A DNA stretch of 64,000 nucleotides from Caulobacter sp. (GTDB lineage Bacteria > Pseudomonadota > Alphaproteobacteria > Caulobacterales > Caulobacteraceae): contig JAUXVF010000028.1 in assembly GCA_030680355.1 (NCBI GenBank), positions 62,001 to 126,000 on the forward strand, in the 5' to 3' direction. Position numbers and translations under genes: made by a program. This document shows positions 1 to 64,000 of this stretch, piece after piece. The notes beneath the pieces were generated by a model. The model was given only the letters and a program-made list of their open reading frames with translations, made no database searches and was not told the DNA's origin. Positions within the stretch are counted from its first letter, which is position 1; the number at the start of each line of letters is the position of its first letter.

Positions 1-97
1 TCGGGCCGGCAATCAGCTTACGCACCTCATGCTGACTCTTTCCGCAGAAAGAACAGTAAAGGGTGCTCTTCGAGTCGCCGCTGGCGGCCTTTGTCAT
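1..97 (-). CDS. clpX: ClpX, ATPase subunit of ClpXP protease (5' end only)
   Basis: Only the first 32 codons are present; the gene runs off the left edge. The ATG is read on the minus strand at 97-95. The peptide is the N-terminal zinc-binding domain of ClpX, beginning [20 protein letters not shown], with Cys15 and Cys18 as the first CxxC pair. ClpX unfolds substrates and feeds them to ClpP, encoded at 1478-2110. The two genes lie on the same strand but are separated by two genes on the opposite strand, so clpX must have its own promoter in the 98-449 gap. Confidence 0.93.
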
Positions 98-449
98 CGC
101 TCTTCTCACGCTGTGACGTCGCTGGTCGCAACCAATCGCCGCCCACCCCTGTATGGCTGCTCCTGCCACTGAACATGCAGGATACGCGCCGCGGGTTTTC
201 CAATCCTTGACAATCCCCGATCCGGACAGTGGGGACAAGCGCCCAGTGGCCACAAACCGAGCGGAATCGACCCCGACGGTTGATCGGGACCTGTTCCGAA
301 GTCGATTTTTAGATGGGGACTGACCCGCTTCGGCACAAGCGAGCGCCTCTCGCCCGCTGGTTGCCGGTTCGCCGGTGGACGAGCAGGCAGTGTAACATGA
401 GGCGGAATCGTGATCGAAGCGGCACCCGAGAAGGTCGAGGCTGGGAAAA
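98..449. promoter_or_regulatory. Divergent intergenic region between clpX and cicA
   Basis: This 352 bp gap contains the 5' ends of two divergent genes and no convincing coding sequence. A perfect TTGACA hexamer lies on the plus strand at 207-212, but no good -10 element follows at 16-18 bp. I cannot assign a promoter for either gene. The short ORFs crossing the region have no recognisable protein features. Confidence 0.4.
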
Positions 450-1118
450 ATGGCACGCAGATCGATGCTGGCGAAAGGGCTCACCGCCTCGCGGCCGGTT
501 ATGCCCGACCCGCTCGATGAGCCCGCGCTGGTCGCTTACGACTTCGACGGCACCCTGACGGTCAAGGACAGCTTCACCACCTTCCTGAAATGGCGGGCCG
601 GCCCGCTGCGGTACGCGTTCGGCTGTTTGAAGCTGACGCCGGCGGCGGTGGCCTATCTGTTCCATCGCAATCGCGGGCGGATCAAATCCGCCGCCGTGCG
701 CGAATTTCTCAAGGGCGCCCACCGGGACACCCTGGAAGCCGAAGCCCGCGCCTTCGCCGAATACGCCGCGCCCCGGTTGTTTCGCCCCGACGCCCTGATG
801 TCCTGGCGACGCTGGCGGGCCAGCGGCGCCAAGACCATCATCGTCAGCGCCTCGCCCGATCTCGTGGTCGCCCCCTTCGCCCGGGGGCTGGGCTGTGACC
901 GGCTGATCGCCAGCGGCATCGCCTTCGACAAGGACGACCGGGCGATCGGCGTGCTGCTGGGCCCCAACTGCCGCGGCCCCGAGAAGGTCCGCCGCCTGCG
1001 GGAGGTCTATGGCGAGGATATCCGCCTGACCGCCGCCTACGGCGACACATCCGGCGACCGGGAGATGCTGCGCATCGCCGACGAGAAGGGCTACCGGGTG
1101 TTCAAGGGCCGTCCCTGA
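450..1118 (+). CDS. cicA: HAD-IB family phosphatase between clpP and clpX (CicA-like)
   Basis: A 222-residue HAD-superfamily hydrolase. Motif I is DFDGTLT (Asp31, Asp33), motif II is VSAS (Ser133), the motif III lysine is about Lys179, and motif IV is GDTSGDREM (Asp199, Asp203). The fold family includes phosphoserine phosphatase and phosphatidylglycerophosphatase C, so a phosphomonoesterase is expected; the substrate is not readable from sequence. In Caulobacter crescentus a gene named cicA sits on the opposite strand between clpP and clpX, as here, and its overexpression is known to disturb cell shape and division. I use the symbol from position and family. An alternative ATG at 501 would remove 17 residues; the GAGG about 10 bases before 450 favours the longer form slightly. 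Confidence 0.8.
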
Positions 1119-1127
1119 GGGCCGGCC

Positions 1128-1382
1128 ATGAAACATGCGGGCCCCGCCGCGCTGGACGCGCTCGAGCCTCTGCTGACCGGCCTTCGCGCCCTGCCCGGAC
1201 TGAAGGAAGCCCGGCGCGGCGTCTTCCATCACCGGTCGAAGGCCTTTCTGCATTTCCATGAGGACCCGTCCGGACTCCACGCCGACCTGCGGCGCGGCGA
1301 GGCCTTCGAACGGTTTCGGGTGGAAACCGACGCCGAGCGGGCGCGGCTGCTGGCCCTGGTCGTGGCGGCCGCCGCGCCGTAG
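1128..1382 (+). CDS. Conserved-looking small protein, unknown function
   Basis: 84 residues starting 9 bp after the cicA-like gene, so the two are probably cotranscribed. The start has GAGGG just upstream within the cicA stop region. The central part (about residues 28-55) has a GVFHHRSKAFLHFHEDPSG segment resembling small DUF1801/MmcQ-like fold proteins, followed by an Ala-rich helix. No signal peptide or membrane segment is seen. I do not recognise a family with confidence; it could act with the HAD phosphatase or simply share its transcript. Confidence 0.6.
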   Translation: MKHAGPAALDALEPLLTGLRALPGLKEARRGVFHHRSKAFLHFHEDPSGLHADLRRGEAFERFRVETDAERARLLALVVAAAAP

Positions 1383-1402
1383 GCCGCACCCAGACAGCAC
1401 AA

Positions 1403-1429
1403 CACGCTCCGGACAGGGTCCGAAGCGTG
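1403..1429. terminator. Hairpin between convergent genes
   Basis: A 12 bp stem with one mismatch (CACGCTCCGGAC against GTCCGAAGCGTG) and an AGG loop lies between the plus-strand 84-residue gene and the 3' end of clpP on the minus strand. There is no clear T-run on either side, so it may be a bidirectional terminator or just an RNA-stabilising hairpin. Confidence 0.45.
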
Positions 1430-1477
1430 CTGAACATCGCGGGGTCGCCTCCCCTGACGGGAAGGCCGGTCGTTATC

Positions 1478-2110
1478 CTAGGTTTCGGCGTGGGCCTCGG
1501 CGCCTTCACGGGTCTCGTAGACGTGGTCGACGATGCCCCAGGCCTTGGCTTCCTCGGCGCTCATGAAGTGGTCGCGATCAAGCGTGGTCTCGACCTCTTC
1601 CATCGTCCGGCCGGTGTGTTTGACGTAGATCTCGTTGAGCCGCTGCTTGGTTTTCAGGATGTCCTCGGCGTGCCGCATGATGTCGCTGGCCTGGCCGCGG
1701 AACCCGCCGGAGGGCTGGTGGACCATGATGCGGGCGTTGGGCAGGGAGACGCGCTGGCCGACAGCGCCGGCGCAGAGCAGCAGCGAGCCCATCGAGGCGG
1801 CCATGCCCATACAGACGGTCGAAACCGGGCTCTTGATGTATTGCATGGTGTCGTAAATCGCCAGGCCGCTGGTCACCACGCCGCCCGGCGAGTTGATGTA
1901 CATGGAGATTTCCTTCTTGGGATTCTCCGACTCCAGAAACAGCAGCTGCGAGCAGATCAAGGCGGCCATGCCATCCTCGACCGGACCGGTCAGGAAGATG
2001 ATCCGCTCCTTGAGCAGGCGCGAGAAGATGTCGAAGGCCCGCTCGCCGCGACTGGTCTGTTCGACCACCATGGGCACCAGGTTCATCGCGGTGTGGACGT
2101 AGTCATTCAT
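1478..2110 (-). CDS. clpP: ATP-dependent Clp protease proteolytic subunit ClpP
   Basis: Serine peptidase that forms the 14-subunit barrel degrading proteins unfolded by ClpX or ClpA. With the start at 2110 the protein has 210 residues, normal for the family. Ser106 lies in GMAASMG, His131 in MVHQPSGG and the probable Asp180 in DRDHFM, giving a complete catalytic triad. I chose the second in-frame ATG because [18 protein letters not shown] matches Caulobacter ClpP N-termini and GGAGAAGGG precedes it; the longer frame starting at 2149 adds 13 unsupported residues. Upstream on the same strand is tig, the classic neighbour. Confidence 0.96.
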
Positions 2111-2277
2111 AGGGAGCCCTTCTCCATGCAACAGGGTGTCGCGAATCATGCCGCGCCATCGCCCTCAACCGGATATCGGGCGGAGGTTAAGGGGATGCAA
2201 GTGCGACCACGCCAACCGCCGGGTTCCCGGATCGGTTATCAAGGCGTCGCCCCGCGCGGCGCCGGGCCGGGCGACCA

Positions 2278-2310
2278 GGCCGGCGCGGGCGCGAACGCCC
2301 CTCGCCGGCC
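2278..2310 (-). terminator. Strong hairpin with TTCG loop after tig
   Basis: Read on the minus strand just after the tig stop: outer stem GGCCGGCG/CGCCGGCC and inner stem GGGCG-TTCG-CGCCC. The UUCG tetraloop makes it very stable. There is no U-tract, so it may attenuate tig-clpP read-through or protect the tig 3' end instead of ending transcription fully. Confidence 0.5.
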
Positions 2311-2316
2311 CTGTTC

Positions 2317-3669
2317 TCAGTAGCCGTCGGGCAGGTCGTCGTCGGCCTCGATCTCCTTCTTGGAGACCTTCTTGTCGGTGATCGTCGCCTGACCAAAGAT
2401 CAGCTCGACAACCTTGTCCTCATACAGCGGCGCGCGCAGTTGGGCCTGGGCCTGGGGATTGGTGCGGAAGAATTCGAAGACCTGCTGGGCCTGCTGGCCG
2501 TACTGCATCGCTTCGCGCTGCATGGCCTGGCCCAGTTCCTGCTCGGTGACCTGGACGTTGGCGCGGCGGCCGATTTCGGCCAGCACCAGACCCAGACGCA
2601 CGCGGCGGTCGGCGATCTTGCGATACTCTTCGCGCAGATCGTCGTCGGACTTTTCAGAATCTTCCGGCGGCAGGTTGCCGGCGGCCTTGTCGGCCTCGAC
2701 CTGTTGCCAGATGCCGGCGAACTCGGCCTCGACCATGCGCGGCGGCAGCGGGAAGTCGTGGCCCTTGTCCAGCTCGTCGAGCAGGGCGCGCTTGAGCTTG
2801 AAGCGCGAGGCGTTGGCGTAACCCTGCTCCAGATTGCCCTTCACGGTTTCACGCAGGGTGGCCAGGTCCGACAGGCCCAGGCGCTCGGCCAGGGCGTCGT
2901 CGGCTTCGCCGGCGACCGGAGCGCGGACTTCATGCACCGTCACGGCGAACTCGGCGTCCTTGCCGGCCAGTTCGGTCGACTGGTAGCCCTCGGGGAACTG
3001 CACCTTGACGGTGACAGCGTCGCCGGGCTTGGCGCCGACCAGCTGCTCTTCAAAGCCGGGGATAAACTGGCCCGAGCCGAGGGTCAGTTCGAAAGCTTCG
3101 CCCTTGCCGCCGTCGAAGGGAACGCCGCCGACGCTGCCGAGGAAGTCGATCAGAACCTGATCGCCATCCTTGGCCTTCAGGGATTTGCCCTTGCGGGGCT
3201 CGAACGTGCCGGCCTGTTTGGCCAGCTCGGCCAGGGCCTCGTCGACTTCCTTGTCGGTGGGGCTGTAGACGGGGCGCTTCAGCTTCAGCTTGGTCGCGTC
3301 GATGGGATCGAAGTCGGGCATCAGCTCGACGGCCAGTTCGTAGGCCAGATCCACGCCGCCCTTGAGCACCGCTTCCATGTCCGACTCAGGCTTGAGGTCG
3401 GGCTGCGAGGCGGGGCGCAGCTTGTTGTCGTCGAGAATCTTCTGGGTGGTCTCGTTGAGGGTCGCCTGGACGACTTCCTCCATCAGAGCCTTGCCGTGGA
3501 CGCGGCGCACATGGGCCGGGGGCACCTTGCCCTTACGGAAGCCCTTCAGGTTCATCTGCGGGGCCAACTCGGCGATCCGGGCGTCCAGGCGCTTGGCGAG
3601 TTCGCCCGCGGGGACGGTCACTCCATAAACGCGGCTCAGGCCTTCGCCAGATTTTTCAACGATCTGCAT
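2317..3669 (-). CDS. tig: Trigger factor, ribosome-associated chaperone
   Basis: 450 residues. The N-terminal ribosome-binding domain contains the signature GFRKGKVP (about residues 45-52 from this start), followed by the FKBP-type PPIase domain (about 150-235, with [14 protein letters not shown] and [15 protein letters not shown]) and a long helical C-terminal chaperone domain. It meets nascent chains at the ribosome exit and aids folding. I chose the ATG at 3669 because [19 protein letters not shown] is the usual start; two further in-frame starts lie 6 and 33 bases upstream. The acidic C-terminus (ADDDLPDGY) is typical of alphaproteobacterial trigger factors. clpP follows after 206 bp. Confidence 0.96.
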
Positions 3670-3837
3670 CGACATTCTCAAGAGTCCCGGACGCCCGGCC
3701 AAGGCCGGTCCCGTCCGCCTTCGTGTGGAAAGGGGATCGCCGCCCGGATCAGGGGCGGCGCAAAGCGGTCGCCCTTATGTCACGCGGGCCTTTGGCGGCC
3801 AAGCCCCTCCCTCAATCGATGATCAAGGGATGGGATT

Positions 3838-3922
3838 TGGTGCGGATGAGAGGACTCGAACCTCCACGCCTCGCGGCGCTGGAACCTAAATCCAGTGCGT
3901 CTACCAGTTCCGCCACATCCGC
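3838..3922 (-). tRNA. tRNA-Leu (anticodon UAG)
   Basis: Minus-strand cloverleaf. The acceptor stem is GCGGATG/CATCCGC with discriminator A and an encoded CCA (3840-3838). The anticodon stem CTGGA/TCCAG encloses loop TTTAGGT, giving anticodon UAG for CUN codons. A long variable arm, typical of class II tRNAs, follows (CGCCGCGAGGCG). The T-arm has GGTTCGAGTCC. It stands alone between tig and a divergent hydrolase gene. Confidence 0.96.
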
Positions 3923-4045
3923 AGGTTCGCGGGCCGGTTTAGGGGATCGGCGGGCGGCTCGCCAGCCCCCCCCGACGGATACGCGCTTGCCCAACCGGCC
4001 CGGCCTGGCGGACCATGGCCGGGCCACGGAAAAACGGAAAACACC

Positions 4046-5092
4046 ATGAGCCTGGACCAGACCACGCCTGAAGCCATTCTGGATCCGGATCTCCCGATCA
4101 TTGATCCCCACCATCACCTGTGGGACCGCCCCCTGCCCCCGCCGGCGGGACCTGTCGGGCATCCATTCGAGGACGTGGTGCGGCTGTCGCCCCGCTACCT
4201 GCTGGACGAGCTGCGGGCCGACGCCGGCTCCGGGCACAACATCACGGCCACCGTCTATGTCCAGTGCGGGGCCTTCTACCGGGCCGACGCCGCTCCGGAG
4301 ATGGCGCCGATCGGCGAGGTCGAGTTCGTCAACGGCGTCGCGGCGATGAGCGCCAGCGGGATCTATGGACCGATGCGAGCCTGCGCCGGGATCGTCGGTC
4401 ATGCCGACCTGATGCTGGGCGATGGCGCGGCGGCGGTGCTGGAGGCGGAGGTCCGCGCCGGCGGCGGCCGGTTCAAGGGCATCCGCCACACCAACGCCCA
4501 GGATCCGGATCCGGCGGTGCTGGGCCCGATGAGTCACACGCCGCCCGGCCTGCTGGGCGAGACCGCCTTCCGCGCCGGCTTCGCCCGGCTGGCGCCGCTG
4601 GGCCTGTCGTTCGACGCCTGGATGCTGGAGCCGCAACTGCCGGAGCTGATCGACCTGGCGCGCGCCTTCCCCGAGACCGACATCATCCTCGATCACCTCG
4701 GCACGCCGCTGGGCATCGGCGCCTATGCCGGACGGCGCGACGAGCGGTTCGGAGTCTGGCGCGACAACATTCGCGAGCTCGCCAAATCGCCACGGGTGGC
4801 GGTCAAGCTGGGCGGGCTGGCCATGCCCTTCCCCGGTTTTCCGGGTCTGGACGGGCGGTCCCGCCCGACATCGCAGGCGCTGGCCGATCTCTGGCGGCCC
4901 TATGTCGAGACCTGCATCGAGGCCTTCGGCGCCGAGCGCTGCATGTTCGAGAGCAATTTCCCCGTCGACCTCTGGGGCTGCGACTACGCCACCCTGTGGA
5001 ACGCCTTCAAACGAATCGCCGCCGGGGCGTCGGACGCGGAGAGGGCCGACCTGTTCGCAGGGACCGCGCGGCGGGTCTACCGGCTGGCGTAG
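4046..5092 (+). CDS. TIM-barrel amidohydrolase (COG3618-like metal-dependent hydrolase)
   Basis: 348 residues. The N-terminus has DPHHHLWD (His22 and His24 as the HxH metal ligands), followed by a TIM-barrel amidohydrolase-2 domain. ILDHLGTP (mid-protein) and ESNFPVD (near the C-terminus) match the later metal or catalytic positions of the group that includes lactone hydrolases such as 4-sulfomuconolactonase. It is probably a cytosolic lactonase or decarboxylase-like enzyme; the substrate is unknown. The C-terminus overlaps the 3' end of the oppositely oriented NAD(P)HX repair gene by 16 bp. It stands alone on this strand, and its start is followed directly by the family motif. Confidence 0.88.
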
Positions 5093-6531
5093 AGCTCCGC
5101 GAGCACAGCCGGCGCGAGGCCCGGCAGATCCTCGGCGATCAGGCCCGGACCGAACGCCCTGGCGCAGGCGGCGTGGATCCAGGCGCCGGCGCAGGCGGCC
5201 TCGAAACTGTCCATGCCCTGGGCCATCAGACCGCCGATGAAGCCGGCCAGGACATCGCCGCTGCCGGCCGTGGCCAGCCAGGGCGCAGCCTCGATATTGA
5301 CCGCCGCGCGGCCATCTGGCGAAGCCACCACCGTGTCGGCGCCCTTCAGCAGGACAATGGCGCCGGCCTGGACCGCGGCGGCGCGGGCGGCGGCGATTCG
5401 GTGCGGCGTCGAGGCCAGCAGCCCCGGAAACAGCCGCTCGAACTCGCCGGGATGCGGCGTGAGCACATCGTCGCGGTCGAGAACATGGAACAGCTCCGCC
5501 GGCCGCTCGCGGAACACGGTCAGGGCGTCGGCGTCGATGACCATGGCTGCGCCGGTGCGGGCCAGGGCGAACAGGTTGGCGCGGGTGGCGGGCGAGACCC
5601 CGGCCGCCGGGCCGATAACCACCGCGTCGAGGTTGTCGGCGGCGGCGGCGAGCGTCTGTTCGGTCTCGAACACGCTGAGCATGATCGCCTCGAGATGGGC
5701 GGCGTTGACGGCGGCGGCGGCCGGCGGCGACAGCACCGTGACCAGGCCGGCGCCGATACGCAGGCCCCCTCGCGCCGCCAGCCGCGCCGCGCCGGTTCGC
5801 CACTGGTCGCCGCTGATCACGGCGAGCCGGCCCCGGCTGTGCTTGTGGGCGTTCGCCGTCGGCCAGGGAAACCGGTCCAGCCACAGGGAGGGGCCGTTCT
5901 CCACGAGACTGGTCGTGGCCGGGTCCAGGCCAATGTCAGCGACAATCAGATCGCCACAGGCTGATCGCCCCGGCTCGAGCGCCTGGCCGACCTTGCGGCG
6001 ATGAAAGGTGACGGTCAGGCTGGCGCGAAACGCGGCCTCGCCCAGGATCGCGCCGCTGTCGCCGTCGACGCCGCTGGGCATGTCGATGGCCACCACCCGG
6101 CCTGCGCCCTCGTGCGACGCCCGGGCCAGCCTCAGCGCCTCGCCCTCCAGCGGCCGGGTCAGGCCTGCCCCGAACAGGGCGTCGACCGTCACGTCGGCGG
6201 TGCGGCCGGATTCGGCGATCGCCAGGGTCTCGCCGCGCCAGCGGGCGGCCATGGCCCGGGCGTCCGGCGTCGCGGGCGGGGCGAGGGCCTCGACCCAGAC
6301 CGTCCAGCCGCGCCGCTTGAGATGGCGGGCGACCACATAGCCATCGCCGCCGTTGTTGCCCGGACCGCACAGGACCGCCACCCGGCAAGGCCGATAGCGC
6401 TGGCGGATGGCCTCGGCCACCGCCCTGCCCGCCCGCTCCATCAGGACCAGACCCGGCGTTCCGGCGGCGATGGCGGCCGCGTCGGCGGCCGTCATCTCCG
6501 CGATGGTCAGAATCTCCGGCGCCGCGCCCAT
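5077..6531 (-). CDS. nnr: Bifunctional NAD(P)HX epimerase / ADP-dependent NAD(P)HX dehydratase
   Basis: 484 residues with two domains. The N-terminal YjeF_N epimerase domain (about 1-210) has the nucleotide-binding [14 protein letters not shown]. The C-terminal carbohydrate-kinase-like dehydratase domain (about 230-484) has the family signatures [11 protein letters not shown] and [11 protein letters not shown]. Together they repair hydrated NADH and NADPH. The start at 6531 is preceded by GGGAGG on the minus strand; the open frame runs 96 bases further but would overlap the upstream gene. The histidine phosphatase ends 12 bp upstream, so the two are likely one transcript with the thiolase-like gene above. 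Confidence 0.92.
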
Positions 6532-6542
6532 GGCCTCCCCGA

Positions 6543-7109
6543 CTAGAGAACTTGAGTCGAAGCTTCGCGCCCCTTGGCCACCAGGATCAAGCGCCCATCG
6601 GCGATATCGAAGGTCTGGATCGAACAATGGTCGGGCCGGAAGCCCATGACCAGGTCACTGTTCTCCGCCGTCGAGACGGCGGCGTTGATGGCCACGTAGT
6701 GGCTGAACACAGCTGTCAGGGGATAGCCAGCCACCGCCGTGGCGACGCCGCGGCGCCAGACATCATAGTCGAGGTCGCCGACGATCTCCTGCCAACGACC
6801 GGCGAAGGCGTTGCGCAGCCAGGCCCCACGGTCGTCATGGGCGATGGCGGAGGGGGTCGGTATTTCGCCAACGCCCGGATCGATGACCAGCGTCAGCCCC
6901 AGGGCGTCGGCGAAGGGCTGGGCCGTCTCGCGGCAACGGCGCAGGGGCGAGGACACCACGGCGGTCGGCCGCTCGCCCTGAGGCAGGGCCAGCAGCGCTT
7001 CGGCGGCGGCGCGGGCCTGGGCCTGACCGGTCTCGTCGAGACCCGGATCATTGTCCGCGTCGCCCCAGGTGGCCGACGGCTTGCCGTGGCGGATCATATA
7101 GGTGCGCAT
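6543..7109 (-). CDS. Histidine phosphatase (phosphoglycerate mutase-like) protein
   Basis: 188 residues. The N-terminal catalytic motif is IRHGK (Arg7, His8, Gly9), and His8 would be the phosphorylated residue. [11 protein letters not shown] (about residues 54-64) supplies the second Arg, and SHYVAINA near residue 137 the second His. This is the small branch-2-like histidine phosphatase family (SixA, CobC and broad phosphatases); the substrate is not predictable. It sits between the thiolase-like gene (17 bp upstream) and the NAD(P)HX repair gene (12 bp downstream), suggesting a three-gene transcript. Confidence 0.88.
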
Positions 7110-7126
7110 GCGGGTCTCCGGAGGGG

Positions 7127-9222
<2,096 letters not shown>

Positions 9223-9273
9223 TCCAGACCCGCCACCACTCAGTTCGAACAACCAGCTCAGGGGATAGAGCCC

Positions 9274-10683
9274 ATGGCCAAGGCCAAAGACATTCTCGCG
9301 ATGATCAAGGAAAAGGACGTCAAATACGTCGACGTCCGCTTCACCGACATTCGCGGCAAGATGCAGCACGTCACCTTCGACATCGACCTGGTCGATGACG
9401 ACTTCCTGGAAGACGGCACGATGTTCGACGGCTCGTCGATCGCCGGCTGGAAGGCCATCAACGAGTCCGACATGAAGCTGCGTCCCGACCTGGACAGCGC
9501 CTATATCGATCCGTTCTACCAGCAGACCACGCTGTGCCTGTTCTGCGACGTGGTGAACCCCGACACCGGCACCCCCTATAACCGCGACCCGCGCTCCATC
9601 GCCAAGACGGCGCTGGCCTTCGTGAAATCGTCGGGCGTGGGCGACACCGTCTTCTTCGGTCCGGAAGCGGAGTTCTTCATCTTCGACGACGTGAAGTGGA
9701 ACACCGCCTCGCACAACACCGGCTACAGCTTCGATTCCGTCGAGCTGCCGAGCAACACCGGCAAGGACTATCCCGAAGGCAACATGGGCCATCGCCCCGC
9801 GGCCAAGGGCGGCTACTTCCCCCTGAACCCGGTCGACAGCGCCCAGGACCTGCGCGGCGAAATGCTGGCGGTGATGGGCGAGCTGGGCATGAAGCCCGAA
9901 AAGCACCACCACGAGGTGGCCCCGGCCCAGCACGAGCTCGGCCTGAAGTTCGACACCATGATCGTCATGGCCGACCGGCTGCAGCTCTATAAGTACGTGA
10001 TCCACAACGTGGCCCATGCCTACGGCAAGACCGCCACCTTCATGGCCAAGCCGATGTTCGGCGACAACGGCTCGGGCATGCACGTCCACCAGTCGATCTG
10101 GGCCGACGGCAAGCCCCTGTTCGCCGGCGACGAATACGCCGGCCTCAGCCAGATGTGCCTCTGGTACATCGGCGGCATCATCAAACACGCCAAGGCGATC
10201 AACGCCTTCTCCAACTCGACCACCAACAGCTACAAACGTCTGGTGCCCGGCTACGAAGCTCCGGTGAAACTGGCCTATTCGGCCCGCAACCGCTCGGCCT
10301 CGATCCGTATCCCGCACGTCGACAGCCCCAAGGGCAAGCGCATCGAGTGCCGTTTCCCCGATCCCATGGGCAATCCCTACCTGACCTTCACGGCCCTCTT
10401 GATGGCCGGCCTGGACGGGATCGAGAACCGCATCGATCCGGGCGCCCCCGCCGACAAGAACCTCTATGACCTGCCGGCGCGCGAACAGAAGAAGATCCCG
10501 GAGGTCTGCGGTTCGCTCCGCGAGGCCCTCGAGAACCTCGACAAGGATCGCGCCTTCCTAAAGAAGGGCGGCGTCATGGATGACGACTTCATCGACAGCT
10601 ACATCGAGCTGAAGATGGAAGAGGTGATGCGCCTGCAGCTGCATCCCCACCCCGTCGAATTCGACATGTATTACAAGTGCTAG
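9274..10683 (+). CDS. glnA: Glutamine synthetase, type I
   Basis: 469 residues, the length of the adenylylated GSI-beta class. [10 protein letters not shown] near residue 50, the metal-ligand region [13 protein letters not shown], and [10 protein letters not shown] all match. Tyr398 in [12 protein letters not shown] is the adenylylation site (Tyr397 in E. coli), so GlnE control is expected. It makes glutamine from glutamate, ammonia and ATP. A strong intrinsic terminator follows directly, closing the glnBA unit. Confidence 0.98.
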
Positions 10684-10708
10684 TCAGCCCGTTCTGACCA
10701 GTTGACGG

Positions 10709-10740
10709 AAAGGGTCGGGGCCTGTGCCCCGGCCCTTTTT
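10709..10740 (+). terminator. Rho-independent terminator of glnBA
   Basis: A 12 bp stem (AAGGGTCGGGGC pairing with GCCCCGGCCCTT, one G-U pair), four-base loop CTGT, then a run of five T. It begins 26 bp after the glnA stop. Confidence 0.9.
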
Positions 10741-10953
10741 CGTTGGCGAACAGCCCGCTGGGCCAGCGATTGATCCCCCGCGTCAGAATGTCGCGGATGT
10801 GCAACAGTGGCGTTGCAAAAAGCACTCATTCGCGGGCCCGTTCTGGATGCCGGATCGAAAAATCTCTATTGGTCCTGCCCGCGCACTGAAGGGCTGGGGG
10901 CGCGTTTCAGCCCGGCGCGGCCGCGCCAGCGGCGGAAATTCCGAGGACACCTC

Positions 10954-13143
10954 ATGACCCAGATCCGATCCACCGCGCGTCGCGCGTTGACCCTGTCCTG
11001 TGGCGTCGCCGCCCTGACGGCCGCCATCGCCGCCGCCGCGCCCGCCGCGGCCCAGGACACCACCGTCGGCGAGATCATCATCACCGCCCAGAAACGCAGC
11101 GAGAACCTGCAGGACGTGCCGCTCTCGGTGGCCGCCGTCGAGGGCGAACGCCTGCAGTCGATGTTCGCCAGCGGCGAGGACATCCTGGCGCTGGCCGCGC
11201 GTGTGCCGGCGCTCTACGCCGAGTCCTCCAACGGCCGAGTGGCGCCGCGCTTCTACATCCGCGGTCTCGGCAACAGCGACTTCGACCTGGCCGCCTCACA
11301 GCCGGTGTCGATCATCCAGGACGAGGTCGTCCTCGAGAACGTGGTGCTCAAGAGCACGCCGCTGTTCGACCTGGAGCGGGTGGAAGTCCTGCGCGGGCCC
11401 CAGGGCACGCTGTTTGGCCGCAACACCACCGCCGGCATCGTCAAGTTCGACAGCATCAAGCCCGGCCAGTCGCTGAGCGCCCGGGCCACGGCCTCGGTCG
11501 GCTCCTACAACACCATCACCTTCGATGGCGGCGTCGGCGGCCCGTTGGTCGACGGCAAGCTGGCGGCGCGCGCCGCCCTGCTGGTCCAACACCGCGATGA
11601 CTGGATCAACAACGCCTTCACCGGCCAGAACAACGCCCTCGGCGGCTTCGACGAAGTCGCGGCGCGGCTGCAGTTCCTGTTCACGCCCACCGACGCGCTG
11701 ACCGCCCTGGTCAACGTTCACACGCGGTCGCTGGAAGGCACCTCGGCGGTCTTCCGCGCCAACATCCTGACGGCGGGCAGCAACAAGCTGAACGCCAACT
11801 ACGACCGCGAAACGGTTCACTACGACGGCGGCGGCAACAATCCCCAGGCCTATGACGGCTGGGGCACGTCGCTGAAGCTCGACTACGACTTCGGCCCGGT
11901 GACCCTGACCTCGATCACCGCCTATGAGACCACCAACGGCAAGAGCCGCGGCGACATCGACGGCGGCAACGGCGTCTACGGCCCCGGCTTCATCCCCTTC
12001 CCGTCGGACACCACCGACGGCATCGAGGATCTCGACCAGTTCACCCAGGAATTCCGCCTCGCCAGCGACGCCGGCGAGTTCCTCAGCTGGCAGGTTGGCG
12101 CCTACTATTTCGACTCCGAGCTGGTCCTGCGCACCGATCCGGGCTTCGCCCCGCCCACCACGCTGAAGCAGAACAACACCTCCTGGGCCATCTTCGGCCA
12201 GTCGTCCTACCGCCTGTCCGACGCCCTGACGCTGACCGGCGGCCTGCGCTACACCAGCGATGACAAGGACCTGTCGGTGGTGTCCTCGCCCAACGTCGTC
12301 GCCCCGGTCTCGGTGTCCGACGAAAGCGTCAGCTGGGACATCAGCGCCCTCTACGAGGTGCAGCCCAACGTCAATCTGTTCGCCCGGGTGGCCCACGGCT
12401 TCCGCGGTCCGTCGATCCAGGGCCGCGACATCGCCTTCTTCGCCCAGCCCTCGGTGGCGCAGTCGGAGACCATCCTGTCCTACGAGGCGGGCGTGAAGAG
12501 CGAGCTGTTCGACCGCCGGGTGCGCCTGAACGGCGCGGTCTTCACCTACACGATCGACGATCCGCAGTTCAGCGCGGTCGGCGGCGCGGCCAACTCCAAC
12601 CGCCTGATCAACGCCAAGGAAGGCAAGGCTTGGGGCTTCGAGATCGACGGCGAATGGGTGGTCAACCAGTACGTCACCCTGACCGCCGGCTACAGCTACA
12701 GCAAGACCGAGATCAACGATCCCACCCTGGCCGTGGCCGTCTGCGCCCAGTGCACGGTCACCGACCCGCTGGACATCAACGGCGACGCCCTGGTCAACGG
12801 CAACCCCTTCCCCAACGCGCCGGAGTCGATCTTCGACTTCACCGCGCGCTTCGCCCTGCCGGTCGGCAATGGCGGCGAGCTGTTCGCCTTCACCGACTGG
12901 AACGTCCAGGGGGACACCAACCTGTTCCTCTACGAGTCGCGTGAGTTCAACAGCAGCGGCAATTTCGAAGGCGGTCTGAAGCTGGGTTACGCCCGTGACG
13001 ACGGCAGCTGGGAAGTCGCCCTGTTCGCCCGCAACATCACCGATGAGGCCAACCTCAAGGGCGGCATCGACTTCAACAACAACACCGGTTTCGTCAACGA
13101 GCCGCGGGTTGTCGGCATCTCGCTGAGCGCCCGCCTGCCTTAA
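10954..13143 (+). CDS. TonB-dependent outer-membrane receptor
   Basis: 729 residues from the ATG at 10954, which has CGAGGA seven bases upstream; the open frame upstream gives no signal peptide. The signal sequence ends in APAAAAQ (about residue 34). A TonB-box-like TVGEIIITAQKR follows, then the plug domain with LQDVPLSVAAV and VEVLRGPQGTLFGRNTTAG, then a 22-strand beta-barrel. The sequence ends ...VVGISLSARLP, with Pro instead of the usual aromatic terminal residue. The ligand is unknown; Caulobacteraceae carry many such receptors for sugars and aromatics. It is alone between two terminators, and no regulator is adjacent. Confidence 0.93.
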   Translation: MTQIRSTARRALTLSCGVAALTAAIAAAAPAAAQDTTVGEIIITAQKRSENLQDVPLSVAAVEGERLQSMFASGEDILALAARVPALYAESSNGRVAPRFYIRGLGNSDFDLAASQPVSIIQDEVVLENVVLKSTPLFDLERVEVLRGPQGTLFGRNTTAGIVKFDSIKPGQSLSARATASVGSYNTITFDGGVGGPLVDGKLAARAALLVQHRDDWINNAFTGQNNALGGFDEVAARLQFLFTPTDALTALVNVHTRSLEGTSAVFRANILTAGSNKLNANYDRETVHYDGGGNNPQAYDGWGTSLKLDYDFGPVTLTSITAYETTNGKSRGDIDGGNGVYGPGFIPFPSDTTDGIEDLDQFTQEFRLASDAGEFLSWQVGAYYFDSELVLRTDPGFAPPTTLKQNNTSWAIFGQSSYRLSDALTLTGGLRYTSDDKDLSVVSSPNVVAPVSVSDESVSWDISALYEVQPNVNLFARVAHGFRGPSIQGRDIAFFAQPSVAQSETILSYEAGVKSELFDRRVRLNGAVFTYTIDDPQFSAVGGAANSNRLINAKEGKAWGFEIDGEWVVNQYVTLTAGYSYSKTEINDPTLAVAVCAQCTVTDPLDINGDALVNGNPFPNAPESIFDFTARFALPVGNGGELFAFTDWNVQGDTNLFLYESREFNSSGNFEGGLKLGYARDDGSWEVALFARNITDEANLKGGIDFNNNTGFVNEPRVVGISLSARLP

Positions 13144-13168
13144 GGCCGGCCGCCACCGTCAGACTGGG

Positions 13169-13198
13169 AAGGGCCGGAGAGCGATCTCCGGCCCTTTT
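13169..13198 (+). terminator. Rho-independent terminator of the TonB receptor gene
   Basis: Stem GGGCCGGAGA/TCTCCGGCCC with GCGA loop, extended by AA/TT pairs and followed by TTTT. It starts about 26 bp after the stop codon. Confidence 0.85.
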
Positions 13199-13228
13199 CC
13201 TTGTCCGGCCGCTCGCCAGAGGTCCGGC

Positions 13229-13579
13229 CTACCGCGCGCAGGCCCCTTTGTGCGCCACCCTGACGCCGGCCACCGACGCCGTGCAGCCGTTGCCATAGGT
13301 CTTGCCGTCGACGCCGCAGACCGGGTCGTACTGCTGGGTGCAGAGGCGGGGCGGTTTGCGGCAGACGCCAGCACCGTCGGGAATACGCTGCATCTCCGGC
13401 GTCATATGGCACTGAAGCCCGGCGCCGCACTGGAAGCCGGCGATGCCGCCGCAGATGCCGCCCTCGGCCCCGGGGGCCGAGGCGGGCGGCGGCGGCGGGG
13501 CGCCGCCCGTGGATTCGCAGGCGCCGGTCAGGGTCAGCGCCATCGCGGCCGCCAGCCCCAGTTTCAGCAGGGTGTTCAT
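13229..13579 (-). CDS. Exported protein with Kazal-type protease-inhibitor domain
   Basis: 116 residues. The start at 13579 has GGAG eight bases upstream and begins a signal peptide ([21 protein letters not shown]). TGAC could be a loose lipobox, though Thr at -3 is unusual. A Pro-rich linker is followed by a small Cys-rich segment ([15 protein letters not shown]) and a Kazal domain ([20 protein letters not shown]...C, about residues 79-115). Kazal domains block serine proteases; a bacterial copy might protect the envelope from host, predator or self proteases. It lies tail-to-tail with the TonB receptor gene. The longer frame to 13789 has no credible N-terminus. Confidence 0.82.
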
Positions 13580-13710
13580 GATCACGCTCCGGTCCGGTCC
13601 CTTGGCCTCGACAGTGATCTCTCTCGGCCGCACTGTCGATATGGCGCCCAGGCTCTTGATAACGGAGCGCAATTGGTCTGATCTGCCGGTCTGTAAGTAT
13701 GGGACGGGCG

Positions 13711-15165
13711 ATGACATCCAGACTGAAGGCGGCGTTGGCCGCCACCGCGACGGCGGCCCTGCTGGCCGCCTGCGCCACGACCGGCGCAACCGCCGCGAAA
13801 CCGGCTCCGGCCGGGGCGACCAAGACGATGCCGGCCGGGCTCGATCCGGCCGCCCGGCCGGACCCCTTCCCCAGCACCTATGCCGCCCTGCCCTCGCGGC
13901 CGACGGCCATTCGCGGCGCGACGGTGCTGACCGCCACCGGTCAGCAGATCGAGAACGGCGTCGTGGTCTTCGCCGAGGGCAAGATCGTCGCCGTCGGCGG
14001 TCCCGAGACCGTCATCCCCGAGGGCATGACCATCATCGATGGTCGCGGCAAATGGATCACGCCCGGCGTCATCGACGCCCACAGCCATCTGGGCGTATAT
14101 CCCTCCCCCGGCGTGTCCTCCCGCTCCGACGGCAACGAGATGACCGACCCGGTGACCGCCAATGTCTGGGCCGAGCATTCGATCTGGCCGCAGGATCCGG
14201 GCTTCAACCGGGCCCGGGCCGGCGGGGTGACCACCCTCCAGATTCTCCCAGGCTCGGCCAACCTGTTTGGCGGCCGCTCGGTCACGGTGCGCAACGTGCC
14301 CAGCGTGACCATGCAGGGCATGAAGTTCCCCGGTGCGCCCTACGGCCTGAAGATGGCCTGCGGCGAGAACCCCAAGCGGGTCTATGGCGGCAAGGGGCGG
14401 AGCCCCGCCACGGCGATGGGCAACGTCGCCGGCTACCGCAAGGCCTGGATCGACGCCGCCGAATACGGCCGCAAATGGGACGACTACCGGGCCAAGATCG
14501 CCAAGGGCGACAAGGCCGATCCGCCCAAGCGCGACCTGGGCCTGGACACCCTGGTCGGGGTTCTGAAGGGCGAGATCCTGGTCCAGAACCACTGCTACCG
14601 CGCCGACGAAATGGCGGTGATGATCGATATCGCCAAGGAGTTCGGCTACCGCATCTCGATGTTCCACCACGCCTCGGAGGCCTACAAGATCGGGCCGTTG
14701 CTGGCCAAGGAGGGCATCTGTTTCGCCACCTGGGCCGACTGGCAGGGCTTCAAGATGGAGTCCTACGACGGCATCGAGGCCAACGCCGCCATCGCCTACC
14801 GGGCCGGGGCCTGCACCGTCATCCATTCCGACGACGAGACCATCACCCAGCGGCTGAACCAGGAAGCGGCCATCGCCATGGCCGCCGGCAATCGCATCGG
14901 TCTGGCGATCACCCCGGCCGAGGCTATCGCCTGGATTACCCTCAACCCGGCCAGGGCCATGGGCATCGACGGCCAGACCGGCTCGCTGGTCGCCGGCAAA
15001 CGCGCCGACGTGGTGATCTGGAGCGCTGACCCGTTCAGCGTCTACGCCCAGGCCGAGAAGGTCTTCGTCGACGGGGCGCTGGTCTATGACCGCCGCGATC
15101 CGCGCTATCAGCCCAAGTCTGACTTCGAACTCGGCCAGCCCGGTGAAGGGGCCTTCCACCCATGA
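13711..15165 (+). CDS. Exported lipoprotein amidohydrolase (metal-dependent, imidazolonepropionase-like)
   Basis: 484 residues from the ATG at 13711, preceded by GGGACGGG; another ATG lies 12 bases upstream. The signal peptide ends in the lipobox LAAC (Cys21), so it is a predicted lipoprotein. The amidohydrolase domain has IDAHSHLG (His124 and His126 metal ligands), FHHAS and VIHSDDE as later metal and catalytic positions, and ends with [14 protein letters not shown]. Relatives hydrolyse cyclic amides and dipeptides. The stop overlaps the start of the next gene by 4 bp, so a degenerate sister protein is made in step with it. Substrate unknown. Confidence 0.88.
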
Positions 15166-16517
15166 AATCCCCCCTGATCGCTCCCCTCGCCCTGCTGGCC
15201 GCGACCTGGCTCGCCGCCGCTCCGGCCGCCGCAGAGACCGTGGCCATCGTCAACGCCCGGCTGGAGACCGCCGCGGCCGCCGGGACCATTCCGTCCGGCG
15301 CCATCGTGCTCAAGGACGGCAAGATCATCGCCGTCGGCGCCGGGGTCACCGCGCCGGCCGGGGCCCGGGTGATCGACGCCAGGGGCGGGGTGGTGACGCC
15401 CGGCCTGATCGCCGCCTCGACCAACCTGTCGGTGTCGGAGGTCAGCGCCGTGCGCGAGACCCAGGACGACGGCTCGGGCCGACTGACGGCCGGGTTCGAC
15501 GTCAGCTATGGCGTTAATCCCGACAGCACCATGATCCCCCTGGCCCGCCAGAGCGGCGTCACCCGGGGCGTGGTCACGCCCGAGCTGACCAGAGGCGGCG
15601 CCGGACACAAGGACGACAGCGGCGCCGATGACTTCGCCGGCGGCGGCGGCGGCGCGGCGGCCGAGCCCGGCATGTTCGCCGGCCAGGCGGCCATCATCAG
15701 CCTCGCGGCCGGCGACACCGACCCTGTCGAAAAGGCCCGCGTCGCCGTGGGTCTGGATCTGGGCGAGGCCGGCGCCCGCAACGCCGGCGGCTCGCGCGGC
15801 GCGGCCCTGGTGCTGGTCCGGGCGGCCTTCGAGGACGCCCGCGCCTTCGCCCGCAACCGGGCCGCCTATGACCGCGGCGCCACGCGGGAGTTCGGCCTGT
15901 CGCGGGTCGATCTCGAAGCCCTGATCCCCGTGGTCGAGGGGCGCACGCCCCTGCTGATCCGGGTCCACAAGGCCTCCGACATCCGCCAGGCCCTGCGCCT
16001 GGCCCGCGAGGAGAAGGTCAAGATCATCCTCGAAGGCGCCGAGGAGGGCTGGCGCGTCGCCGGCGAACTGGCCGCCGCCGGGGTTCCGGTGATCGTCGAC
16101 AGCCAGGCCGACCTGCCCTCCGCCTTCGAGGCCCTGGGCTCGCGACTCGACAACGCCGCCCGGCTGCAGGCCGCCGGCGTCACCGTGGCCATCATGGGCG
16201 CCCGCGACTTCAACAACCTGCGCCAAGCCCGGTTCAACGCCGGACTGGCGGTCGCCAACGGCCTGCCCCGCGAGGCGGCCATGGCCACCCTGACGTCAAA
16301 CGTGGCCAAGATCTGGGGCATGACCGGCGTCGGGTCCCTGGTGGTCGGCCAGACCGCCGATGTGGTGCTGTGGACCGGTGATCCGCTGGAAACCTCGACC
16401 TGGCCGGTGGCGGTGTTCATCGGCGGCGTCGAACAACCGCAGAGCAGCAGGGCCTTCGAACTGCGCGACCGTTATGCGACGCCGAGTACGACGGGGTATC
16501 CGCCAGCGTATCGGTAA
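15162..16517 (+). CDS. Exported amidohydrolase-like protein with lost metal ligands
   Basis: 451 residues. A signal peptide ends in APAAAET (about residue 25). The same fold as the upstream gene is visible (NARLETA...GAIVLKDGKIIAVGAG, and C-terminal GSLVVGQTADVVLWTGDP). At the HxH position the sequence is GLIAASTNLS: Asp84, His86 and His88 of an active enzyme are replaced by Ala, Ser and Asn, and no later HSDD motif is seen. A Gly/Ala-rich insert lies at about residues 155-168. It is translationally coupled (ATGA overlap) to the intact enzyme and is probably a non-catalytic partner, though a different metal site cannot be excluded. Confidence 0.85.
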   Translation: MKSPLIAPLALLAATWLAAAPAAAETVAIVNARLETAAAAGTIPSGAIVLKDGKIIAVGAGVTAPAGARVIDARGGVVTPGLIAASTNLSVSEVSAVRETQDDGSGRLTAGFDVSYGVNPDSTMIPLARQSGVTRGVVTPELTRGGAGHKDDSGADDFAGGGGGAAAEPGMFAGQAAIISLAAGDTDPVEKARVAVGLDLGEAGARNAGGSRGAALVLVRAAFEDARAFARNRAAYDRGATREFGLSRVDLEALIPVVEGRTPLLIRVHKASDIRQALRLAREEKVKIILEGAEEGWRVAGELAAAGVPVIVDSQADLPSAFEALGSRLDNAARLQAAGVTVAIMGARDFNNLRQARFNAGLAVANGLPREAAMATLTSNVAKIWGMTGVGSLVVGQTADVVLWTGDPLETSTWPVAVFIGGVEQPQSSRAFELRDRYATPSTTGYPPAYR

Positions 16518-16613
16518 CGGGCCCTCTCCCCGCCGGGAAAGGGTAGCTCTTGCCCCTCCCGGCCCTTGGTCGCATACCCGTTCGTTCCCGAATCGTTCGA
16601 AACTGACCGCGTC

Positions 16614-18680
16614 ATGTCCGCTTCCCCCGTCCAGTCCTCGCTGTTCGACACCGCTCTGAACCCGCCGGCCGCCGCGCCGCTGGCGCAGGCGCACGAGCCC
16701 GTTCCGGCCAAGCCGGTCCCGCCGCCCGCCAAGGCCCCAGCCACATCCGGCGACTACAACGCCGACTCCATCGAGGTGCTCGAGGGGCTGGAGCCGGTGC
16801 GCAAGCGGCCGGGCATGTATATCGGCGGCACCGACGAGCGGGCCCTGCATCATCTGTTCGCCGAGGTGCTCGACAACAGCATGGACGAGGCCGTCGCCGG
16901 CCACGCCAAACTGATCGAGGTGATCTTCGAGGCCGACGGCTCGTTGACGGTGAAAGACGACGGCCGCGGCATCCCGGTCGATCCGCACCCCAAACACCCG
17001 GGCAAGTCGGCGCTCGAGGTGATCATGACCGTGCTGCACTCGGGCGGTAAATTCTCGGGCAAGGCCTATGAGACCTCCGGCGGCCTGCACGGGGTCGGGG
17101 TCAGTGTCGTCAACGCCCTGTCCGAACGGGTCGAGGTCACCGTCTGGCGCGACGGCTTCGAAAGCCGTCAGGTGTTCTCGCGCGGCAAGCCGGTCGGCGG
17201 ACTGGAAACCCTGGGGCCGTCGAAGAAGCACGGCACCGCCATCCGCTTCATGCCCGACCCGGTGATTTTCGGCGAAGGCGTCGCCTTCCGTCCCTCGCGC
17301 CTCTACCGCATGGCCCGGTCCAAGGCCTATCTGTTCCGCGGCGTACAGATCAAATGGACCTGCGATCCCTCGCGCATCCAGGACCAGACCCCGGCCGAGG
17401 CGGTCTTCCACTTCCCCAACGGCCTGGCCGACTTCCTGGCCGAGCGGATCAAGGACGTCGCCACCGTCACCCCCGACGCGTTCAGCGGCCGCATCGAGCG
17501 GACCGGCGAGGCCGGGGCTGTCGAATGGGCCGTCACCTGGACGCCGCAGGGCTTTGGCGAGGCCGACGGCTTCATGCAGTCCTACTGCAACACCGTACCC
17601 ACCCCCGAGGGCGGCACCCACGAAGCCGGCTTCCGCGCCGCCCTGACCAAGGGGCTGAAGACCTATGCCGAACTGGCCGGCGAGAAGCGGGCCGCGATCA
17701 TCACCGCCGATGACGTCATCGCCAACGCCGGCGCCCTGATCAGCGTCTTCATCCGCAATCCGGAATTCCAGGGCCAGACCAAGGAACGGCTGTCGTCATC
17801 CGACGCCCAGAAACTGGTCGAGACGACGCTGCGCGATCCGTTCGATCACTGGCTGACGGCCTCGCCGAAGGCGGCCCAGGCCCTGCTCGATTTCGTCATC
17901 GAACGGGCCGAGGACCGGCTCAAGCGCCGCAAGGACCGCGAGGTCTCCCGCGCCTCGGCGACCCGCAAGCTGCGGCTGCCGGGCAAGCTGGCCGACTGTT
18001 CGGGCAGCGCCATCGACGGGGCCGAGATATTCATCGTCGAGGGCGACAGCGCCGGCGGCTCGGCCAAACAGGCGCGCAATCGCAAGACCCAGGCCATCCT
18101 GCCCCTGCGCGGCAAGATCCTGAACGTGGCCAGCGCCACCGGCGACAAGATGATGGCCAACAAGGAGCTGTCGGATCTGATGCTGGCCCTGGGCGTCCAG
18201 GCCGGATCGAAATACCGCGACGAGGATCTGCGCTACGATCGCGTGGTGATCATGACCGACGCCGATGTCGACGGCGCCCATATCGCCAGCCTGCTGATCA
18301 CCTTCTTCTACCGCACCATGCCTGACATGATCCGCGGCGGGCGGCTGTATCTGGCCCTGCCGCCCCTCTACCGGCTCAGCCATGGCGGCAAGACGGTCTA
18401 TGCCCGCGACGACGAGCACAAGGACGAGCTGGTGGCCACCGTATTCAAGGGCAAGAAGCCCGAGATCGGCCGCTTCAAGGGCCTTGGCGAGATGATGCCG
18501 GCCCAGCTCAAGGAAACCACCATGGATCCGGCGACCCGGACCATGGCCCGCGTCACCCTGCCCCGCGATGAGGAGCAGGTGGAACAGCTGGTCGAGGATC
18601 TGATGGGCCGCAAGCCCGAACAGCGTTTCCGGTTCATCCAGGAAAACGCCGAGTTCGCCGCGGCGGACGTCGACATCTGA
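16614..18680 (+). CDS. parE: DNA topoisomerase IV subunit B
   Basis: 688 residues from the first ATG. A Pro/Ala-rich N-terminal extension (about 50 residues) precedes the GHKL ATPase domain, with LDNSMDEA (Bergerat N-box), DDGRGIPVD and TSGGLHGVGVSVVNALS. The TOPRIM motif VEGDSAGGSAKQARNRK and DADVDGAHI are intact. QARNRKTQAILPLRGKILNV and the shorter length favour ParE over GyrB. With ParC it decatenates daughter chromosomes. The start has only a weak ribosome-binding site; a TTG at 16566 is possible but less likely. Confidence 0.93.
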   Translation: MSASPVQSSLFDTALNPPAAAPLAQAHEPVPAKPVPPPAKAPATSGDYNADSIEVLEGLEPVRKRPGMYIGGTDERALHHLFAEVLDNSMDEAVAGHAKLIEVIFEADGSLTVKDDGRGIPVDPHPKHPGKSALEVIMTVLHSGGKFSGKAYETSGGLHGVGVSVVNALSERVEVTVWRDGFESRQVFSRGKPVGGLETLGPSKKHGTAIRFMPDPVIFGEGVAFRPSRLYRMARSKAYLFRGVQIKWTCDPSRIQDQTPAEAVFHFPNGLADFLAERIKDVATVTPDAFSGRIERTGEAGAVEWAVTWTPQGFGEADGFMQSYCNTVPTPEGGTHEAGFRAALTKGLKTYAELAGEKRAAIITADDVIANAGALISVFIRNPEFQGQTKERLSSSDAQKLVETTLRDPFDHWLTASPKAAQALLDFVIERAEDRLKRRKDREVSRASATRKLRLPGKLADCSGSAIDGAEIFIVEGDSAGGSAKQARNRKTQAILPLRGKILNVASATGDKMMANKELSDLMLALGVQAGSKYRDEDLRYDRVVIMTDADVDGAHIASLLITFFYRTMPDMIRGGRLYLALPPLYRLSHGGKTVYARDDEHKDELVATVFKGKKPEIGRFKGLGEMMPAQLKETTMDPATRTMARVTLPRDEEQVEQLVEDLMGRKPEQRFRFIQENAEFAAADVDI

Positions 18681-18711
18681 GGCGGTCCGAAGACCGCCCC
18701 AGCGCCGTTTT
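18681..18711. terminator. Terminator after parE, shared with convergent gene
   Basis: A perfect stem GGCGGTC-CGAA-GACCGCC lies directly after the parE stop, with TTTT nine bases further on. It sits between convergent genes and may serve both. Confidence 0.6.
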
Positions 18712-18714
18712 CGT

Positions 18715-19071
18715 CTAGCGTCCGGAGACGATGGTCACGGTCACGGGCGCGCCGCCCTGACCCGTGCTCTGCCAGCTGTCGCCGACGTTCTTGTTCACGG
18801 TCGCCGAACAGGATGGCGGCGTGGCTTCCGGCGATTGCTGCGTGAAACAGGTCTTGCCGCCCGAGATCGCCCAGCTGCCGGCGCTCTGGCCGGCGGGGCT
18901 TTCGCCGCTGTAGCTGCCGCCCTCATCGACGTAGATTTTCACCTCGGTGCCGTCGGCATAGGTGATCAGAACGGTGTTGCCGTAGGCCGAGGCCATCGGA
19001 TCGGCCGCCAGGGCCGGGCCCGCCGCCATGAAGATCGCCGCGGCGATCGCCGCTTTCGCCAGAATTTTCAT
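18715..19071 (-). CDS. Small exported protein, unknown function
   Basis: 118 residues with a clear signal peptide (MKILAKAAIAAAIFMAAGPALA, cleavage about residue 22). The mature part is short and beta-rich, with NTVLITYADGTEVKIYVDEGG, AGSWAISGGKTCF and two Cys (in KTCF and PSCS) that could form a disulphide. The start at 19071 gives the signal peptide directly; 123 bases of upstream frame are ignored. I do not recognise a family. It is convergent with parE and divergent from the helicase gene. Confidence 0.75.
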   Translation of the reverse strand: MKILAKAAIAAAIFMAAGPALAADPMASAYGNTVLITYADGTEVKIYVDEGGSYSGESPAGQSAGSWAISGGKTCFTQQSPEATPPSCSATVNKNVGDSWQSTGQGGAPVTVTIVSGR

Positions 19072-19215
19072 TGGAATTTCCCACCCGATTTCTTGTTGTC
19101 TGGTTCGCCTCATGGGCGACCATGGCACCCTAGCGCCGATTTTCGAGATCGTTAAGCCCACGCCGCGCGGCCGGACGCGCAACGACAGGGGCAAACCTCC
19201 AGACCCCCGCCATAG

Positions 19216-19243
19216 TTGACTTTGCGGGGTTTAAGCCTATGTA
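19216..19243 (+). promoter_or_regulatory. Predicted sigma-70 type promoter of the helicase gene
   Basis: TTGACT (19216-19221), 16 bp spacer, then TATGTA (19238-19243), 86 bp upstream of the helicase ATG. Five of six bases match the -35 consensus. Position and strand fit. Confidence 0.55.
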
Positions 19244-19328
19244 TCGCGGCGAGTTTCGGGGCAGGTCATGCGAATCCGCGCCGCCCGCTCGCCCAAGCAC
19301 GGGCGGCCCCGACCAAGCCAAGCGAGAC

Positions 19329-21275
19329 ATGACAGAATTTTCCCAACTGGGGCTTAGCGCCCTCACCCTGCAGGCGGTGGCTGACACCGGCTATACAACC
19401 GCCACCCCCATTCAGGAGCAGGCCATCCCCGTGGCCCTCGCCGGACAGGACGTTCTAGGCATCGCCCAGACCGGCACCGGCAAGACGGCGGCGTTCACCC
19501 TGCCGCTGATCGAGCGGCTCTCGGCCGGCCGCGCCCGGGCCCGCATGCCGCGCGCCCTGGTCCTGGCCCCGACCCGCGAACTGGCCGACCAGGTCGCCAA
19601 CAGTTTTGAGAAATACGCCAAGGGCACCCGGCTTTCCTGGGTCCTGCTGATCGGCGGCGTTTCGATGGGCGACCAGATCTCGGCCCTCGACAAGGGCGTC
19701 GACGTCCTGATCGCCACGCCCGGCCGCCTCCTCGACCTGTTCGAGCGCAGCAAGATCCTGCTGACCGGCGTCCAGATCATGGTCGTCGATGAAGCCGACC
19801 GCATGCTCGACATGGGCTTCATTCCCGACATCGAGCGCATCTTCAAACTGACCCCGCCCAAGCGTCAGACCCTGTTCTTCAGCGCCACCATGCCGCCGGA
19901 AATCACCCGGCTGACCAAGCAGTTCCTGAAGAACCCGGTCCGCATCGAGGCCAGCCGCCCGGCGACCACCGCCGAGAACATCACCCAGTATCTGGCGCGC
20001 ATCCCGAGCAACGATCACAAGGCCAAGCGCACCGCCCTGCGCAGCCTGATCGACCGCAGCGAAATCAAGAACGGCATCGTCTTCTGCAATCGCAAGAGCG
20101 AAGTCGATATCGTCGCCAAATCCCTGCGCACGCACGGGCACGACGCGGCGGCCATCCACGGCGACCTCGACCAGTCCACGCGCATGCGCACCCTGGAAGG
20201 CTTCCGCAACGGTGAACTGAAACTGCTGGTCGCCTCCGACGTCGCCGCCCGCGGCCTCGACATTCCCGACGTCAGCCAGGTGTTCAACTACGACGTGCCC
20301 CACCATGCGGACGACTACGTCCACCGCATCGGCCGCACCGGTCGCGCCGGCCGTTCGGGCGAGGCCTACATGATCGTCACCCCGGCCGACGACAAGAACC
20401 TCGAGAAGGTGCTCAAGCTGATCGGCAAAACGCCGGCCGAGGCGACCTTCGAGGGCATCGACTGGGCCAGTCTGAAGAGCGAGCCGCGCGCCAAGCGTGA
20501 CGGCGACAAGCGCGGCGGCCCGCGCGCCGCCGGCCGCGATCGGGATCGGGACCGCAGCCGCGGCCGTCCGGCCTCGGAAACCTCCGTCGTGTCGATGACC
20601 GCCATCGAACAGCCGGCCGCCGGCGATGAGGCTGCAAAACCGGCCCGCCGCGCGCGGACCCGCAAAGCCGAGCCCGCCGTCGAAGCGCCGGTCGTCGCCG
20701 CGACCGAAGCCATCGTCCCGCCCGCTCCGGCGGAACGGGAACCCCGCGCCGAGCGGGAACCGCGTGCCGAACGCGAGCCGCGCCGCGCGCGCGGCGGTCG
20801 CAACCGTCCCCGCGACGACGAAGCGCCCCGCGACGCCGCCCCGGTGGCGGCTGTTGCTGCGGAAGCCGCTCCGGTTGAAGTCGCTCCCGCGACCGAAGGC
20901 CGCCAGGACGAACCGCGCCAAGATCGGGAGCCCCGTCGTGAACGTGGCGGCCGCGGTCGTGGTCGTGGTGGCGACGACTCGCGCCGCAATGCCGCGCCCG
21001 CCGCCCCTGCCGAAGTCGCCGCCGCGCCGGAAGCGCGCGAACCCCGTCGTGAAGAACCGCGTCGTGACGAGCCCCGCCGCGAACGCGAACCGCGTCGGGC
21101 TGAAGCGCGCGAACCCCGCCGGGACGATGACCGGTCACGGGGACGCGGTCGTGATGAGGGCGGTCGAGGTCGCGATCGTGATGATGACGGCCGGCGGGTG
21201 GTCGGTTTCGGATCTGACACGCCGGCCTTCCTGACGCGGGCAGCCCCGATCACGCCGCCCGCCAGCGAAGACTAG
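19329..21275 (+). CDS. rhlE: DEAD-box ATP-dependent RNA helicase (RhlE type) with long Arg-rich tail
   Basis: 648 residues from the ATG at 19329. Helicase motifs are in order: TPIQEQAIP (Q motif), AQTGTGKT (I), PTREL (Ia), TPGRLL (Ib), VDEADRML (II), FSATMP (III), and HRIGRTGRAG (VI). The helicase core ends near residue 380. The remaining about 260 residues are low-complexity, rich in Arg, Glu, Pro and Ala, with repeated EPRR/EPRRE units; such basic tails bind RNA or RNase E. It probably remodels structured RNA in cold or during degradosome action. RhlE rather than CsdA or RhlB is my best family match. A 10 bp hairpin follows the stop. Confidence 0.88.
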   Translation: MTEFSQLGLSALTLQAVADTGYTTATPIQEQAIPVALAGQDVLGIAQTGTGKTAAFTLPLIERLSAGRARARMPRALVLAPTRELADQVANSFEKYAKGTRLSWVLLIGGVSMGDQISALDKGVDVLIATPGRLLDLFERSKILLTGVQIMVVDEADRMLDMGFIPDIERIFKLTPPKRQTLFFSATMPPEITRLTKQFLKNPVRIEASRPATTAENITQYLARIPSNDHKAKRTALRSLIDRSEIKNGIVFCNRKSEVDIVAKSLRTHGHDAAAIHGDLDQSTRMRTLEGFRNGELKLLVASDVAARGLDIPDVSQVFNYDVPHHADDYVHRIGRTGRAGRSGEAYMIVTPADDKNLEKVLKLIGKTPAEATFEGIDWASLKSEPRAKRDGDKRGGPRAAGRDRDRDRSRGRPASETSVVSMTAIEQPAAGDEAAKPARRARTRKAEPAVEAPVVAATEAIVPPAPAEREPRAEREPRAEREPRRARGGRNRPRDDEAPRDAAPVAAVAAEAAPVEVAPATEGRQDEPRQDREPRRERGGRGRGRGGDDSRRNAAPAAPAEVAAAPEAREPRREEPRRDEPRREREPRRAEAREPRRDDDRSRGRGRDEGGRGRDRDDDGRRVVGFGSDTPAFLTRAAPITPPASED

Positions 21276-21284
21276 GCGCGGCCC

Positions 21285-21307
21285 GGATCGCGGGGCTCCC
21301 GCGATCC
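21285..21307 (+). terminator. Hairpin after the helicase gene
   Basis: A perfect 10 bp stem GGATCGCGGG/CCCGCGATCC with a three-base loop lies 10 bp after the stop. No T-run follows. A second GC-rich fold (about 21351-21375) precedes the convergent gene. Confidence 0.5.
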
Positions 21308-21385
21308 GTCCGGTCTCGTTCAGGGTTTCATGAATCAGACGTCGCGGGGGGCCAGGGGCAGACGCCCCTGCCCTGGTGTCGCGGT

Positions 21386-21748
21386 CTAGCCGCCCAACAT
21401 CGAATCGCAGGCGTCGGCGATGGCCTGAACGCTCTGGGCGTCCAGCTTGTCGAGACGCGCTTCTTCCGTCTTGCGTTCCTTCTGACTGGCCACGCTGTCG
21501 GCCACGGTCATGTCCGTTCGCGTGGCCAGGGCCAGCGACAGCCGCTCCCGATTGACATCGAGCTTGGCGATCCGCTTGCGGATCGCCGCCCGCTCCGCGC
21601 CGCTGGCGGCGTCGGCGTCGACTTCCAGCAGACTGGCAGCGACTTCATAGGCCGTGATGCAGCGGGCCTGGGCCCGGAAATCGACGCTCGCCTGAGCGGC
21701 GGACATCGCCATCAGCGAAACAACAAGGCCGGTGATGACCGTACGCAT
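21386..21748 (-). CDS. Small exported helical protein, unknown function
   Basis: 120 residues with a signal peptide (MRTVITGLVVSLMAMSAAQA). The mature protein is helical and charged, with Cys in the N-terminal and C-terminal parts (QARCITAYE and ADACDSML) that could pair. The ATG at 21748 is preceded by GGAGATAACC, a good ribosome-binding site. Such Cys-flanked helical periplasmic proteins are common in Caulobacterales, but I cannot name the family. It is convergent with the helicase. Confidence 0.75.
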   Translation of the reverse strand: MRTVITGLVVSLMAMSAAQASVDFRAQARCITAYEVAASLLEVDADAASGAERAAIRKRIAKLDVNRERLSLALATRTDMTVADSVASQKERKTEEARLDKLDAQSVQAIADACDSMLGG

Positions 21749-21862
21749 GGTTATCTCCAATCACACAGGGTCAGGTGACCCTTGGCAGGACCGGGGTCCG
21801 CCATCAGGTCTGCAATACAACAGACCGCCTGACGCGTTCATGAACGGGTTCGCGTCCCGAGG

Positions 21863-23320
21863 CTACTTCTTCAGCGTCCCGGCAAGGTACTTGCGGATGC
21901 CGGGGCCGTAGGGCGGGCGCATCTGCAGCAAGGGGCCGATGTCCTTCTTGAGTTGGGTGTAGACGGCCTTGCGGTGGCTGAACTCCCGGAAACCGTCATG
22001 GCCGTGGTAGCTGCCCATTCCCGACGGCCCGACGCCGCCGAACGGCAGCTCCTCCTGGGCGACGTGCATGATCACGTCATTGATCGTCACCCCGCCGCTG
22101 GTGGTCCGTTCCAGCACGCGATCCTTCTCCGCCTCGTCGGTTCCGAACCAGTAGAGGCCGAGGGGCCGGTCGCCGCCGTTGACGTAGGCCAGGGCGTCAT
22201 CGACCGCCTTGTAGGTCTTCACCGGCAGCACAGGCCCGAAGATCTCCTCCTGCATCACCGTCATATCGTCGGTGGGATTGAGGATCAGGGTCGGCGGAAT
22301 CTTATGATGCTCCTGCTGGCTGAAATCCTCGCCGGCCGGGTTGATCTCGACAATCTCGGCACCCTTGGCCCGGGCGTCGTCGATATGGCCCTTGATGCGA
22401 TCGTAGTGCCGCTGGTTGACCACCGAGGTGTAGTCGGGATTGTCCTTCAGCGTCGGGAACATCTTGCCGACGGCGGCCTTGGCCTCGGCGACGAACTCGT
22501 CGACCCGGTCGGCGGGCGCCATGACATAGTCCGGCGCCAGGCAGATCTGACCGGCGTTCAGGGTCTTGCCGTTCATGATCCGGGCCGCGGCGGTCGCCAT
22601 GTCGGCGGTCCCGGAGATGATCACCGGACTCTTGCCGCCCAGCTCCAGGGTCAGGGGCACCAGGTTTTCAGCCGCAGCGCGCATGACATGGCGGGCGACC
22701 CCGGTCGCGCCGGTGAAGATCATGTGGTCGAAGGCAAGACCGGAGAAGGCCTGGCCGACTTCCGGCCCGCCGGTGATCACCGCGATCTCTTCCTCGGTGA
22801 AGACCTTGGCGAACATGGTCTTCATCAGCTCCGACGTCGCCGGCGAGAACTCCGACGGCTTGATCATCGCCCGGTTGCCCGCCGCGATGATGCCGGCCAG
22901 GGGCGCGAAGGTCAGATTGACCGGGAAGTTCCACGGGCTGATCACGCCGACTACGCCCTTGGGCTGGTACTCGATATGGGCCTTGGCGCCGAACAGACCC
23001 AGGATCGCCGGCGTGGTCTTGCGCTTTTCGACCTTCATCCATTTTCGAAGGTTCTCTTTGGCGAACTTCAGTGGACCGATGGACCCGCTGACGTCGGTCA
23101 GCAGGCTGGCCTCTCGCGAGCGGTTGCCGAAATCGGCATTGAGCGCGTCCTGGATGTCGGTCGCATGATCCACCAGCAGGGCGATACAGCGGTCCAGCCA
23201 TTCGATCCGCGTCTCGGCGGACAGCGGGCCATCGCGCAGATGAGCGGCTTTCTGGCGATCCAGAATGGCGAGCATGGCGGCCTTGTGGCCCTCGGCGCCG
23301 AGGTTGGCGGGTGCGTTCAT
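21863..23320 (-). CDS. calB: Aldehyde dehydrogenase, coniferyl-aldehyde type
   Basis: 485 residues. NAD(P)-dependent ALDH with SPWNFPVNLTFAPLAGIIAAGN (cofactor and cap region), LELGGKSP (general-base Glu) and NAGQICLAPDYV (catalytic Cys). The short N-terminal region and the C-terminal GSYHGHDGFREFSHRKAVY are characteristic of the coniferyl aldehyde dehydrogenase group. It would oxidise aromatic or medium-chain aldehydes to acids, fitting plant-polymer use in this family. It is monocistronic and divergent from the diguanylate cyclase gene. The symbol is by family only. Confidence 0.85.
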   Translation of the reverse strand: MNAPANLGAEGHKAAMLAILDRQKAAHLRDGPLSAETRIEWLDRCIALLVDHATDIQDALNADFGNRSREASLLTDVSGSIGPLKFAKENLRKWMKVEKRKTTPAILGLFGAKAHIEYQPKGVVGVISPWNFPVNLTFAPLAGIIAAGNRAMIKPSEFSPATSELMKTMFAKVFTEEEIAVITGGPEVGQAFSGLAFDHMIFTGATGVARHVMRAAAENLVPLTLELGGKSPVIISGTADMATAAARIMNGKTLNAGQICLAPDYVMAPADRVDEFVAEAKAAVGKMFPTLKDNPDYTSVVNQRHYDRIKGHIDDARAKGAEIVEINPAGEDFSQQEHHKIPPTLILNPTDDMTVMQEEIFGPVLPVKTYKAVDDALAYVNGGDRPLGLYWFGTDEAEKDRVLERTTSGGVTINDVIMHVAQEELPFGGVGPSGMGSYHGHDGFREFSHRKAVYTQLKKDIGPLLQMRPPYGPGIRKYLAGTLKK

Positions 23321-23509
23321 GGGTCTGCCTCCAGGCGGCCGGGCGAACTCCGGCTCATGTGATCAGTGTTCAGAATGAACGGCTCCCGGCCTGTCCGCAA
23401 GCGACCGGTGTTATGCTTTTAACCGGTCATTGGGACCTTGCTGGCTACAGTCCCTGAATGACAGCTCAGGCTCGCCAGAAGGCGCGCTGCGGCCAGAGGG
23501 AAATTGCGT

Positions 23510-24565
23510 ATGTCCGCCGACGTTGAAATCACGCTGCGAGGCCCCGAATCCTACAAGGTCGCGCGCCACGTGCTGGACCTGATGGAAAGCCACAATGTCT
23601 GGCCCACACCGCTCAATTTTGAACTCTGGTTCCATTTCGTCGCCGACCCGGAGGGCGCCCTCGCCATTGAGCTTGGCCGCCTGATTTCCCTCGGCGAGCC
23701 GCTGACAGAAAACGTCAGCGAGGACCTCGCCGCCGCCTATCTGGCCAAGGCCCGCCTGAACGAACAGATCCGCGACGCCGGCGACCAGCTGTCCAAGGAA
23801 CTGGACTCGGTGTCCCGCGCCATTCAGCTGGCCCAGAAGTCGAACGAGGCCTACGGCCAGACCCTGGCCGGCGCCAGCCAGGGCCTGAACGGCGCGGAGG
23901 ACGTTGGTCAGATCCGGTCCATGGTCGACACCCTTTCGACCGCCACCCGTAGGGTGCAAAAGGAAAACAAGTCTCTCGAAAAGCGCCTGGCCGACTCCAC
24001 TGGTGAGGTTCAGCGGCTGCGGGAGCACCTTGAGCAGGTTCGACGGGACGCCACCACCGACGGCCTGACCAACCTGGCAAATCGCCGCTCCTTCGATGAG
24101 GAGTTGATCCGCGCCTGCGCCGAAGCCGATGAGCACGGCGCCCCGTTGACCCTGGCGGTGCTGGATATCGACCACTTCAAGAGCTTCAACGACACCTGGG
24201 GCCACCAGACCGGCGACCAGGTCATTCGCTTCGTGGCCAGCGTCATCGGCCGCATCGGCGCCGAACCGCGCTTCTCGGCCCGCTATGGCGGCGAGGAATT
24301 CGCCATCATCTTCCCCGGCGAGGACGCTGCCGTCGTCGAGATGAGCCTTCAGGAAATTCGTGAGGAGATCGCCTCGCGCATGCTCAAGCGCCGCTCGACC
24401 AACGAAGACCTGGGCACGGTGACCATCTCGGCGGGTCTGGCCACGCGCCGCGAGGGGGAGACCGGCGTCTGTGTCATGGAACGGGCCGACGCCGCCCTCT
24501 ACACCTCCAAACGGACGGGCCGTAATCGCGTCACCAATGGCGAAAAGCTCGCCGACGCCGCCTGA
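23510..24565 (+). CDS. Diguanylate cyclase with N-terminal helical region and no I-site
   Basis: 351 residues from the ATG at 23510, preceded by GAGGGA; a TTG two codons earlier is less likely. The N-terminal half is helical, with a coiled-coil-like stretch (about 130-180) and no membrane segment. The GGDEF domain begins with ATTDGLTNLANRRSF and carries RYGGEEF (258-264), so it should make cyclic di-GMP. The inhibitory I-site, RxxD in for example PleD, reads AEPR (251-254), so product inhibition through that site is not expected. It resembles the cytosolic coiled-coil cyclases of Caulobacter (DgcB type), but I do not assign the name. Confidence 0.9.
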   Translation: MSADVEITLRGPESYKVARHVLDLMESHNVWPTPLNFELWFHFVADPEGALAIELGRLISLGEPLTENVSEDLAAAYLAKARLNEQIRDAGDQLSKELDSVSRAIQLAQKSNEAYGQTLAGASQGLNGAEDVGQIRSMVDTLSTATRRVQKENKSLEKRLADSTGEVQRLREHLEQVRRDATTDGLTNLANRRSFDEELIRACAEADEHGAPLTLAVLDIDHFKSFNDTWGHQTGDQVIRFVASVIGRIGAEPRFSARYGGEEFAIIFPGEDAAVVEMSLQEIREEIASRMLKRRSTNEDLGTVTISAGLATRREGETGVCVMERADAALYTSKRTGRNRVTNGEKLADAA

Positions 24566-24679
24566 CTTTCGGCCTCTTGCCTGCCCTGAAGACCCGTGCG
24601 AGCCTTCGCCATCGAAGGAGCGCCGGCTCATGTGTGAACGACTCCGCTGAGGTCTAGCCAAGGCTGACCAGCCCACCGC

Positions 24680-24702
24680 CGCCCGGCCATCGTCGCCGGG
24701 CG
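24680..24702. terminator. Hairpin between diguanylate cyclase and MFS genes
   Basis: CGCCCGG and CCGGGCG form a 7 bp GC stem with a nine-base loop. No T-run is seen, so termination is possible but unproven. Confidence 0.35.
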
Positions 24703-24736
24703 CGCTTGCGTTCACCCAGACGCCCTCCGGTTTCCC

Positions 24737-25879
24737 ATGTCATTGACCGCCCGCCACGCGATCACGCGCGTGAACCTGCACTACACCCTCCAGGCGTTCG
24801 CCCAGGGCGCCGGGGGACTGTTTGTCCTCGCCTTTCTGCTCAAGGCCGGCGTGTCGGCGCCCCTCGCCCTGCTCTTTCAGGCCGGTCTGGTCGCCGGACG
24901 ATTCGTCCTGCGACCGGCGGCCCTGCCCCTGGCCATCCGCTTCGGCGTCAAGCCCCTGCTGATGGCCGGCACCCTGATCACCGCGCTCAACTTTCCACTG
25001 CTGGCGATGGTCAAGGGCCCTGGGCCCTTTCTGATCCTGCTCTGCGGCGTCTCCTCGGTCGGCTACCTGCTCTATTGGCTCAACTTTCACGCCTATTTCG
25101 CCGCCCTGGGCGAGGCCCGCGATCGGGGCGGCCAGATCGGCCTGCGCGAGGCGATCGTCGCCATGGTCGGGATTGTCGCACCACTACTCGGCGCCTGGGG
25201 CCTGACGACCCTGGGTCCAACGCCGACCTTCTGGGCCGTCGGCCTGATCCAGGCCCTGGCCATCGTCCCTCTGATCGGCGCGCCCAATGTGCCGGTGGCG
25301 GCCACCGTCCCCGCCGGCGGCGCGCCCTCCTGGGTCGCCCTGGGGCTGATGGTCGGCGACGGCCTGTCCGCCGCGACCACCTATTTCGTCTGGCTGATCG
25401 CCCTGTTCCTAACCCTCGGCGAAAGCTTCAGGGCGTTCGGCGGGGCGGCGGCGGCGGCGGCGGTGGCAGGGGCGTTCAGCGGCCTGGCCCTCGGTCGCCA
25501 CATCGACCTGGGCCACGGCCGGCGGTCGGCGATCCTGGCCTATTCAGGGGCGGCCGTGGTGGTGCTGCTGCGGGCGGCCAGTCTCGACGCCCCCTGGCTG
25601 GCGGTGCTGGCCAACGCCGCCGGCGCCTTCACCGCCGTGCTGGTGACGCCGGTGCTGATGACGCCGGTCTACAACCTCGCCAAGGGCTCGCCCTGCGTGA
25701 TGCGCTTCCACATGGCCACCGAAGGCGCCTGGGATGTCGGCTGTTTCATCGGATGCCTGGCGGCGGCGGGCCTGGTCGCGGCCGGATTGCCGCTGTCAGC
25801 GCCGCTGCTGCTGGCCCTGGCGGCGATCCTGCTGATGGTCTGGTTGCTGACCCGCTACTACGGCCCGGGCCCGGTCTGA
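24737..25879 (+). CDS. MFS transporter
   Basis: 380 residues, nearly all hydrophobic, with about 11-12 predicted membrane helices. The Arg/Gly-rich loop RHIDLGHGRRSAILAYSG between the two halves fits the MFS loop signature (GxxxDxxGRR). The substrate is not readable. It has no partner gene: the cyclase ends 171 bp upstream and the enoyl-CoA hydratase starts 75 bp downstream. The second half contains a poly-Ala helix (AAAAAAVAGAFSGLALG). Confidence 0.8.
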   Translation: MSLTARHAITRVNLHYTLQAFAQGAGGLFVLAFLLKAGVSAPLALLFQAGLVAGRFVLRPAALPLAIRFGVKPLLMAGTLITALNFPLLAMVKGPGPFLILLCGVSSVGYLLYWLNFHAYFAALGEARDRGGQIGLREAIVAMVGIVAPLLGAWGLTTLGPTPTFWAVGLIQALAIVPLIGAPNVPVAATVPAGGAPSWVALGLMVGDGLSAATTYFVWLIALFLTLGESFRAFGGAAAAAAVAGAFSGLALGRHIDLGHGRRSAILAYSGAAVVVLLRAASLDAPWLAVLANAAGAFTAVLVTPVLMTPVYNLAKGSPCVMRFHMATEGAWDVGCFIGCLAAAGLVAAGLPLSAPLLLALAAILLMVWLLTRYYGPGPV

Positions 25880-25954
25880 ATTTTCCATTGGCGTTCCCCC
25901 GGGTTATGACCGCTAGACATCGGGCCTGATCAAACACCGAGGGAGGACGCTCGC

Positions 25955-26758
25955 GTGGACTACAAGAAAATCAAGCTTGAGGTGACCGACGAGGTCGCGG
26001 TGATCACCCTGTCGGATCCGGCGACCATGAACGCCGCCGGCCTGGATCTCACCGACGAATTGAGCCACGCCTTCCGCAGCCTCGCCGCCGGGACGGTCAA
26101 GGCCCGCGCCATCGTGCTGACCGGCGAAGGCCGCGGCTTCTGCTCCGGCGCCAACCTGTCGGGCGGCGGCGCCGCCGGCCGCGAACTGGACGTCGACGGC
26201 AAGCCTGACGCCGGCCGGGCGCTGGAGACCACCTACAACCCCCTGATCCAGCTGATGCGCGACACGCCCCTGCCGCTGGTCACGGCGGTCAACGGCGCAG
26301 CGGCCGGCATCGGCTGTTCGATGGGCCTGATGGGCGACATGATCGTCGCCGGCGAGAGCGCCTATTTCATGCAGGCCTTCCGTCGCATCGGCCTGGTGCC
26401 GGACGGCGGCTCGACCTACCTGCTGCCGCGCATGATCGGCCGGGCCCGGGCCATGGAAATGACCCTGATGGGCGAGCGGGTTCCGGCGGCCAAGGCGCTG
26501 GAGTGGGGCCTGGTCAACCGTTGCGTGCCCGACGCCGACCTGATGTCGACGGCCATGACCATCGCCAGGGAACTGGCGGCCGGCCCGGCCTCGCTCGGCC
26601 AGATCCGCAAGATCATGTGGGACAGCCTCGACGCCGACTGGGACGCCCAGCTGACCGCCGAACGCAAGGCCCAGCGCATCGCCGGCAAGTCCGAGGACTT
26701 CATCGAGGGCGTCAGCGCCTTCCTGCAAAAGCGCGTCGCGGCCTTCAAGGGGCGCTAA
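25955..26758 (+). CDS. Enoyl-CoA hydratase/isomerase family protein
   Basis: 267 residues from a GTG start with GGGAGG nine bases upstream. The crotonase fold is clear: FCSGANLSG (first oxyanion-hole strand) and NGAAAGIGCSMGLMGD (second). The catalytic stretch RIGLVPDGGSTYLLPR has Asp where classical hydratases have Glu, as in PaaG-type isomerases/hydratases, so isomerase or phenylacetate-like activity is possible. The C-terminal helix ends in FLQKRVAAFKGR, as usual. It is alone on this strand and convergent with the tfoX-like gene. Confidence 0.9.
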   Translation: MDYKKIKLEVTDEVAVITLSDPATMNAAGLDLTDELSHAFRSLAAGTVKARAIVLTGEGRGFCSGANLSGGGAAGRELDVDGKPDAGRALETTYNPLIQLMRDTPLPLVTAVNGAAAGIGCSMGLMGDMIVAGESAYFMQAFRRIGLVPDGGSTYLLPRMIGRARAMEMTLMGERVPAAKALEWGLVNRCVPDADLMSTAMTIARELAAGPASLGQIRKIMWDSLDADWDAQLTAERKAQRIAGKSEDFIEGVSAFLQKRVAAFKGR

Positions 26759-26782
26759 AGATGCTCCCCTTCGGGGGAGGGT

Positions 26783-27178
26783 TCACCCATCCCAGGGGCC
26801 GGGTCCGATGTCGTCGCGCATCGCCCGGCCCTTGTTCTTTTTCGGTTTGCGGGCGCGATAGGCCGCCGCCAGCCCCAGCCGCGCCCAACGTACGGCCTCG
26901 TCGGGGTCGTCCAGACCGCCGTCCGGCAGCCGCCAGTAGTGCAGGTTCCCGGTCCGGCCGTCCTTCATGGTGTAGGTGAAGGGCTCCGAGCCCTCGGCCG
27001 CGAATGTCGCACGGCTCTCGTCATCGACCTTCAGATACAGCACCTCGCCGAAGACCAGGCCGAAGGCCCTGCCGTCAACCTGCACGCTGGCCCCGCCGAA
27101 CATCTTCTTGACCGTCAACGGCCCGAGGTCGGCGAGCAGCTCCTTCAAATGTTCAAGAAAATCAGCGCTGACAGCCAT
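26783..27178 (-). CDS. TfoX N-terminal domain protein
   Basis: 131 residues from the ATG at 27178. The N-terminal domain has the TfoX signature KKMFGGASVQVDGRAFGL (about 24-41) followed by FGEVLYLKVDDESR, the small fold named after the competence regulator TfoX/Sxy. The C-terminus is basic (RARKPKKNKGRAMRDD). In alphaproteobacteria such proteins are common outside competence loci and their role is unknown. It is divergent from a tetR gene, and the two share a region with two palindromic sites, so the TetR protein may control it. Confidence 0.85.
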   Translation of the reverse strand: MAVSADFLEHLKELLADLGPLTVKKMFGGASVQVDGRAFGLVFGEVLYLKVDDESRATFAAEGSEPFTYTMKDGRTGNLHYWRLPDGGLDDPDEAVRWARLGLAAAYRARKPKKNKGRAMRDDIGPGPWDG

Positions 27179-27189
27179 GTCGCCCCGTG

Positions 27190-27240
27190 TGAGTAAATGT
27201 TCACTTGCAGGCGCCAACCACATGTGATCAAATGCTCACA
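27190..27240. promoter_or_regulatory. Paired TetR-type operator sites in a divergent promoter region
   Basis: Two 16 bp sites with identical half-sites GTGA and TCAC: GTGAGTAAATGTTCAC (27190-27205) and GTGATCAAATGCTCAC (27225-27240), 35 bp apart. They differ at three of 16 positions. The spacing (about 3.4 helical turns) and location between tfoX-like and tetR genes suggest autoregulation by the adjacent TetR protein. Confidence 0.65.
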
Positions 27241-27259
27241 CACACGGAGTCGCCTGACC

Positions 27260-27820
27260 ATGTCCGCCAAACCTCGCATCGAGCGCGCCGCGCTGGAAGT
27301 CTTTGTTCGCGACGGCGTCGACGCCGCCACCACCCGCGCCATCGCCGCCGAGGCCGGGGTGTCGGAAGGCGCCCTCTACCGCCACTACAAGGGCAAGGAC
27401 GAGCTGGCCGTCAGCCTGTTCATGACCACCCATCGCCGGCTGTCGTCGCTGATCGCCGAGAGCGCCGGCCAGGCCGTCGGCATCAAGGCCAAGGCCGCCG
27501 CCATCGTCGCCGCCTACTGCCAGGTCGCCGACGAGGACTGGCTGACCTTCAGCTTCCACCTGACCCAGGTGCATCGCTTCATCCCCCACTACCAGGAGGA
27601 CGGCCGCGACCCGGTGTCGGTGACCGAAGCCCTGATCAAACAGGCGATGATCACGGCCGAACTGCCCCCGGCCGACCCGCGGGTGCTGGCGGCCATGGCC
27701 ATCGGCGTCATCACCCAGACCGCCCAGAACAAGGCCTACGGCCGGCTGGGCGACGATCCCCTCTCCGCCCACGCCGGCCTGATGACCGCCGGCGTCCAGG
27801 CTGTCCTTTTCGCTCGTTAG
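27260..27820 (+). CDS. TetR/AcrR family transcriptional regulator
   Basis: 186 residues from the ATG at 27260; an upstream frame to 27197 would cover the operator sites and is rejected. The N-terminal HTH is typical: ALEVFVRDGVDAATTRAIAAEAGVSEGALYRHYKGKDEL. The C-terminal ligand domain is helical and unassigned. plsC starts 10 bp downstream and two small membrane-protein genes follow with 4 bp overlaps, so the regulator heads a lipid/membrane operon. It probably responds to a fatty-acyl or other hydrophobic ligand, but this is inference. Confidence 0.9.
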   Translation: MSAKPRIERAALEVFVRDGVDAATTRAIAAEAGVSEGALYRHYKGKDELAVSLFMTTHRRLSSLIAESAGQAVGIKAKAAAIVAAYCQVADEDWLTFSFHLTQVHRFIPHYQEDGRDPVSVTEALIKQAMITAELPPADPRVLAAMAIGVITQTAQNKAYGRLGDDPLSAHAGLMTAGVQAVLFAR

Positions 27821-27829
27821 GGAATTTCC

Positions 27830-28624
27830 ATGACCCTCCGCAACCGGCTGTTCAACGCCCACTACTGGGTGCTGTCGATTGTCTACGGCCTCAGCGCCGC
27901 CATCCTCGCCCTGGCCCCCGGTCGCGCGCCGATGACGGCGGCGATCCGCGCCTATACCCGCCGCATGCTCTGGTCGATGGAGCATCTGGCCGGCATCAGG
28001 GTCGAGCTGAAGGGTCAGGAGAAGCTGCCCAAGGGCGCCTTCATCATCGCCGCCAAACACCACAGCTGGGGCGACGGCTTCGTGATGTTCGCCAATGTCG
28101 ACAACCTGTCGTTCGTCACCGGCGATCATATGGAGCGGTTCCCGCTGGTCGGGGCCATCCTGCGCAAGTTCGGGGCGATCATCGTCGACAACTGCGGCGG
28201 CCCCGAAGCCCGCAAGGCCTTGTCAGAAAGCGCCGCCCAGGTCGCCGCCGAGGGCCGCCGCATCCTGATCTATCCGGAAGGCAACCTGGCCAGGCCGGGC
28301 GAGCGGTTCCGCTACCGCACCGGCGTCTACTACATGAGCCGCGACTTCGACCTGCCGGTGGTGCCGGTGGCGACCAACCTGGGCTGTTTCTGGCAGCAGA
28401 CCTCGAAGGTCAAGAAACCCGGCGTGGCGACCATCGAGTTCCTCGACCCGATCGAGACGGGGCTTGAGCGTGGGCCGTTCCTCGAGCGGCTGGAGTCGGT
28501 GGTCGAGACGCGGACGCAGGAACTGATTGCCCTGGCGACCGGCGAGCCCGTGCGGACGTCGGTGCTGGTGCCGACGCCGGATGAGGTGCGGAAGGCCACA
28601 AGCGGGGTGGAGGTGACAGCGTGA
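27830..28624 (+). CDS. plsC: 1-acyl-sn-glycerol-3-phosphate acyltransferase (PlsC family)
   Basis: 264 residues. An N-terminal hydrophobic segment (about 11-30) anchors it to the inner membrane. The catalytic HX4D motif is His77-Asp82 (HHSWGD), and the substrate motif is YPEGN (148-152; usual form FPEGT). It acylates lysophosphatidic acid to phosphatidic acid, or a related lyso-lipid. The C-terminus, about 40 residues beyond the usual end, is non-conserved. Its stop overlaps the next gene by 4 bp (GTGA), and the tetR gene is 10 bp upstream. Confidence 0.9.
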   Translation: MTLRNRLFNAHYWVLSIVYGLSAAILALAPGRAPMTAAIRAYTRRMLWSMEHLAGIRVELKGQEKLPKGAFIIAAKHHSWGDGFVMFANVDNLSFVTGDHMERFPLVGAILRKFGAIIVDNCGGPEARKALSESAAQVAAEGRRILIYPEGNLARPGERFRYRTGVYYMSRDFDLPVVPVATNLGCFWQQTSKVKKPGVATIEFLDPIETGLERGPFLERLESVVETRTQELIALATGEPVRTSVLVPTPDEVRKATSGVEVTA

Positions 28625-28941
28625 CCCACTCTGCCCGCCCCGTACACTTCGGTAGGGACCTTGCCCTGACCTATGTCTTTGGACTTCTCGGCGCCTTCGC
28701 CTGGGTGCCGTTGGTCGCCTTGATCGACGCCTGGACGATGACCCAGGGCCCGACATTTATCCTCTACTTCGCCCTGCTGGGTCTGGCGCCGGTCCCGGCC
28801 ATCGCCGCGGCGACGTTGCTGGTGCGTGACCATGGCTGGCGGCGCGGGTGTTACGGCGCACCGGCCGCAGTTCTGGCCGCCGCGCTTCCCGGACTCTGGC
28901 ATCTGGCGCGCATCGCCATCACGGAAGGGAGACCATTGTGA
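28621..28941 (+). CDS. Small membrane protein, tandem copy 1
   Basis: 106 residues from a GTG overlapping the plsC stop. Three hydrophobic segments are visible (about 13-35, 45-65 and 75-98). LVRDHGWRRGCYGAPAAVLAA lies between the last two and has a close counterpart in the next protein, so the pair arose by duplication. No family is recognised. Coupling to plsC suggests a role in membrane lipid handling. Confidence 0.7.
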   Translation: MTHSARPVHFGRDLALTYVFGLLGAFAWVPLVALIDAWTMTQGPTFILYFALLGLAPVPAIAAATLLVRDHGWRRGCYGAPAAVLAAALPGLWHLARIAITEGRPL

Positions 28942-29285
28942 CGTCGACGGGAAAATTGGAACGGACCGGACGGCGCGAGGAGCCTAACCGTTATGCTGCA
29001 GGACTGGCGATCGCCTATGTCCTGGGCGTGCTCGGCGTCGTCGTCGGGCTTCCACTGGGCGGCCTTTTCACGCTTTGGGGCGAGGCGCATTTCCTGGCGT
29101 ACATGGCGGCGCTGACGGCGCCCGCACTGGCGCCAATCCCCGTCTGCGCGGCGGTCACGCTGTTGATCCGGGACTACGGGTGGCGACGCGGTCTGTGGGC
29201 CGCGCCCGCCGCCCTGGCGACCCTGTTCGTCACAGGGCTATTCCAACTTCTGATGATTGCCGCCGCCGCTCATATGTCGCTCTGA
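28938..29285 (+). CDS. Small membrane protein, tandem copy 2
   Basis: 115 residues from a GTG at 28938 with GGGAG about seven bases upstream; it overlaps copy 1 by 4 bp. A charged N-terminus (about 25 residues) precedes three hydrophobic segments. LIRDYGWRRGLWAAPAALATL matches LVRDHGWRRGCYGAPAAVLAA of copy 1. A longer frame from 28848 exists but would overlap copy 1 extensively. Function unknown; it is the last gene of the tetR-plsC transcript and runs to within 8 bp of the convergent sufA-like gene. Confidence 0.7.
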   Translation: MTSTGKLERTGRREEPNRYAAGLAIAYVLGVLGVVVGLPLGGLFTLWGEAHFLAYMAALTAPALAPIPVCAAVTLLIRDYGWRRGLWAAPAALATLFVTGLFQLLMIAAAAHMSL

Positions 29286-29292
29286 ACGCAGG

Positions 29293-29685
29293 CTACTGCT
29301 CTTCCGCCGCCGGCTGGATCGTCACACTCTCCCCACAGCCGCAGGCGTCCGTCTCATTGGGATTGCGGAACACGAACCGGCTGCTCAGCCGGCTGACCTC
29401 GTAGTCGATCTCGGCGCCGATCAGGAACAGCACGGCCTTGGGTTCGATCAGGATCGTGACGCCGTGATCCTCGACCACCTCGTCCAGCGGATCGGCCGTC
29501 TCGGCGTATTCGATGATGTATTCGGAGCCGGCGCAGCCGCCGTTCTTCACCCCCACGCGCAGACCGGCGTAGGGCTTGTCGGCCCGGGCCATGATCTCCT
29601 TGACGCGCGCCGCGGCGGCGTCGGTCAGGGTGACGACCTTGGGACGCGGGCGGCGGGGACGGGGCGTGATTTGAACGGTTTCCAT
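29293..29685 (-). CDS. sufA: A-type Fe-S cluster carrier (SufA/ErpA family)
   Basis: 130 residues. The HesB/IscA fold has its three cluster ligands at Cys51 (GGCAGSEY), Cys115 and Cys117 (CGCGES). A basic Pro-rich N-terminal extension (about 15 residues) precedes VVTLTDAAAARVKEI. It carries assembled clusters from SufBCD to apoproteins. It is the last gene of the suf operon, two bp after the SufT-like gene. Confidence 0.93.
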   Translation of the reverse strand: METVQITPRPRRPRPKVVTLTDAAAARVKEIMARADKPYAGLRVGVKNGGCAGSEYIIEYAETADPLDEVVEDHGVTILIEPKAVLFLIGAEIDYEVSRLSSRFVFRNPNETDACGCGESVTIQPAAEEQ

Positions 29686-29687
29686 GA

Positions 29688-30050
29688 TCAGAACATGTTC
29701 AGTTGCAGCTTGGCCTCGTCGCTCATGCGCGAGGGGTCCCAGGGCGGGTCGAAGACCAGATCCACGGCGCAGGATTTGAGGCCGGGGATTTCCATCACCG
29801 CGTCCTCGACCCAGCCCGGCATCTCGCCGGCCACCGGGCAGCCGGGCGCGGTCAGGGTCATGTCGATCTTGATCTCCCGGTCGTCGGAGACGTCGACCTT
29901 GTAGATGAGCCCCAGCTCATAGATGTCGACCGGGATTTCCGGGTCGAACACGCTCTTGAGCTTGCCGACGATCTGGTCGGTCAGCAGATCGAGCTCCGCC
30001 TGCGGGATGGCGGAGGGAGCTTCGGTCACGGTGGCGCCAATTTCGGTCAT
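29688..30050 (-). CDS. sufT: SufT-like Fe-S assembly protein (DUF59/MIP18 family)
   Basis: 120 residues from the ATG at 30050. The DUF59 domain has FDPEIPVDIYELGLIYKVDV and TLTAPGCPVAGEMPGWV, with the conserved Cys. The C-terminus has VFDPPWDPSRMSDEAK. In suf operons this protein aids maturation of Fe-S proteins under high demand. It starts 7 bp after the sufS stop and ends 2 bp before the sufA start. The longer frame runs into sufS and is rejected. Confidence 0.9.
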   Translation of the reverse strand: MTEIGATVTEAPSAIPQAELDLLTDQIVGKLKSVFDPEIPVDIYELGLIYKVDVSDDREIKIDMTLTAPGCPVAGEMPGWVEDAVMEIPGLKSCAVDLVFDPPWDPSRMSDEAKLQLNMF

Positions 30051-30057
30051 ACGGGTC

Positions 30058-31275
30058 TCAGGCAAAAAAGCTGCGGGCCTTGACCAGCGCGTCCACGAAC
30101 GCGTCGGCCTCGGCCTCAGTGTTATATAGGGCGAAAGAGGCCCGGGCGCTTGAAGTGACGCCAAATCGGGCCATCAGAGGCTCGGCGCAGTGGGTGCCGG
30201 CGCGAACCGCCACCCCCTGCTGGTCGAGAATCTGGGCGATGTCGTGGGCATGGGCGCCCTCGACGGTGAAGCTGAGGATGGCGCCCTTGTCGGGCGTGGT
30301 TCCAAGGATGCGCAGCCAGTTGTGGCCTGCCAGCCGCTCGACGGCCCGGTCATAGAGCGCGCGCTCATGCCGGGCGATGGCCTCGCGGTCAAAACCCATC
30401 AGCCAGTCCAGCGCCGCGCCAAGCGCAATGGCCTCGAGGATCGGCGGCGTGCCGGCCTCGAACCGCATCGGCGGCTCGGCGTAGGTGATGCGGTCCTCGG
30501 TGACGATATCGATCATCTCGCCGCCGCCCTGATAGGGCGGCAGGGCGGCCAGGGCTTCGGATTTGCCATAGAGCACGCCGATCCCGGTCGGGCCGTAGAG
30601 CTTGTGGCCGGTGCAGACGTAGAAGTCGGCGTCCAGCGCCCTGACGTCGACTGCCATATGCACCGCGCCCTGGCAGCCGTCGATCAGCACCAACGCCCCG
30701 GCGGCGTGGGCCGCGTCGGTCAGGGCCTTCACCGGGTTGATCGCGCCGGTGACGTTGGACATCTGGCTGAAGGCGACCAGTTTCGTGCGGTCGGTGATCA
30801 GGGCGATGGCCGCCGGCAGATCAAGCGACCCGTCGTCCCGCACCGGGGCGAAACGCAGCACCACGCCCTTGCGCTCGCGCAGCAGATGCCAGGGCACGAT
30901 GTTGGAGTGGTGCTCCATCTGGGTCAGCAGGATCTCGTCGCCGGCCTTGAGGGACAGGCCGAACGACGACGCCACCAGATTGATCGCCTCGGTGCCGCCC
31001 TTGGTGAACACCACCTCGCCGATGTCGCAGCCCAGGAAGCGGGCGACCGACCGGCGCGCCTGTTCGTAGGCGTCGGTGGTTTCGTTGGCCAGCGTATGCA
31101 GGCCGCGATGGACGTTGGCGTAGCTGCCCTCCATCGCCTTGGTCAGGGCCTCGATCACCGCGCGGGGCTTCTGGGCCGAGGCGGCGTTGTCGAGGTAGAC
31201 CAAGGGCTTGCCGTGCACCTGGCGCGACAGGATGGGGAACTCGGTCCTCACCGCTTCCGGATCAAACAGGCTCAT
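30058..31275 (-). CDS. sufS: Cysteine desulfurase SufS
   Basis: 405 residues, class V aminotransferase fold. The PLP lysine is in TGHKLYGPTGIG, and the persulfide Cys is in RAGTHCAEPLM near residue 360. YLDNAASAQKPRAVIEAL at the N-terminus is typical of the SufS (group II) branch. It takes sulfur from cysteine for SufBCD. The ATG at 31275 has GGGGG before it; a TTG five codons earlier is possible. A 137 bp repeat element separates it from sufD, while most other junctions in this operon are tight. Confidence 0.95.
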   Translation of the reverse strand: MSLFDPEAVRTEFPILSRQVHGKPLVYLDNAASAQKPRAVIEALTKAMEGSYANVHRGLHTLANETTDAYEQARRSVARFLGCDIGEVVFTKGGTEAINLVASSFGLSLKAGDEILLTQMEHHSNIVPWHLLRERKGVVLRFAPVRDDGSLDLPAAIALITDRTKLVAFSQMSNVTGAINPVKALTDAAHAAGALVLIDGCQGAVHMAVDVRALDADFYVCTGHKLYGPTGIGVLYGKSEALAALPPYQGGGEMIDIVTEDRITYAEPPMRFEAGTPPILEAIALGAALDWLMGFDREAIARHERALYDRAVERLAGHNWLRILGTTPDKGAILSFTVEGAHAHDIAQILDQQGVAVRAGTHCAEPLMARFGVTSSARASFALYNTEAEADAFVDALVKARSFFA

Positions 31276-31292
31276 ATGAGCCCCCTTCAATC

Positions 31293-31429
31293 CCGCTCAT
31301 CCTCGCGAAAGCGAGGACCCAGGTGTTTTTGACGCAGCGGCTCACCTTTCGGGTTGAGCGATGCCATGCTTGAACCGTGAGCCGAAGCTCTGAAAAAGCC
31401 TGGGTCCTCGCTTTCGCGAGGATGAGCGG
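31293..31429. repeat. REP doublet, family 1 (short non-coding element)
   Basis: A 137 bp element bounded by inverted copies of a 31 bp unit (31293-31323 and 31399-31429) starting CCGCTCATCC and ending CCCAGG. Each unit folds as CCTCGC-GAAA-GCGAGG. The inner arms differ: one continues TGTTTTTGA, the other CTTTTTCAG, and both contain CGGCTCAC. It lies between sufS and sufD and has no ORF. The same termini bound the elements at 42812-42919 and 56827-57333. Confidence 0.9.
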
Positions 31430-31449
31430 AACTCTGGGAGAGGCTGGGC

Positions 31450-32496
31450 TCACGTGGCAGTCCCCAGCTGCGCGCTCACCCACGCCCGCGCCACATCCCG
31501 CGCGCCTTCGTGCTCAATGCGGTCGACCACCTCGCCGACGAAGGCCTCGGTGAGCATGGCGCGGGCCACGGCCTGCGGCATGCCGCGCTGGCGGGCGTAG
31601 AAGATCGCCGACTCGTCGAGCGCGCCGATGGTGTTGCCGTGGGCGCACTGGACGTCGTCGGCGAAGATCAGCAGCTCGGGTTTGGCGTCGACCTCGGCCC
31701 GGTCCGACAGGATCAGGGCGTGGTGGCCCATGCGGGCGTCGGTCTGGTCGGCGCCGCGTTCGACAACGATACGGCCCTGGAACACGCCGCGGGCCTGGTC
31801 GCGGACCACGCCCTTGGTCAGCTGGGTGGTGGTTCCCTCGAGGCCGCCGTGGGTAACCACGGTGGTCAGGTCGGCATGGCGCTGATCGCGCAGGAGATAG
31901 ACGCCGTCGAGGCGGACGGAAGCGCCCTGTCCCGGATGGGTCACGCGGGTCTCGATCCGCTGGCGACGGGCGCCGCTGGTCAGGATGGTCTGGGCGAAGG
32001 ACGCGCCGGGGGCCAGAGTCACATCCGCGGTTGAAACGGATATCCCCTCCGCATCATCCTCCGCGAAGATGATCCGCTCCATTGAGCCCCCGTCGGCGAT
32101 TTTGATGTTGACCGCCACATCCGTCAGATACCCGGCCCCGCGTCCCTCATAGCTTTCGATCAAAGTCAGTTTCGCGCCGGCGGCTACATCGACCCAAAGC
32201 TCAGCCTGGTTCGACGTTCCAGGGGTGGCGGACATGAACCGCCAGCCCACGAAACGCTCATCGCCAGCCGCGACGTCAAGATCGGTGTGCCCTCGACCGT
32301 TCACGGTGCCGACGGTCATGTCGAGTTGGCCGGACAGCGGGTTTTCCCACAGCCAGGCCCTGCCCTGGGGTGATGCCGGCGGCAGGGCGCGGATCAGCCC
32401 GCGCAGGTCGGTCCAGCGCCAGTCCTCGTCACGGCGCGAGGGCAGCTGGGCGAGGTCGCCGGTGGCGATAGCGGAGGCGAGGGTCATCGGGACCAT
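31450..32496 (-). CDS. sufD: Fe-S assembly scaffold protein SufD
   Basis: 348 residues. SufD lacks the cluster-ligand Cys of SufB but shares the beta-helix core; ARMGHHALILSDRAEVDAKPELLIFADDVQCAHGNTIGALDE matches the conserved C-terminal segment in content. RRDEDWRWTDLRGL near the N-terminus is the family signature for the start of the protein. It forms SufBC2D and helps build clusters. Start 32496 or the ATG three codons later (32487) are both possible. It lies between two REP elements. Confidence 0.92.
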   Translation of the reverse strand: MVPMTLASAIATGDLAQLPSRRDEDWRWTDLRGLIRALPPASPQGRAWLWENPLSGQLDMTVGTVNGRGHTDLDVAAGDERFVGWRFMSATPGTSNQAELWVDVAAGAKLTLIESYEGRGAGYLTDVAVNIKIADGGSMERIIFAEDDAEGISVSTADVTLAPGASFAQTILTSGARRQRIETRVTHPGQGASVRLDGVYLLRDQRHADLTTVVTHGGLEGTTTQLTKGVVRDQARGVFQGRIVVERGADQTDARMGHHALILSDRAEVDAKPELLIFADDVQCAHGNTIGALDESAIFYARQRGMPQAVARAMLTEAFVGEVVDRIEHEGARDVARAWVSAQLGTAT

Positions 32497-32513
32497 TCCC
32501 GACGCCTGCCGGC

Positions 32514-32664
32514 CCCTTCCCCCTGGAGGGGGGAAGGGTGAGGGTTGGGGGTGGGGCCGGTTCGGCTCGCGCGGTGGCCAGGACTGTTCCGCGACTCCCG
32601 CCGCCTTTGACGCCGGCAGTCCTCCACCCCCATCCCCGGCCCTTCCCCCTTCCAGGGGGAAGGG
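32514..32664. repeat. REP doublet, family 2 (CCCTTCCCCC hairpins)
   Basis: Two hairpins with the same stem, CCCTTCCCCC/GGGGGAAGGG (32514-32538 and 32640-32664), face each other across about 100 bp. The inner flank GGGGGTGG of the left copy matches the complement of CCACCCCC in the right copy. It fills the sufD-sufC junction and encodes nothing. It is unrelated in sequence to the 31.3 kb element. Confidence 0.8.
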
Positions 32665-32692
32665 AGACGAGGCGCGCTCATGCTAATCGGCC

Positions 32693-33451
32693 TCACGCCG
32701 CCACCTGCACGTACTTGTCGTAGCCCTCGGCTTCCAGCTGGTGCGCCAGCTCGGGACCACCGGATGCGACGATCTTGCCGCCGCTCAGCACATGCACCCG
32801 GTCGGGTTTGATGTAGTCGAGCAGCCGCTGGTAGTGGGTGATGACCAGCATCGCCCGCTCAGCTGAGCGCATGGCGTTGACCCCGTCGGAGACGATGCGC
32901 AGGGCGTCGATGTCCAGGCCGCTGTCGGTCTCGTCGAGGATCAGGAAACGCGGCTCCAGCATGGCCATCTGGAAGATTTCCATGCGCTTCTTCTCGCCGC
33001 CGGAGAAGCCGACGTTGAGCCCCCGCTTGAGCATCTCGAAATCGATCTTCAGGGCGGCGGCCTTTTCGCGGGCCATCTTGAGGAAGGCCGGGGCGGCGAT
33101 CTCGTCCTCGCCGCGCGCCTTGCGCTGGGCGTTGAGCGCCGTGCGGATGAAGGTCAGGGCCGGAACGCCGGGGATTTCCAGCGGATACTGGAACGACAGG
33201 AACATGCCCTTGGCCGACCGCTCGTCAGGCGCCAGGGCGAACAGGTCCTGGCCGTCGAGCGTGGCCGAACCGCCCGTCACCTCATAGCCGGGGCGGCCGG
33301 TCAGCACATAGCCGAGCGTCGACTTGCCGGCCCCGTTGGGGCCCATGATGGCGTGCACCTCGCCAGCGGGCACATCGAGGGTCAGGCCCTTGAGGATCGG
33401 CTTGTCGCCGACAGTGGCGTGGAGGTTGGTGATAGAGAGCATGGCGGTCAT
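32693..33451 (-). CDS. sufC: Fe-S assembly ATPase SufC
   Basis: 252 residues, ABC-type ATPase. Walker A is GPNGAGKST, the signature is GFSGGEKKRME, and Walker B is LILDETDSGLD; HYQRLLDYIKPDRVHVL is the usual SufC switch-histidine region. Soluble, it powers SufBC2D. Its ATG at 33451 overlaps the stop of the VOC gene by 4 bp; an ATG three codons in is an alternative start. Confidence 0.96.
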   Translation of the reverse strand: MTAMLSITNLHATVGDKPILKGLTLDVPAGEVHAIMGPNGAGKSTLGYVLTGRPGYEVTGGSATLDGQDLFALAPDERSAKGMFLSFQYPLEIPGVPALTFIRTALNAQRKARGEDEIAAPAFLKMAREKAAALKIDFEMLKRGLNVGFSGGEKKRMEIFQMAMLEPRFLILDETDSGLDIDALRIVSDGVNAMRSAERAMLVITHYQRLLDYIKPDRVHVLSGGKIVASGGPELAHQLEAEGYDKYVQVAA

Positions 33452-33954
33452 TTCGTGTCTTCCTTCTCCCCTTGCGGGAGAAGGTGGCCCGCGGAGCGGG
33501 TCGGATGAGGGGTTTCACCGGCGGACGGAGCTTTCGACGCCTCATCCGTCGGCTTCGCCGACACCTTCTCCCGCAAGGGGAGAAGGGACGTGAGGAATTC
33601 GAGCCTGTTGCCGAAGGGGTCGTAGAGATAGACGCGCTCGAAGCCGTCGAGATCGTCATCGAACTGGGTTCTGAAGCCGGCCGCCGAGGCCCGCGCGGCG
33701 AGCCCGGCGGCGTCATCGACCTCGAAGGCCACATGGGCCTTCACATTGGCGCGGAAGTCCTGCTCGACGCCGAGGTGGACCTTGACCGCCCCCTCGAACC
33801 AGCAGCCGCCGCGTTTGGCCAGGTCGGCCGGCTTGGGAACCTCGGTCAAGCCCAGCAGGTCACCGTAGAACGGGCGCGCCTGCGCCTCGCCCCCGACGGG
33901 GATGGCGATCTGGACGTGGTCGATGGCGCGGAGGTTGGTGATGGCGGAGGTCAA
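33448..33954 (-). CDS. VOC-family (glyoxalase-like) protein with repeat-derived C-terminus
   Basis: 168 residues. Residues 1-122 form a complete VOC domain: IDHVQIAIPVGGEAQARPFY at the start and RVYLYDPFGNRLEFLTS at the usual end. His13 and Glu119 fit VOC metal positions. From about residue 123 the reading frame enters a REP doublet (33462-33586), so the last 40-odd residues (LLPLREKVSAK... to GHLLPQGEK) are encoded by repeat DNA. The new stop overlaps the sufC start by 4 bp. Between two suf genes it is cotranscribed; its role in Fe-S assembly is unknown. Confidence 0.85.
   Translation of the reverse strand: MTSAITNLRAIDHVQIAIPVGGEAQARPFYGDLLGLTEVPKPADLAKRGGCWFEGAVKVHLGVEQDFRANVKAHVAFEVDDAAGLAARASAAGFRTQFDDDLDGFERVYLYDPFGNRLEFLTSLLPLREKVSAKPTDEASKAPSAGETPHPTRSAGHLLPQGEKEDTK
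33462..33586. repeat. REP doublet, family 3, overlapping the VOC gene
   Basis: Inverted hairpins CCTTCTCCC-CTTGC-GGGAGAAGG (33462-33484) and CCTTCTCCC-GCAAG-GGGAGAAGG (33564-33586), each followed inward by a GGTGNCG-type stem and GGATGAGG. This is a common alphaproteobacterial intergenic repeat style. Here it lies inside the annotated 3' end of the VOC gene. Confidence 0.85.
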
Positions 33955-34537
33955 GCGGATCTCGTCCAGACAAAGATGGCGGCGAAGATCAGGATGATGA
34001 TCACCGGAATGATCAGGGGCCTCAGGACGTTCATGACCTCGGCCCGCTGGTTCCCCGGCGCCGGCGGATAGTGTTGGGCCACATAGGCCTCGACGTCCGC
34101 CGCGCGTTCCGCCGGGCTGCGGTGCTGATCGACGTGCAAGTCAGCGAGTGACGCCTCGGGGCCCCAGTCGCCCTCCGGCGGCAGCAGCTCGTCCTCGATG
34201 AGCAGCGCAGCCCTCCAGCGCCGCCCCAGCACCTGCTGGATCAGGGTCACCGTCTCCGCCGAAATCGTCCCACGGGCGCCGAACGACAACAGGGTGTCAC
34301 CCAGATCGATCGCCCCCGCGGGCAACTCGCCGAGCCCGACGCCTGAAAGCGGATAGGCCGCGTAGTCGAAGCCGCTCTCCTGCCCGTCGACCGTGATGGG
34401 AACCCAGCCGCCGACGTTCCGGTTCAACGCGAAGTCGACCGGAAAGACCACCTCGACTCCAGTCTCCGCGATCGCGGCGGTCAGGTCCGCGACGGTCGGC
34501 AGGGTGTCTTCCCGGACGATCAGACTGGAGTCGATGC

Positions 34538-34541
<4 letters not shown>
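33951..34541 (-). CDS. Tail-anchored membrane protein of the suf operon, unknown function
   Basis: 196 residues from a GTG overlapping the sufB stop (GTGA). The soluble part contains [24 protein letters not shown] and [18 protein letters not shown]. The C-terminus is one membrane helix ([21 protein letters not shown]), so it is predicted to be tail-anchored with its main domain in the cytoplasm. The ORF is open 91 codons upstream but this is inside sufB in another frame. The stop overlaps the VOC start by 4 bp. I do not recognise the family; strict coupling on both sides implies a role linked to SufBCD. Confidence 0.75.
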
Positions 34542-36007
<1,466 letters not shown>

Positions 36008-37135
36008 TTAAGCAACTTCCTTCCGGCGCGCCGCATGACGCGCGAACAGTTCGAGCCAGGCGTCGCCGGCGGCGACCCAATCGGCTTCACTTGAGCCCCA
36101 GCCGCCGCTGATGCGGATGGCGCCGGGGGCGAGGTCGGGACGGCCCATGGCCGCCACCACGTCGCTGGGTTTCATCTTGCCCGAGGAACAGGCCGGACCG
36201 GCGCTGATCATCACGCCCGCCAGATCCATCCCCATGACCTGCATCTGGGCGTCGAAGCCGGCGACGGCGAAGCCCAGGGTCTGGGCGAGGCGCGGCGCGC
36301 CCTTGCCGAGGATCACCGCGCCAGCGGCCTCGACCCGGTTCTGCAGGGCGTCACGCCAGAGACTTTGCGCCGCAATGGCGACGAGATCGCGGCGGGCGGC
36401 GTCGGCGGCGGCCCCGAAACCGGCGATGCCGGTCAGGTTCTCGGCCCCGGCGCGGCGGCCGCGCTCCTGCCCGCCGCCATGCAGACGGCGGGAAAGGGTC
36501 GCGCGGGGCCCGGCGGCCAGGGCGCCGACCCCGAACGGGCCGCCGATCTTGTGCGCGGCCAGGGCCATGGTGTCGGCGCCCAGGGCGTTGAAGTCGATGG
36601 CGATCTTGCCGGCGGCCTGGACGGCGTCGACATGCAGCCAGCCGCCGGCCTCGCGGACCAGCGCCGAGGCTTCGGCGACCGGCTGGATCACGCCGGTCTC
36701 GTTGTTGGCCAGCATCAGACAGACCAGCGGCTTGCCGCCGGCCTTCAGGGCCTGCGCCAGCCAGGCCAGATCGGCGACGCCCTCGGCGTCCACCGGCCAG
36801 ACCTCGACCGGAACCCCGGCGGCGCGGACGTTTTCCGACACCGCGCCATGTTCGGTGGCGCCCAGAAGAATGCGGTCACAGCCGGCAGCCACGGCGCTGT
36901 CGATGGCCAGGGCGTTGGATTCGGTGCCGCCGCTGGTGAAGGTGATCGAGCCGGGGATGACCGCGATCAGCGCCGCGACCTGGGCCCGCGCCGCCTCGAT
37001 CAGCGACCGCGCGGCCCGGCCGGCGGCGTGCACCGACGAGGGATTGCCGCCGATCTCCAGCGCGCGCACCACCGCGGCCTTCGCCTCGGGGCGGACGGGG
37101 GCGGTGGCGTTGTAGTCGAGATAGACGGCGGTCAC
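36008..37135 (-). CDS. Cysteine desulfurase (IscS/NifS-type, second in operon)
   Basis: 375 residues from a GTG overlapping the iscR stop (GTGA). The open frame is much longer upstream (to 37687) but that part lies across iscR. YLDYNATAPVRPEA is the N-terminus of the IscS/NifS branch (group I); the PLP lysine is in AAHKIGGPFGVGAL and the sulfur Cys in SAGPACSSGKMKPSDV. It complements SufS; having both a NifS-type and a SufS-type enzyme in one suf operon is usual in many alphaproteobacteria. It may supply sulfur for other uses such as tRNA thiolation. Confidence 0.92.
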   Translation of the reverse strand: MTAVYLDYNATAPVRPEAKAAVVRALEIGGNPSSVHAAGRAARSLIEAARAQVAALIAVIPGSITFTSGGTESNALAIDSAVAAGCDRILLGATEHGAVSENVRAAGVPVEVWPVDAEGVADLAWLAQALKAGGKPLVCLMLANNETGVIQPVAEASALVREAGGWLHVDAVQAAGKIAIDFNALGADTMALAAHKIGGPFGVGALAAGPRATLSRRLHGGGQERGRRAGAENLTGIAGFGAAADAARRDLVAIAAQSLWRDALQNRVEAAGAVILGKGAPRLAQTLGFAVAGFDAQMQVMGMDLAGVMISAGPACSSGKMKPSDVVAAMGRPDLAPGAIRISGGWGSSEADWVAAGDAWLELFARHAARRKEVA

Positions 37136-37581
37136 GCGGCCTCCGACACGGAAGGGCGCAGCTTGCCCGACAGCACGTCGGCCAGCGACACCGAGGCCAG
37201 GTAGCCATGCAGCTGGCGGCCCATCTCCTCCCAGAGGTCGTGGGTCATGCAGCGTTCGCCGCCCAGCATGCAGCCCTTGGGTCCGCTCTTGCCGCAGCGG
37301 GTGGCGCGCAGCGGCTCGTCCACCGCCACGACGATGTCGGCGATGCTGGTCTCGCCGGCGGACAGGGCCAGGCGATAGCCGCCGCCGGGGCCGCGCACGC
37401 TCTTGACCAGGCCGCGACGGCGCAGCCGGGCGAAAAGCTGCTCGAGATAGGAGAGGGAAATCTGCTGCCGAGCGGCGATGTCGGCCAGCGGAACGGCGCG
37501 CAGGGCCTCGTCCGCTCCCTGACGTACAGCGAGGTCGGTCATGGCCATCACGGCGTAGCGGCCTTTGGTGGACAGGCGCAT
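37132..37581 (-). CDS. iscR: IscR-type Rrf2 regulator of the suf operon
   Basis: 149 residues. The N-terminal winged HTH (MRLSTKGRYAVMAMTDLAV...ISLSYLEQLFARLRRRGLV) is followed by three Cys at 96, 104 and 111 and His114 (CMTHDLW), the ligands of the [2Fe-2S] cluster in IscR. It senses Fe-S status and most likely represses its own operon. An operator-like half-site overlaps the predicted -35 upstream. The next gene overlaps by 4 bp. Confidence 0.92.
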   Translation of the reverse strand: MRLSTKGRYAVMAMTDLAVRQGADEALRAVPLADIAARQQISLSYLEQLFARLRRRGLVKSVRGPGGGYRLALSAGETSIADIVVAVDEPLRATRCGKSGPKGCMLGGERCMTHDLWEEMGRQLHGYLASVSLADVLSGKLRPSVSEAA

Positions 37582-37671
37582 GGCGAGATTCCTTGGCGTC
37601 GGGCGCGCGGCCTGTGCTAAAGCCGCGCCGCGCCCGCAAAGCCTTGTCGAATGGCTGCAGCGGACGTGGGT

Positions 37672-37704
37672 GATCTAGGAAAACCAAGCGCGTTGGTCAA
37701 GTAT
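37672..37704 (-). promoter_or_regulatory. Predicted suf operon promoter with IscR half-site
   Basis: On the minus strand: -35 TTGACC (37700-37695), 17 bp spacer, -10 TAGATC (37677-37672), 91 bp before the iscR ATG. The sequence ATACTTGACC (37704-37695) equals one half of the E. coli IscR type 1 site and covers the -35. A near-palindrome ACCAAGCGCGTTGGT (37683-37697 on the plus strand) lies in the spacer. Placement fits repression by IscR. Confidence 0.65.
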
Positions 37705-37735
37705 TCCACCGCCTTGGGAGACAGGAAAAGAGCGC

Positions 37736-38386
37736 ATGCCTGAAGTGGTGATGACCGGCGCCGCCGGCCGAATCGAAGGTCGATATTCACCGGGCAAGCG
37801 CGAAAACGCGCCGATCGCCCTGATCCTGCATCCGCATCCGCGGGCCGGCGGGCATATGAACAACCCGGTGACGGTGCAGCTCTATCACCTGTTCATGAAA
37901 CGCGGTTTCTCCGTTCTGCGCTTCAATTTCCGCGGCGTCGGCCGCAGCCAGGGCGAGTTTGACGCCGGCATCGGCGAGCTGGCCGATGCGGCCACCGCCC
38001 TGGACTGGCTGCAGGCCGCCAACCCCCAGGCCAGCCAGTTCTGGGTCGCCGGCTACAGCTTCGGCGCCTACATCGGCATGCAGCTGCTGATGCGCCGGCC
38101 CGAGACCGACGGCTTCATCAGCGTCTCGCCGCCGACCAACATGTATGATTTCAGCTTCCTGGCCCCCTGCCCGGCCTCGGGCCTGATCCTGCACGGCCAG
38201 GCCGACACCGTGGTGCCGCCCGTCGAGGTCGAGCGCGTCGTCTCCAAGCTGCGCACCCAGAAGGGCATCGTCATCGACTATGACCTGATCCCGGGCGCCA
38301 CCCACTTCTGGGCCGAGAACCTGCCGGACGTCGAACAGAAGGTCGGCAACTATCTCGACATGCGTCTGGAAGCCGACCCGGCCTGA
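37736..38386 (+). CDS. Alpha/beta hydrolase (COG2945-like)
   Basis: 216 residues. [14 protein letters not shown] (oxyanion region) near residue 32, [14 protein letters not shown], then the nucleophile elbow [17 protein letters not shown] provides Asp and GATHFW the catalytic His. No signal peptide, so cytosolic. Small hydrolases of this group are esterases of unknown substrate. It is divergent from iscR and ends 5 bp before ppa, so the two form an operon. Confidence 0.9.
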
Positions 38387-38391
38387 TTGTC

Positions 38392-38925
38392 ATGAATCTC
38401 AACGCGATCACGATCGGCGCCAACCCGCCCGAAGACGTCAACGTCATCATCGAGGTCCCGATCGGCGGCGAGCCGATCAAGTATGAGCTGGACAAGGACT
38501 CCGGGGCCCTGGTGGTCGACCGCTTCCTCTATACGGCCATGCGCTATCCGGGGAACTATGGCTTCATCCCCCACACCCTGTCCGGCGACGGCGACCCCTG
38601 TGACGTCATCGTCGCCAACACCCGCGCCATTATTCCCGGCGCGGTGATGAACTGCCGCATCGTCGGGGTGCTGCTGATGGAAGACCAGGCCGGCGAGGAC
38701 GAAAAGCTGATCGCCGTCCCCTCCTCCCACCTGACCGCCCGCTACGACAGCGTCCGGGACTACACCGACCTGCCGCAGATCACCCTCGACCAGATCGAGC
38801 ACTTCTTCCGCCACTACAAGGATCTCGAGCCCGGCAAATGGGTCAAGATCAACGGCTGGGGCGACGCCGCGGCGGCCAAGGCGATGGTGCTTGAGGGGAT
38901 CGAGCGGGCGAAGGCGCAGGGGTAG
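38392..38925 (+). CDS. ppa: Inorganic pyrophosphatase
   Basis: 177 residues, family I soluble enzyme. The signature [11 protein letters not shown] with its three Asp is intact, as are [16 protein letters not shown] and GWGDAAAAK. It hydrolyses pyrophosphate and drives biosynthesis forward. The 5 bp gap to the alpha/beta hydrolase indicates cotranscription. Confidence 0.97.
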
Positions 38926-38962
38926 CTTCCTGCCTCCCCGCTTCGCGGAGAGGATTGACGGC

Positions 38963-39505
38963 TCAGGCCCCGATCAACGCCGCGATCTTCTGCACCGTGT
39001 TCCAGTTGCGGCCAGTCGAGGTCAGGCCCAGCGTCCTCCGACCGAACACCAGCGCCGCCTTCGAGTTGGCGATGCCGTCGCCGAAGAAGACGTAGACGCT
39101 GCGGTCGACCGCCTCGATCTTCTCCCCAGGCGTGGCGGCGGCGCGGATCATCGCAACCATCTCCGACGTCACGGGCTCGCGGGCGACGTTGACAATGAAT
39201 CGGGACGGCTCGCGCTCTGCCTCCTCCTGCATCGGGTTTGCGTCGATGATCCCCCGCCAGGCCTTCGGGCCGCGCACGATGAAGCGGGTGATCAGACCCA
39301 GCCGCGCCTCGGCCTCCCGGTCCAGCAGGGCTTCCAGATCGTCGTCCGGCGTCGCGCCGGCCTCGAACACCACATTGCCGCTCTGCAGCAGGGTCTTCGC
39401 ATCCGTGAAGCCCAGCGCCTCGACCATGGCCTTGAGGTCGGCCATGGCGACCTTCTTGTTACCGCCGACATTGACCCCGCGCAGGAGGGCGATGCGCAGG
39501 GTCAT
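38963..39505 (-). CDS. DUF1697 family protein
   Basis: 180 residues. IALLRGVNVGGNKKVAMADLK at the N-terminus and LQSGNVVFEA are the family signatures, and the C-terminal ALVFGRRTLGLTSTGRNWNTVQKI closes the domain. Function is not known. Its start overlaps the namZ stop by 4 bp, so it is the third gene of a coupled DOMON-namZ-DUF1697 group. Confidence 0.88.
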   Translation of the reverse strand: MTLRIALLRGVNVGGNKKVAMADLKAMVEALGFTDAKTLLQSGNVVFEAGATPDDDLEALLDREAEARLGLITRFIVRGPKAWRGIIDANPMQEEAEREPSRFIVNVAREPVTSEMVAMIRAAATPGEKIEAVDRSVYVFFGDGIANSKAALVFGRRTLGLTSTGRNWNTVQKIAALIGA

Positions 39506-40710
39506 GGCCCGTACAGCAGGAAGGGCTTGCGGGCTTCGATCCAGCCCAGCTCGTCGGGGACGGTGATGGCCTCAAGGTCGCCCGGCGTCGCCTCGCCGTC
39601 ATCGACCCAGGCGCGCAGGTCGGGCCCGCCGTTGATGACGTCGATGGCCAGCTTGTCGAGCACGTACTCGTAGGGAAAGTCCCGCCAGAGGTCGTAGTCG
39701 GGATACAGGGCGCGAATGGCCTTGAAGCCCAGGGCCTGCAGCCGCCAGGGCTTGAAAGCGGCATGGTCATAGGCCGGGTCGTCGACATGGATCTGCACGC
39801 CGTTACACAGCTTACCGACGTGCTTGTGGAAGGTCGGCTGGAACCAGATGTCGCGCAGGCGGCAGCCCTCCAGCCACTGCGGGGCCAGGTCATGCATGGC
39901 GGCGATGACCTTGCGGGCGTCGATGTCGGGCGCGCCAAACAGCTCCAGCGGCCGGGTGGTGCCGCGGCCTTCCGACAGCGTGGCCCCCTCCAGCATCACC
40001 GTGCCGGCGTAGGCGCGGGCCATCGACAGGTTGGGCGCGTTGGGGCTGGGATTGATCCAGCTGCGCTCGCCCAGCGGCCAGCCGAAGCCGGGCGCGGCGG
40101 CGGGCGCATAGCCCTCCATCTCGATCACGCTGTAGTCGACGTCGAGATCGTACTGGGCGATGAACCAGCGGCCCAGCTCGCCCAGGGTCATGCCGTGGCG
40201 CATGGGCATGGGCCCCGCCCCGACGAAACTCTCCCAGCCCGGCCGCAGGGTCAGGCCCTCGACAGGCCGGCCGGCCGGATTGGGTCGGTCCAGCACCCAG
40301 ACTGCCTTGCCATGCTCGGCGGCGGCCTCGAGCACATAGAGCAGGGTGGTGATGAAGGTGTAGATGCGGCAGCCGAGGTCCTGGAGGTCGACCAGGATGA
40401 CGTCGAACGTGCCCATGGCCTGGCCGGTCGGCCGGCGGGTCTCGCCATAGAGGCTGAACACCGGGAAGCCGTAGACCGGGTCGGTGAAGTCCGGCGACTC
40501 CATCATATTGTCCTGCAGGTCGCCGCGCATGCCGTGTTGCGGGCCGAAGGCGGCGGTGATCTTCAAATCGGGGCAGGCCGACAGGGCGTCGATGGCGTGG
40601 GTCAGGTCGGCGGTCACCGAGGCCGGATGCGCCAACAAGGCCACGCGCTTGCCCTTCAGGGGCGCGCGCAGGGCGGGATCGGCCAGAAGCCGGTCGAGAC
40701 CGAATTTCAT
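39502..40710 (-). CDS. namZ: DUF1343 protein, exo-beta-N-acetylmuramidase NamZ family
   Basis: 402 residues from the ATG at 40710. Family segments are seen throughout: AAFGPQHGMRGDLQDNM, VDLQDLGCRIYTFITTL, LDRPNPAGRPVEG, LSEGRGTTRPLELFGAP and the C-terminal Tyr/Trp-rich end. Members remove terminal MurNAc from peptidoglycan fragments in Bacillus. No signal peptide is visible, so a cytosolic recycling role is more likely here. It overlaps both neighbours by 4 bp. Confidence 0.88.
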   Translation of the reverse strand: MKFGLDRLLADPALRAPLKGKRVALLAHPASVTADLTHAIDALSACPDLKITAAFGPQHGMRGDLQDNMMESPDFTDPVYGFPVFSLYGETRRPTGQAMGTFDVILVDLQDLGCRIYTFITTLLYVLEAAAEHGKAVWVLDRPNPAGRPVEGLTLRPGWESFVGAGPMPMRHGMTLGELGRWFIAQYDLDVDYSVIEMEGYAPAAAPGFGWPLGERSWINPSPNAPNLSMARAYAGTVMLEGATLSEGRGTTRPLELFGAPDIDARKVIAAMHDLAPQWLEGCRLRDIWFQPTFHKHVGKLCNGVQIHVDDPAYDHAAFKPWRLQALGFKAIRALYPDYDLWRDFPYEYVLDKLAIDVINGGPDLRAWVDDGEATPGDLEAITVPDELGWIEARKPFLLYGP

Positions 40711-41252
40711 GGAAGCTCCAGGTCGCAAACGAAGGTGTCGGGGTGGTGGAAATCCGCCCGGTCCGGCGCATGGGCCAGCGCCCAGTAGGACAGCCGCCCG
40801 TCGGCCGCCTCGATCACCGCCGTCAGCCCTGCCCGCCAGGGGACGTCCGGCGGCAGGTCCGCCAGACCGTCCAGCGCGATCGTGGCCTGCAGCTCAAGCC
40901 GCTCCGCCGAGACCGTGATCGCCATCTCCGGCGCCGCCATGGCCGCCGGTGACGTCCCGCCCTGGCGATGAGCGTCGAACCGGTAGCCGGCCCACTGGCC
41001 CGACGGCGACAGGTTGTACTCGCAATAGGCGCTGCCTCGTCCGTCCTGGAGGAAGACCTCGAAACAGCTGTGTTTCCACAGATCGTCGCGGCGATCCCGC
41101 GCCGCCGTTTCGGGCAGCCGCAACGCGCCGATGTCCCCGATCACGACATAGCGCAGCGCCAGCCCCGCCGGCCCGGCGCGCGTCGCCTCGACCGTCACGC
41201 GCGTGACCGCGTCGCAGGGGGTGTCGGAATGACGGATCAGATCCAGAAGCAT
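40707..41252 (-). CDS. DOMON-like domain protein coupled to namZ
   Basis: 181 residues, beta-rich. LWKHSCFEVFLQDGRGSAYCEYNLSPSGQWAGYRFDAHR in content (about 58-97) matches the DOMON/carbohydrate-binding-like domain found in small proteins often associated with peptidoglycan genes. No signal peptide. It is translationally coupled to namZ (ATGA), so a shared role in muropeptide recycling is reasonable; no reaction can be assigned. Confidence 0.75.
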   Translation of the reverse strand: MLLDLIRHSDTPCDAVTRVTVEATRAGPAGLALRYVVIGDIGALRLPETAARDRRDDLWKHSCFEVFLQDGRGSAYCEYNLSPSGQWAGYRFDAHRQGGTSPAAMAAPEMAITVSAERLELQATIALDGLADLPPDVPWRAGLTAVIEAADGRLSYWALAHAPDRADFHHPDTFVCDLELP

Positions 41253-41308
41253 GCCCCCTCGTTAGCGCCTGCTTGACGCCGGTCAATGGCGCAGGCAATG
41301 AGCGACCC

Positions 41309-41359
41309 ATGTTCGCCCGGCTCGCCCTGTCCAGCCTCTATTACGCCCGCTCGTCCTGA
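41309..41359 (+). CDS. Possible tyrS leader peptide with tandem Tyr codons
   Basis: A 16-codon ORF, MFARLALSSLYYARSS, with adjacent Tyr codons TAT TAC at 41339-41344. Its stop lies within the first of three hairpins before tyrS. The ribosome-binding site is weak (GAG about seven bases upstream). The codon pair upstream of a Tyr-tRNA synthetase gene is what makes it notable; translation is unproven. Confidence 0.35.
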   Translation: MFARLALSSLYYARSS

Positions 41360-41450
41360 CGAGCGGCGTTGCGATCGCATGCCGCCAACCCGCCGGCGGC
41401 ATGCTCTGAACCCATCAGAAGACGGTCTCCGGCCTCACCTTGAGGAGACC
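41347..41450 (+). promoter_or_regulatory. Structured leader of tyrS: three hairpins
   Basis: Hairpin 1 is CCGCTCGTC/GACGAGCGG (41347-41366). Hairpin 2 is GCATGCCGCC/GGCGGCATGC with an eight-base loop (41377-41404). Hairpin 3 is GGTCTCC (41424-41430) with GGAGACC (41444-41450), which would mask the GAGGAGA ribosome-binding site of the ATG at 41456. No T-run follows hairpin 2, so control at translation is more likely than termination. Confidence 0.45.
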
Positions 41451-41455
41451 TTTCC

Positions 41456-42799
41456 ATGTTTGCGACCTTGAACCCCTCCCCGCCCGCCGTGCTAGAGCCG
41501 GTCGGGCAAGGAGATTCCGCCCCGATGACCGCCGACGCCGCCTTCAAGTCCGACTTTCTGCGCACGTTGCAGGAGCGCGGCTTCATCCATCAGATCACTC
41601 ACCCGACCGAGCTCGACGAAGCGGCCTGCAAGGGCGTGGTCCCGGCCTACATCGGTTTCGACGCCACCGCCGCCAGCCTGCACGTCGGCAGCCTGATCCA
41701 GATCATGATGCTGCGCCGGCTTCAGCAGGCCGGCCACAAGCCGATCGTGCTGATGGGCGGCGGAACGACCAAGGTCGGCGACCCGACCGGCAAGGATGAG
41801 TCTCGCAAGATGCTCACCGAGGCCGACATCGCCGCCAACATCGCCAGCATCAAGACGGTGTTCGCCAAATTCCTGACCTTCGGCGATGGTCCGACCGACG
41901 CGGTCATGGTCGACAACGACGAGTGGCTGAGCCAGTTCGGCTACGTCGAGTTCCTGCGCGAATTTGGCGTCCATTTTACCATCAACCGGATGCTGGCCTT
42001 CGACTCGGTCAAGCTGCGCCTCGAGCGCGAGCAGCCGATGACCTTCCTCGAGTTCAACTACATGCTGATGCAGGCGGTGGACTTCCTGGAGCTCAGCCGC
42101 ACCCGGAACTGCCTGCTGCAGATGGGCGGGTCGGACCAGTGGGGCAACATCCTCAATGGCGTGGAGCTGATCCGCCGCGTCGACCAGAAGCCGGCCTTCG
42201 GCCTGACCACCCCGCTGCTGTCGACGGCCTCCGGCGCCAAGATGGGCAAGACGGCCCAGGGCGCGGTCTGGCTCAACGCCGACATGCGCAGTCCCTACGA
42301 GTACTGGCAGTTCTGGCGCAACGCCGAGGACGCCGACGTCGGCCGCTTCCTGCGCCTGTTCACCGACCTGCCGCTGGACGAGATCGCCCGACTTGAGGCC
42401 CTCGACGGCGCGGCCATCAATGACGCCAAGAAGGTGCTGGCCGACGCGGCCACCACCCTGCTGCACGGCGCGCACGCGGCGGCGGCGGCGCGCGCCAAGT
42501 CCGAGGAAGCGTTCGAGCAAGGCAACACGGCCGCTGCCGCCACTTCGGAGGATTTTGTCTGGGCGGGAGAGACCGGCGACCTTACCCGACGGACGGCCGA
42601 GGCCATCGTCAAAGGGGCCGGGCTTGCCGGGTCGGTGAAAGAGGCTCGCAACCTCATCGAACAGGGAACGATCCTCATCAACGATGTAAAGATCAGCGAT
42701 CCGAAGACGACCTACGAGCGTGGTGAGGGCGCTGGCTCCGATGGCCTGTTCAAGGTTCAGAAGGGCAAGAACAAGATCGTCTGGCTTCGCCCGATCTGA
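41456..42799 (+). CDS. tyrS: Tyrosyl-tRNA synthetase
   Basis: 447 residues from ATG 41456 (AGGAGA eight bases before), or 424 from ATG 41525, where the usual family N-terminus (AAFKSDFLRTLQERGFIHQ) begins. The HIGH-like motif is HVGSL, the tyrosine/ATP pocket has GGGTTKVGDPTGKDE and GGSDQWGNILNG, and KMSKS appears as KMGKT. The C-terminal S4 domain starts near TRRTAEAIVKGAGL. It charges tRNA-Tyr. A REP-bounded element separates it from bcp. Confidence 0.95.
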   Translation: MFATLNPSPPAVLEPVGQGDSAPMTADAAFKSDFLRTLQERGFIHQITHPTELDEAACKGVVPAYIGFDATAASLHVGSLIQIMMLRRLQQAGHKPIVLMGGGTTKVGDPTGKDESRKMLTEADIAANIASIKTVFAKFLTFGDGPTDAVMVDNDEWLSQFGYVEFLREFGVHFTINRMLAFDSVKLRLEREQPMTFLEFNYMLMQAVDFLELSRTRNCLLQMGGSDQWGNILNGVELIRRVDQKPAFGLTTPLLSTASGAKMGKTAQGAVWLNADMRSPYEYWQFWRNAEDADVGRFLRLFTDLPLDEIARLEALDGAAINDAKKVLADAATTLLHGAHAAAAARAKSEEAFEQGNTAAAATSEDFVWAGETGDLTRRTAEAIVKGAGLAGSVKEARNLIEQGTILINDVKISDPKTTYERGEGAGSDGLFKVQKGKNKIVWLRPI

Positions 42800-42811
42800 T
42801 CCCCCTACCCT

Positions 42812-42919
42812 CCGCTCATCCCCGCGAAAGCGGGGACCCAGGCTTTTTCAGGGACAGCCACCCGGCGTGAGCGGCGAGATCAAAAACACCTGGGTCCCCG
42901 CTTTCGTGGGGATGAGCGG
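42812..42919. repeat. REP doublet, family 1 (second short element)
   Basis: A 108 bp element with the same 31 bp termini as the one at 31293-31429 (units 42812-42842 and 42889-42919). Here the left unit reads CCCCGC-GAAA-GCGGGG, a compensated version of CCTCGC/GCGAGG. The inner arms CTTTTTCAG and TGTTTTTGA are the same two as at 31.3 kb but in opposite order, so the element is inserted in the reverse orientation. It ends 19 bp before the bcp start. Confidence 0.9.
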
Positions 42920-42938
42920 GAATTATGGAGGACCTACC

Positions 42939-43403
42939 GTGGCTGAACTCAACATCGGCGACCGCGCCCCCGATTTCGACCTGCCCACCGACACCGGCCG
43001 GGTCTCGCTGGCCGCGCTCAAGGGCCGCAAGGTGGTGCTGTTCTTCTATCCCAAGGACGACACGCCCGGCTGCACGACCGAGGCCATCGCCTTCTCCCAA
43101 GCCAAGGCGGAATTCGAGGCGGCCGGGGCGACCCTCGTCGGCGTCTCGAAGGACACCGTCAAGAAGCACGGCCGCTTCCGCGAGAAGCACGGCCTGACCG
43201 TCGAACTCGGCTCGGCGGCCGAGGACGACGTCATCGAGCGCTACGGGGCCTGGGTTCAGAAAAAACTCTACGGTCGCGAATATATGGGCATCGACCGCTC
43301 AACCTGGCTGATCGACGGCGACGGCGCCATCCGCCACATCTGGCGCAAGGTGAAGGTCGCGGGCCACGCCCAGGACGTGCTCGATACTGTAAAGCGCCTC
43401 TGA
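42939..43403 (+). CDS. bcp: Peroxiredoxin, bacterioferritin comigratory protein (Bcp/PrxQ)
   Basis: 154 residues from a GTG with GGAGG seven bases upstream. The peroxidatic Cys is in KDDTPGCTTEAIAFSQ (about residue 46). FFYPKDD and YMGIDRSTWLIDGDG are typical of the family. There is no Cys five residues after the first, so it is a 1-Cys or atypical form. It reduces peroxides in the cytosol. The REP element lies immediately upstream, leaving only the ribosome-binding site between them. Confidence 0.94.
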   Translation: MAELNIGDRAPDFDLPTDTGRVSLAALKGRKVVLFFYPKDDTPGCTTEAIAFSQAKAEFEAAGATLVGVSKDTVKKHGRFREKHGLTVELGSAAEDDVIERYGAWVQKKLYGREYMGIDRSTWLIDGDGAIRHIWRKVKVAGHAQDVLDTVKRL

Positions 43404-43659
43404 GATTTCAGCAGCCCGGCTGTCGCCTGCTGCAACGGCGAGTGTTGCGATCGCGCCGCACCTTGCCCTAATAGTTCGCGCGAAACGCGCAATGCGAGCG
43501 TTGAGCGCTGGCGCGACGCGAAATGTTTGGTTAACCCTCCGATGGTAGGGATCAGAATTCCCCAATTCGCGCACCCGTCACGCGGGAACCCCCTTGCGCG
43601 CGTCTCCCACATGGTAACATATCGCCTCACACCAGTAACTCGGGCGGGGTTAGCCGGCG

Positions 43660-44802
43660 ATGCGCGTAAAGCGACTACGACGAGCCTTGGAGGAGCTGTT
43701 TCCTGAACGGCACCTCTATGTGAGATCAGGCGGCGAGATGCGCGGGTTCGTGCTCTCCACGGGAAAACAGCTTCTTGGCGCGGGTATCGTCGGGGCCACG
43801 GCGCTCTGGATGGGCGTCTGTACCGCCGCCATGATGGTCAGCGCGCTCTCCGTCAGCGCCTCGGACCAGGAACTGGTCCGCCAGACCCGCTATTTCGAAC
43901 GTGTCAGCGCCGACCGTCAGGCTCGCCTCAACAGCGCCATGGCGCAGCTGTCGCAGACCAATGGCGGCCTGGACGAACTGGCCCAGTCCGTCGAGAAACG
44001 CCACGCCGCCCTGGCGATGCTGCTCACCGAATTCAAGGGCGCCCCCGGCGCCGTCCAGGCCCTGGCCCCCGCCAAGCCCCGACTGGCCACCACCAATCCC
44101 GTCCAGCGGGTTCAGGCCACGCTGATTGATCAGGAACGGATCATCAGCGCCGCCGAAACCTTCGCCATGAGCCGCGCCGAGCGCCTGCGCCTGGCCTTCC
44201 GGCTGGCCGGACTGAACCCCGACAACTACGGCGGTCGCGGCGGCTCGCTCGGCGGACCGCTGATCGAGGCTCGCGATCCCCGCGCCCTGGCTGCGGTGCT
44301 GGATGTCGACGAAGGCTTCGCTGAACGGATCCAGAGCGCCTCGACCAACATGGCCGACATGCGGGCCATGGCCTCGGCCGCCCGCGGCCTGCCGTTCTTC
44401 CGTCCGACCAGCGCGGCCGCCGTCTCCAGCAGCTACGGCGTGCGGCTCGATCCGTTCACGCGGCGGCCGGCGTTCCATTCCGGGCTCGACTTCCCGGGCG
44501 CGACCTTCACCCCGATCTATTCAACCGCGCCAGGCGTGATTTCGTTCACCGGCGTGCGGTCCGGTTATGGCAACACGGTCGAGGTCGACCACGGCAAGGG
44601 CTTCAAGACCCGTTACGCCCATCTCGCCGGTTTCAATGTGCGTGTGGGACAGCGAGTGACAGTTGGCCAGCGTATTGCATCGATGGGGTCGACCGGCCGG
44701 TCGACTGGCCCACATTTGCACTATGAAGTGTGGGTCAATGGCCGGGCGCAGAACCCCAACCGATTTCTGAAGGCCGGCGAATATGTTCAGCAAACAGACT
44801 AA
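43660..44802 (+). CDS. M23-family (LytM-type) peptidoglycan endopeptidase
   Basis: 380 residues. A basic N-terminus and one membrane helix (about 36-66) put the rest in the periplasm. A helical region (about 70-250) precedes the M23 domain, with FHSGLDFPG (first His and Asp), YGNTVEVDHGKGFKTRYAHL and HLHYEVW (catalytic His pair), so the zinc site is complete. It cuts peptide cross-links. The 3' end overlaps the bactofilin gene by 20 bp; bactofilins localise such enzymes in stalked bacteria. Upstream 256 bp holds no gene. Confidence 0.92.
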   Translation: MRVKRLRRALEELFPERHLYVRSGGEMRGFVLSTGKQLLGAGIVGATALWMGVCTAAMMVSALSVSASDQELVRQTRYFERVSADRQARLNSAMAQLSQTNGGLDELAQSVEKRHAALAMLLTEFKGAPGAVQALAPAKPRLATTNPVQRVQATLIDQERIISAAETFAMSRAERLRLAFRLAGLNPDNYGGRGGSLGGPLIEARDPRALAAVLDVDEGFAERIQSASTNMADMRAMASAARGLPFFRPTSAAAVSSSYGVRLDPFTRRPAFHSGLDFPGATFTPIYSTAPGVISFTGVRSGYGNTVEVDHGKGFKTRYAHLAGFNVRVGQRVTVGQRIASMGSTGRSTGPHLHYEVWVNGRAQNPNRFLKAGEYVQQTD

Positions 44803-45292
44803 AACCCCTCCCAAGCCCGCGACCCCCGCGGCGGCCCCGCCCATCCCGGCGGCGGCCGAAACGCCCAAGGCCCGCTCCAAGGTCGCTTCCCTTATCAGCG
44901 ACGGGATTGCGATCGAAGGCGGCGTCGTCGGCGATGGCGAACTGCAGATTGACGGCATTGTCCGCGGCGACGTTCGCGTCGGCCGCCTGACCGTCGGCGA
45001 CACCGGCCATATCGAGGGATCGGTCTACGCCGAGGCCGCCGAAGTGCGCGGTCGCGTGATCGGCTCGGTCACCGCCAAGCAGGTGCGTCTTTATGGGACA
45101 GCCTATGTCGACGGCGACATCACCCACGAACAGCTGGCCATGGAAACGGGCGCCTTCTTCCAGGGCCGCAGCCTGAAGTTCCAGCGCTCGCAAGCGCCCG
45201 GCCAGGGCGCCAGCCCCGCGCCTGCGCCCGCCCCCGCCTCGCCGGGACCGACCATGGGCCAGCCCGTCTCAAGCGCGCCAAAACCGGCCTGA
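44783..45292 (+). CDS. bacA: Bactofilin
   Basis: 169 residues. A Pro/Ala-rich N-terminal tail (about 30 residues) leads to the bactofilin beta-helix (about 38-130): IAIEGGVVGDGELQIDGIVRGDV, GHIEGSVYAEAAEVRGRVIG and GTAYVDGDITHEQLAMETGAFFQG. The C-terminal tail is again Pro/Ala-rich. Bactofilins polymerise without nucleotide and recruit cell-wall enzymes to stalk or curvature sites. It overlaps the M23 gene, so the pair is coexpressed, as in Caulobacter. A 29 bp palindrome follows the stop. Confidence 0.93.
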   Translation: MFSKQTKTPPKPATPAAAPPIPAAAETPKARSKVASLISDGIAIEGGVVGDGELQIDGIVRGDVRVGRLTVGDTGHIEGSVYAEAAEVRGRVIGSVTAKQVRLYGTAYVDGDITHEQLAMETGAFFQGRSLKFQRSQAPGQGASPAPAPAPASPGPTMGQPVSSAPKPA

Positions 45293-45303
45293 CCCTGCCC
45301 TCG

Positions 45304-45332
45304 CATCCTTCTTCCGGTCCGGAAGAAGGATG
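45304..45332. terminator. Perfect 29 bp palindrome between convergent genes
   Basis: CATCCTTCTTCCGG, one T, then CCGGAAGAAGGATG: 14 bp perfect arms. It lies between bacA (plus) and prfB (minus). Likely a shared terminator or RNA-stabilising stem; no T-run on either strand. Confidence 0.6.
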
Positions 45333-45339
45333 ACGCGGC

Positions 45340-46462
45340 CTAGGTCTCGGCCGCGTCGCGCGTCGCCCCGACCCGCTGGGCCAGGGCCGCGCCCATGAAG
45401 GCGTCCAGGTCGCCGTCGAGGACGCCCTGGGTGTCGGAGGTCTCGACCCCCGTCCGCAGGTCCTTGACCATCTGATAGGGCTGCAGGACGTAGCTGCGGA
45501 TCTGGTGGCCCCAGCCGATATCGGTCTTCTGATCTTCCAGGGCCTGGGCCGCGGCCTCGCGCTTCTGCAACTCCGCTTCGTAGAGGCGCGCGCGCAGCAT
45601 CTTCCAGGCTTCTTCCCGGTTCTGATGCTGGGAGCGTCCGGCCTGGCAGGCCACGGCGATGCCGGTGGGAATGTGCGTCAGCCGCACGGCGGAATCAGTC
45701 TTGTTGATGTGCTGACCGCCGGCGCCGCTGGCGCGATAGGTGTCAGTGCGCACGTCGGCCGGGTTGATCTCGATCTCGATGGTGTCGTCGACCACCGGAT
45801 AGATCCAGGCTGAAGCGAAACTGGTGTGCCGCCGGGCGCTGGAATCGTAGGGACTGATCCGCACCAGCCGGTGCACCCCGCCCTCGGTCTTCAGCCAGCC
45901 ATAGGCGTTGGCGCCTTTCACGTGCAGCGTGGCCGACTTGATGCCGGCCTGCTCGCCCGGCGTCTCCTCGACCAGCTCGACGGTCATGCCATGGGCGTGG
46001 GCCCAGCGGCTGTACATGCGGACCAGCATGCTGGCCCAGTCGGCCGACTCGGTGCCGCCGGCGCCGGAATTGATCTCGACATAGGCGTCGTTGCCGTCGG
46101 CCTCGCCCGACAGCAGCGCTTCGAGCTCGGCCCGGCCGGCGCGGTCACGGATCGCCTTGAGCTGGACGCGCGCGTCCTCGAGCGAATCCGCGTCGTCTTC
46201 GGCGTCGGCCATTTCGGCATATTCGACGGCGTCGTTGAGATCCCGCTCAAGCGCCCTCACCGCCTCGACCCGGTCGGCCAGGGCCTGACGTTCGCGCATC
46301 AGGGCCTGGGCCGCTTCCGGCTTGTCCCACAGCGTCGGGTCTTCGGAACGGGCGTCGAGCTCGTCCAGATGTCTTAGTGCGGCATCCCAGTCAAAGACGC
46401 CTCCTGAGCAGTCCTACGGACTGCTCGATGTCGGCCTTTGCGGCCTCGACATCCGGTCTCAT
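45340..46462 (-). CDS. prfB: Peptide chain release factor 2, with programmed +1 frameshift
   Basis: The gene is in two frames. Frame 0 starts at ATG 46462 and runs 23 codons to CTT, then an in-frame TGA (46393-46391). A +1 slip reads GAC (46392-46390) and continues for 350 codons to 45340, giving 373 residues, the normal RF2 length. The GGQ loop [15 protein letters not shown] is intact. The stop-recognition tripeptide reads SPY (RISPYDSS) where E. coli RF2 has SPF. RF2 terminates at UGA and UAA. The slip lets the cell sense RF2 shortage at its own UGA. Confidence 0.96.
46390..46405 (-). promoter_or_regulatory. prfB recoding site (SD plus CTT TGA C)
   Basis: On the minus strand AGGAGG (46405-46400) sits three bases before CTTTGAC (46396-46390). 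This is the standard RF2 frameshift cassette: internal Shine-Dalgarno, slippery CUU, stop UGA with C following. Confidence 0.95.
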
Positions 46463-46509
46463 GAAATTCTCCGATCAAGCGGGGCGCGCCGAATAACGCG
46501 CCAACCGCC

Positions 46510-48945
46510 TCAATACAATCCCGACAGGTCCTCGGGGATCTTGGGTTTGGGCGCGGGCCTGGCGCTGGGCTGAGCCTGTTCGCTGCTCAGTTTTCCGCCG
46601 GGCCAGGCCTCGTGATAGGTCTGCGGTCCATCAGGGTTCGCCGGGACAACGGGCCCGACGGGGCCGCGCGGCTCGGTGCCGGGCCGGAAGGCCTCGCGTT
46701 GGCTGCCGACCATCGCGAACTTGGCCGTCGCCGGCGGTTTGAACGGCTCGGGCGGCGTGCCCTTGATGGCTTCGGTCATGAAGTTGATGAAGACGGGCAG
46801 AGCCGAAACGCCCCCCGCTTCGCCCTCGCCCAGGGAACGGTTGTCGTCGAAGCCGACGAACACCCCGACCACGATCTGGGGCGTGAACCCGACAAACCAG
46901 GCGCTGCGGTACTCGTTGGTGGTGCCGGTCTTGCCGCCGACCGGACGGCCCAGGACCCGCGCCTGGGTGGCCGTGCCCCGCTGGACAACGCCCTCAAGCA
47001 TCGAGGCGACCTGATAGGCCGTGATCGGGTCGATCACCTGTTCGCCGGCGGGCGACACCCGCGGACTCTCCTCGCCGCCGAACCCGGCCGTGCATCGCGG
47101 ACAGTCGCGTTTGTCGGAGCGGTAGATCACCCGCCCTTCCCGGTCCTCGACCAGTTCGATCAGGTGCGGCTCGATCTTGCGGCCGCCGTTGACGAAGGCG
47201 GTGTAGGCGGCGGTCAGCCGGAAGGGCGTCGTCTCCCCCGCGCCCAGCGCCATGGCCAGCACCGGCTGCATGGAGCGGACAATCCCGAAGCGCACACACA
47301 GGTCGGCGATCTTCTTCATGCCGACGCCCTGGGCCAGACGCACGGTCATGGCGTTGCGCGACAGCTCAAGGCCCCGGCGCAGGGGCATCGAGCCATAGTA
47401 TTTCTTGTTGTAGTTCTCCGGCGTCCAGTCCTCGCCCTTGACCGCGCTCTTGAAGACGATCTGGGCGTCGGTGACGAAACTGGCCGGGGTGTAGCCGCCA
47501 TCGGGCTCCAGGGCCGCGGCGTAGACGAACGGCTTGATCGCCGATCCGGGCTGCCGCATCGCCTGGGTGGCGCGGTTGAAGCTGGACAGGGAGAAGGAAT
47601 ACCCCCCGACCATCGCCAGCACCCGGCCCGAGTGCGGCTCCATGGCCACCAGGGCGCCGTTGACCTTCGGCACCTGGCGCAGGCGATAGCCGCCCTTGGC
47701 CGTCGGCTCGACGAACACCAGATCGCCAACGCTCAGACCCTTGCCGGCCTTGGCCCAGGCGACATCTTCAGACACCAGCGCGCCGGCCCCGTAATCCTTC
47801 GCCGGACGCACGCGCACGCCGCCGGTCACGCTCTCGACGACGGCCGCGCGCCAGTCGCGCCGCTCGGCCGGGGGAGATTGCTTGAGTGCGGCCTTCTCCC
47901 AACCGGGGGCCATATCGGTCGTGCCCCAGGCGCCGCGCCAGCCATGCCGGCGGTCATAGGTCTCGAGGCCTTCCATCAACGCCACCCGGGCGGCCGTCTG
48001 CAGCCGCGGATCCAGGGTGGTGCGCATATAGTAGCCACCCTCGTTGATGCGCCGGCCCAGAGTCACCAGCCCGCGACGGCGGACCTCCTCGACGAAATAG
48101 TCGGCGTCCCGGTACTTGGCGCGGGACGGCGCTGACTGGACCTTGAGATCGGTGGCCATCGCCGCTTCAGCGTCGTGACGGCTGACCCAGCCCAGTTCGG
48201 CCATCTCGCCGAGGATCCAGTTGCGCCGGCCTATGGCGTTCGCCTTGCGCCGGATCGGGTGATAATTGTCCGGCCCCTTGGGCAGGGCGGCCAGATAGGC
48301 GCATTCGGCCAGGGTCAACTCCGACACCGGCTTGCCGAAATAGTTGTAGGCCGCCGCGCCCACGCCATACGACCGGTAGCCCAGCCAGATCTCGTTCAGA
48401 TACAGCTCAAGGATACGGTCCTTGGTCAGGGTCTGTTCGAGGCGGCGGGCGAGAATCGCTTCCTTGAGCTTGCGGCCGACCGTGGCGTCGCTGGTCAGCA
48501 GCACATTCTTGGCGACCTGCTGGGTGATGGTCGAACCGCCTTCGAGGCGTCGGCCCTGAACGGCGTTGAGCACATTCTTGGCCATGGCCCGCGACAGGCC
48601 CTGCATGTCGACGCCGCTGTGCTGGAAGAAGTTGCGGTCTTCGGCGGCGAGGAACGCCTGCACCAGCCGGGCCGGCATCTGGTCATAGGGAATGAAAATC
48701 CGCCGCTCGCGCGAGAATTCGCCGATCAGGGTGCCATCCCAGGCATAGACGCGCGTCGCCGTCGGCGGCCGGTAGTCTGTCAGGTCGCCCGCGTCGGGCA
48801 TGTCGTGGAACAGCCACGCCGCATAAACGGCCAGCGTGAACCCGGCCACGGCGATGAGGCTGAGCACGCTGACGCCAACGAGGGCCACCCAGCGTTCAGG
48901 CGGCTCCTCGAATGGCCAAAGTCGGAGAAGGGCCTTCTCAAGCAT
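46510..48945 (-). CDS. mrcA: Penicillin-binding protein 1A (bifunctional)
   Basis: 811 residues from the ATG at 48945. One membrane helix (about 20-45) is followed by the GT51 glycosyltransferase domain with AAEDRNFFQHSGVD (catalytic Glu102), GGSTITQQVAKN and LYLNEIWLGYRSYGVGAAA. An OB-like insert leads to the transpeptidase domain with SAIKPF (SxxK), SRNAMT (SxN) and GGKTGTTNEYRSAWFVGF (KTG). The C-terminal tail is Pro-rich. It polymerises and cross-links peptidoglycan. It stands between amiC-like and prfB genes on one strand. Confidence 0.95.
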   Translation of the reverse strand: MLEKALLRLWPFEEPPERWVALVGVSVLSLIAVAGFTLAVYAAWLFHDMPDAGDLTDYRPPTATRVYAWDGTLIGEFSRERRIFIPYDQMPARLVQAFLAAEDRNFFQHSGVDMQGLSRAMAKNVLNAVQGRRLEGGSTITQQVAKNVLLTSDATVGRKLKEAILARRLEQTLTKDRILELYLNEIWLGYRSYGVGAAAYNYFGKPVSELTLAECAYLAALPKGPDNYHPIRRKANAIGRRNWILGEMAELGWVSRHDAEAAMATDLKVQSAPSRAKYRDADYFVEEVRRRGLVTLGRRINEGGYYMRTTLDPRLQTAARVALMEGLETYDRRHGWRGAWGTTDMAPGWEKAALKQSPPAERRDWRAAVVESVTGGVRVRPAKDYGAGALVSEDVAWAKAGKGLSVGDLVFVEPTAKGGYRLRQVPKVNGALVAMEPHSGRVLAMVGGYSFSLSSFNRATQAMRQPGSAIKPFVYAAALEPDGGYTPASFVTDAQIVFKSAVKGEDWTPENYNKKYYGSMPLRRGLELSRNAMTVRLAQGVGMKKIADLCVRFGIVRSMQPVLAMALGAGETTPFRLTAAYTAFVNGGRKIEPHLIELVEDREGRVIYRSDKRDCPRCTAGFGGEESPRVSPAGEQVIDPITAYQVASMLEGVVQRGTATQARVLGRPVGGKTGTTNEYRSAWFVGFTPQIVVGVFVGFDDNRSLGEGEAGGVSALPVFINFMTEAIKGTPPEPFKPPATAKFAMVGSQREAFRPGTEPRGPVGPVVPANPDGPQTYHEAWPGGKLSSEQAQPSARPAPKPKIPEDLSGLY

Positions 48946-49002
48946 GGGTCTGCTGTAGCCTGACTGAAGCCGGGCGCCAACGGGGGCCATGCGTGTCCGC
49001 GA

Positions 49003-50196
49003 TTAGCGGCTCGCCGTCTTCATCTGACGCGCGAACCAGGCGTCGACAGCGTCGCCAACCGCGTCCATCAGCTTGGCGCGCGCCGAGGGGTCGGCCATCA
49101 GCCGTTCGTCCTCGATATTGTTGACAAATCCCATCTCGAGAAGGACCGCCGGGACGTCAGGCGCCAGCAGGACGGCGAGATTTCCGTCCCGGTGACTGCG
49201 GCTGAGCAAGGTCGTTTCATCGGCGATGTGGTCGAGCAGCAACTCGGCGAACACCGCCGAACGATTGCGGGTCGACCGCTGGGTCAGATCGAGAATGATC
49301 TCGCCGACGGTCCGGTCAGCGCCCGGCAGGCTGGCCGGCATCAACCAGTCGTCCTTGCGCAGAACCGTTGTCGCCCGGCTCTCACCGCGTTCGGAGAGGG
49401 TGTAGACGCTGGCGCCGCGGGTCAGCGTGGTCGGCCCCGAATCAGCATGCAGCGAAATGAACAGGTCGGCGTCAGCGTCACGGGCGATCTTTACCCGGGT
49501 ATCGAGCGGGATATAGGCGTCGCTGGACCGGGTCATGACCACCCGATACCGGCCGGTGCGCTCCAGACGCGACCTCAGAGCCTTGGCCGCGGCCAGGGTC
49601 AGGTCCTTCTCATGGTTCGCCACGCCCGCCGCACCGGGATCCTTGCCGCCGTGACCGGCGTCGATGACGATGACCCGCAATCCGCTCCGGGAGGGCGCGC
49701 GCGTCACCACGGGCGCCGAGCGGCTGGGCTCGCGTTCGGCGCGGGTCGGAGCCGCCCCGCCGCGGGCCTTGAGATCGATGACGTAGCGATAGTTGGCGAC
49801 GCCGTCGCCGGGCGACAGCAGGAAACGCCGACTCACCTCGGCGTCACGATCCAGTTCGATATGCAGCTTGAGAGCCGTGGGACCGCGTTCGATGCTCCAG
49901 CGCCGCACCAGACCCTGGCCGGTTCCGCGCAGATCACCCGCCGTGTCCAGACGCGGCAGGGACAGCACGACCTTGCCGTCGGCGCCGTCCGACACCAGTT
50001 TGCCGGTGACCGAGCGGTCGAGATCGAGCACCACGCGGGTCTCTGTCTGATCCCCACCCAGCCGGACATTGAGGAGACCCGACGAGGCTGAACCTCGTGC
50101 GGCCCCGCCGACCGCGAGCGCGGCCAGGCTCAGGCAGGCCAAGGCAGTAATGCCTCGCCATCCCGTCAAAAATCCGCCGGCCGTCAACACCCGCAT
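49003..50196 (-). CDS. amiC: N-acetylmuramoyl-L-alanine amidase (AmiC type)
   Basis: 397 residues from the ATG at 50196, which begins a signal or anchor helix (RGITALACLSLAALAVGGAARG, residues about 14-35); 99 codons of upstream frame are rejected. An AMIN domain (about 40-140) is followed by a basic linker and the amidase_3 zinc domain: IDAGHGGKDPGA (first His), NHEKDLTLAAAK (Glu), ISLHAD (His) and PAVLLEMGFVNN (catalytic Glu). It removes stem peptides at division. It lies 57 bp upstream of the PBP1A gene. Confidence 0.92.
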   Translation of the reverse strand: MRVLTAGGFLTGWRGITALACLSLAALAVGGAARGSASSGLLNVRLGGDQTETRVVLDLDRSVTGKLVSDGADGKVVLSLPRLDTAGDLRGTGQGLVRRWSIERGPTALKLHIELDRDAEVSRRFLLSPGDGVANYRYVIDLKARGGAAPTRAEREPSRSAPVVTRAPSRSGLRVIVIDAGHGGKDPGAAGVANHEKDLTLAAAKALRSRLERTGRYRVVMTRSSDAYIPLDTRVKIARDADADLFISLHADSGPTTLTRGASVYTLSERGESRATTVLRKDDWLMPASLPGADRTVGEIILDLTQRSTRNRSAVFAELLLDHIADETTLLSRSHRDGNLAVLLAPDVPAVLLEMGFVNNIEDERLMADPSARAKLMDAVGDAVDAWFARQMKTASR

Positions 50197-50605
50197 TCTA
50201 CGCCCCACACATCGCTTCGCGATTTGCCTCCACCATTGCGCCGTGACGGTGTCGATTTGGTTAAGTCTTTGCCTATGGCGCCGGGCGCTTTCCTTTTGCG
50301 ACAGGTTCAGCGTAATGTCCGGCCGCGCGCCGGTTCCCGCGGATGACGGGAATGCACCGCGCAAGAGACTTAAAAAGGCCGCGCGTCCGGCTTTGTCGCC
50401 TTTTCGGCGATCGACGCACCCTCCGACCCCGCGCCCATCCTGGCGCTTCAGGGATTGAATTTCATGGGCAGCGCATACGCCCCGGCCTGGCATTCGCCCC
50501 TTCGCACCGCACCTTGCGGCGCGAGGGACGGCCGCGCGGAGCGCGCCTCCACATTATTCCGGCGACCGGGCCAAGCGCCCGCCGCGCGCCGGGGAGAGAC
50601 CTTCG
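50197..50605 (+). promoter_or_regulatory. Long divergent region and rne leader
   Basis: 409 bp with no convincing gene. It contains the divergent promoters of amiC and rne. GC-rich folds are seen, e.g. around 50530-50550. RNase E genes usually have long 5' leaders through which the enzyme controls its own mRNA, and this spacing fits. The rne ribosome-binding site is GGGGAGAG before 50606. I could not assign exact promoters. Confidence 0.45.
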
Positions 50606-53287
50606 ATGACCAAAAAGATGCTTATCGACGCCGCACACGCCGAGGAAACGCGTGTCGTCGTCGTGGACGGAACCCGCGTTGAAGAATTTGATTTCGAAAG
50701 CCGGGCCAAGAAACAGCTTCGCGGGAACATCTATCTCGCCAAGGTAACCCGGGTTGAGCCCAGCCTGCAGGCCGCTTTCATCGAGTATGGCGGCAACCGG
50801 CACGGCTTCCTGGCCTTCAACGAGATCCATCCGGACTACTATCAGATCCCCCTCGCCGACCGCGAAGCGCTGCTGCGCCAGCAGGCCGAGGAAGACGACG
50901 AGCCTGTCACCGGCAACGGTCGCCACAAGGCCGCCGACGGTGAAGAGGACGAGGACGCCGAGGCCTCCGAGGACGACGACGACGTCATGGATGAGGAGGT
51001 GGCGCGTCGCCGCCGCCGCCTGATGCGCAACTACAAGATCCAGGAAGTGATCCGCCGCCGGCAGATCATGCTGGTCCAGGTCGTCAAGGAAGAGCGCGGC
51101 AACAAGGGCGCGGCCCTGACCACCTACCTCTCCCTGGCCGGTCGCTACGGCGTTCTGATGCCCAACACCGCCCGCGGCGGCGGCATCAGCCGCAAGATCA
51201 CCACCGTCACCGACCGCAAGAAGCTCAAGGGCATCGTCCAGAGCCTCGACGTGCCCAAGGGCATGGGCCTGATCGTCCGCACCGCGGGCGCCAAACGCAC
51301 CAAGACCGAGCTCAAGCGCGACTACGACTATCTGCTGCGTCAGTGGGAAAACATCCGCGAGACGACGCTGCATTCGATCGCGCCGGCGCTGATCTACGAG
51401 GAAGAAGACCTCGTCAAACGCGCCATCCGCGACCTGTTCGACAAGGACATCGACGAGGTCCAGGTCGAGGGCGATGTCGGCTTCAAGGACGCCCGCGCCT
51501 TCATGCGCATGCTGATGCCGTCCCAGGCCAAGAAGGTTCAGCACTATACCGGGGCGACGCCGCTGTTCGTGGCCCACAAGGTCGAAGGCCATCTGGCCCA
51601 GATCTACACGCCGGTCGTGCCGCTGAAGTCCGGCGGCTACCTGGTCATCAACCAGACCGAGGCGCTGGTCGCCGTCGACGTCAACTCGGGCAAGTCGACC
51701 CGCGAGCGCAACGTCGAAGCCACCGCCCTGAAAACCAACATGGAAGCGGCCGAAGAAACGGCGCGCCAGCTGCGGCTGCGCGACCTGGCCGGGCTGATCG
51801 TCATCGACTTCATCGACATGGATGAGTCGAAGAACAATCGCGCCGTCGAAAAGAAGCTGAAGGACAGCCTCAAGGACGATCGCGCCCGCATCCAGATGGG
51901 CAAGATCAGCAGCTTCGGCCTGATGGAAATCAGCCGCCAGCGTCGCCGCTCCGGCGTGCTGGAAGGCACCACCCACGTCTGCGAACACTGCGCCGGCACC
52001 GGACGCCTGCGGTCTGCCGAATCCAGCGCCCTGGCCGCCCTCCGCGCCGTGGAGATGGAAGCTCTGCAGGGCGGCGGCGAGGTGACCCTCAAGGTGTCGC
52101 CGGCTGTCGGCCTCTATATCCTCAACGAGAAGCGAGCCTATCTGACCCGCGTCCACCAGATCCACCACCTGTTCGTCACCGTCCAGATCGACGGGGCGCT
52201 GGGTCAGGCCGATCATGAGATCGAACGCACGGTCAGCGGCGAGCATTCGCTGCACGACCTGGAGCCGGCGGCCGCCGTCGGCCGGGTGGCCTACGATCCC
52301 GAGGACGACCTGGTCGACGATTCCGAATTCGAGGATGAGGAAGACGGCGAGGACGAAGACGAAGACGAAGCGGAGAACGACGACGCCGAGTCCGAAGCGA
52401 CTTCCGATGACCGGCCAGCGCGTCAGCCGCGGGCCGCTCGGGACGATGACGCCGAAGACGCCGGTGAAGACGGCGGCCGTCGCGGCCGTGGTCGCCGCCG
52501 TCGCCGCCGTGGTGGACGCCGTGACGAGGTCGAGGCCGGCGCTGACGCCGTCGCCGCCGACGCGGCCCCGGCCGTTCAGGGTGACGACGATGATGACGCC
52601 GATGGCGGCGAGGACGGCGCCCAGCGCCGGCGTCGGCGCGGTCGGCGCGGTGGTCGCCGCATGCGTGACGACGCCCGGCCCCAGGACGGCTTCACCTGGA
52701 CCCGCCCGCGTGTCCCGTTCGGCGACGACGCCTTTGTCTGGCACGATCCGGCGACCCTGACCGAAGGCGGCGCCTCCGCCCCGGCCAGCGACGCCCGCCC
52801 TGCCCGCCGCCCCGAACGCAGCCCCGCGCCTGAAGCGGCGGTGGCCGAGCCCGTGTCCGAGGCCGGTGACACGACTCCGGTTGACGACATCTGGGTCGAA
52901 CTGCCCGCTGAACCGGCGCCGACGGCCAAGTCCCGCACCCGCAAGCCGCGTGGCGGCAGGGCCGCGAAAGCCGAGGCTCCCGTGGTCGAAACGCCCCCCG
53001 TCGAAGAGACGGCGGCTGTCGAGCCCGTGGCGGAAACCGCTCCTGAGCCCGAGGCCGAACCGGCCGAAAAGCCCAAGGCCAAGCCGCGCGCCCGCTCCCG
53101 CGCCAAGGCCGCGCCCAAGGCCGAGGTTGAGGCCGAGGTCGCCGCCGCGCCCGAAGCCAAGCCTGAGCCTGTGACGGCGGCGCCGAAACCCGAGCCGGCC
53201 CCGGCGCCGGCTCCGGTCGAACCCGACCCCGCCGAAATCGGCGACGCGCCCGAGAAGCCCAAGCGCGGCTGGTGGCGCAGGGGCTGA
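50606..53287 (+). CDS. rne: Ribonuclease E, degradosome scaffold
   Basis: 893 residues. The S1 domain (from about 35) is split by an acidic insert (EEDEDAEASEDDDD, about 113-128), as in alphaproteobacteria. Catalytic Asp are in VAVDVNSGK and IVIDFIDMD. The Zn-link is CEHC. From about 560 the protein is disordered, with acidic and Arg-rich blocks ([16 protein letters not shown]). It ends EKPKRGWWRRG: the GWW motif binds polynucleotide phosphorylase in Caulobacter. It starts RNA decay and rRNA and tRNA processing. Confidence 0.97.
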   Translation: MTKKMLIDAAHAEETRVVVVDGTRVEEFDFESRAKKQLRGNIYLAKVTRVEPSLQAAFIEYGGNRHGFLAFNEIHPDYYQIPLADREALLRQQAEEDDEPVTGNGRHKAADGEEDEDAEASEDDDDVMDEEVARRRRRLMRNYKIQEVIRRRQIMLVQVVKEERGNKGAALTTYLSLAGRYGVLMPNTARGGGISRKITTVTDRKKLKGIVQSLDVPKGMGLIVRTAGAKRTKTELKRDYDYLLRQWENIRETTLHSIAPALIYEEEDLVKRAIRDLFDKDIDEVQVEGDVGFKDARAFMRMLMPSQAKKVQHYTGATPLFVAHKVEGHLAQIYTPVVPLKSGGYLVINQTEALVAVDVNSGKSTRERNVEATALKTNMEAAEETARQLRLRDLAGLIVIDFIDMDESKNNRAVEKKLKDSLKDDRARIQMGKISSFGLMEISRQRRRSGVLEGTTHVCEHCAGTGRLRSAESSALAALRAVEMEALQGGGEVTLKVSPAVGLYILNEKRAYLTRVHQIHHLFVTVQIDGALGQADHEIERTVSGEHSLHDLEPAAAVGRVAYDPEDDLVDDSEFEDEEDGEDEDEDEAENDDAESEATSDDRPARQPRAARDDDAEDAGEDGGRRGRGRRRRRRGGRRDEVEAGADAVAADAAPAVQGDDDDDADGGEDGAQRRRRRGRRGGRRMRDDARPQDGFTWTRPRVPFGDDAFVWHDPATLTEGGASAPASDARPARRPERSPAPEAAVAEPVSEAGDTTPVDDIWVELPAEPAPTAKSRTRKPRGGRAAKAEAPVVETPPVEETAAVEPVAETAPEPEAEPAEKPKAKPRARSRAKAAPKAEVEAEVAAAPEAKPEPVTAAPKPEPAPAPAPVEPDPAEIGDAPEKPKRGWWRRG

Positions 53288-53337
53288 CGAGCCGCTACAG
53301 TGTTCGGGCGCGGGGGCGCCACGGAGAGCTACGAGGC

Positions 53338-54759
53338 ATGACCTCCCGTACCCGGACACTGACGCGGCCCTTTCAGGTCATCGGACGCGCCGCCGCCCTG
53401 GCGGCGGCGCTTCTGGTTCCGTTCGGCCCGGCCATGGCCCAATCCTCCAATCGCGGTCCGACGCTGCTGCGCGACACCGAGATCGAGGAGATTTTGCACC
53501 GCGAGGCCGATCCGATCTTCGCGGCAGCGGGCCTGACCCCCAAGGATGTCCGCATCCTGCTGGTCGGCGACTCCTCGTTGAACGCCTTCGCCACCCAGGG
53601 TCAGCAGCTTGGGCTTCATACCGGTCTGATCCTCGAAGCCGAGACGCCCAACCAGCTAAAGGGCGTCATCGCCCACGAGACCGGCCACATCGCCGGCGGT
53701 CACCCGATTCGCTCCGGTGAACTGACCCGGGCCGGCCTCAAGCCGATGCTGCTGACGATGGGTCTCGGCGTCCTGGCGCTGTTCGCCGGCGCGCCCGACG
53801 CCGGCGCGGTCCTGTTGGGCAACGCCCAGTATTTCGGAACCCTGGGCGCGCTGGGCTACAGCCGCGAACAGGAAGGCCGCGCCGACCAGGCGGCGGTCGG
53901 CTACCTGGAGAAGACCCGCCAGTCGGGCGAGGGCCTGGTCGAGTTCTTCGACAAGTTCCGCTACCAGGAAGTCTTCGCCGAGGCCCGCCGGTTCCCCTAT
54001 TTCCGCAGCCACCCCCTGTCGTCGCAACGGATCGAGATGCTGCGGTCACGGGTCTCGGCCCAGCCCAGCTTCCCGGCCAGGGATACGCCCGAAGAGATCC
54101 TCGAGTTCGAGACCATGAAGGCCAAGATCGACGGCTTCATGAATCCGCAGCTGTCGCTGACCAAATACAAGGAAACCGACACCAGCTATCCGGCCCGGTA
54201 CGCCCGCGCCATCGCCTACTACCAGACCAAGGACCCCGACCGGGCGATCAGCCTGATCGACGCCATGCTCGTGGAGCAGCCTGACAACCCCTACCTCTGG
54301 GAGCTCAAGGGCCAGATCCTGTTTGAGTTCGGCCGGGCCGCCGAAGCCGAATTTCCTCAGCGGCGATCGGTCGCCCTCAAGCCCGACGCCGCCCTGCTGC
54401 GCGTCAACCTCGGCCAGACGCTGATCAATCTCGATGACGCGGCCAAGCGCGACGAAGGCATCGCCGAACTCAAGCGCGTGACCCTGCTCGAGGACGACAA
54501 CGCCGAGGCCTGGCGTCTCCTGGCCCAGGCCTATGACCGCCGCGGCGACGAGGGACTGGCCCGGCTGGCCACGGCCGAGCAGTATTTCGCGGTCGGCGCC
54601 CTCAACGAGTCTCGCACCTTCGCCATGCGGGCGCGGGAGCTGTTCCCCCGCGGCGGCGTCCAGTGGCTGCGCGCCACCGACATTGTCATGGCCTCCAACC
54701 CCAACGACCAGGACCTCAAGGATCTGGCCCGCGAAGGGTCGGCGACGCGCCGCCGGTGA
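53338..54759 (+). CDS. bepA: M48 metalloprotease with TPR domain (BepA/YfgC type)
   Basis: 473 residues from the ATG at 53338. The signal peptide ends in GPAMAQ (about 35). The M48 zinc motif is HETGH (His113, Glu114, His117), with the third ligand in YSREQEGRADQ. From about 270 TPR-like helical repeats follow (ARAIAYYQTKDPDRAISLIDAML...). BepA acts in the periplasm on outer-membrane protein assembly. rne ends 50 bp upstream and the DsbA-like gene starts 53 bp downstream. Confidence 0.9.
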   Translation: MTSRTRTLTRPFQVIGRAAALAAALLVPFGPAMAQSSNRGPTLLRDTEIEEILHREADPIFAAAGLTPKDVRILLVGDSSLNAFATQGQQLGLHTGLILEAETPNQLKGVIAHETGHIAGGHPIRSGELTRAGLKPMLLTMGLGVLALFAGAPDAGAVLLGNAQYFGTLGALGYSREQEGRADQAAVGYLEKTRQSGEGLVEFFDKFRYQEVFAEARRFPYFRSHPLSSQRIEMLRSRVSAQPSFPARDTPEEILEFETMKAKIDGFMNPQLSLTKYKETDTSYPARYARAIAYYQTKDPDRAISLIDAMLVEQPDNPYLWELKGQILFEFGRAAEAEFPQRRSVALKPDAALLRVNLGQTLINLDDAAKRDEGIAELKRVTLLEDDNAEAWRLLAQAYDRRGDEGLARLATAEQYFAVGALNESRTFAMRARELFPRGGVQWLRATDIVMASNPNDQDLKDLAREGSATRRR

Positions 54760-54812
54760 CCGTCCCCGTTCCTCCCTCGACCTGCCGCGGCGAGCGCCGC
54801 TGGAGCTTCTTC

Positions 54813-55499
54813 ATGCGACCGATGTTGATCGCCACCCTCGCCGTTTTTGTCGCCGCCTGCGGCCAGCCCAAGGTCGACCCCGAGTTCGGCCGCAAGGTGC
54901 GCGCCTATCTGCTCGAAAATCCCGAGATCCTGATCGAGGTGAGCGACGCCCTGAAGGTCAAACAGTCATCGAAGTCGATCGACTCCGTCCGCAAGGAGCT
55001 GGAACGCGATCCGCGCGACAAGGTGATCAACCCCGACGGCGTGATCACCGTCGTCGAGCTGTTCGACTACAATTGCGGCTACTGCAAACTGATCGCGCCC
55101 CAGGTGATGGAGCTGGCCCGCACCCATCCCCAGGTGCGCTTCGTGTTCAAGGACATGGTCATTTTCGGCGAGACCAGCGAATACGCCGCCGCCGCCACCG
55201 CCCTGACCAAAACACCCGAACAGTACACCGCCCTGCACAAGGCCCTGATGGCCGCCAAGCCGCTGAACGACGCGGTCGCCACGCGGATCATCACCGCCCA
55301 TGGTCTGGACCCGGCCGCCGTCCGCCGGGAACAGGCCTCGACCGCCCGCAAACGCTATTTCGGCGACGTCCACGTCATCGCCCAGAAGCTCGGCGTCGAG
55401 GGCACCCCCGCCTTCATCATCGGCGACACCCTGATCCCGGGCGCCGACCCCGACGCGCTGAAGGCCGCGATCGCCGCCGAACTGCGCAAGAAGGGCTAG
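54813..55499 (+). CDS. DsbA-family thiol oxidoreductase, lipoprotein
   Basis: 228 residues from the ATG at 54813, with GGAG eight bases before. The signal ends in lipobox VAAC (Cys16). The thioredoxin-fold domain has active site CGYC (Cys88, Cys91) and the cis-Pro loop GVEGTPAFIIGD. The N-terminal helical part (about 20-75) resembles Com1/ScsC-like proteins. It introduces or isomerises disulphides in the envelope. Longer upstream frames lie over the protease gene. Confidence 0.9.
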   Translation: MRPMLIATLAVFVAACGQPKVDPEFGRKVRAYLLENPEILIEVSDALKVKQSSKSIDSVRKELERDPRDKVINPDGVITVVELFDYNCGYCKLIAPQVMELARTHPQVRFVFKDMVIFGETSEYAAAATALTKTPEQYTALHKALMAAKPLNDAVATRIITAHGLDPAAVRREQASTARKRYFGDVHVIAQKLGVEGTPAFIIGDTLIPGADPDALKAAIAAELRKKG

Positions 55500-55639
55500 A
55501 TCCCGGCCAGGCTCACCGGTCCAAGCCCGCCGCCGGCCACCGCGGCGGCGACGCTGCGCGAGGCCGGAGACAACCAGGTCGGCGAACTGTCGTCGGACCA
55601 CCTATAATTGCGGCTTACCGCGCTCTCTCTTTAGTTGTA

Positions 55640-55655
55640 TATTGGATTGACAATA
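55640..55655 (+). promoter_or_regulatory. Inverted repeat upstream of toxin-antitoxin pair
   Basis: TATTG-GATTGA-CAATA, exact 5 bp arms, 20 bp before the brnT ATG. A TATATT (55638-55643) overlapping it could be the -10 of the pair, with a weak -35 at about 55615. The local sequence is AT-rich against its surroundings. An HTH antitoxin binding here would repress the pair. Confidence 0.5.
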
Positions 55656-55674
55656 CTACGGCGTGGCAGTAGTC

Positions 55675-55959
55675 ATGCGCGATGACCAATTCGAATGGGA
55701 CGATGCAAAGGCCGCCGCGAACATCACGCGGCACCGTGTTCCATTTGACGCCGCGCGAGACGCCTTCGACGATCCGTTCGCGATCGGCTGGCTGGATGAT
55801 CGCGAGCGCTACGGCGAAACCCGGTGCGTCACACTGGGCATGGCGGAAGGCCGACTGCTCAGTGTCGTCCATACGATGAGGGATACCCGGATCCGCATCA
55901 TTTCAGCGCGAGGCGCGAACCCTCGGGAACGCCGCCTCTATCATGAGCAGGGAGACTGA
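55675..55959 (+). CDS. brnT: BrnT family toxin
   Basis: 94 residues from the ATG at 55675 (a GTG four codons earlier is possible). DQFEWDDAKAAANITRHRVPFDAARDAF is the BrnT N-terminus, and RIRIISARGANPRERRLYHEQ closes the RelE-like ribonuclease fold with its basic residues. The expected action is mRNA cleavage that halts growth. It overlaps the antitoxin gene by 17 bp. Confidence 0.85.
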   Translation: MRDDQFEWDDAKAAANITRHRVPFDAARDAFDDPFAIGWLDDRERYGETRCVTLGMAEGRLLSVVHTMRDTRIRIISARGANPRERRLYHEQGD

Positions 55960-56278
55960 TGTGTCGCGACATGACTGGACCCGCTTTGACGCCATGACCG
56001 AAGAAGAGCGTCATGCCGCCGCCCTGGCCGATCCTGACGCCCAGCCTCTGACCGATGAGGACCTGGCGCGAATGAAGCCTGTTCCGCGCGTGAGCATCAT
56101 CCGTCGCGCGCTGCGCCTGACCCAGGAAGAATTCAGCCGGCGGTTCCGCATCCCGCTGGGCACCCTGCGGGACTGGGAACAGGGCCGCAAGGAACCGGAC
56201 GCCGCCACCCGCGCCTATCTCGTGGTCATCGCCCGCAATCCGACCGCCGTCGCCGAGGCGCTGGCCCCGGCGGCCTAA
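55943..56278 (+). CDS. HTH antitoxin partner of BrnT
   Basis: 111 residues. The N-terminal part (TEEERHAAALADPDAQPLTDEDLARMKP) resembles BrnA-type antitoxins, which bind the toxin. The C-terminal half is an XRE-like HTH: LRLTQEEFSRRFRIPLGTLRDWEQGRKEP. BrnA normally has an AT-hook-free ribbon; here the DNA-binding part is HTH. It should bind the inverted repeat upstream. The stop overlaps the convergent cox gene stop by 4 bp. Confidence 0.82.
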   Translation: MSRETDVSRHDWTRFDAMTEEERHAAALADPDAQPLTDEDLARMKPVPRVSIIRRALRLTQEEFSRRFRIPLGTLRDWEQGRKEPDAATRAYLVVIARNPTAVAEALAPAA

Positions 56279-56532
56279 CGCCCTGGGGCCCAGGGGTTCA
56301 GCGGCTGTTTCTCTTCATGGCGCACCAGCAGCCAGTAGCCGGCGGCGAACACGACCGCGCCGGCGATCAGCCCGCCCAGGAAGCCCGCCGGCGTGGCGAA
56401 CCACAGCGTCAGGCTGGTGAGGGCCACGGCCAGGCCGAGCATGCACCAGCGCAGCAGCACGTTGAAGGCGTGGTAGGTCTTCTCGTGAGCGATGAGATCG
56501 GGATTGTTGGCGTCGTCAAAATCGGCGTCCAT
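56275..56532 (-). CDS. aa3-type cytochrome c oxidase subunit IV-like membrane protein
   Basis: 85 residues from the ATG at 56532, with GGAGG seven bases upstream. AHEKTYHAFNVLLRWCMLGLAVALTSL (about 20-45) is the family signature: an acidic N-terminus, HEKTYxxF and a single helix; here a second hydrophobic segment (about 45-70) follows. In alphaproteobacteria this small subunit joins the aa3 oxidase. No other oxidase genes are in the window. Tail-to-tail with the antitoxin gene. Confidence 0.7.
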   Translation of the reverse strand: MDADFDDANNPDLIAHEKTYHAFNVLLRWCMLGLAVALTSLTLWFATPAGFLGGLIAGAVVFAAGYWLLVRHEEKQPLNPWAPGR

Positions 56533-56826
56533 GGCGTTCCTCCGCAAAGGACCGGCCCGCGGCTCTGGGCCGGATGACGGGCGTCAGATTACGCCGGTCG
56601 GGGGCGATGCGCCATGGCCGGGTGAAGACTCCCGGGACCGATCATTGCGGGACATCGCGGGACATTTGGGGACTCTGGCGGAGAGGATCTGACCGTCGGC
56701 CCGTATTGGCCGGGCACGCAGCCGCGCCATCGGAGGGTCACATTCGGATATCGAACCAACGAGGGCTTTCGACCCGTTGCGGACATAAGCCGCTGACGGG
56801 CTGGTGACCTTAAATCTCCATTTTCC
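56533..56826. other. Gene-free region left of the GIY-YIG element
   Basis: 294 bp without a supported gene. It contains direct repeats of GCGGGACAT and a degenerate GTTGCGGACAT-type segment that recurs as GTCCGCAAG...TTGCGG at about 57371-57391, on the other side of the element. It looks like accumulated repeat debris. Confidence 0.5.
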
Positions 56827-57333
56827 CCGCTCATCCTCGCGGAAGCGAGGACCCAGGTTTACGGCCGGCGCACGCACTTCAGGGGATGTCGGGCGCTCAG
56901 CAAATCTCCGGATACAGGTCCCGCCATCGGGGATTAGTCTTCTCGATCAGTTCGATCTTCCAAGCCCGCCTCCAGACCTTCATCTGCCGCTCGCGGCGGA
57001 AGGCGTCGTCACGGGTGTCGAAAGCCTCATACCAGACCAGCCTCTTTACGCCGTAGCGGCTGGTGAACCCCGGCGTTAGCCCTTCGCGATGCTCGCCGAC
57101 CCGGCGTACGAGGCTGTCGGTCGAGCCGATGTAGAGCGTCCCGTTCCGCTGGCTCGCGAGGATGTAGACGTAGAAGGCCATGTGAACTTGGCGCGAGCTG
57201 TTCATTTATTGCTCGCATATAGGGAAAATTCTGATCCATCAATTCATAGCAGCGGTTTGATCGGAGCCAGACATCCTTTGAAGTGAGTGCACCGGCCGTA
57301 AACCTGGGTCCTCGCTTCCGCGAGGATGAGCGG
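56827..57333. mobile_element. GIY-YIG element with 67 bp terminal inverted repeats
   Basis: 507 bp. Left arm 56827-56893 and right arm 57267-57333 are inverted repeats identical at 62 of 67 positions, the outer 42 perfectly. The outer 31 bp is the same REP unit that ends the elements at 31.3 and 42.8 kb, with hairpin CCTCGC-GGAA-GCGAGG. The only gene inside is a GIY-YIG endonuclease whose stop is 3 bp from the left arm. No target-site duplication is evident. No transposase or RAYT is present. Confidence 0.75.
56897..57205 (-). CDS. GIY-YIG endonuclease (COG2827/UPF0213-like)
   Basis: 102 residues from ATG 57205, or 94 from ATG 57181. The GIY-YIG core is FYVYILASQRNGTLYIGST, with the catalytic Arg in LVRRVGEHREG, Glu in FRRERQMKVWRRAWK and a C-terminal Asn (EKTNPRW). 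All the usual catalytic positions are present. Such single-domain nucleases have no fused DNA-binding domain. Enclosed by 67 bp inverted repeats, it is the only candidate to act on the REP hairpins. Confidence 0.92.
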   Translation of the reverse strand: MNSSRQVHMAFYVYILASQRNGTLYIGSTDSLVRRVGEHREGLTPGFTSRYGVKRLVWYEAFDTRDDAFRRERQMKVWRRAWKIELIEKTNPRWRDLYPEIC

Positions 57334-57415
57334 AGTTGGGGGCAGTGCGTTGTTTTCCTTCGCAGAACGTGTCCGCAAGCCACCCATTGCGGCCCTCCGG
57401 CAGCGGCCCTCACCC

Positions 57416-57441
57416 GATCCTCTCCCTCGCGGGAGGGGATC
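57416..57441. repeat. REP-like hairpin
   Basis: GATCCTCTCCC-TCGC-GGGAGGGGATC, an 11 bp stem with one G-U pair. Single copy here, of the CTCTCCCTCGCGGGAG intergenic type common in alphaproteobacteria. It lies in the gap between the GIY-YIG element and thiG, with no gene. Confidence 0.6.
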
Positions 57442-57519
57442 GCGAGGCAAACGTCCATATTCCACCGATCACCGCCGTTGGAAGCGTTGGCGCGCTGGTT
57501 TGGCCCGCTTCACCGCCCC

Positions 57520-58317
57520 CTAAATCAGCCCCGCCAGCGGCGAGCTCGGATCGGCGTACATCCGGCGGCCCATGCGGCCGGCCAGATAGGCGTCGCGGCC
57601 GGCGATGACCGCGTGTTTCATGGCCCGGGCCATGCGGATCGGGTCTTTGGCCTCGGCGATGGCGGTGTTCATCAGGATGCCGTCGCAGCCCAGTTCCATG
57701 CCGATGGCGGCGTCCGAAGCGGTGCCGACGCCGGCGTCGACCAGCACCGGGACCTTCGATTGCTCGACGATCAGGCGGATGTTGACGCGGTTCTGGATGC
57801 CCAGGCCCGAGCCGATCGGCGCGCCCAGCGGCATGATGGCGGCGGCGCCGGCCTCCTCGAGCTTGCGGGCGTAGACGATGTCGTCGGTGCAGTAGACCAT
57901 CACGTCGAAGCCCTCTTTCACCAGCAGCTTCAGCGCCTTGAGGGTCTCTTCCATGTCCGGATAGAGGGTCTTGGGGTCGCTCAGAACCTCCAGCTTGACC
58001 AGCGACCAGTCGCCGGCCTCGCGGGCCAGACGCAGGGTGCGCACCGCCTCCTCGCCGGTGAAACAGCCGGCGGTGTTGGGCAGGTAGGTGAAGCGGTCGG
58101 GCTTTACGAAATCCATCAGCAGCGGCTGGCTGGGATCGGAGATGTTCACCCGGCGCACGGCCACGGTGACGATCTCGGCCCCGGCGGCTTCGGCCGCGGC
58201 GGCGTTGGTGGCGTAGTCCTTGTACTTCCCGGTGCCGACGATCAGGCGCGAGGAGAAGGTGCGGCCGGCGACGGTCCAGGAATCATCGGTCGGGAGGGGC
58301 GTGGCGGGAGCGTTCAT
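57520..58317 (-). CDS. thiG: Thiazole synthase ThiG
   Basis: 265 residues, TIM barrel. The Schiff-base Lys is in [15 protein letters not shown] (about residue 107), and the phosphate-binding loops [12 protein letters not shown] and [10 protein letters not shown] are intact. It makes the thiazole phosphate of thiamin from DXP, dehydroglycine and ThiS thiocarboxylate. Its partner thiS lies 1.5 kb upstream on the same strand with cspA and a small gene between. No TPP riboswitch was found upstream of either. Confidence 0.95.
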
Positions 58318-58483
58318 GCCGACCGTTTACGCCGGGACGGGCGATGCGGGAAGAACCTGGCCGACAAGGCTGGCCTCGCCCGGGTCCAGGGCGCATGGTC
58401 CGCCCTCATCGACGAGAGAGTTCCGGGTGACGGCGACCGAGTGACGCCTCTGTGCTCCCGCCTTTTTCATACGGGAGACGCCC

Positions 58484-58858
58484 ATGCCGCCGCCAGAGAA
58501 ACCCAAACCGTCCGGCGGCAGCCGCGCCTTCGGCGGCTTTCGCAACCGCCAGCCTCTCAAGCTGCTCGCGCCCGTCCGGGGCGACGGCCTGCTGCGCGCC
58601 GGCGGCAAGGAAACGCCGGTCAGCTATGAAATCGATCTCTATCAGGATGGAGACCGCACGGTGGGCAACGGCGCCATCGACGCCGACCTGTCCCACCTCG
58701 CCGACACCGACCCCGACAGCGAGCTGTCGCTGACCCTGGAAGACGGCGTCGTGGTCCTGGTCACGCTCGACAATATCGGGGCCGACGGCGCCGATATCGA
58801 GCTCCACCTGCCGGAGTCGGGCTTCCCGACACCGGACGGCGGCGACGCCGCCGGCTGA
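58484..58858 (+). CDS. Small acidic protein, unknown function
   Basis: 124 residues. A basic Pro/Gly-rich N-terminus (about 30) leads to a beta-rich acidic part (VSYEIDLYQDGDRTVGNGAIDADLS, and LSLTLEDGVVVLVTLDNIG). The C-terminus is acidic. No signal peptide or membrane helix. I do not recognise the family. It is flanked by minus-strand genes on both sides, and its ribosome-binding site is GGGAG about 9 bases upstream. Confidence 0.6.
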   Translation: MPPPEKPKPSGGSRAFGGFRNRQPLKLLAPVRGDGLLRAGGKETPVSYEIDLYQDGDRTVGNGAIDADLSHLADTDPDSELSLTLEDGVVVLVTLDNIGADGADIELHLPESGFPTPDGGDAAG

Positions 58859-58877
58859 GCCGCGGCGCCGGCCTGGG

Positions 58878-59108
58878 TCAGGGCGCGGTCAGGGCGCTGA
58901 CCGCCACCGCGCCGACTTCGACGCGAATGCCGAGGAAGCGCATCTCGCCGTCCTTGAAGCTGATTTCGTCAAGGGCGACAGCGGGGCTGCGCTTGAACAG
59001 CGAAGCGTCGCGATGGGTCAGTTGCAGCACCAGCTTCTTGCGGTCCGTGCCGGAAATTTCGGCCTCGGAGATGGCCGCCCGCAGATCGGCGATCGGATCC
59101 ATCTTCAT
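58878..59108 (-). CDS. Small protein, unknown function
   Basis: 76 residues from the ATG at 59108 (AGGA six bases before; another ATG two codons on). Helical N-terminus (DPIADLRAAISEAE) and a mixed C-terminus with charged residues (GTDRKKLVLQLTHRD, SFKDGEMRFLGIRVEVG). No family recognised. It lies between cspA and thiG on their strand, so it may be read with one of them, though a terminator follows cspA. The gap to cspA (59109-59315) holds nothing else I can name. Confidence 0.5.
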   Translation of the reverse strand: MKMDPIADLRAAISEAEISGTDRKKLVLQLTHRDASLFKRSPAVALDEISFKDGEMRFLGIRVEVGAVAVSALTAP

Positions 59109-59315
59109 CGGAGTCCTGGACGTGCTCACAGGAACCTCGCCGAGGCGGCGTGGGGGGGCTGGGAATGGGTCATGATGGTCGCCTTTTTTCCCCGACGTTC
59201 CGCGATGCGGAACAACAGTCGGGCGGGACGGCGAAAGGGCGAGTCGCCGGCAGGGCTCCCCGAAGGAGCGGCTGCTATCCTAGCATGACCGCCCTGCGGC
59301 GGCCATGAAACGCGC

Positions 59316-59347
59316 AAAAGAAAACGGGCCGGCGCAAGGCCGACCCG
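59316..59347 (-). terminator. Rho-independent terminator of cspA
   Basis: On the minus strand CGGGTCGGC-CTTGC-GCCGGCCCG (one G-U) followed by TTTTCTTTT, 28 bases after the cspA stop. Confidence 0.88.
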
Positions 59348-59375
59348 TCGTCAATTTCAGAGTGAAGCCGAAGCC

Positions 59376-59588
59376 TCAGTCAGCCGATTGCAGCTGACCA
59401 GCCGACGTCTTGCCGCTGCGCTGGTCGCGCTCCAGCTCATAGCTGAGCTTCTGACCTTCGTGGATCGAGCCGAGCGAGGAACGCTCAACCGCCGAAATGT
59501 GGACGAACACGTCGCCGCCGCCATCGTCAGGCGCGATGAAGCCGAAACCCTTGGTGGCGTTGAACCACTTAACCGTACCGGTAGCCAT
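59376..59588 (-). CDS. cspA: Cold-shock domain protein
   Basis: 70 residues. RNP1 is KGFGFIAP and RNP2 [24 protein letters not shown] is the classic N-terminus. It melts RNA secondary structure. A leader of up to about 230 bp upstream (59589-59819) is relatively AT-rich (TATTTGAATAAATATAAC on the minus strand) and has room for a long structured 5' UTR as in other csp genes. A strong terminator ends the unit. Confidence 0.95.
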
Positions 59589-59791
59589 TAGTGTGTAGCC
59601 TTGTAGACATAATTTTCAGCCCGCGAGATGCGGCTGCATGATCCAAATTTCAGAGGTTTTGGTAGGCTACTCCGGACGCCCTGCTAGAGGACTCCGAAAC
59701 GGCTGGCCTCGCCAGGACGAAATTCGATTTTGCAGCGATCTCACAAAAACCGGCGTTCAGCAAGTTATATTTATTCAAATACTATTTGCCG

Positions 59792-59816
59792 GTCGGCCAA
59801 CACTTGCGAGGCCGAC
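59792..59816 (-). terminator. Hairpin after thiS
   Basis: GTCGGCC and GGCCGAC arms with an eleven-base loop directly after the thiS stop on the minus strand. The following sequence is AT-rich but has no clean U-run. Confidence 0.45.
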
Positions 59817-59819
59817 GCC

Positions 59820-60020
59820 TCACCCGCCGCCGATGAACGTCACGATCTCGAAGCGGTCGCCCTCCACCACCGGCGTGGCCGCCTGCAGGGAGCGGGGCAC
59901 GATCTCGAGATTGCGCTCGACCGCCACCTTGCGGGTCTCCAGACCGAGCAGGGCCACGAGGGCCGCCACGTCGGCCACCGGCTCGATCACCCGTTCTTCG
60001 CCGTTGATAAAGATGTGCAT
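59820..60020 (-). CDS. thiS: Sulfur carrier protein ThiS
   Basis: 66 residues, ubiquitin-like fold. It begins [13 protein letters not shown] and ends [12 protein letters not shown]; the C-terminal Gly-Gly is adenylated and thiocarboxylated in thiazole synthesis. Here three Gly stand at the end, one more than usual. It is on the same strand as thiG but 1.5 kb from it and separated by cspA with its own terminator. It is divergent from aroQ. Confidence 0.88.
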
Positions 60021-60085
60021 CGCGCCGTGCTTGTGACCCCGGCCATCGGAAGATACAAGGGCGGCCGAAACGACGGCGGGGCCGA

Positions 60086-60541
60086 ATGGCGAAACCGATT
60101 CATGTGCTGAGCGGCCCGAACCTCAATCTGCTCGGGGTCCGCGAGCCGGACATCTACGGGCGCGACACGCTGGCCGACATCCAGGCTCGCTGCGAGATCC
60201 GGGCGAAGGCGCTTGGCCACGCCGTGGTCTTCCGCCAGTCCAACCACGAGGGCCAGCTGATCGACTGGGTGCAAGACGCCCGCACCGACGCCAGCGCCCT
60301 GATCATCAATCCTGCGGGCTATGGTCACACTTCCGTTGCCCTGCTCGACGCCTTGAAGACTCTCGATATACCGATCGTCGAATGCCACCTGTCGAACCCG
60401 GCGGCGCGGGAGACGTTTCGCAGAAAGACCTATGTATCCCTGGCCGCGACCGGAGTGGTTTCCGGCTTCGGGGCCAACAGCTACGAACTGGCGGTCGAGG
60501 CCGCCGTCGGCCTGATCGGCGCCACCGGCGCCTCGGCCTGA
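60086..60541 (+). CDS. aroQ: 3-dehydroquinate dehydratase, type II
   Basis: 151 residues. [16 protein letters not shown] has the catalytic Arg19 and Tyr24; [23 protein letters not shown] and the catalytic His in ECHLSNP are all present. It makes 3-dehydroshikimate in the shikimate pathway. It starts the aroQ-accB-accC-aat transcript, 21 bp before accB. Confidence 0.97.
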
Positions 60542-60562
60542 TCCACGAGCAAGGTAAAGCTT

Positions 60563-61072
60563 ATGTCCAATCCCAAGCCCGCTCCGGAGTCCGCGGATTC
60601 CCAGTCGATTGACACCCGCGTCGTGCGCAAGCTGGCCGACATCCTCAACGCCACCGGCCTGACCGAGATCGAGGTCGAGCGCGGCGGGCTGAAAATCCGC
60701 GTGGCCCGCGAGCTGACCATGGCCGCGCCGACGACGATGATGCACGCCGCCCCGGTTGCGTCCGCGCCCATGGCGGCGCCGGCGACCGCCGCTGTCGCCG
60801 AGGCCGCCGCCGCCCCGGCTGCCGCCGCCATCGCCGCGGGCGAGCAGGTCAAATCGCCGATGGTCGGCACCATCTATCTGCAGGCCCAGCCCGGCTCCGA
60901 TCCGTTCATCAAGGTCGGCCAGACCGTCACCCAGGGCCAGACCCTGCTGATCGTCGAAGCCATGAAGACCATGAACCCGATCCCCGCTCCCCGGGCCGGC
61001 AAGATCGTCGAGATTCTGGTCGCCGACTCCCAGCCCGTCGAGTTCGGCGAGCCGCTGGTTGTGATCGAATAG
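60563..61072 (+). CDS. accB: Biotin carboxyl carrier protein of acetyl-CoA carboxylase
   Basis: 169 residues. An N-terminal dimerisation part is followed by an Ala-rich linker (about 55-95) and the biotinyl domain, with biotin Lys135 in VEAMKTMNPI. It carries carboxyl from AccC to AccAD in fatty-acid synthesis. Nine bases before accC. Confidence 0.96.
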   Translation: MSNPKPAPESADSQSIDTRVVRKLADILNATGLTEIEVERGGLKIRVARELTMAAPTTMMHAAPVASAPMAAPATAAVAEAAAAPAAAAIAAGEQVKSPMVGTIYLQAQPGSDPFIKVGQTVTQGQTLLIVEAMKTMNPIPAPRAGKIVEILVADSQPVEFGEPLVVIE

Positions 61073-61081
61073 GCCGGCCGC

Positions 61082-62425
61082 GTGTTTGAAAAAATCCTGA
61101 TCGCCAACCGGGGCGAGATCGCCCTTCGGGTACACCGCGCCTGCAAGGAAATGGGCATCGCCACGGTGGCCGTGCATTCCGAGGCCGACGCCAACGGCAT
61201 GTGGGTGCGGCTGGCCGACGAGAGCGTCTGCATCGGCCCCGCCCCGGCCGCCAAAAGCTATCTGAACATCCCCTCGATCATCGCCGCGGCGGAGATCACC
61301 GGGGCCCAGGCCATCCATCCCGGCTACGGCTTCCTGTCGGAGAACGCCCGCTTCGCCGAGATCGTCGGGGCGCACGGCTACACCTTCATCGGGCCCAAGC
61401 CGGAACATATCCGGATGATGGGCGACAAGATCACCGCCAAACAGGCGGTCATGGCCGCGGGCATCCCGGTGGTGCCCGGCTCCGAAGGGGCTCTGACCAC
61501 CGAGGAGGAGGCCTTCGCGGCCGCCGACAAGATCGGCTTCCCGGTGCTGATCAAGGCCGCCGCCGGCGGCGGCGGGCGCGGCATGAAGGTCGCCCCCACC
61601 CGCGAGGATCTGTCGGAGGCCGTGGCCACCGCCCAGGGCGAAGCGCGCGCCGCCTTCGGCGACGACAGCGTCTATATGGAACGCTACCTCCAGACGCCGC
61701 GTCATATCGAGCTGCAGATCATCGCCGACAGTTTCGGCAATGTCGTGCATCTGGGCGAGCGCGACTGCTCGCTGCAGCGCCGCCACCAGAAGGTCATGGA
61801 AGAGGCCCCCTCCCCGGCCCTCGACGCCGCCGGCCGCGAGAAGATCGGCAAGGTCGTGGTCGAGGCCATCCGCGCCATCGGCTATCTCGGCGTCGGCACG
61901 ATCGAGTTCCTGTGGGAGAACGACGAGTTCTTCTTCATCGAGATGAACACCCGCCTGCAGGTTGAGCACCCGGTCACCGAAGCCATCACCGGCATCGATC
62001 TGGTGCGTGAACAGATCCGCATCGCCGCCGGCCTGCCGCTCAGCTTCAGCCAGGCCGACGTCACGTTCGAGGGCCACGCCATCGAGTGCCGGATCAACGC
62101 CGAGAACGCCCGCACCTTCGCGCCCTCGCCTGGCAAGATCGTCGACTTCCATGCGCCTGGCGGTCTGGGCGTGCGGCTCGATTCCGCCCTCTATTCCGGC
62201 TATTCGATCCCACCCTATTACGACAGCCTGATCGGCAAGCTCATCGTCCATGGCCGCGACCGCGAGGAGTGCATCGCCCGCACCCAGCGCTGCCTGAGCG
62301 AGATGGTGGTCAGCGGCGTCGACACCACCATTCCCCTGTTCCAGGACCTGCTGCAGCAGCCCGACATTATCGCGGGGGATTACAACATCCACTGGCTGGA
62401 AAAGTGGATCAAAGCCCAGGGCTGA
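61082..62425 (+). CDS. accC: Biotin carboxylase, acetyl-CoA carboxylase subunit
   Basis: 447 residues from a GTG. ATP-grasp enzyme: AAAGGGGRGMKV (glycine loop), RDCSLQRRHQKVMEEAPSP and EMNTRLQVEHPVTE are intact. It carboxylates the biotin of AccB. The stop is followed at once by the aat GTG, so translation is coupled. Confidence 0.97.
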   Translation: MFEKILIANRGEIALRVHRACKEMGIATVAVHSEADANGMWVRLADESVCIGPAPAAKSYLNIPSIIAAAEITGAQAIHPGYGFLSENARFAEIVGAHGYTFIGPKPEHIRMMGDKITAKQAVMAAGIPVVPGSEGALTTEEEAFAAADKIGFPVLIKAAAGGGGRGMKVAPTREDLSEAVATAQGEARAAFGDDSVYMERYLQTPRHIELQIIADSFGNVVHLGERDCSLQRRHQKVMEEAPSPALDAAGREKIGKVVVEAIRAIGYLGVGTIEFLWENDEFFFIEMNTRLQVEHPVTEAITGIDLVREQIRIAAGLPLSFSQADVTFEGHAIECRINAENARTFAPSPGKIVDFHAPGGLGVRLDSALYSGYSIPPYYDSLIGKLIVHGRDREECIARTQRCLSEMVVSGVDTTIPLFQDLLQQPDIIAGDYNIHWLEKWIKAQG

Positions 62426-63076
62426 GTGTCAGACGACGCCTTCGATATCGACGATCTCGTCGACTGCTACCGTCGGGGCGTGTTCCCGATGGCGGACTCG
62501 CGCGAGGATGAGCGGGTCTTCCTGATCGACCCGCCGAAGCGAGGGGTCATCCCGCTCGACGGGCTCCACGTTTCAGGCCGGCTGGCCCGCACCGTTCGAT
62601 CCGGGCGGTTTGAAGTGGCCATCAATCGCGACTTCGCCAGCGTCGTCGCGACCTGCGCCGAGTCCCGTCCCGACCGGGTCGAGACCTGGATCAATCAGCC
62701 CATCCAGTATCTCTACGATCAGCTTCACCAATCCGGACTCGCCCACAGCGTCGAAACCCGTCTCGACGGTCACCTGGTCGGGGGGTTGTACGGGGTGTGC
62801 CTGGGCGGCGCCTTCTTCGGCGAGAGCATGTTCAGCCGCGCCAGGGACGCCAGCAAGGTGGCCCTGGTGCATCTGGTGGCCCGCCTTGTCGTCGGTGGAT
62901 TCAGGTTGCTGGACGCCCAGTTCATGACCAGTCACCTGGCGAGTCTGGGCGCAGTCGAAATCTCACGGGCAGCCTATCGTCGCCGGCTGGCCGAGGCGCT
63001 GGAGGCGCCGGCCGATTTCTATCGCTTCGAAGGTTCGGGCGCGGAGGCCCTGCAGGCGATCACCCAGGCGTCATAG
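62426..63076 (+). CDS. aat: Leucyl/phenylalanyl-tRNA-protein transferase
   Basis: 216 residues from a GTG adjoining the accC stop. [52 protein letters not shown] and [14 protein letters not shown] are the family blocks. It adds Leu or Phe to N-terminal Arg/Lys, marking proteins for ClpS-ClpAP. The 3' end overlaps the DUF2155 gene by 58 bp. Confidence 0.96.
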
Positions 63077-63627
63077 ACCGGGTGCTGCAGCGGGTTCAGT
63101 CCCGGCGAGGCGGCGAACATCCAGCCTCGGAACACCTGTCGCGGCGGCGGTGGCGCGCGACCGGTCAGGGATTTGGGCTGGGAATCGATAACCAGATAGG
63201 CCGCCGCCTCGGGCGCGGTTTCGTCCGGAGCGCTGGATTCACAGGCCTTGACCGTAAAAACCAGGGATTTGTAGCGGACCGGCTGACCGATCGGAGCCTC
63301 GAACCGCAGGGTTTCGGCGGTCACCTTGTCGAGCGCCTGAATGATGGCCGCGCCGGAGCGCGTGCGCCGGATTGGTTCGGCGGGTTTCTCCACGACGGTG
63401 GGCTTGGGCGAGGCCGGGGCGACTACCGGTGTCTCGGCGACAATCGGCGCGGGCGGCGGAAGGGTGATCGGCGCCGGCGGCGGCTCTTCCCGCACCGGCG
63501 AGGCAGGCGGCGATTCGACGGGCGGCGGGCTGTTGGCCACGACAGGCGGCGTCGCCTGCTGCGCCTGGACGAGCCCCGCCGTCCCCGCGAGGACCAGCAA
63601 CGCCAGAAGGGAGCGTTTGAGCCGCAT
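63019..63627 (-). CDS. DUF2155 domain exported protein
   Basis: 202 residues from the ATG at 63627. A signal peptide (ends about LVQAQ, residue 23) is followed by a Pro-rich linker and the DUF2155 domain: [48 protein letters not shown]. This alphaproteobacterial domain has no established reaction. It starts 8 bp after the NDUFA12-like gene. Confidence 0.88.
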
Positions 63628-63634
63628 CGATCGT

Positions 63635-64000
63635 CTACTCGGGAGTCCAGGCCTGGTAATCGCCCGTGGCGCGGTCACGTTCGCCGCCCTGGGAGATCGA
63701 GCCCTTGGGACGCCAGGCGTGGACCGTTCCGGTCAGGTTGGGACGATGATCCTTTTCCCAGGCGCGACGCTTGAGCGGCGCCGTGGTCGGCGGTTCGTCG
63801 AAGGTGTGACGCAGCCAGCCGTGCCAGTCGGGCGGCACCTTCGAGGCTTCGGCGTAGCCATTATAGATGACCCAGCGACGCTTGCTGTCGTCATAGCTGT
63901 CGCGGTTGTCCCTGGCCTCGAAATAGCGGTTTCCCAGCTCGTCCTGGCCAATGAACAGGCCCCGGCGGCCGATGTGGAACCTCTGGCCAATCGTGGCGCC
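63635..64000 (-). CDS. NADH:ubiquinone oxidoreductase NDUFA12-family protein (5' end missing)
   Basis: At least 121 residues; the N-terminus is beyond the window. GRRGLFIGQDELGNRYFEA, KRRWVIYNGYAEASKVPPDWHGWLRH and the C-terminal DYQAWTPE are typical of NDUFA12, an accessory subunit of complex I shared by mitochondria and alphaproteobacteria. It binds near the Q-module and supports assembly. The next gene begins 8 bp downstream. Confidence 0.92.
   Translation of the reverse strand, partial: GATIGQRFHIGRRGLFIGQDELGNRYFEARDNRDSYDDSKRRWVIYNGYAEASKVPPDWHGWLRHTFDEPPTTAPLKRRAWEKDHRPNLTGTVHAWRPKGSISQGGERDRATGDYQAWTPE

Follow-up and report, generated by a model that had tools for sequence, protein, structure and literature searches.

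Structure of the element

The window, a 64,000-nucleotide stretch of Caulobacter sp. DNA, contains a unit of 507 bases in which a single nuclease gene is bounded by inverted repeats (Table 1). The two arms are identical at 62 of 67 positions; the outer 42 are matched perfectly, and mismatches are found only at positions 43, 48, 56, 57, and 65. When the weaker inner match is included, the inverted repeat stretches to 78 nt, with 69 of the 78 matching. Its score of 111 was compared against 2000 random placements in the window, which had a mean of 23. Only 12 of these placements scored at least 36, and the top one, also at 111, must overlap the element itself.

Table 1. Features of the element and of related units. 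Positions are those of the window, except in the last row, which refers to locus L324.
Feature	Position	Strand	Basis
Whole element, inverted-repeat-bounded unit with a single nuclease gene	56827..57333	.	Repeat comparison and second genomic copy
Left terminal inverted repeat, 67 bp; weaker match on to 56904	56827..56893	+	
Right terminal inverted repeat, 67 bp; weaker match from 57256	57267..57333	-	
Left REP unit, CGTC-like; head CCGCTCAT outward, tail CCCAGG inward	56827..56857	+	
Left REP hairpin, 7-bp stem and 4-nt loop	56834-56851	+	
Right REP unit, same sequence as left REP, head outward	57303..57333	-	
GIY-YIG nuclease ORF, single-domain, 102 aa	56897..57205	-	ORF list and Pfam
Gene-less REP pair, 137-bp REPIN, candidate non-autonomous copy	31293..31429	.	
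Gene-less REP pair, 108-bp REPIN, candidate non-autonomous copy	42812..42919	.	
Element inserted between sufB and sufC, suf operon of A. lipoferum 4B	L324 2358-2974		

The outer 31 bp of each arm is a REP hairpin, and as single-stranded DNA it is predicted to form a stem with a 4-nt loop. A 28-mer of this REP occurs five times in the window (allowing up to three mismatches), compared with a mean of 0.00 in shuffled sequences. These sites are the two ends of the element, the two arms of the 137-bp gene-less pair, and one arm of the 108-bp pair, whose second arm is visible only with a degenerate REP pattern. A 138-nt stretch with the 137-bp pair folds into a long hairpin (z = −14.8 relative to shuffles). 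The initial annotation of the segment, a single-domain GIY-YIG nuclease between inverted repeats whose REP hairpin recurs elsewhere in the window, is thus borne out by the matched arms, the Pfam assignment given below, and the two gene-less pairs. Its description of the nuclease as the only ORF requires qualification: the nuclease is the sole gene that was assigned, but other ORFs of at least 60 aa overlap the segment mechanically, and the family scan of the segment covered the 102-aa ORF and not these others.

Two neighboring features were also observed. At 56766-56826 the element adjoins an intergenic repeat, GGTCACCAGCCCGTCAGCGG, that is likewise adjoined by its near-twin elsewhere in the genome (L167) and is perhaps a preferred target. 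At 55663-56278 on the + strand, a BrnT-type toxin gene (Pfam E = 2.3e-26) is followed by a small helix-turn-helix protein, probably forming a BrnTA toxin-antitoxin pair.

The nuclease

The nuclease matches the Pfam GIY-YIG domain over residues 11-84 (E = 2.8e-16), only one such domain was matched, and no NCBIfam family scored above its cut-off. Its conserved residues are VYI (13-15), YIG (25-27), R35, H39, E72, and N91. The catalytic Y14, Y25, R35, and E72 are invariant in an alignment of 43 sequences, in which conservation is inflated because the rows came via six query peptides. Most of the displayed homolog rows begin at or after Met9 (57181), so the first eight residues are possibly untranslated; judging from these rows, Met9 is probably the start in this family.

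The predicted structure model is confident (pLDDT 93.4). By sequence as well as by fold, the best solved match is 1zg2 (UPF0213), followed by Slx1 and by UPF0213 again, and only the first match of the fold search has E below 0.001. The related solved structures are 1zg2 and 1ywl for UPF0213 and 6seh for Slx1. As far as the titles of PDB entries indicate, Slx1 processes branched DNA. Stand-alone prokaryotic GIY-YIG proteins, UPF0213 structures included, are classed as Slx1-like in the accessible part of a phylogenomic survey (PMC1564403), in which the term "palindrom" does not occur. Among 36 pairs of nine nuclease copies, dN/dS ranged from 0.08 to 0.34 with a median of 0.155; copies L176 and L178 were left out (motif not found). 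By the measure of these ratios, the nuclease gene is under purifying selection.

Copies in the same genome

The genome that contains the window (3.35 Mb, 90.9% complete) holds five copies of the nuclease, four of which lie inside inverted pairs of the window REP. These four are the window copy, its near-twin, a copy with an extra REP inside, and a copy in decay, which is interrupted by an in-frame stop and bounded by a REP variant differing at one base. The remaining copy is 57% identical and adjoins a different REP pair. The window copy and its twin (L166/L167) are 91.8% identical over 583 aligned bases, comprising the element and the short neighboring repeat, and these and other common-ended copies occupy unrelated loci. 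The degenerate REP pattern was matched 24 times in the genome (up to three mismatches) versus 0 times for a reversed-pattern control, and at least five gene-less inverted REP pairs were found.

Enclosure among relatives

Within the genus, a nuclease match was detected in 66 of 75 genomes, with up to 15 matches per genome, and some copies carry in-frame stops. Twenty copies from six genomes were examined, and strong inverted repeats surround 18 of the 19 that are testable (L185 was not), with the outermost REP heads directed outward as read from the printed arms. When a gene-sized gap was slid through the same 8-kb loci as a control, only 3 of 600 placements passed. The aligned arms vary from 36 to 138 nt across the genus set, the length of 67 bp being peculiar to the clade of the window. 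Two designs recur: the gene lies within one REP pair, or a complete REP pair lies on either side of it. Solo REP pairs were also collected from one genome (G004); the 20 pairs measure 114-131 bp from TCAT to ATGA, and nearly all have the ends CCGCTCATCC...GGATGAGCGG, three with a base change there. An example of the REP sequence of another clade is CGTCATTCCCGCGAAAGCGGGAATCCAG.

In a sample of 200 Pseudomonadota genomes, drawn evenly from the phylum, a nuclease match was found in 80 genomes, 48 of them at 40 bits or more by hand count. All 60 listed matches of at least 72 bits outside the genome of the window were taken as close relatives, and 40 matches of at most 38 bits, assumed to be other small GIY-YIG proteins, as the distant set; matches between 38 and 72 bits were left out of this flank test, and L262 was excluded at a contig edge. 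Strong inverted repeats, defined by a score of at least 36, flank 41 of the 59 testable close relatives, whereas only 1 of the 40 distant proteins has them, and the flank controls gave 1/116 and 0/78. The remaining 18 of the 59 lack a strong inverted repeat at this cut-off; at a looser score of at least 30, the enclosed relatives number 45. Some scoring arms are repeats other than CGTC-like REPs (e.g., L273). A stricter finder of CGTC-like units placed them on both sides of 25/59 close relatives versus 0/40 distant proteins, and on neither side of 19/59. The outermost CGTC-like units have their heads outward in 27 of 32 cases upstream and in 28 of 33 downstream.

Among the best 80 of 249 matches in the genome_contigs collection, 53 of 78 testable relatives are enclosed (L061, at a contig end, and L126, with a run of N, were left out), and 4 of 202 controls passed. 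Ten testable contigs of this best-80 set are titled outside Pseudomonadota or as "Deltaproteobacteria," and six of them pass: one each from Chloroflexota, Omnitrophota, Ignavibacteriota, and Moraniibacteriota, and two deltaproteobacterial, although some MAG contigs may be mis-binned. The plasmid collection contains 36 records with a match, and 11 of the 12 examined pass, one of them only just; some of these plasmid records are in fact whole chromosomes, and they include two pairs of close relatives. No inverted repeat was found around the R. tumorigenes plasmid copy (L162). Phage records gave only two weak partial matches to the nuclease. An 80-row protein tree has too few columns and therefore cannot prove transfer between phyla. 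The copy on a short Lentisphaeria MAG contig (L070), perhaps mis-binned, groups closely with one from Afipia.

REPs are numerous in some of these genomes, and intergenic genes in REP-rich genomes could often come to lie between REPs by chance and repeat density alone. At the scale tested, this explanation can be almost entirely set aside given how rarely the same-locus and flank controls pass and given the single enclosed gene among the distant GIY-YIG proteins, some of which come from the same genomes. On the evidence of the flanking sequences, the REP link is specific to one nuclease subfamily.

Co-divergence of nuclease and REP

The similarity of the flanking arms rises with that of the nucleases (Mantel rho = 0.47 over 103 loci, null maximum 0.16). 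In 18 of 28 cases from multi-copy genomes, the arm of a copy resembles that of its nearest nuclease relative in another genome more closely than those of its less related sister copies (Wilcoxon P = 0.002). Rows with identical protein were merged for the within-genome contrast, and seven more near-identical rows were dropped from the Mantel set; related copies are not independent in these two tests or in the flank test. As estimated from these similarities, nuclease and REP sequences co-diverge.

Y1 transposases and REP richness

No match to Y1_Tnp, the RAYT type, was found in the 90.9% complete genome of the window, which agrees with the absence of a RAYT noted initially. Within the genus, Y1_Tnp matches occur in 22 of 75 genomes. 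Twenty Y1 genes of the 33 listed were examined with the same pattern as 20 GIY-YIG genes: none of the former has a CGTC-type REP within 2.6 kb, versus 16 of the latter. Instead, 18 of the 20 Y1 loci (L351-L370) have inverted repeats of their own with other sequences, often starting GGGGACA, which were scored in wider flanks than those of the nuclease and without a control.

The association of either gene with REP richness is weak in the genus. The nuclease is found in 34 of 35 REP-rich and 32 of 40 REP-poor genomes, and Y1 in 15/35 and 7/40 (Fisher's exact test, P = 0.03 and 0.02, respectively), with rho values of 0.35 for the nuclease versus 0.29 for Y1_Tnp. The REP pattern behind the richness counts covers only part of the REP types. 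In the phylum sample, with one REP pattern only, 11 of 48 genomes with the nuclease are REP-rich versus 8 of 152 without it (P = 9e-4). REP-rich genomes without a detected nuclease are G012 in the genus and these 8 of the 19 in the phylum sample. Presence in the phylum sample was scored at a cut-off of 40 bits that we chose ourselves, and two of the eight genomes have weaker or fragmentary matches. A profile search of G012 and six of the eight found no nuclease, in the absence of a positive control. By these counts the phylum-wide association of nuclease and REP is real but partial, and REPs may outlive the nuclease.

The excess of Y1_Tnp in REP-rich genomes would fit RAYT-type Y1 transposases as the movers of the REPs, with the nuclease gene a passenger caught between them, and so would a gonococcal Y1 match with a dRS3 pair on one side. 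We regard this as very unlikely, since no examined Y1 locus has a CGTC-type REP nearby, Y1_Tnp is missing from the genome of the window and from 20 of the 35 REP-rich genus genomes, and enclosure is specific to one nuclease subfamily.

The gonococcal loci (L372, L380, L163) were observed in their own right. The Y1 match flanked by the dRS3 pair is the sole one in N. gonorrhoeae, and the GIY-YIG gene in the same genome lies amid 16 dRS3 cores in 6.3 kb. Later work reportedly may link gonococcal dRS3 to a RAYT.

Filled and empty sites

The clearest empty-site case is the sufB-sufC interval of Azospirillum. In A. lipoferum 4B, these two genes are 617 bp apart and are separated by a unit in which one REP pair precedes and another follows the nuclease gene. 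The corresponding gaps are 55, 87, 91, and 129 bp in four annotated Azospirillum relatives and about 32-36 bp in a fifth, unannotated record. Neither a CGTC REP nor the nuclease was found by eye in these five short gaps; the 129-bp gap does contain an inverted repeat, though of a different kind. The closest relative shares 96.6% identity with A. lipoferum 4B over the matching DNA.

Within the genus, a 572-bp element of genome G056 (L180) is absent in G007; its gene is present at the locus in G038, and G066 has 560 nt of other sequence there. A second element of G056, 372 bp in length (L179), is absent in G048. The locus of the 137-bp REPIN of the window has no REP pair in G057, G048, G051, and G054; it holds another REP type in G045 and, in G007, a gene-less element (L350) whose ends resemble by eye the arms of the window element. 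At this locus (L016, L188, L189, L190, L197, L349, L350), four genomes lack a REP pair and three others each have a different REP-type element, so that it could be either a hot spot or a site of in-place conversion. At the locus of L018, too, G045 holds another REP type.

Presence and absence of the whole unit were therefore seen at several loci, and a difference in REP type between species at one locus, which either repeated insertion or gene conversion could account for. The junctions of the empty sites are not base-exact because the intergenic DNA has diverged, and some copies are old, being common to one locus in up to four genomes. With its multiple copies, gene-less versions, and filled and empty sites, the unit looks mobile by sequence comparison.

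Several candidate empty sites were rejected. At the locus of the window, BLAST against the thiG loci of 19 relatives found no element on the orthologous side, and one relative (L149) matches 55 bases of the gene on the other side; the locus was not counted because gene order is not conserved. Among Rhizobium plasmids, the site was filled in the records with the broadest query coverage, and in the rest the similarity was confined to an IS or a single flanking gene. The second comparison of these plasmids used the best 40 of 145 records; of records H132-H139, six name flanking genes without a nuclease under the match and two are unannotated. At the locus of L175, eight relatives hold 95-237 nt of other sequence, with no nuclease-bearing unit and no clean junction, and this was not counted. 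At the locus of L179, G045 and G007 (L194 and L195) have no nuclease motif but long other sequence.

A homing process could also place the gene between REPs: the nuclease would cut gene-less REP pairs, break repair would copy the gene in through homology of the REP arms, and the REPs themselves would spread otherwise. Such a process fits the enclosure of the gene by REPs, which holds for 18 of the 19 genus copies tested. The other REP type in G045 and the gene-less, like-ended element in G007 at the REPIN locus fit in-place REP conversion, as does the other REP type at the locus of L018, and the GIY-YIG domain is a homing endonuclease fold according to the available part of the survey (PMC1564403). 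Against homing of this kind, the relatives compared have no REP pair at three orthologous empty sites, namely sufB-sufC in the five Azospirillum records, L180 in G007, and L179 in G048, and the gene-less REPIN of the window is likewise present or absent as a whole. We consider homing unlikely, though it retains some weight.

Alternatively, the nuclease could be a host-domesticated factor that uses REP hairpins, e.g., in repair or repeat trimming, and that is kept near REPs without being mobile now. The purifying selection on the gene and the copies retained at the same locus in four genomes are compatible with such a role. It is made highly improbable by the up to 15 matches per genome and the copies with in-frame stops, by presence and absence between relatives, and by the patchy occurrence in the phylum sample.

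The initial annotation inferred a small autonomous element not driven by a RAYT, an inference that the enclosed homologs and the empty sites support; its further suggestion, that the nuclease recognizes the REP hairpin, is inferred from sequence alone. Orthologs lacking the inverted repeats, or a lack of empty sites in relatives, would have refuted it. Neither was encountered: the close relatives are enclosed in 18 of 19 genus copies and 41 of 59 in the phylum sample, empty sites were found, and where several nuclease copies share one locus across species, they do so with their inverted repeats. The initially reported absence of a target duplication likewise holds over the 85 REP pairs described next.

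Sequences flanking the REP ends

No clear target duplication was detected outside the head in 85 REP pairs from the fetched loci at offsets from 0 to 17. The strong direct-repeat signals lay within the REP head, and the best further one reached a z of only 2.3 among many tests. In the same pairs, G is strongly depleted on the head strand just outside the REP heads (4-9% at positions −13 to −5), which may reflect a preferred target or belong to the end itself. Inverted matching is also elevated in the 10 nt that lie outside the heads (3.80 versus 3.16), but this excess was not accepted as evidence: it was obtained with a global shuffle across families, and the test is confounded because a like excess occurs at −30 to −21 (P = 0.007).

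A putative mobilizing enzyme for CGTC-type REPs

Comparison of the sequences shows that the unit occurs in several copies that share REP ends, is present or absent as a whole, and has gene-less versions with like ends. The reading that we favor, with a probability of roughly 0.7, is that the segment represents a single copy of a mobile element, and that the nuclease encoded by the sole gene of this element, a single-domain GIY-YIG protein of the prokaryotic Slx1-like group, is the dedicated mobilizing enzyme of CGTC-type REPs. The causal role is inferred, without activity or binding data. Mechanistically, the nuclease would recognize its own REP hairpin, extruded or single-stranded, and cut each end close to its head side. 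Once freed or copied, the unit would join a new intergenic site through host repair or replication with no evident target duplication, and bare REP pairs may be carried in trans.

A broader proposal, toward which we incline with clearly less assurance, is that these units form a new class of transposable element present in several phyla. A lone Slx1-like GIY-YIG nuclease would serve as the transposase, cutting the terminal REP hairpins (an inferred activity), and would supply the mobilizing activity that the CGTC superfamily, with dRS3 and some rickettsial repeats among its members, has so far lacked.

The mobilizing enzyme was left open in the accessible text of the paper that defined CGTC REPs (PMC3733652), and the nuclease is a strong candidate. 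Since it is a specific, purifiable candidate of 100 residues, the question of what moves these REPs is directly testable. If confirmed, GIY-YIG would join the enzyme types that drive DNA transposition, and small genes annotated as "GIY-YIG nuclease family protein" or "excinuclease ABC subunit C" that stand alone between unrelated genes would be explained. A single-domain enzyme whose inferred substrate is a hairpin of 30 nt might also serve as a compact DNA tool.

Comparison with known systems

In fold and size, the nuclease resembles the single-domain UPF0213/Slx1-like GIY-YIG proteins; it differs from the distant GIY-YIG matches of the phylum sample, which, with a single exception, lack enclosing inverted repeats. 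Free-standing GIY-YIG homing endonuclease genes, such as the seg genes of T4, are also mobile genes that encode a GIY-YIG nuclease. Unlike them, the element ends in hairpin repeats, occupies many loci per genome, and has gene-less derivatives, and unlike a homing endonuclease at a fixed cognate site, its nuclease has copies at several unrelated loci of one genome. A gene-bearing unit accompanied by short gene-less units with shared ends recalls the IS/MITE pairs of bacterial DDE transposons, but the unit contains no DDE transposase, its hairpin ends are directional with head and tail, and no target duplication was detected.

The ends resemble the CGTC-tagged REPs, having a hairpin with a CGTC-like head and a CCA-type tail. 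In the part of the defining paper that was available, these REPs "apparently lack a dedicated transposase" (Di Nocera et al. 2013, PMC3733652). They are reported there from five phyla, mostly from alphaproteobacteria, with C. crescentus, S. meliloti, Bradyrhizobium, A. lipoferum, and Neisseriae among the named carriers, and the superfamily includes Neisseria dRS3 and Rickettsia RPE-4/RPE-6. The published criteria are an unpaired CGTC, TGTC, or CCTC end, an 8-9 bp stem starting with AT pairs, a 4-5 nt loop, and a CCA tail (PMC3733652). The loop and tail of the window REP meet them, whereas its stem has 7 bp, one AT pair being lost, and its head, at the same position, is CCGCTCAT where many relatives have CGTCAT or TGTCAT. 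For a REP of the relatives' type, the predicted fold has an 8-bp stem and a 4-nt loop. What departs from the published account is the link of such ends to a nuclease: in the accessible main text of that paper, the term "GIY" does not occur and no transposase is reported. "GIY" is likewise absent from PMC12306157, PMC6006769, PMC8049555, and PMC8266576, and among the matches listed in open-access PMC full text, which covers no preprints and few subscription papers, none joins GIY-YIG and REPs by title and abstract. The link of the nuclease to CGTC REPs is thus new as far as searched.

The closest architectural parallel is the REP/RAYT system. In both, inverted REP hairpins enclose a single nuclease gene, REP doublets without a gene are presumed to be non-autonomous units, and a clear target duplication is missing. 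The element differs in its enzyme, which is GIY-YIG and not Y1-HUH, in its ends, which are CGTC-type (CCGCTCAT...CCCAGG) and not GTAG-tagged, and in its copy number, the nuclease being multicopy in some genomes with up to 15 matches. By comparison, tnpA_REP behaves like a housekeeping gene, as far as the accessible part of the source indicates (PMC8266576). Because both the enzyme and the REP tag differ, the element is REPtron-like by architecture and not a member of that group. If our broader proposal is true, the same lifestyle would have arisen twice from unrelated origins, as GTAG/RAYT and as CGTC/GIY-YIG.
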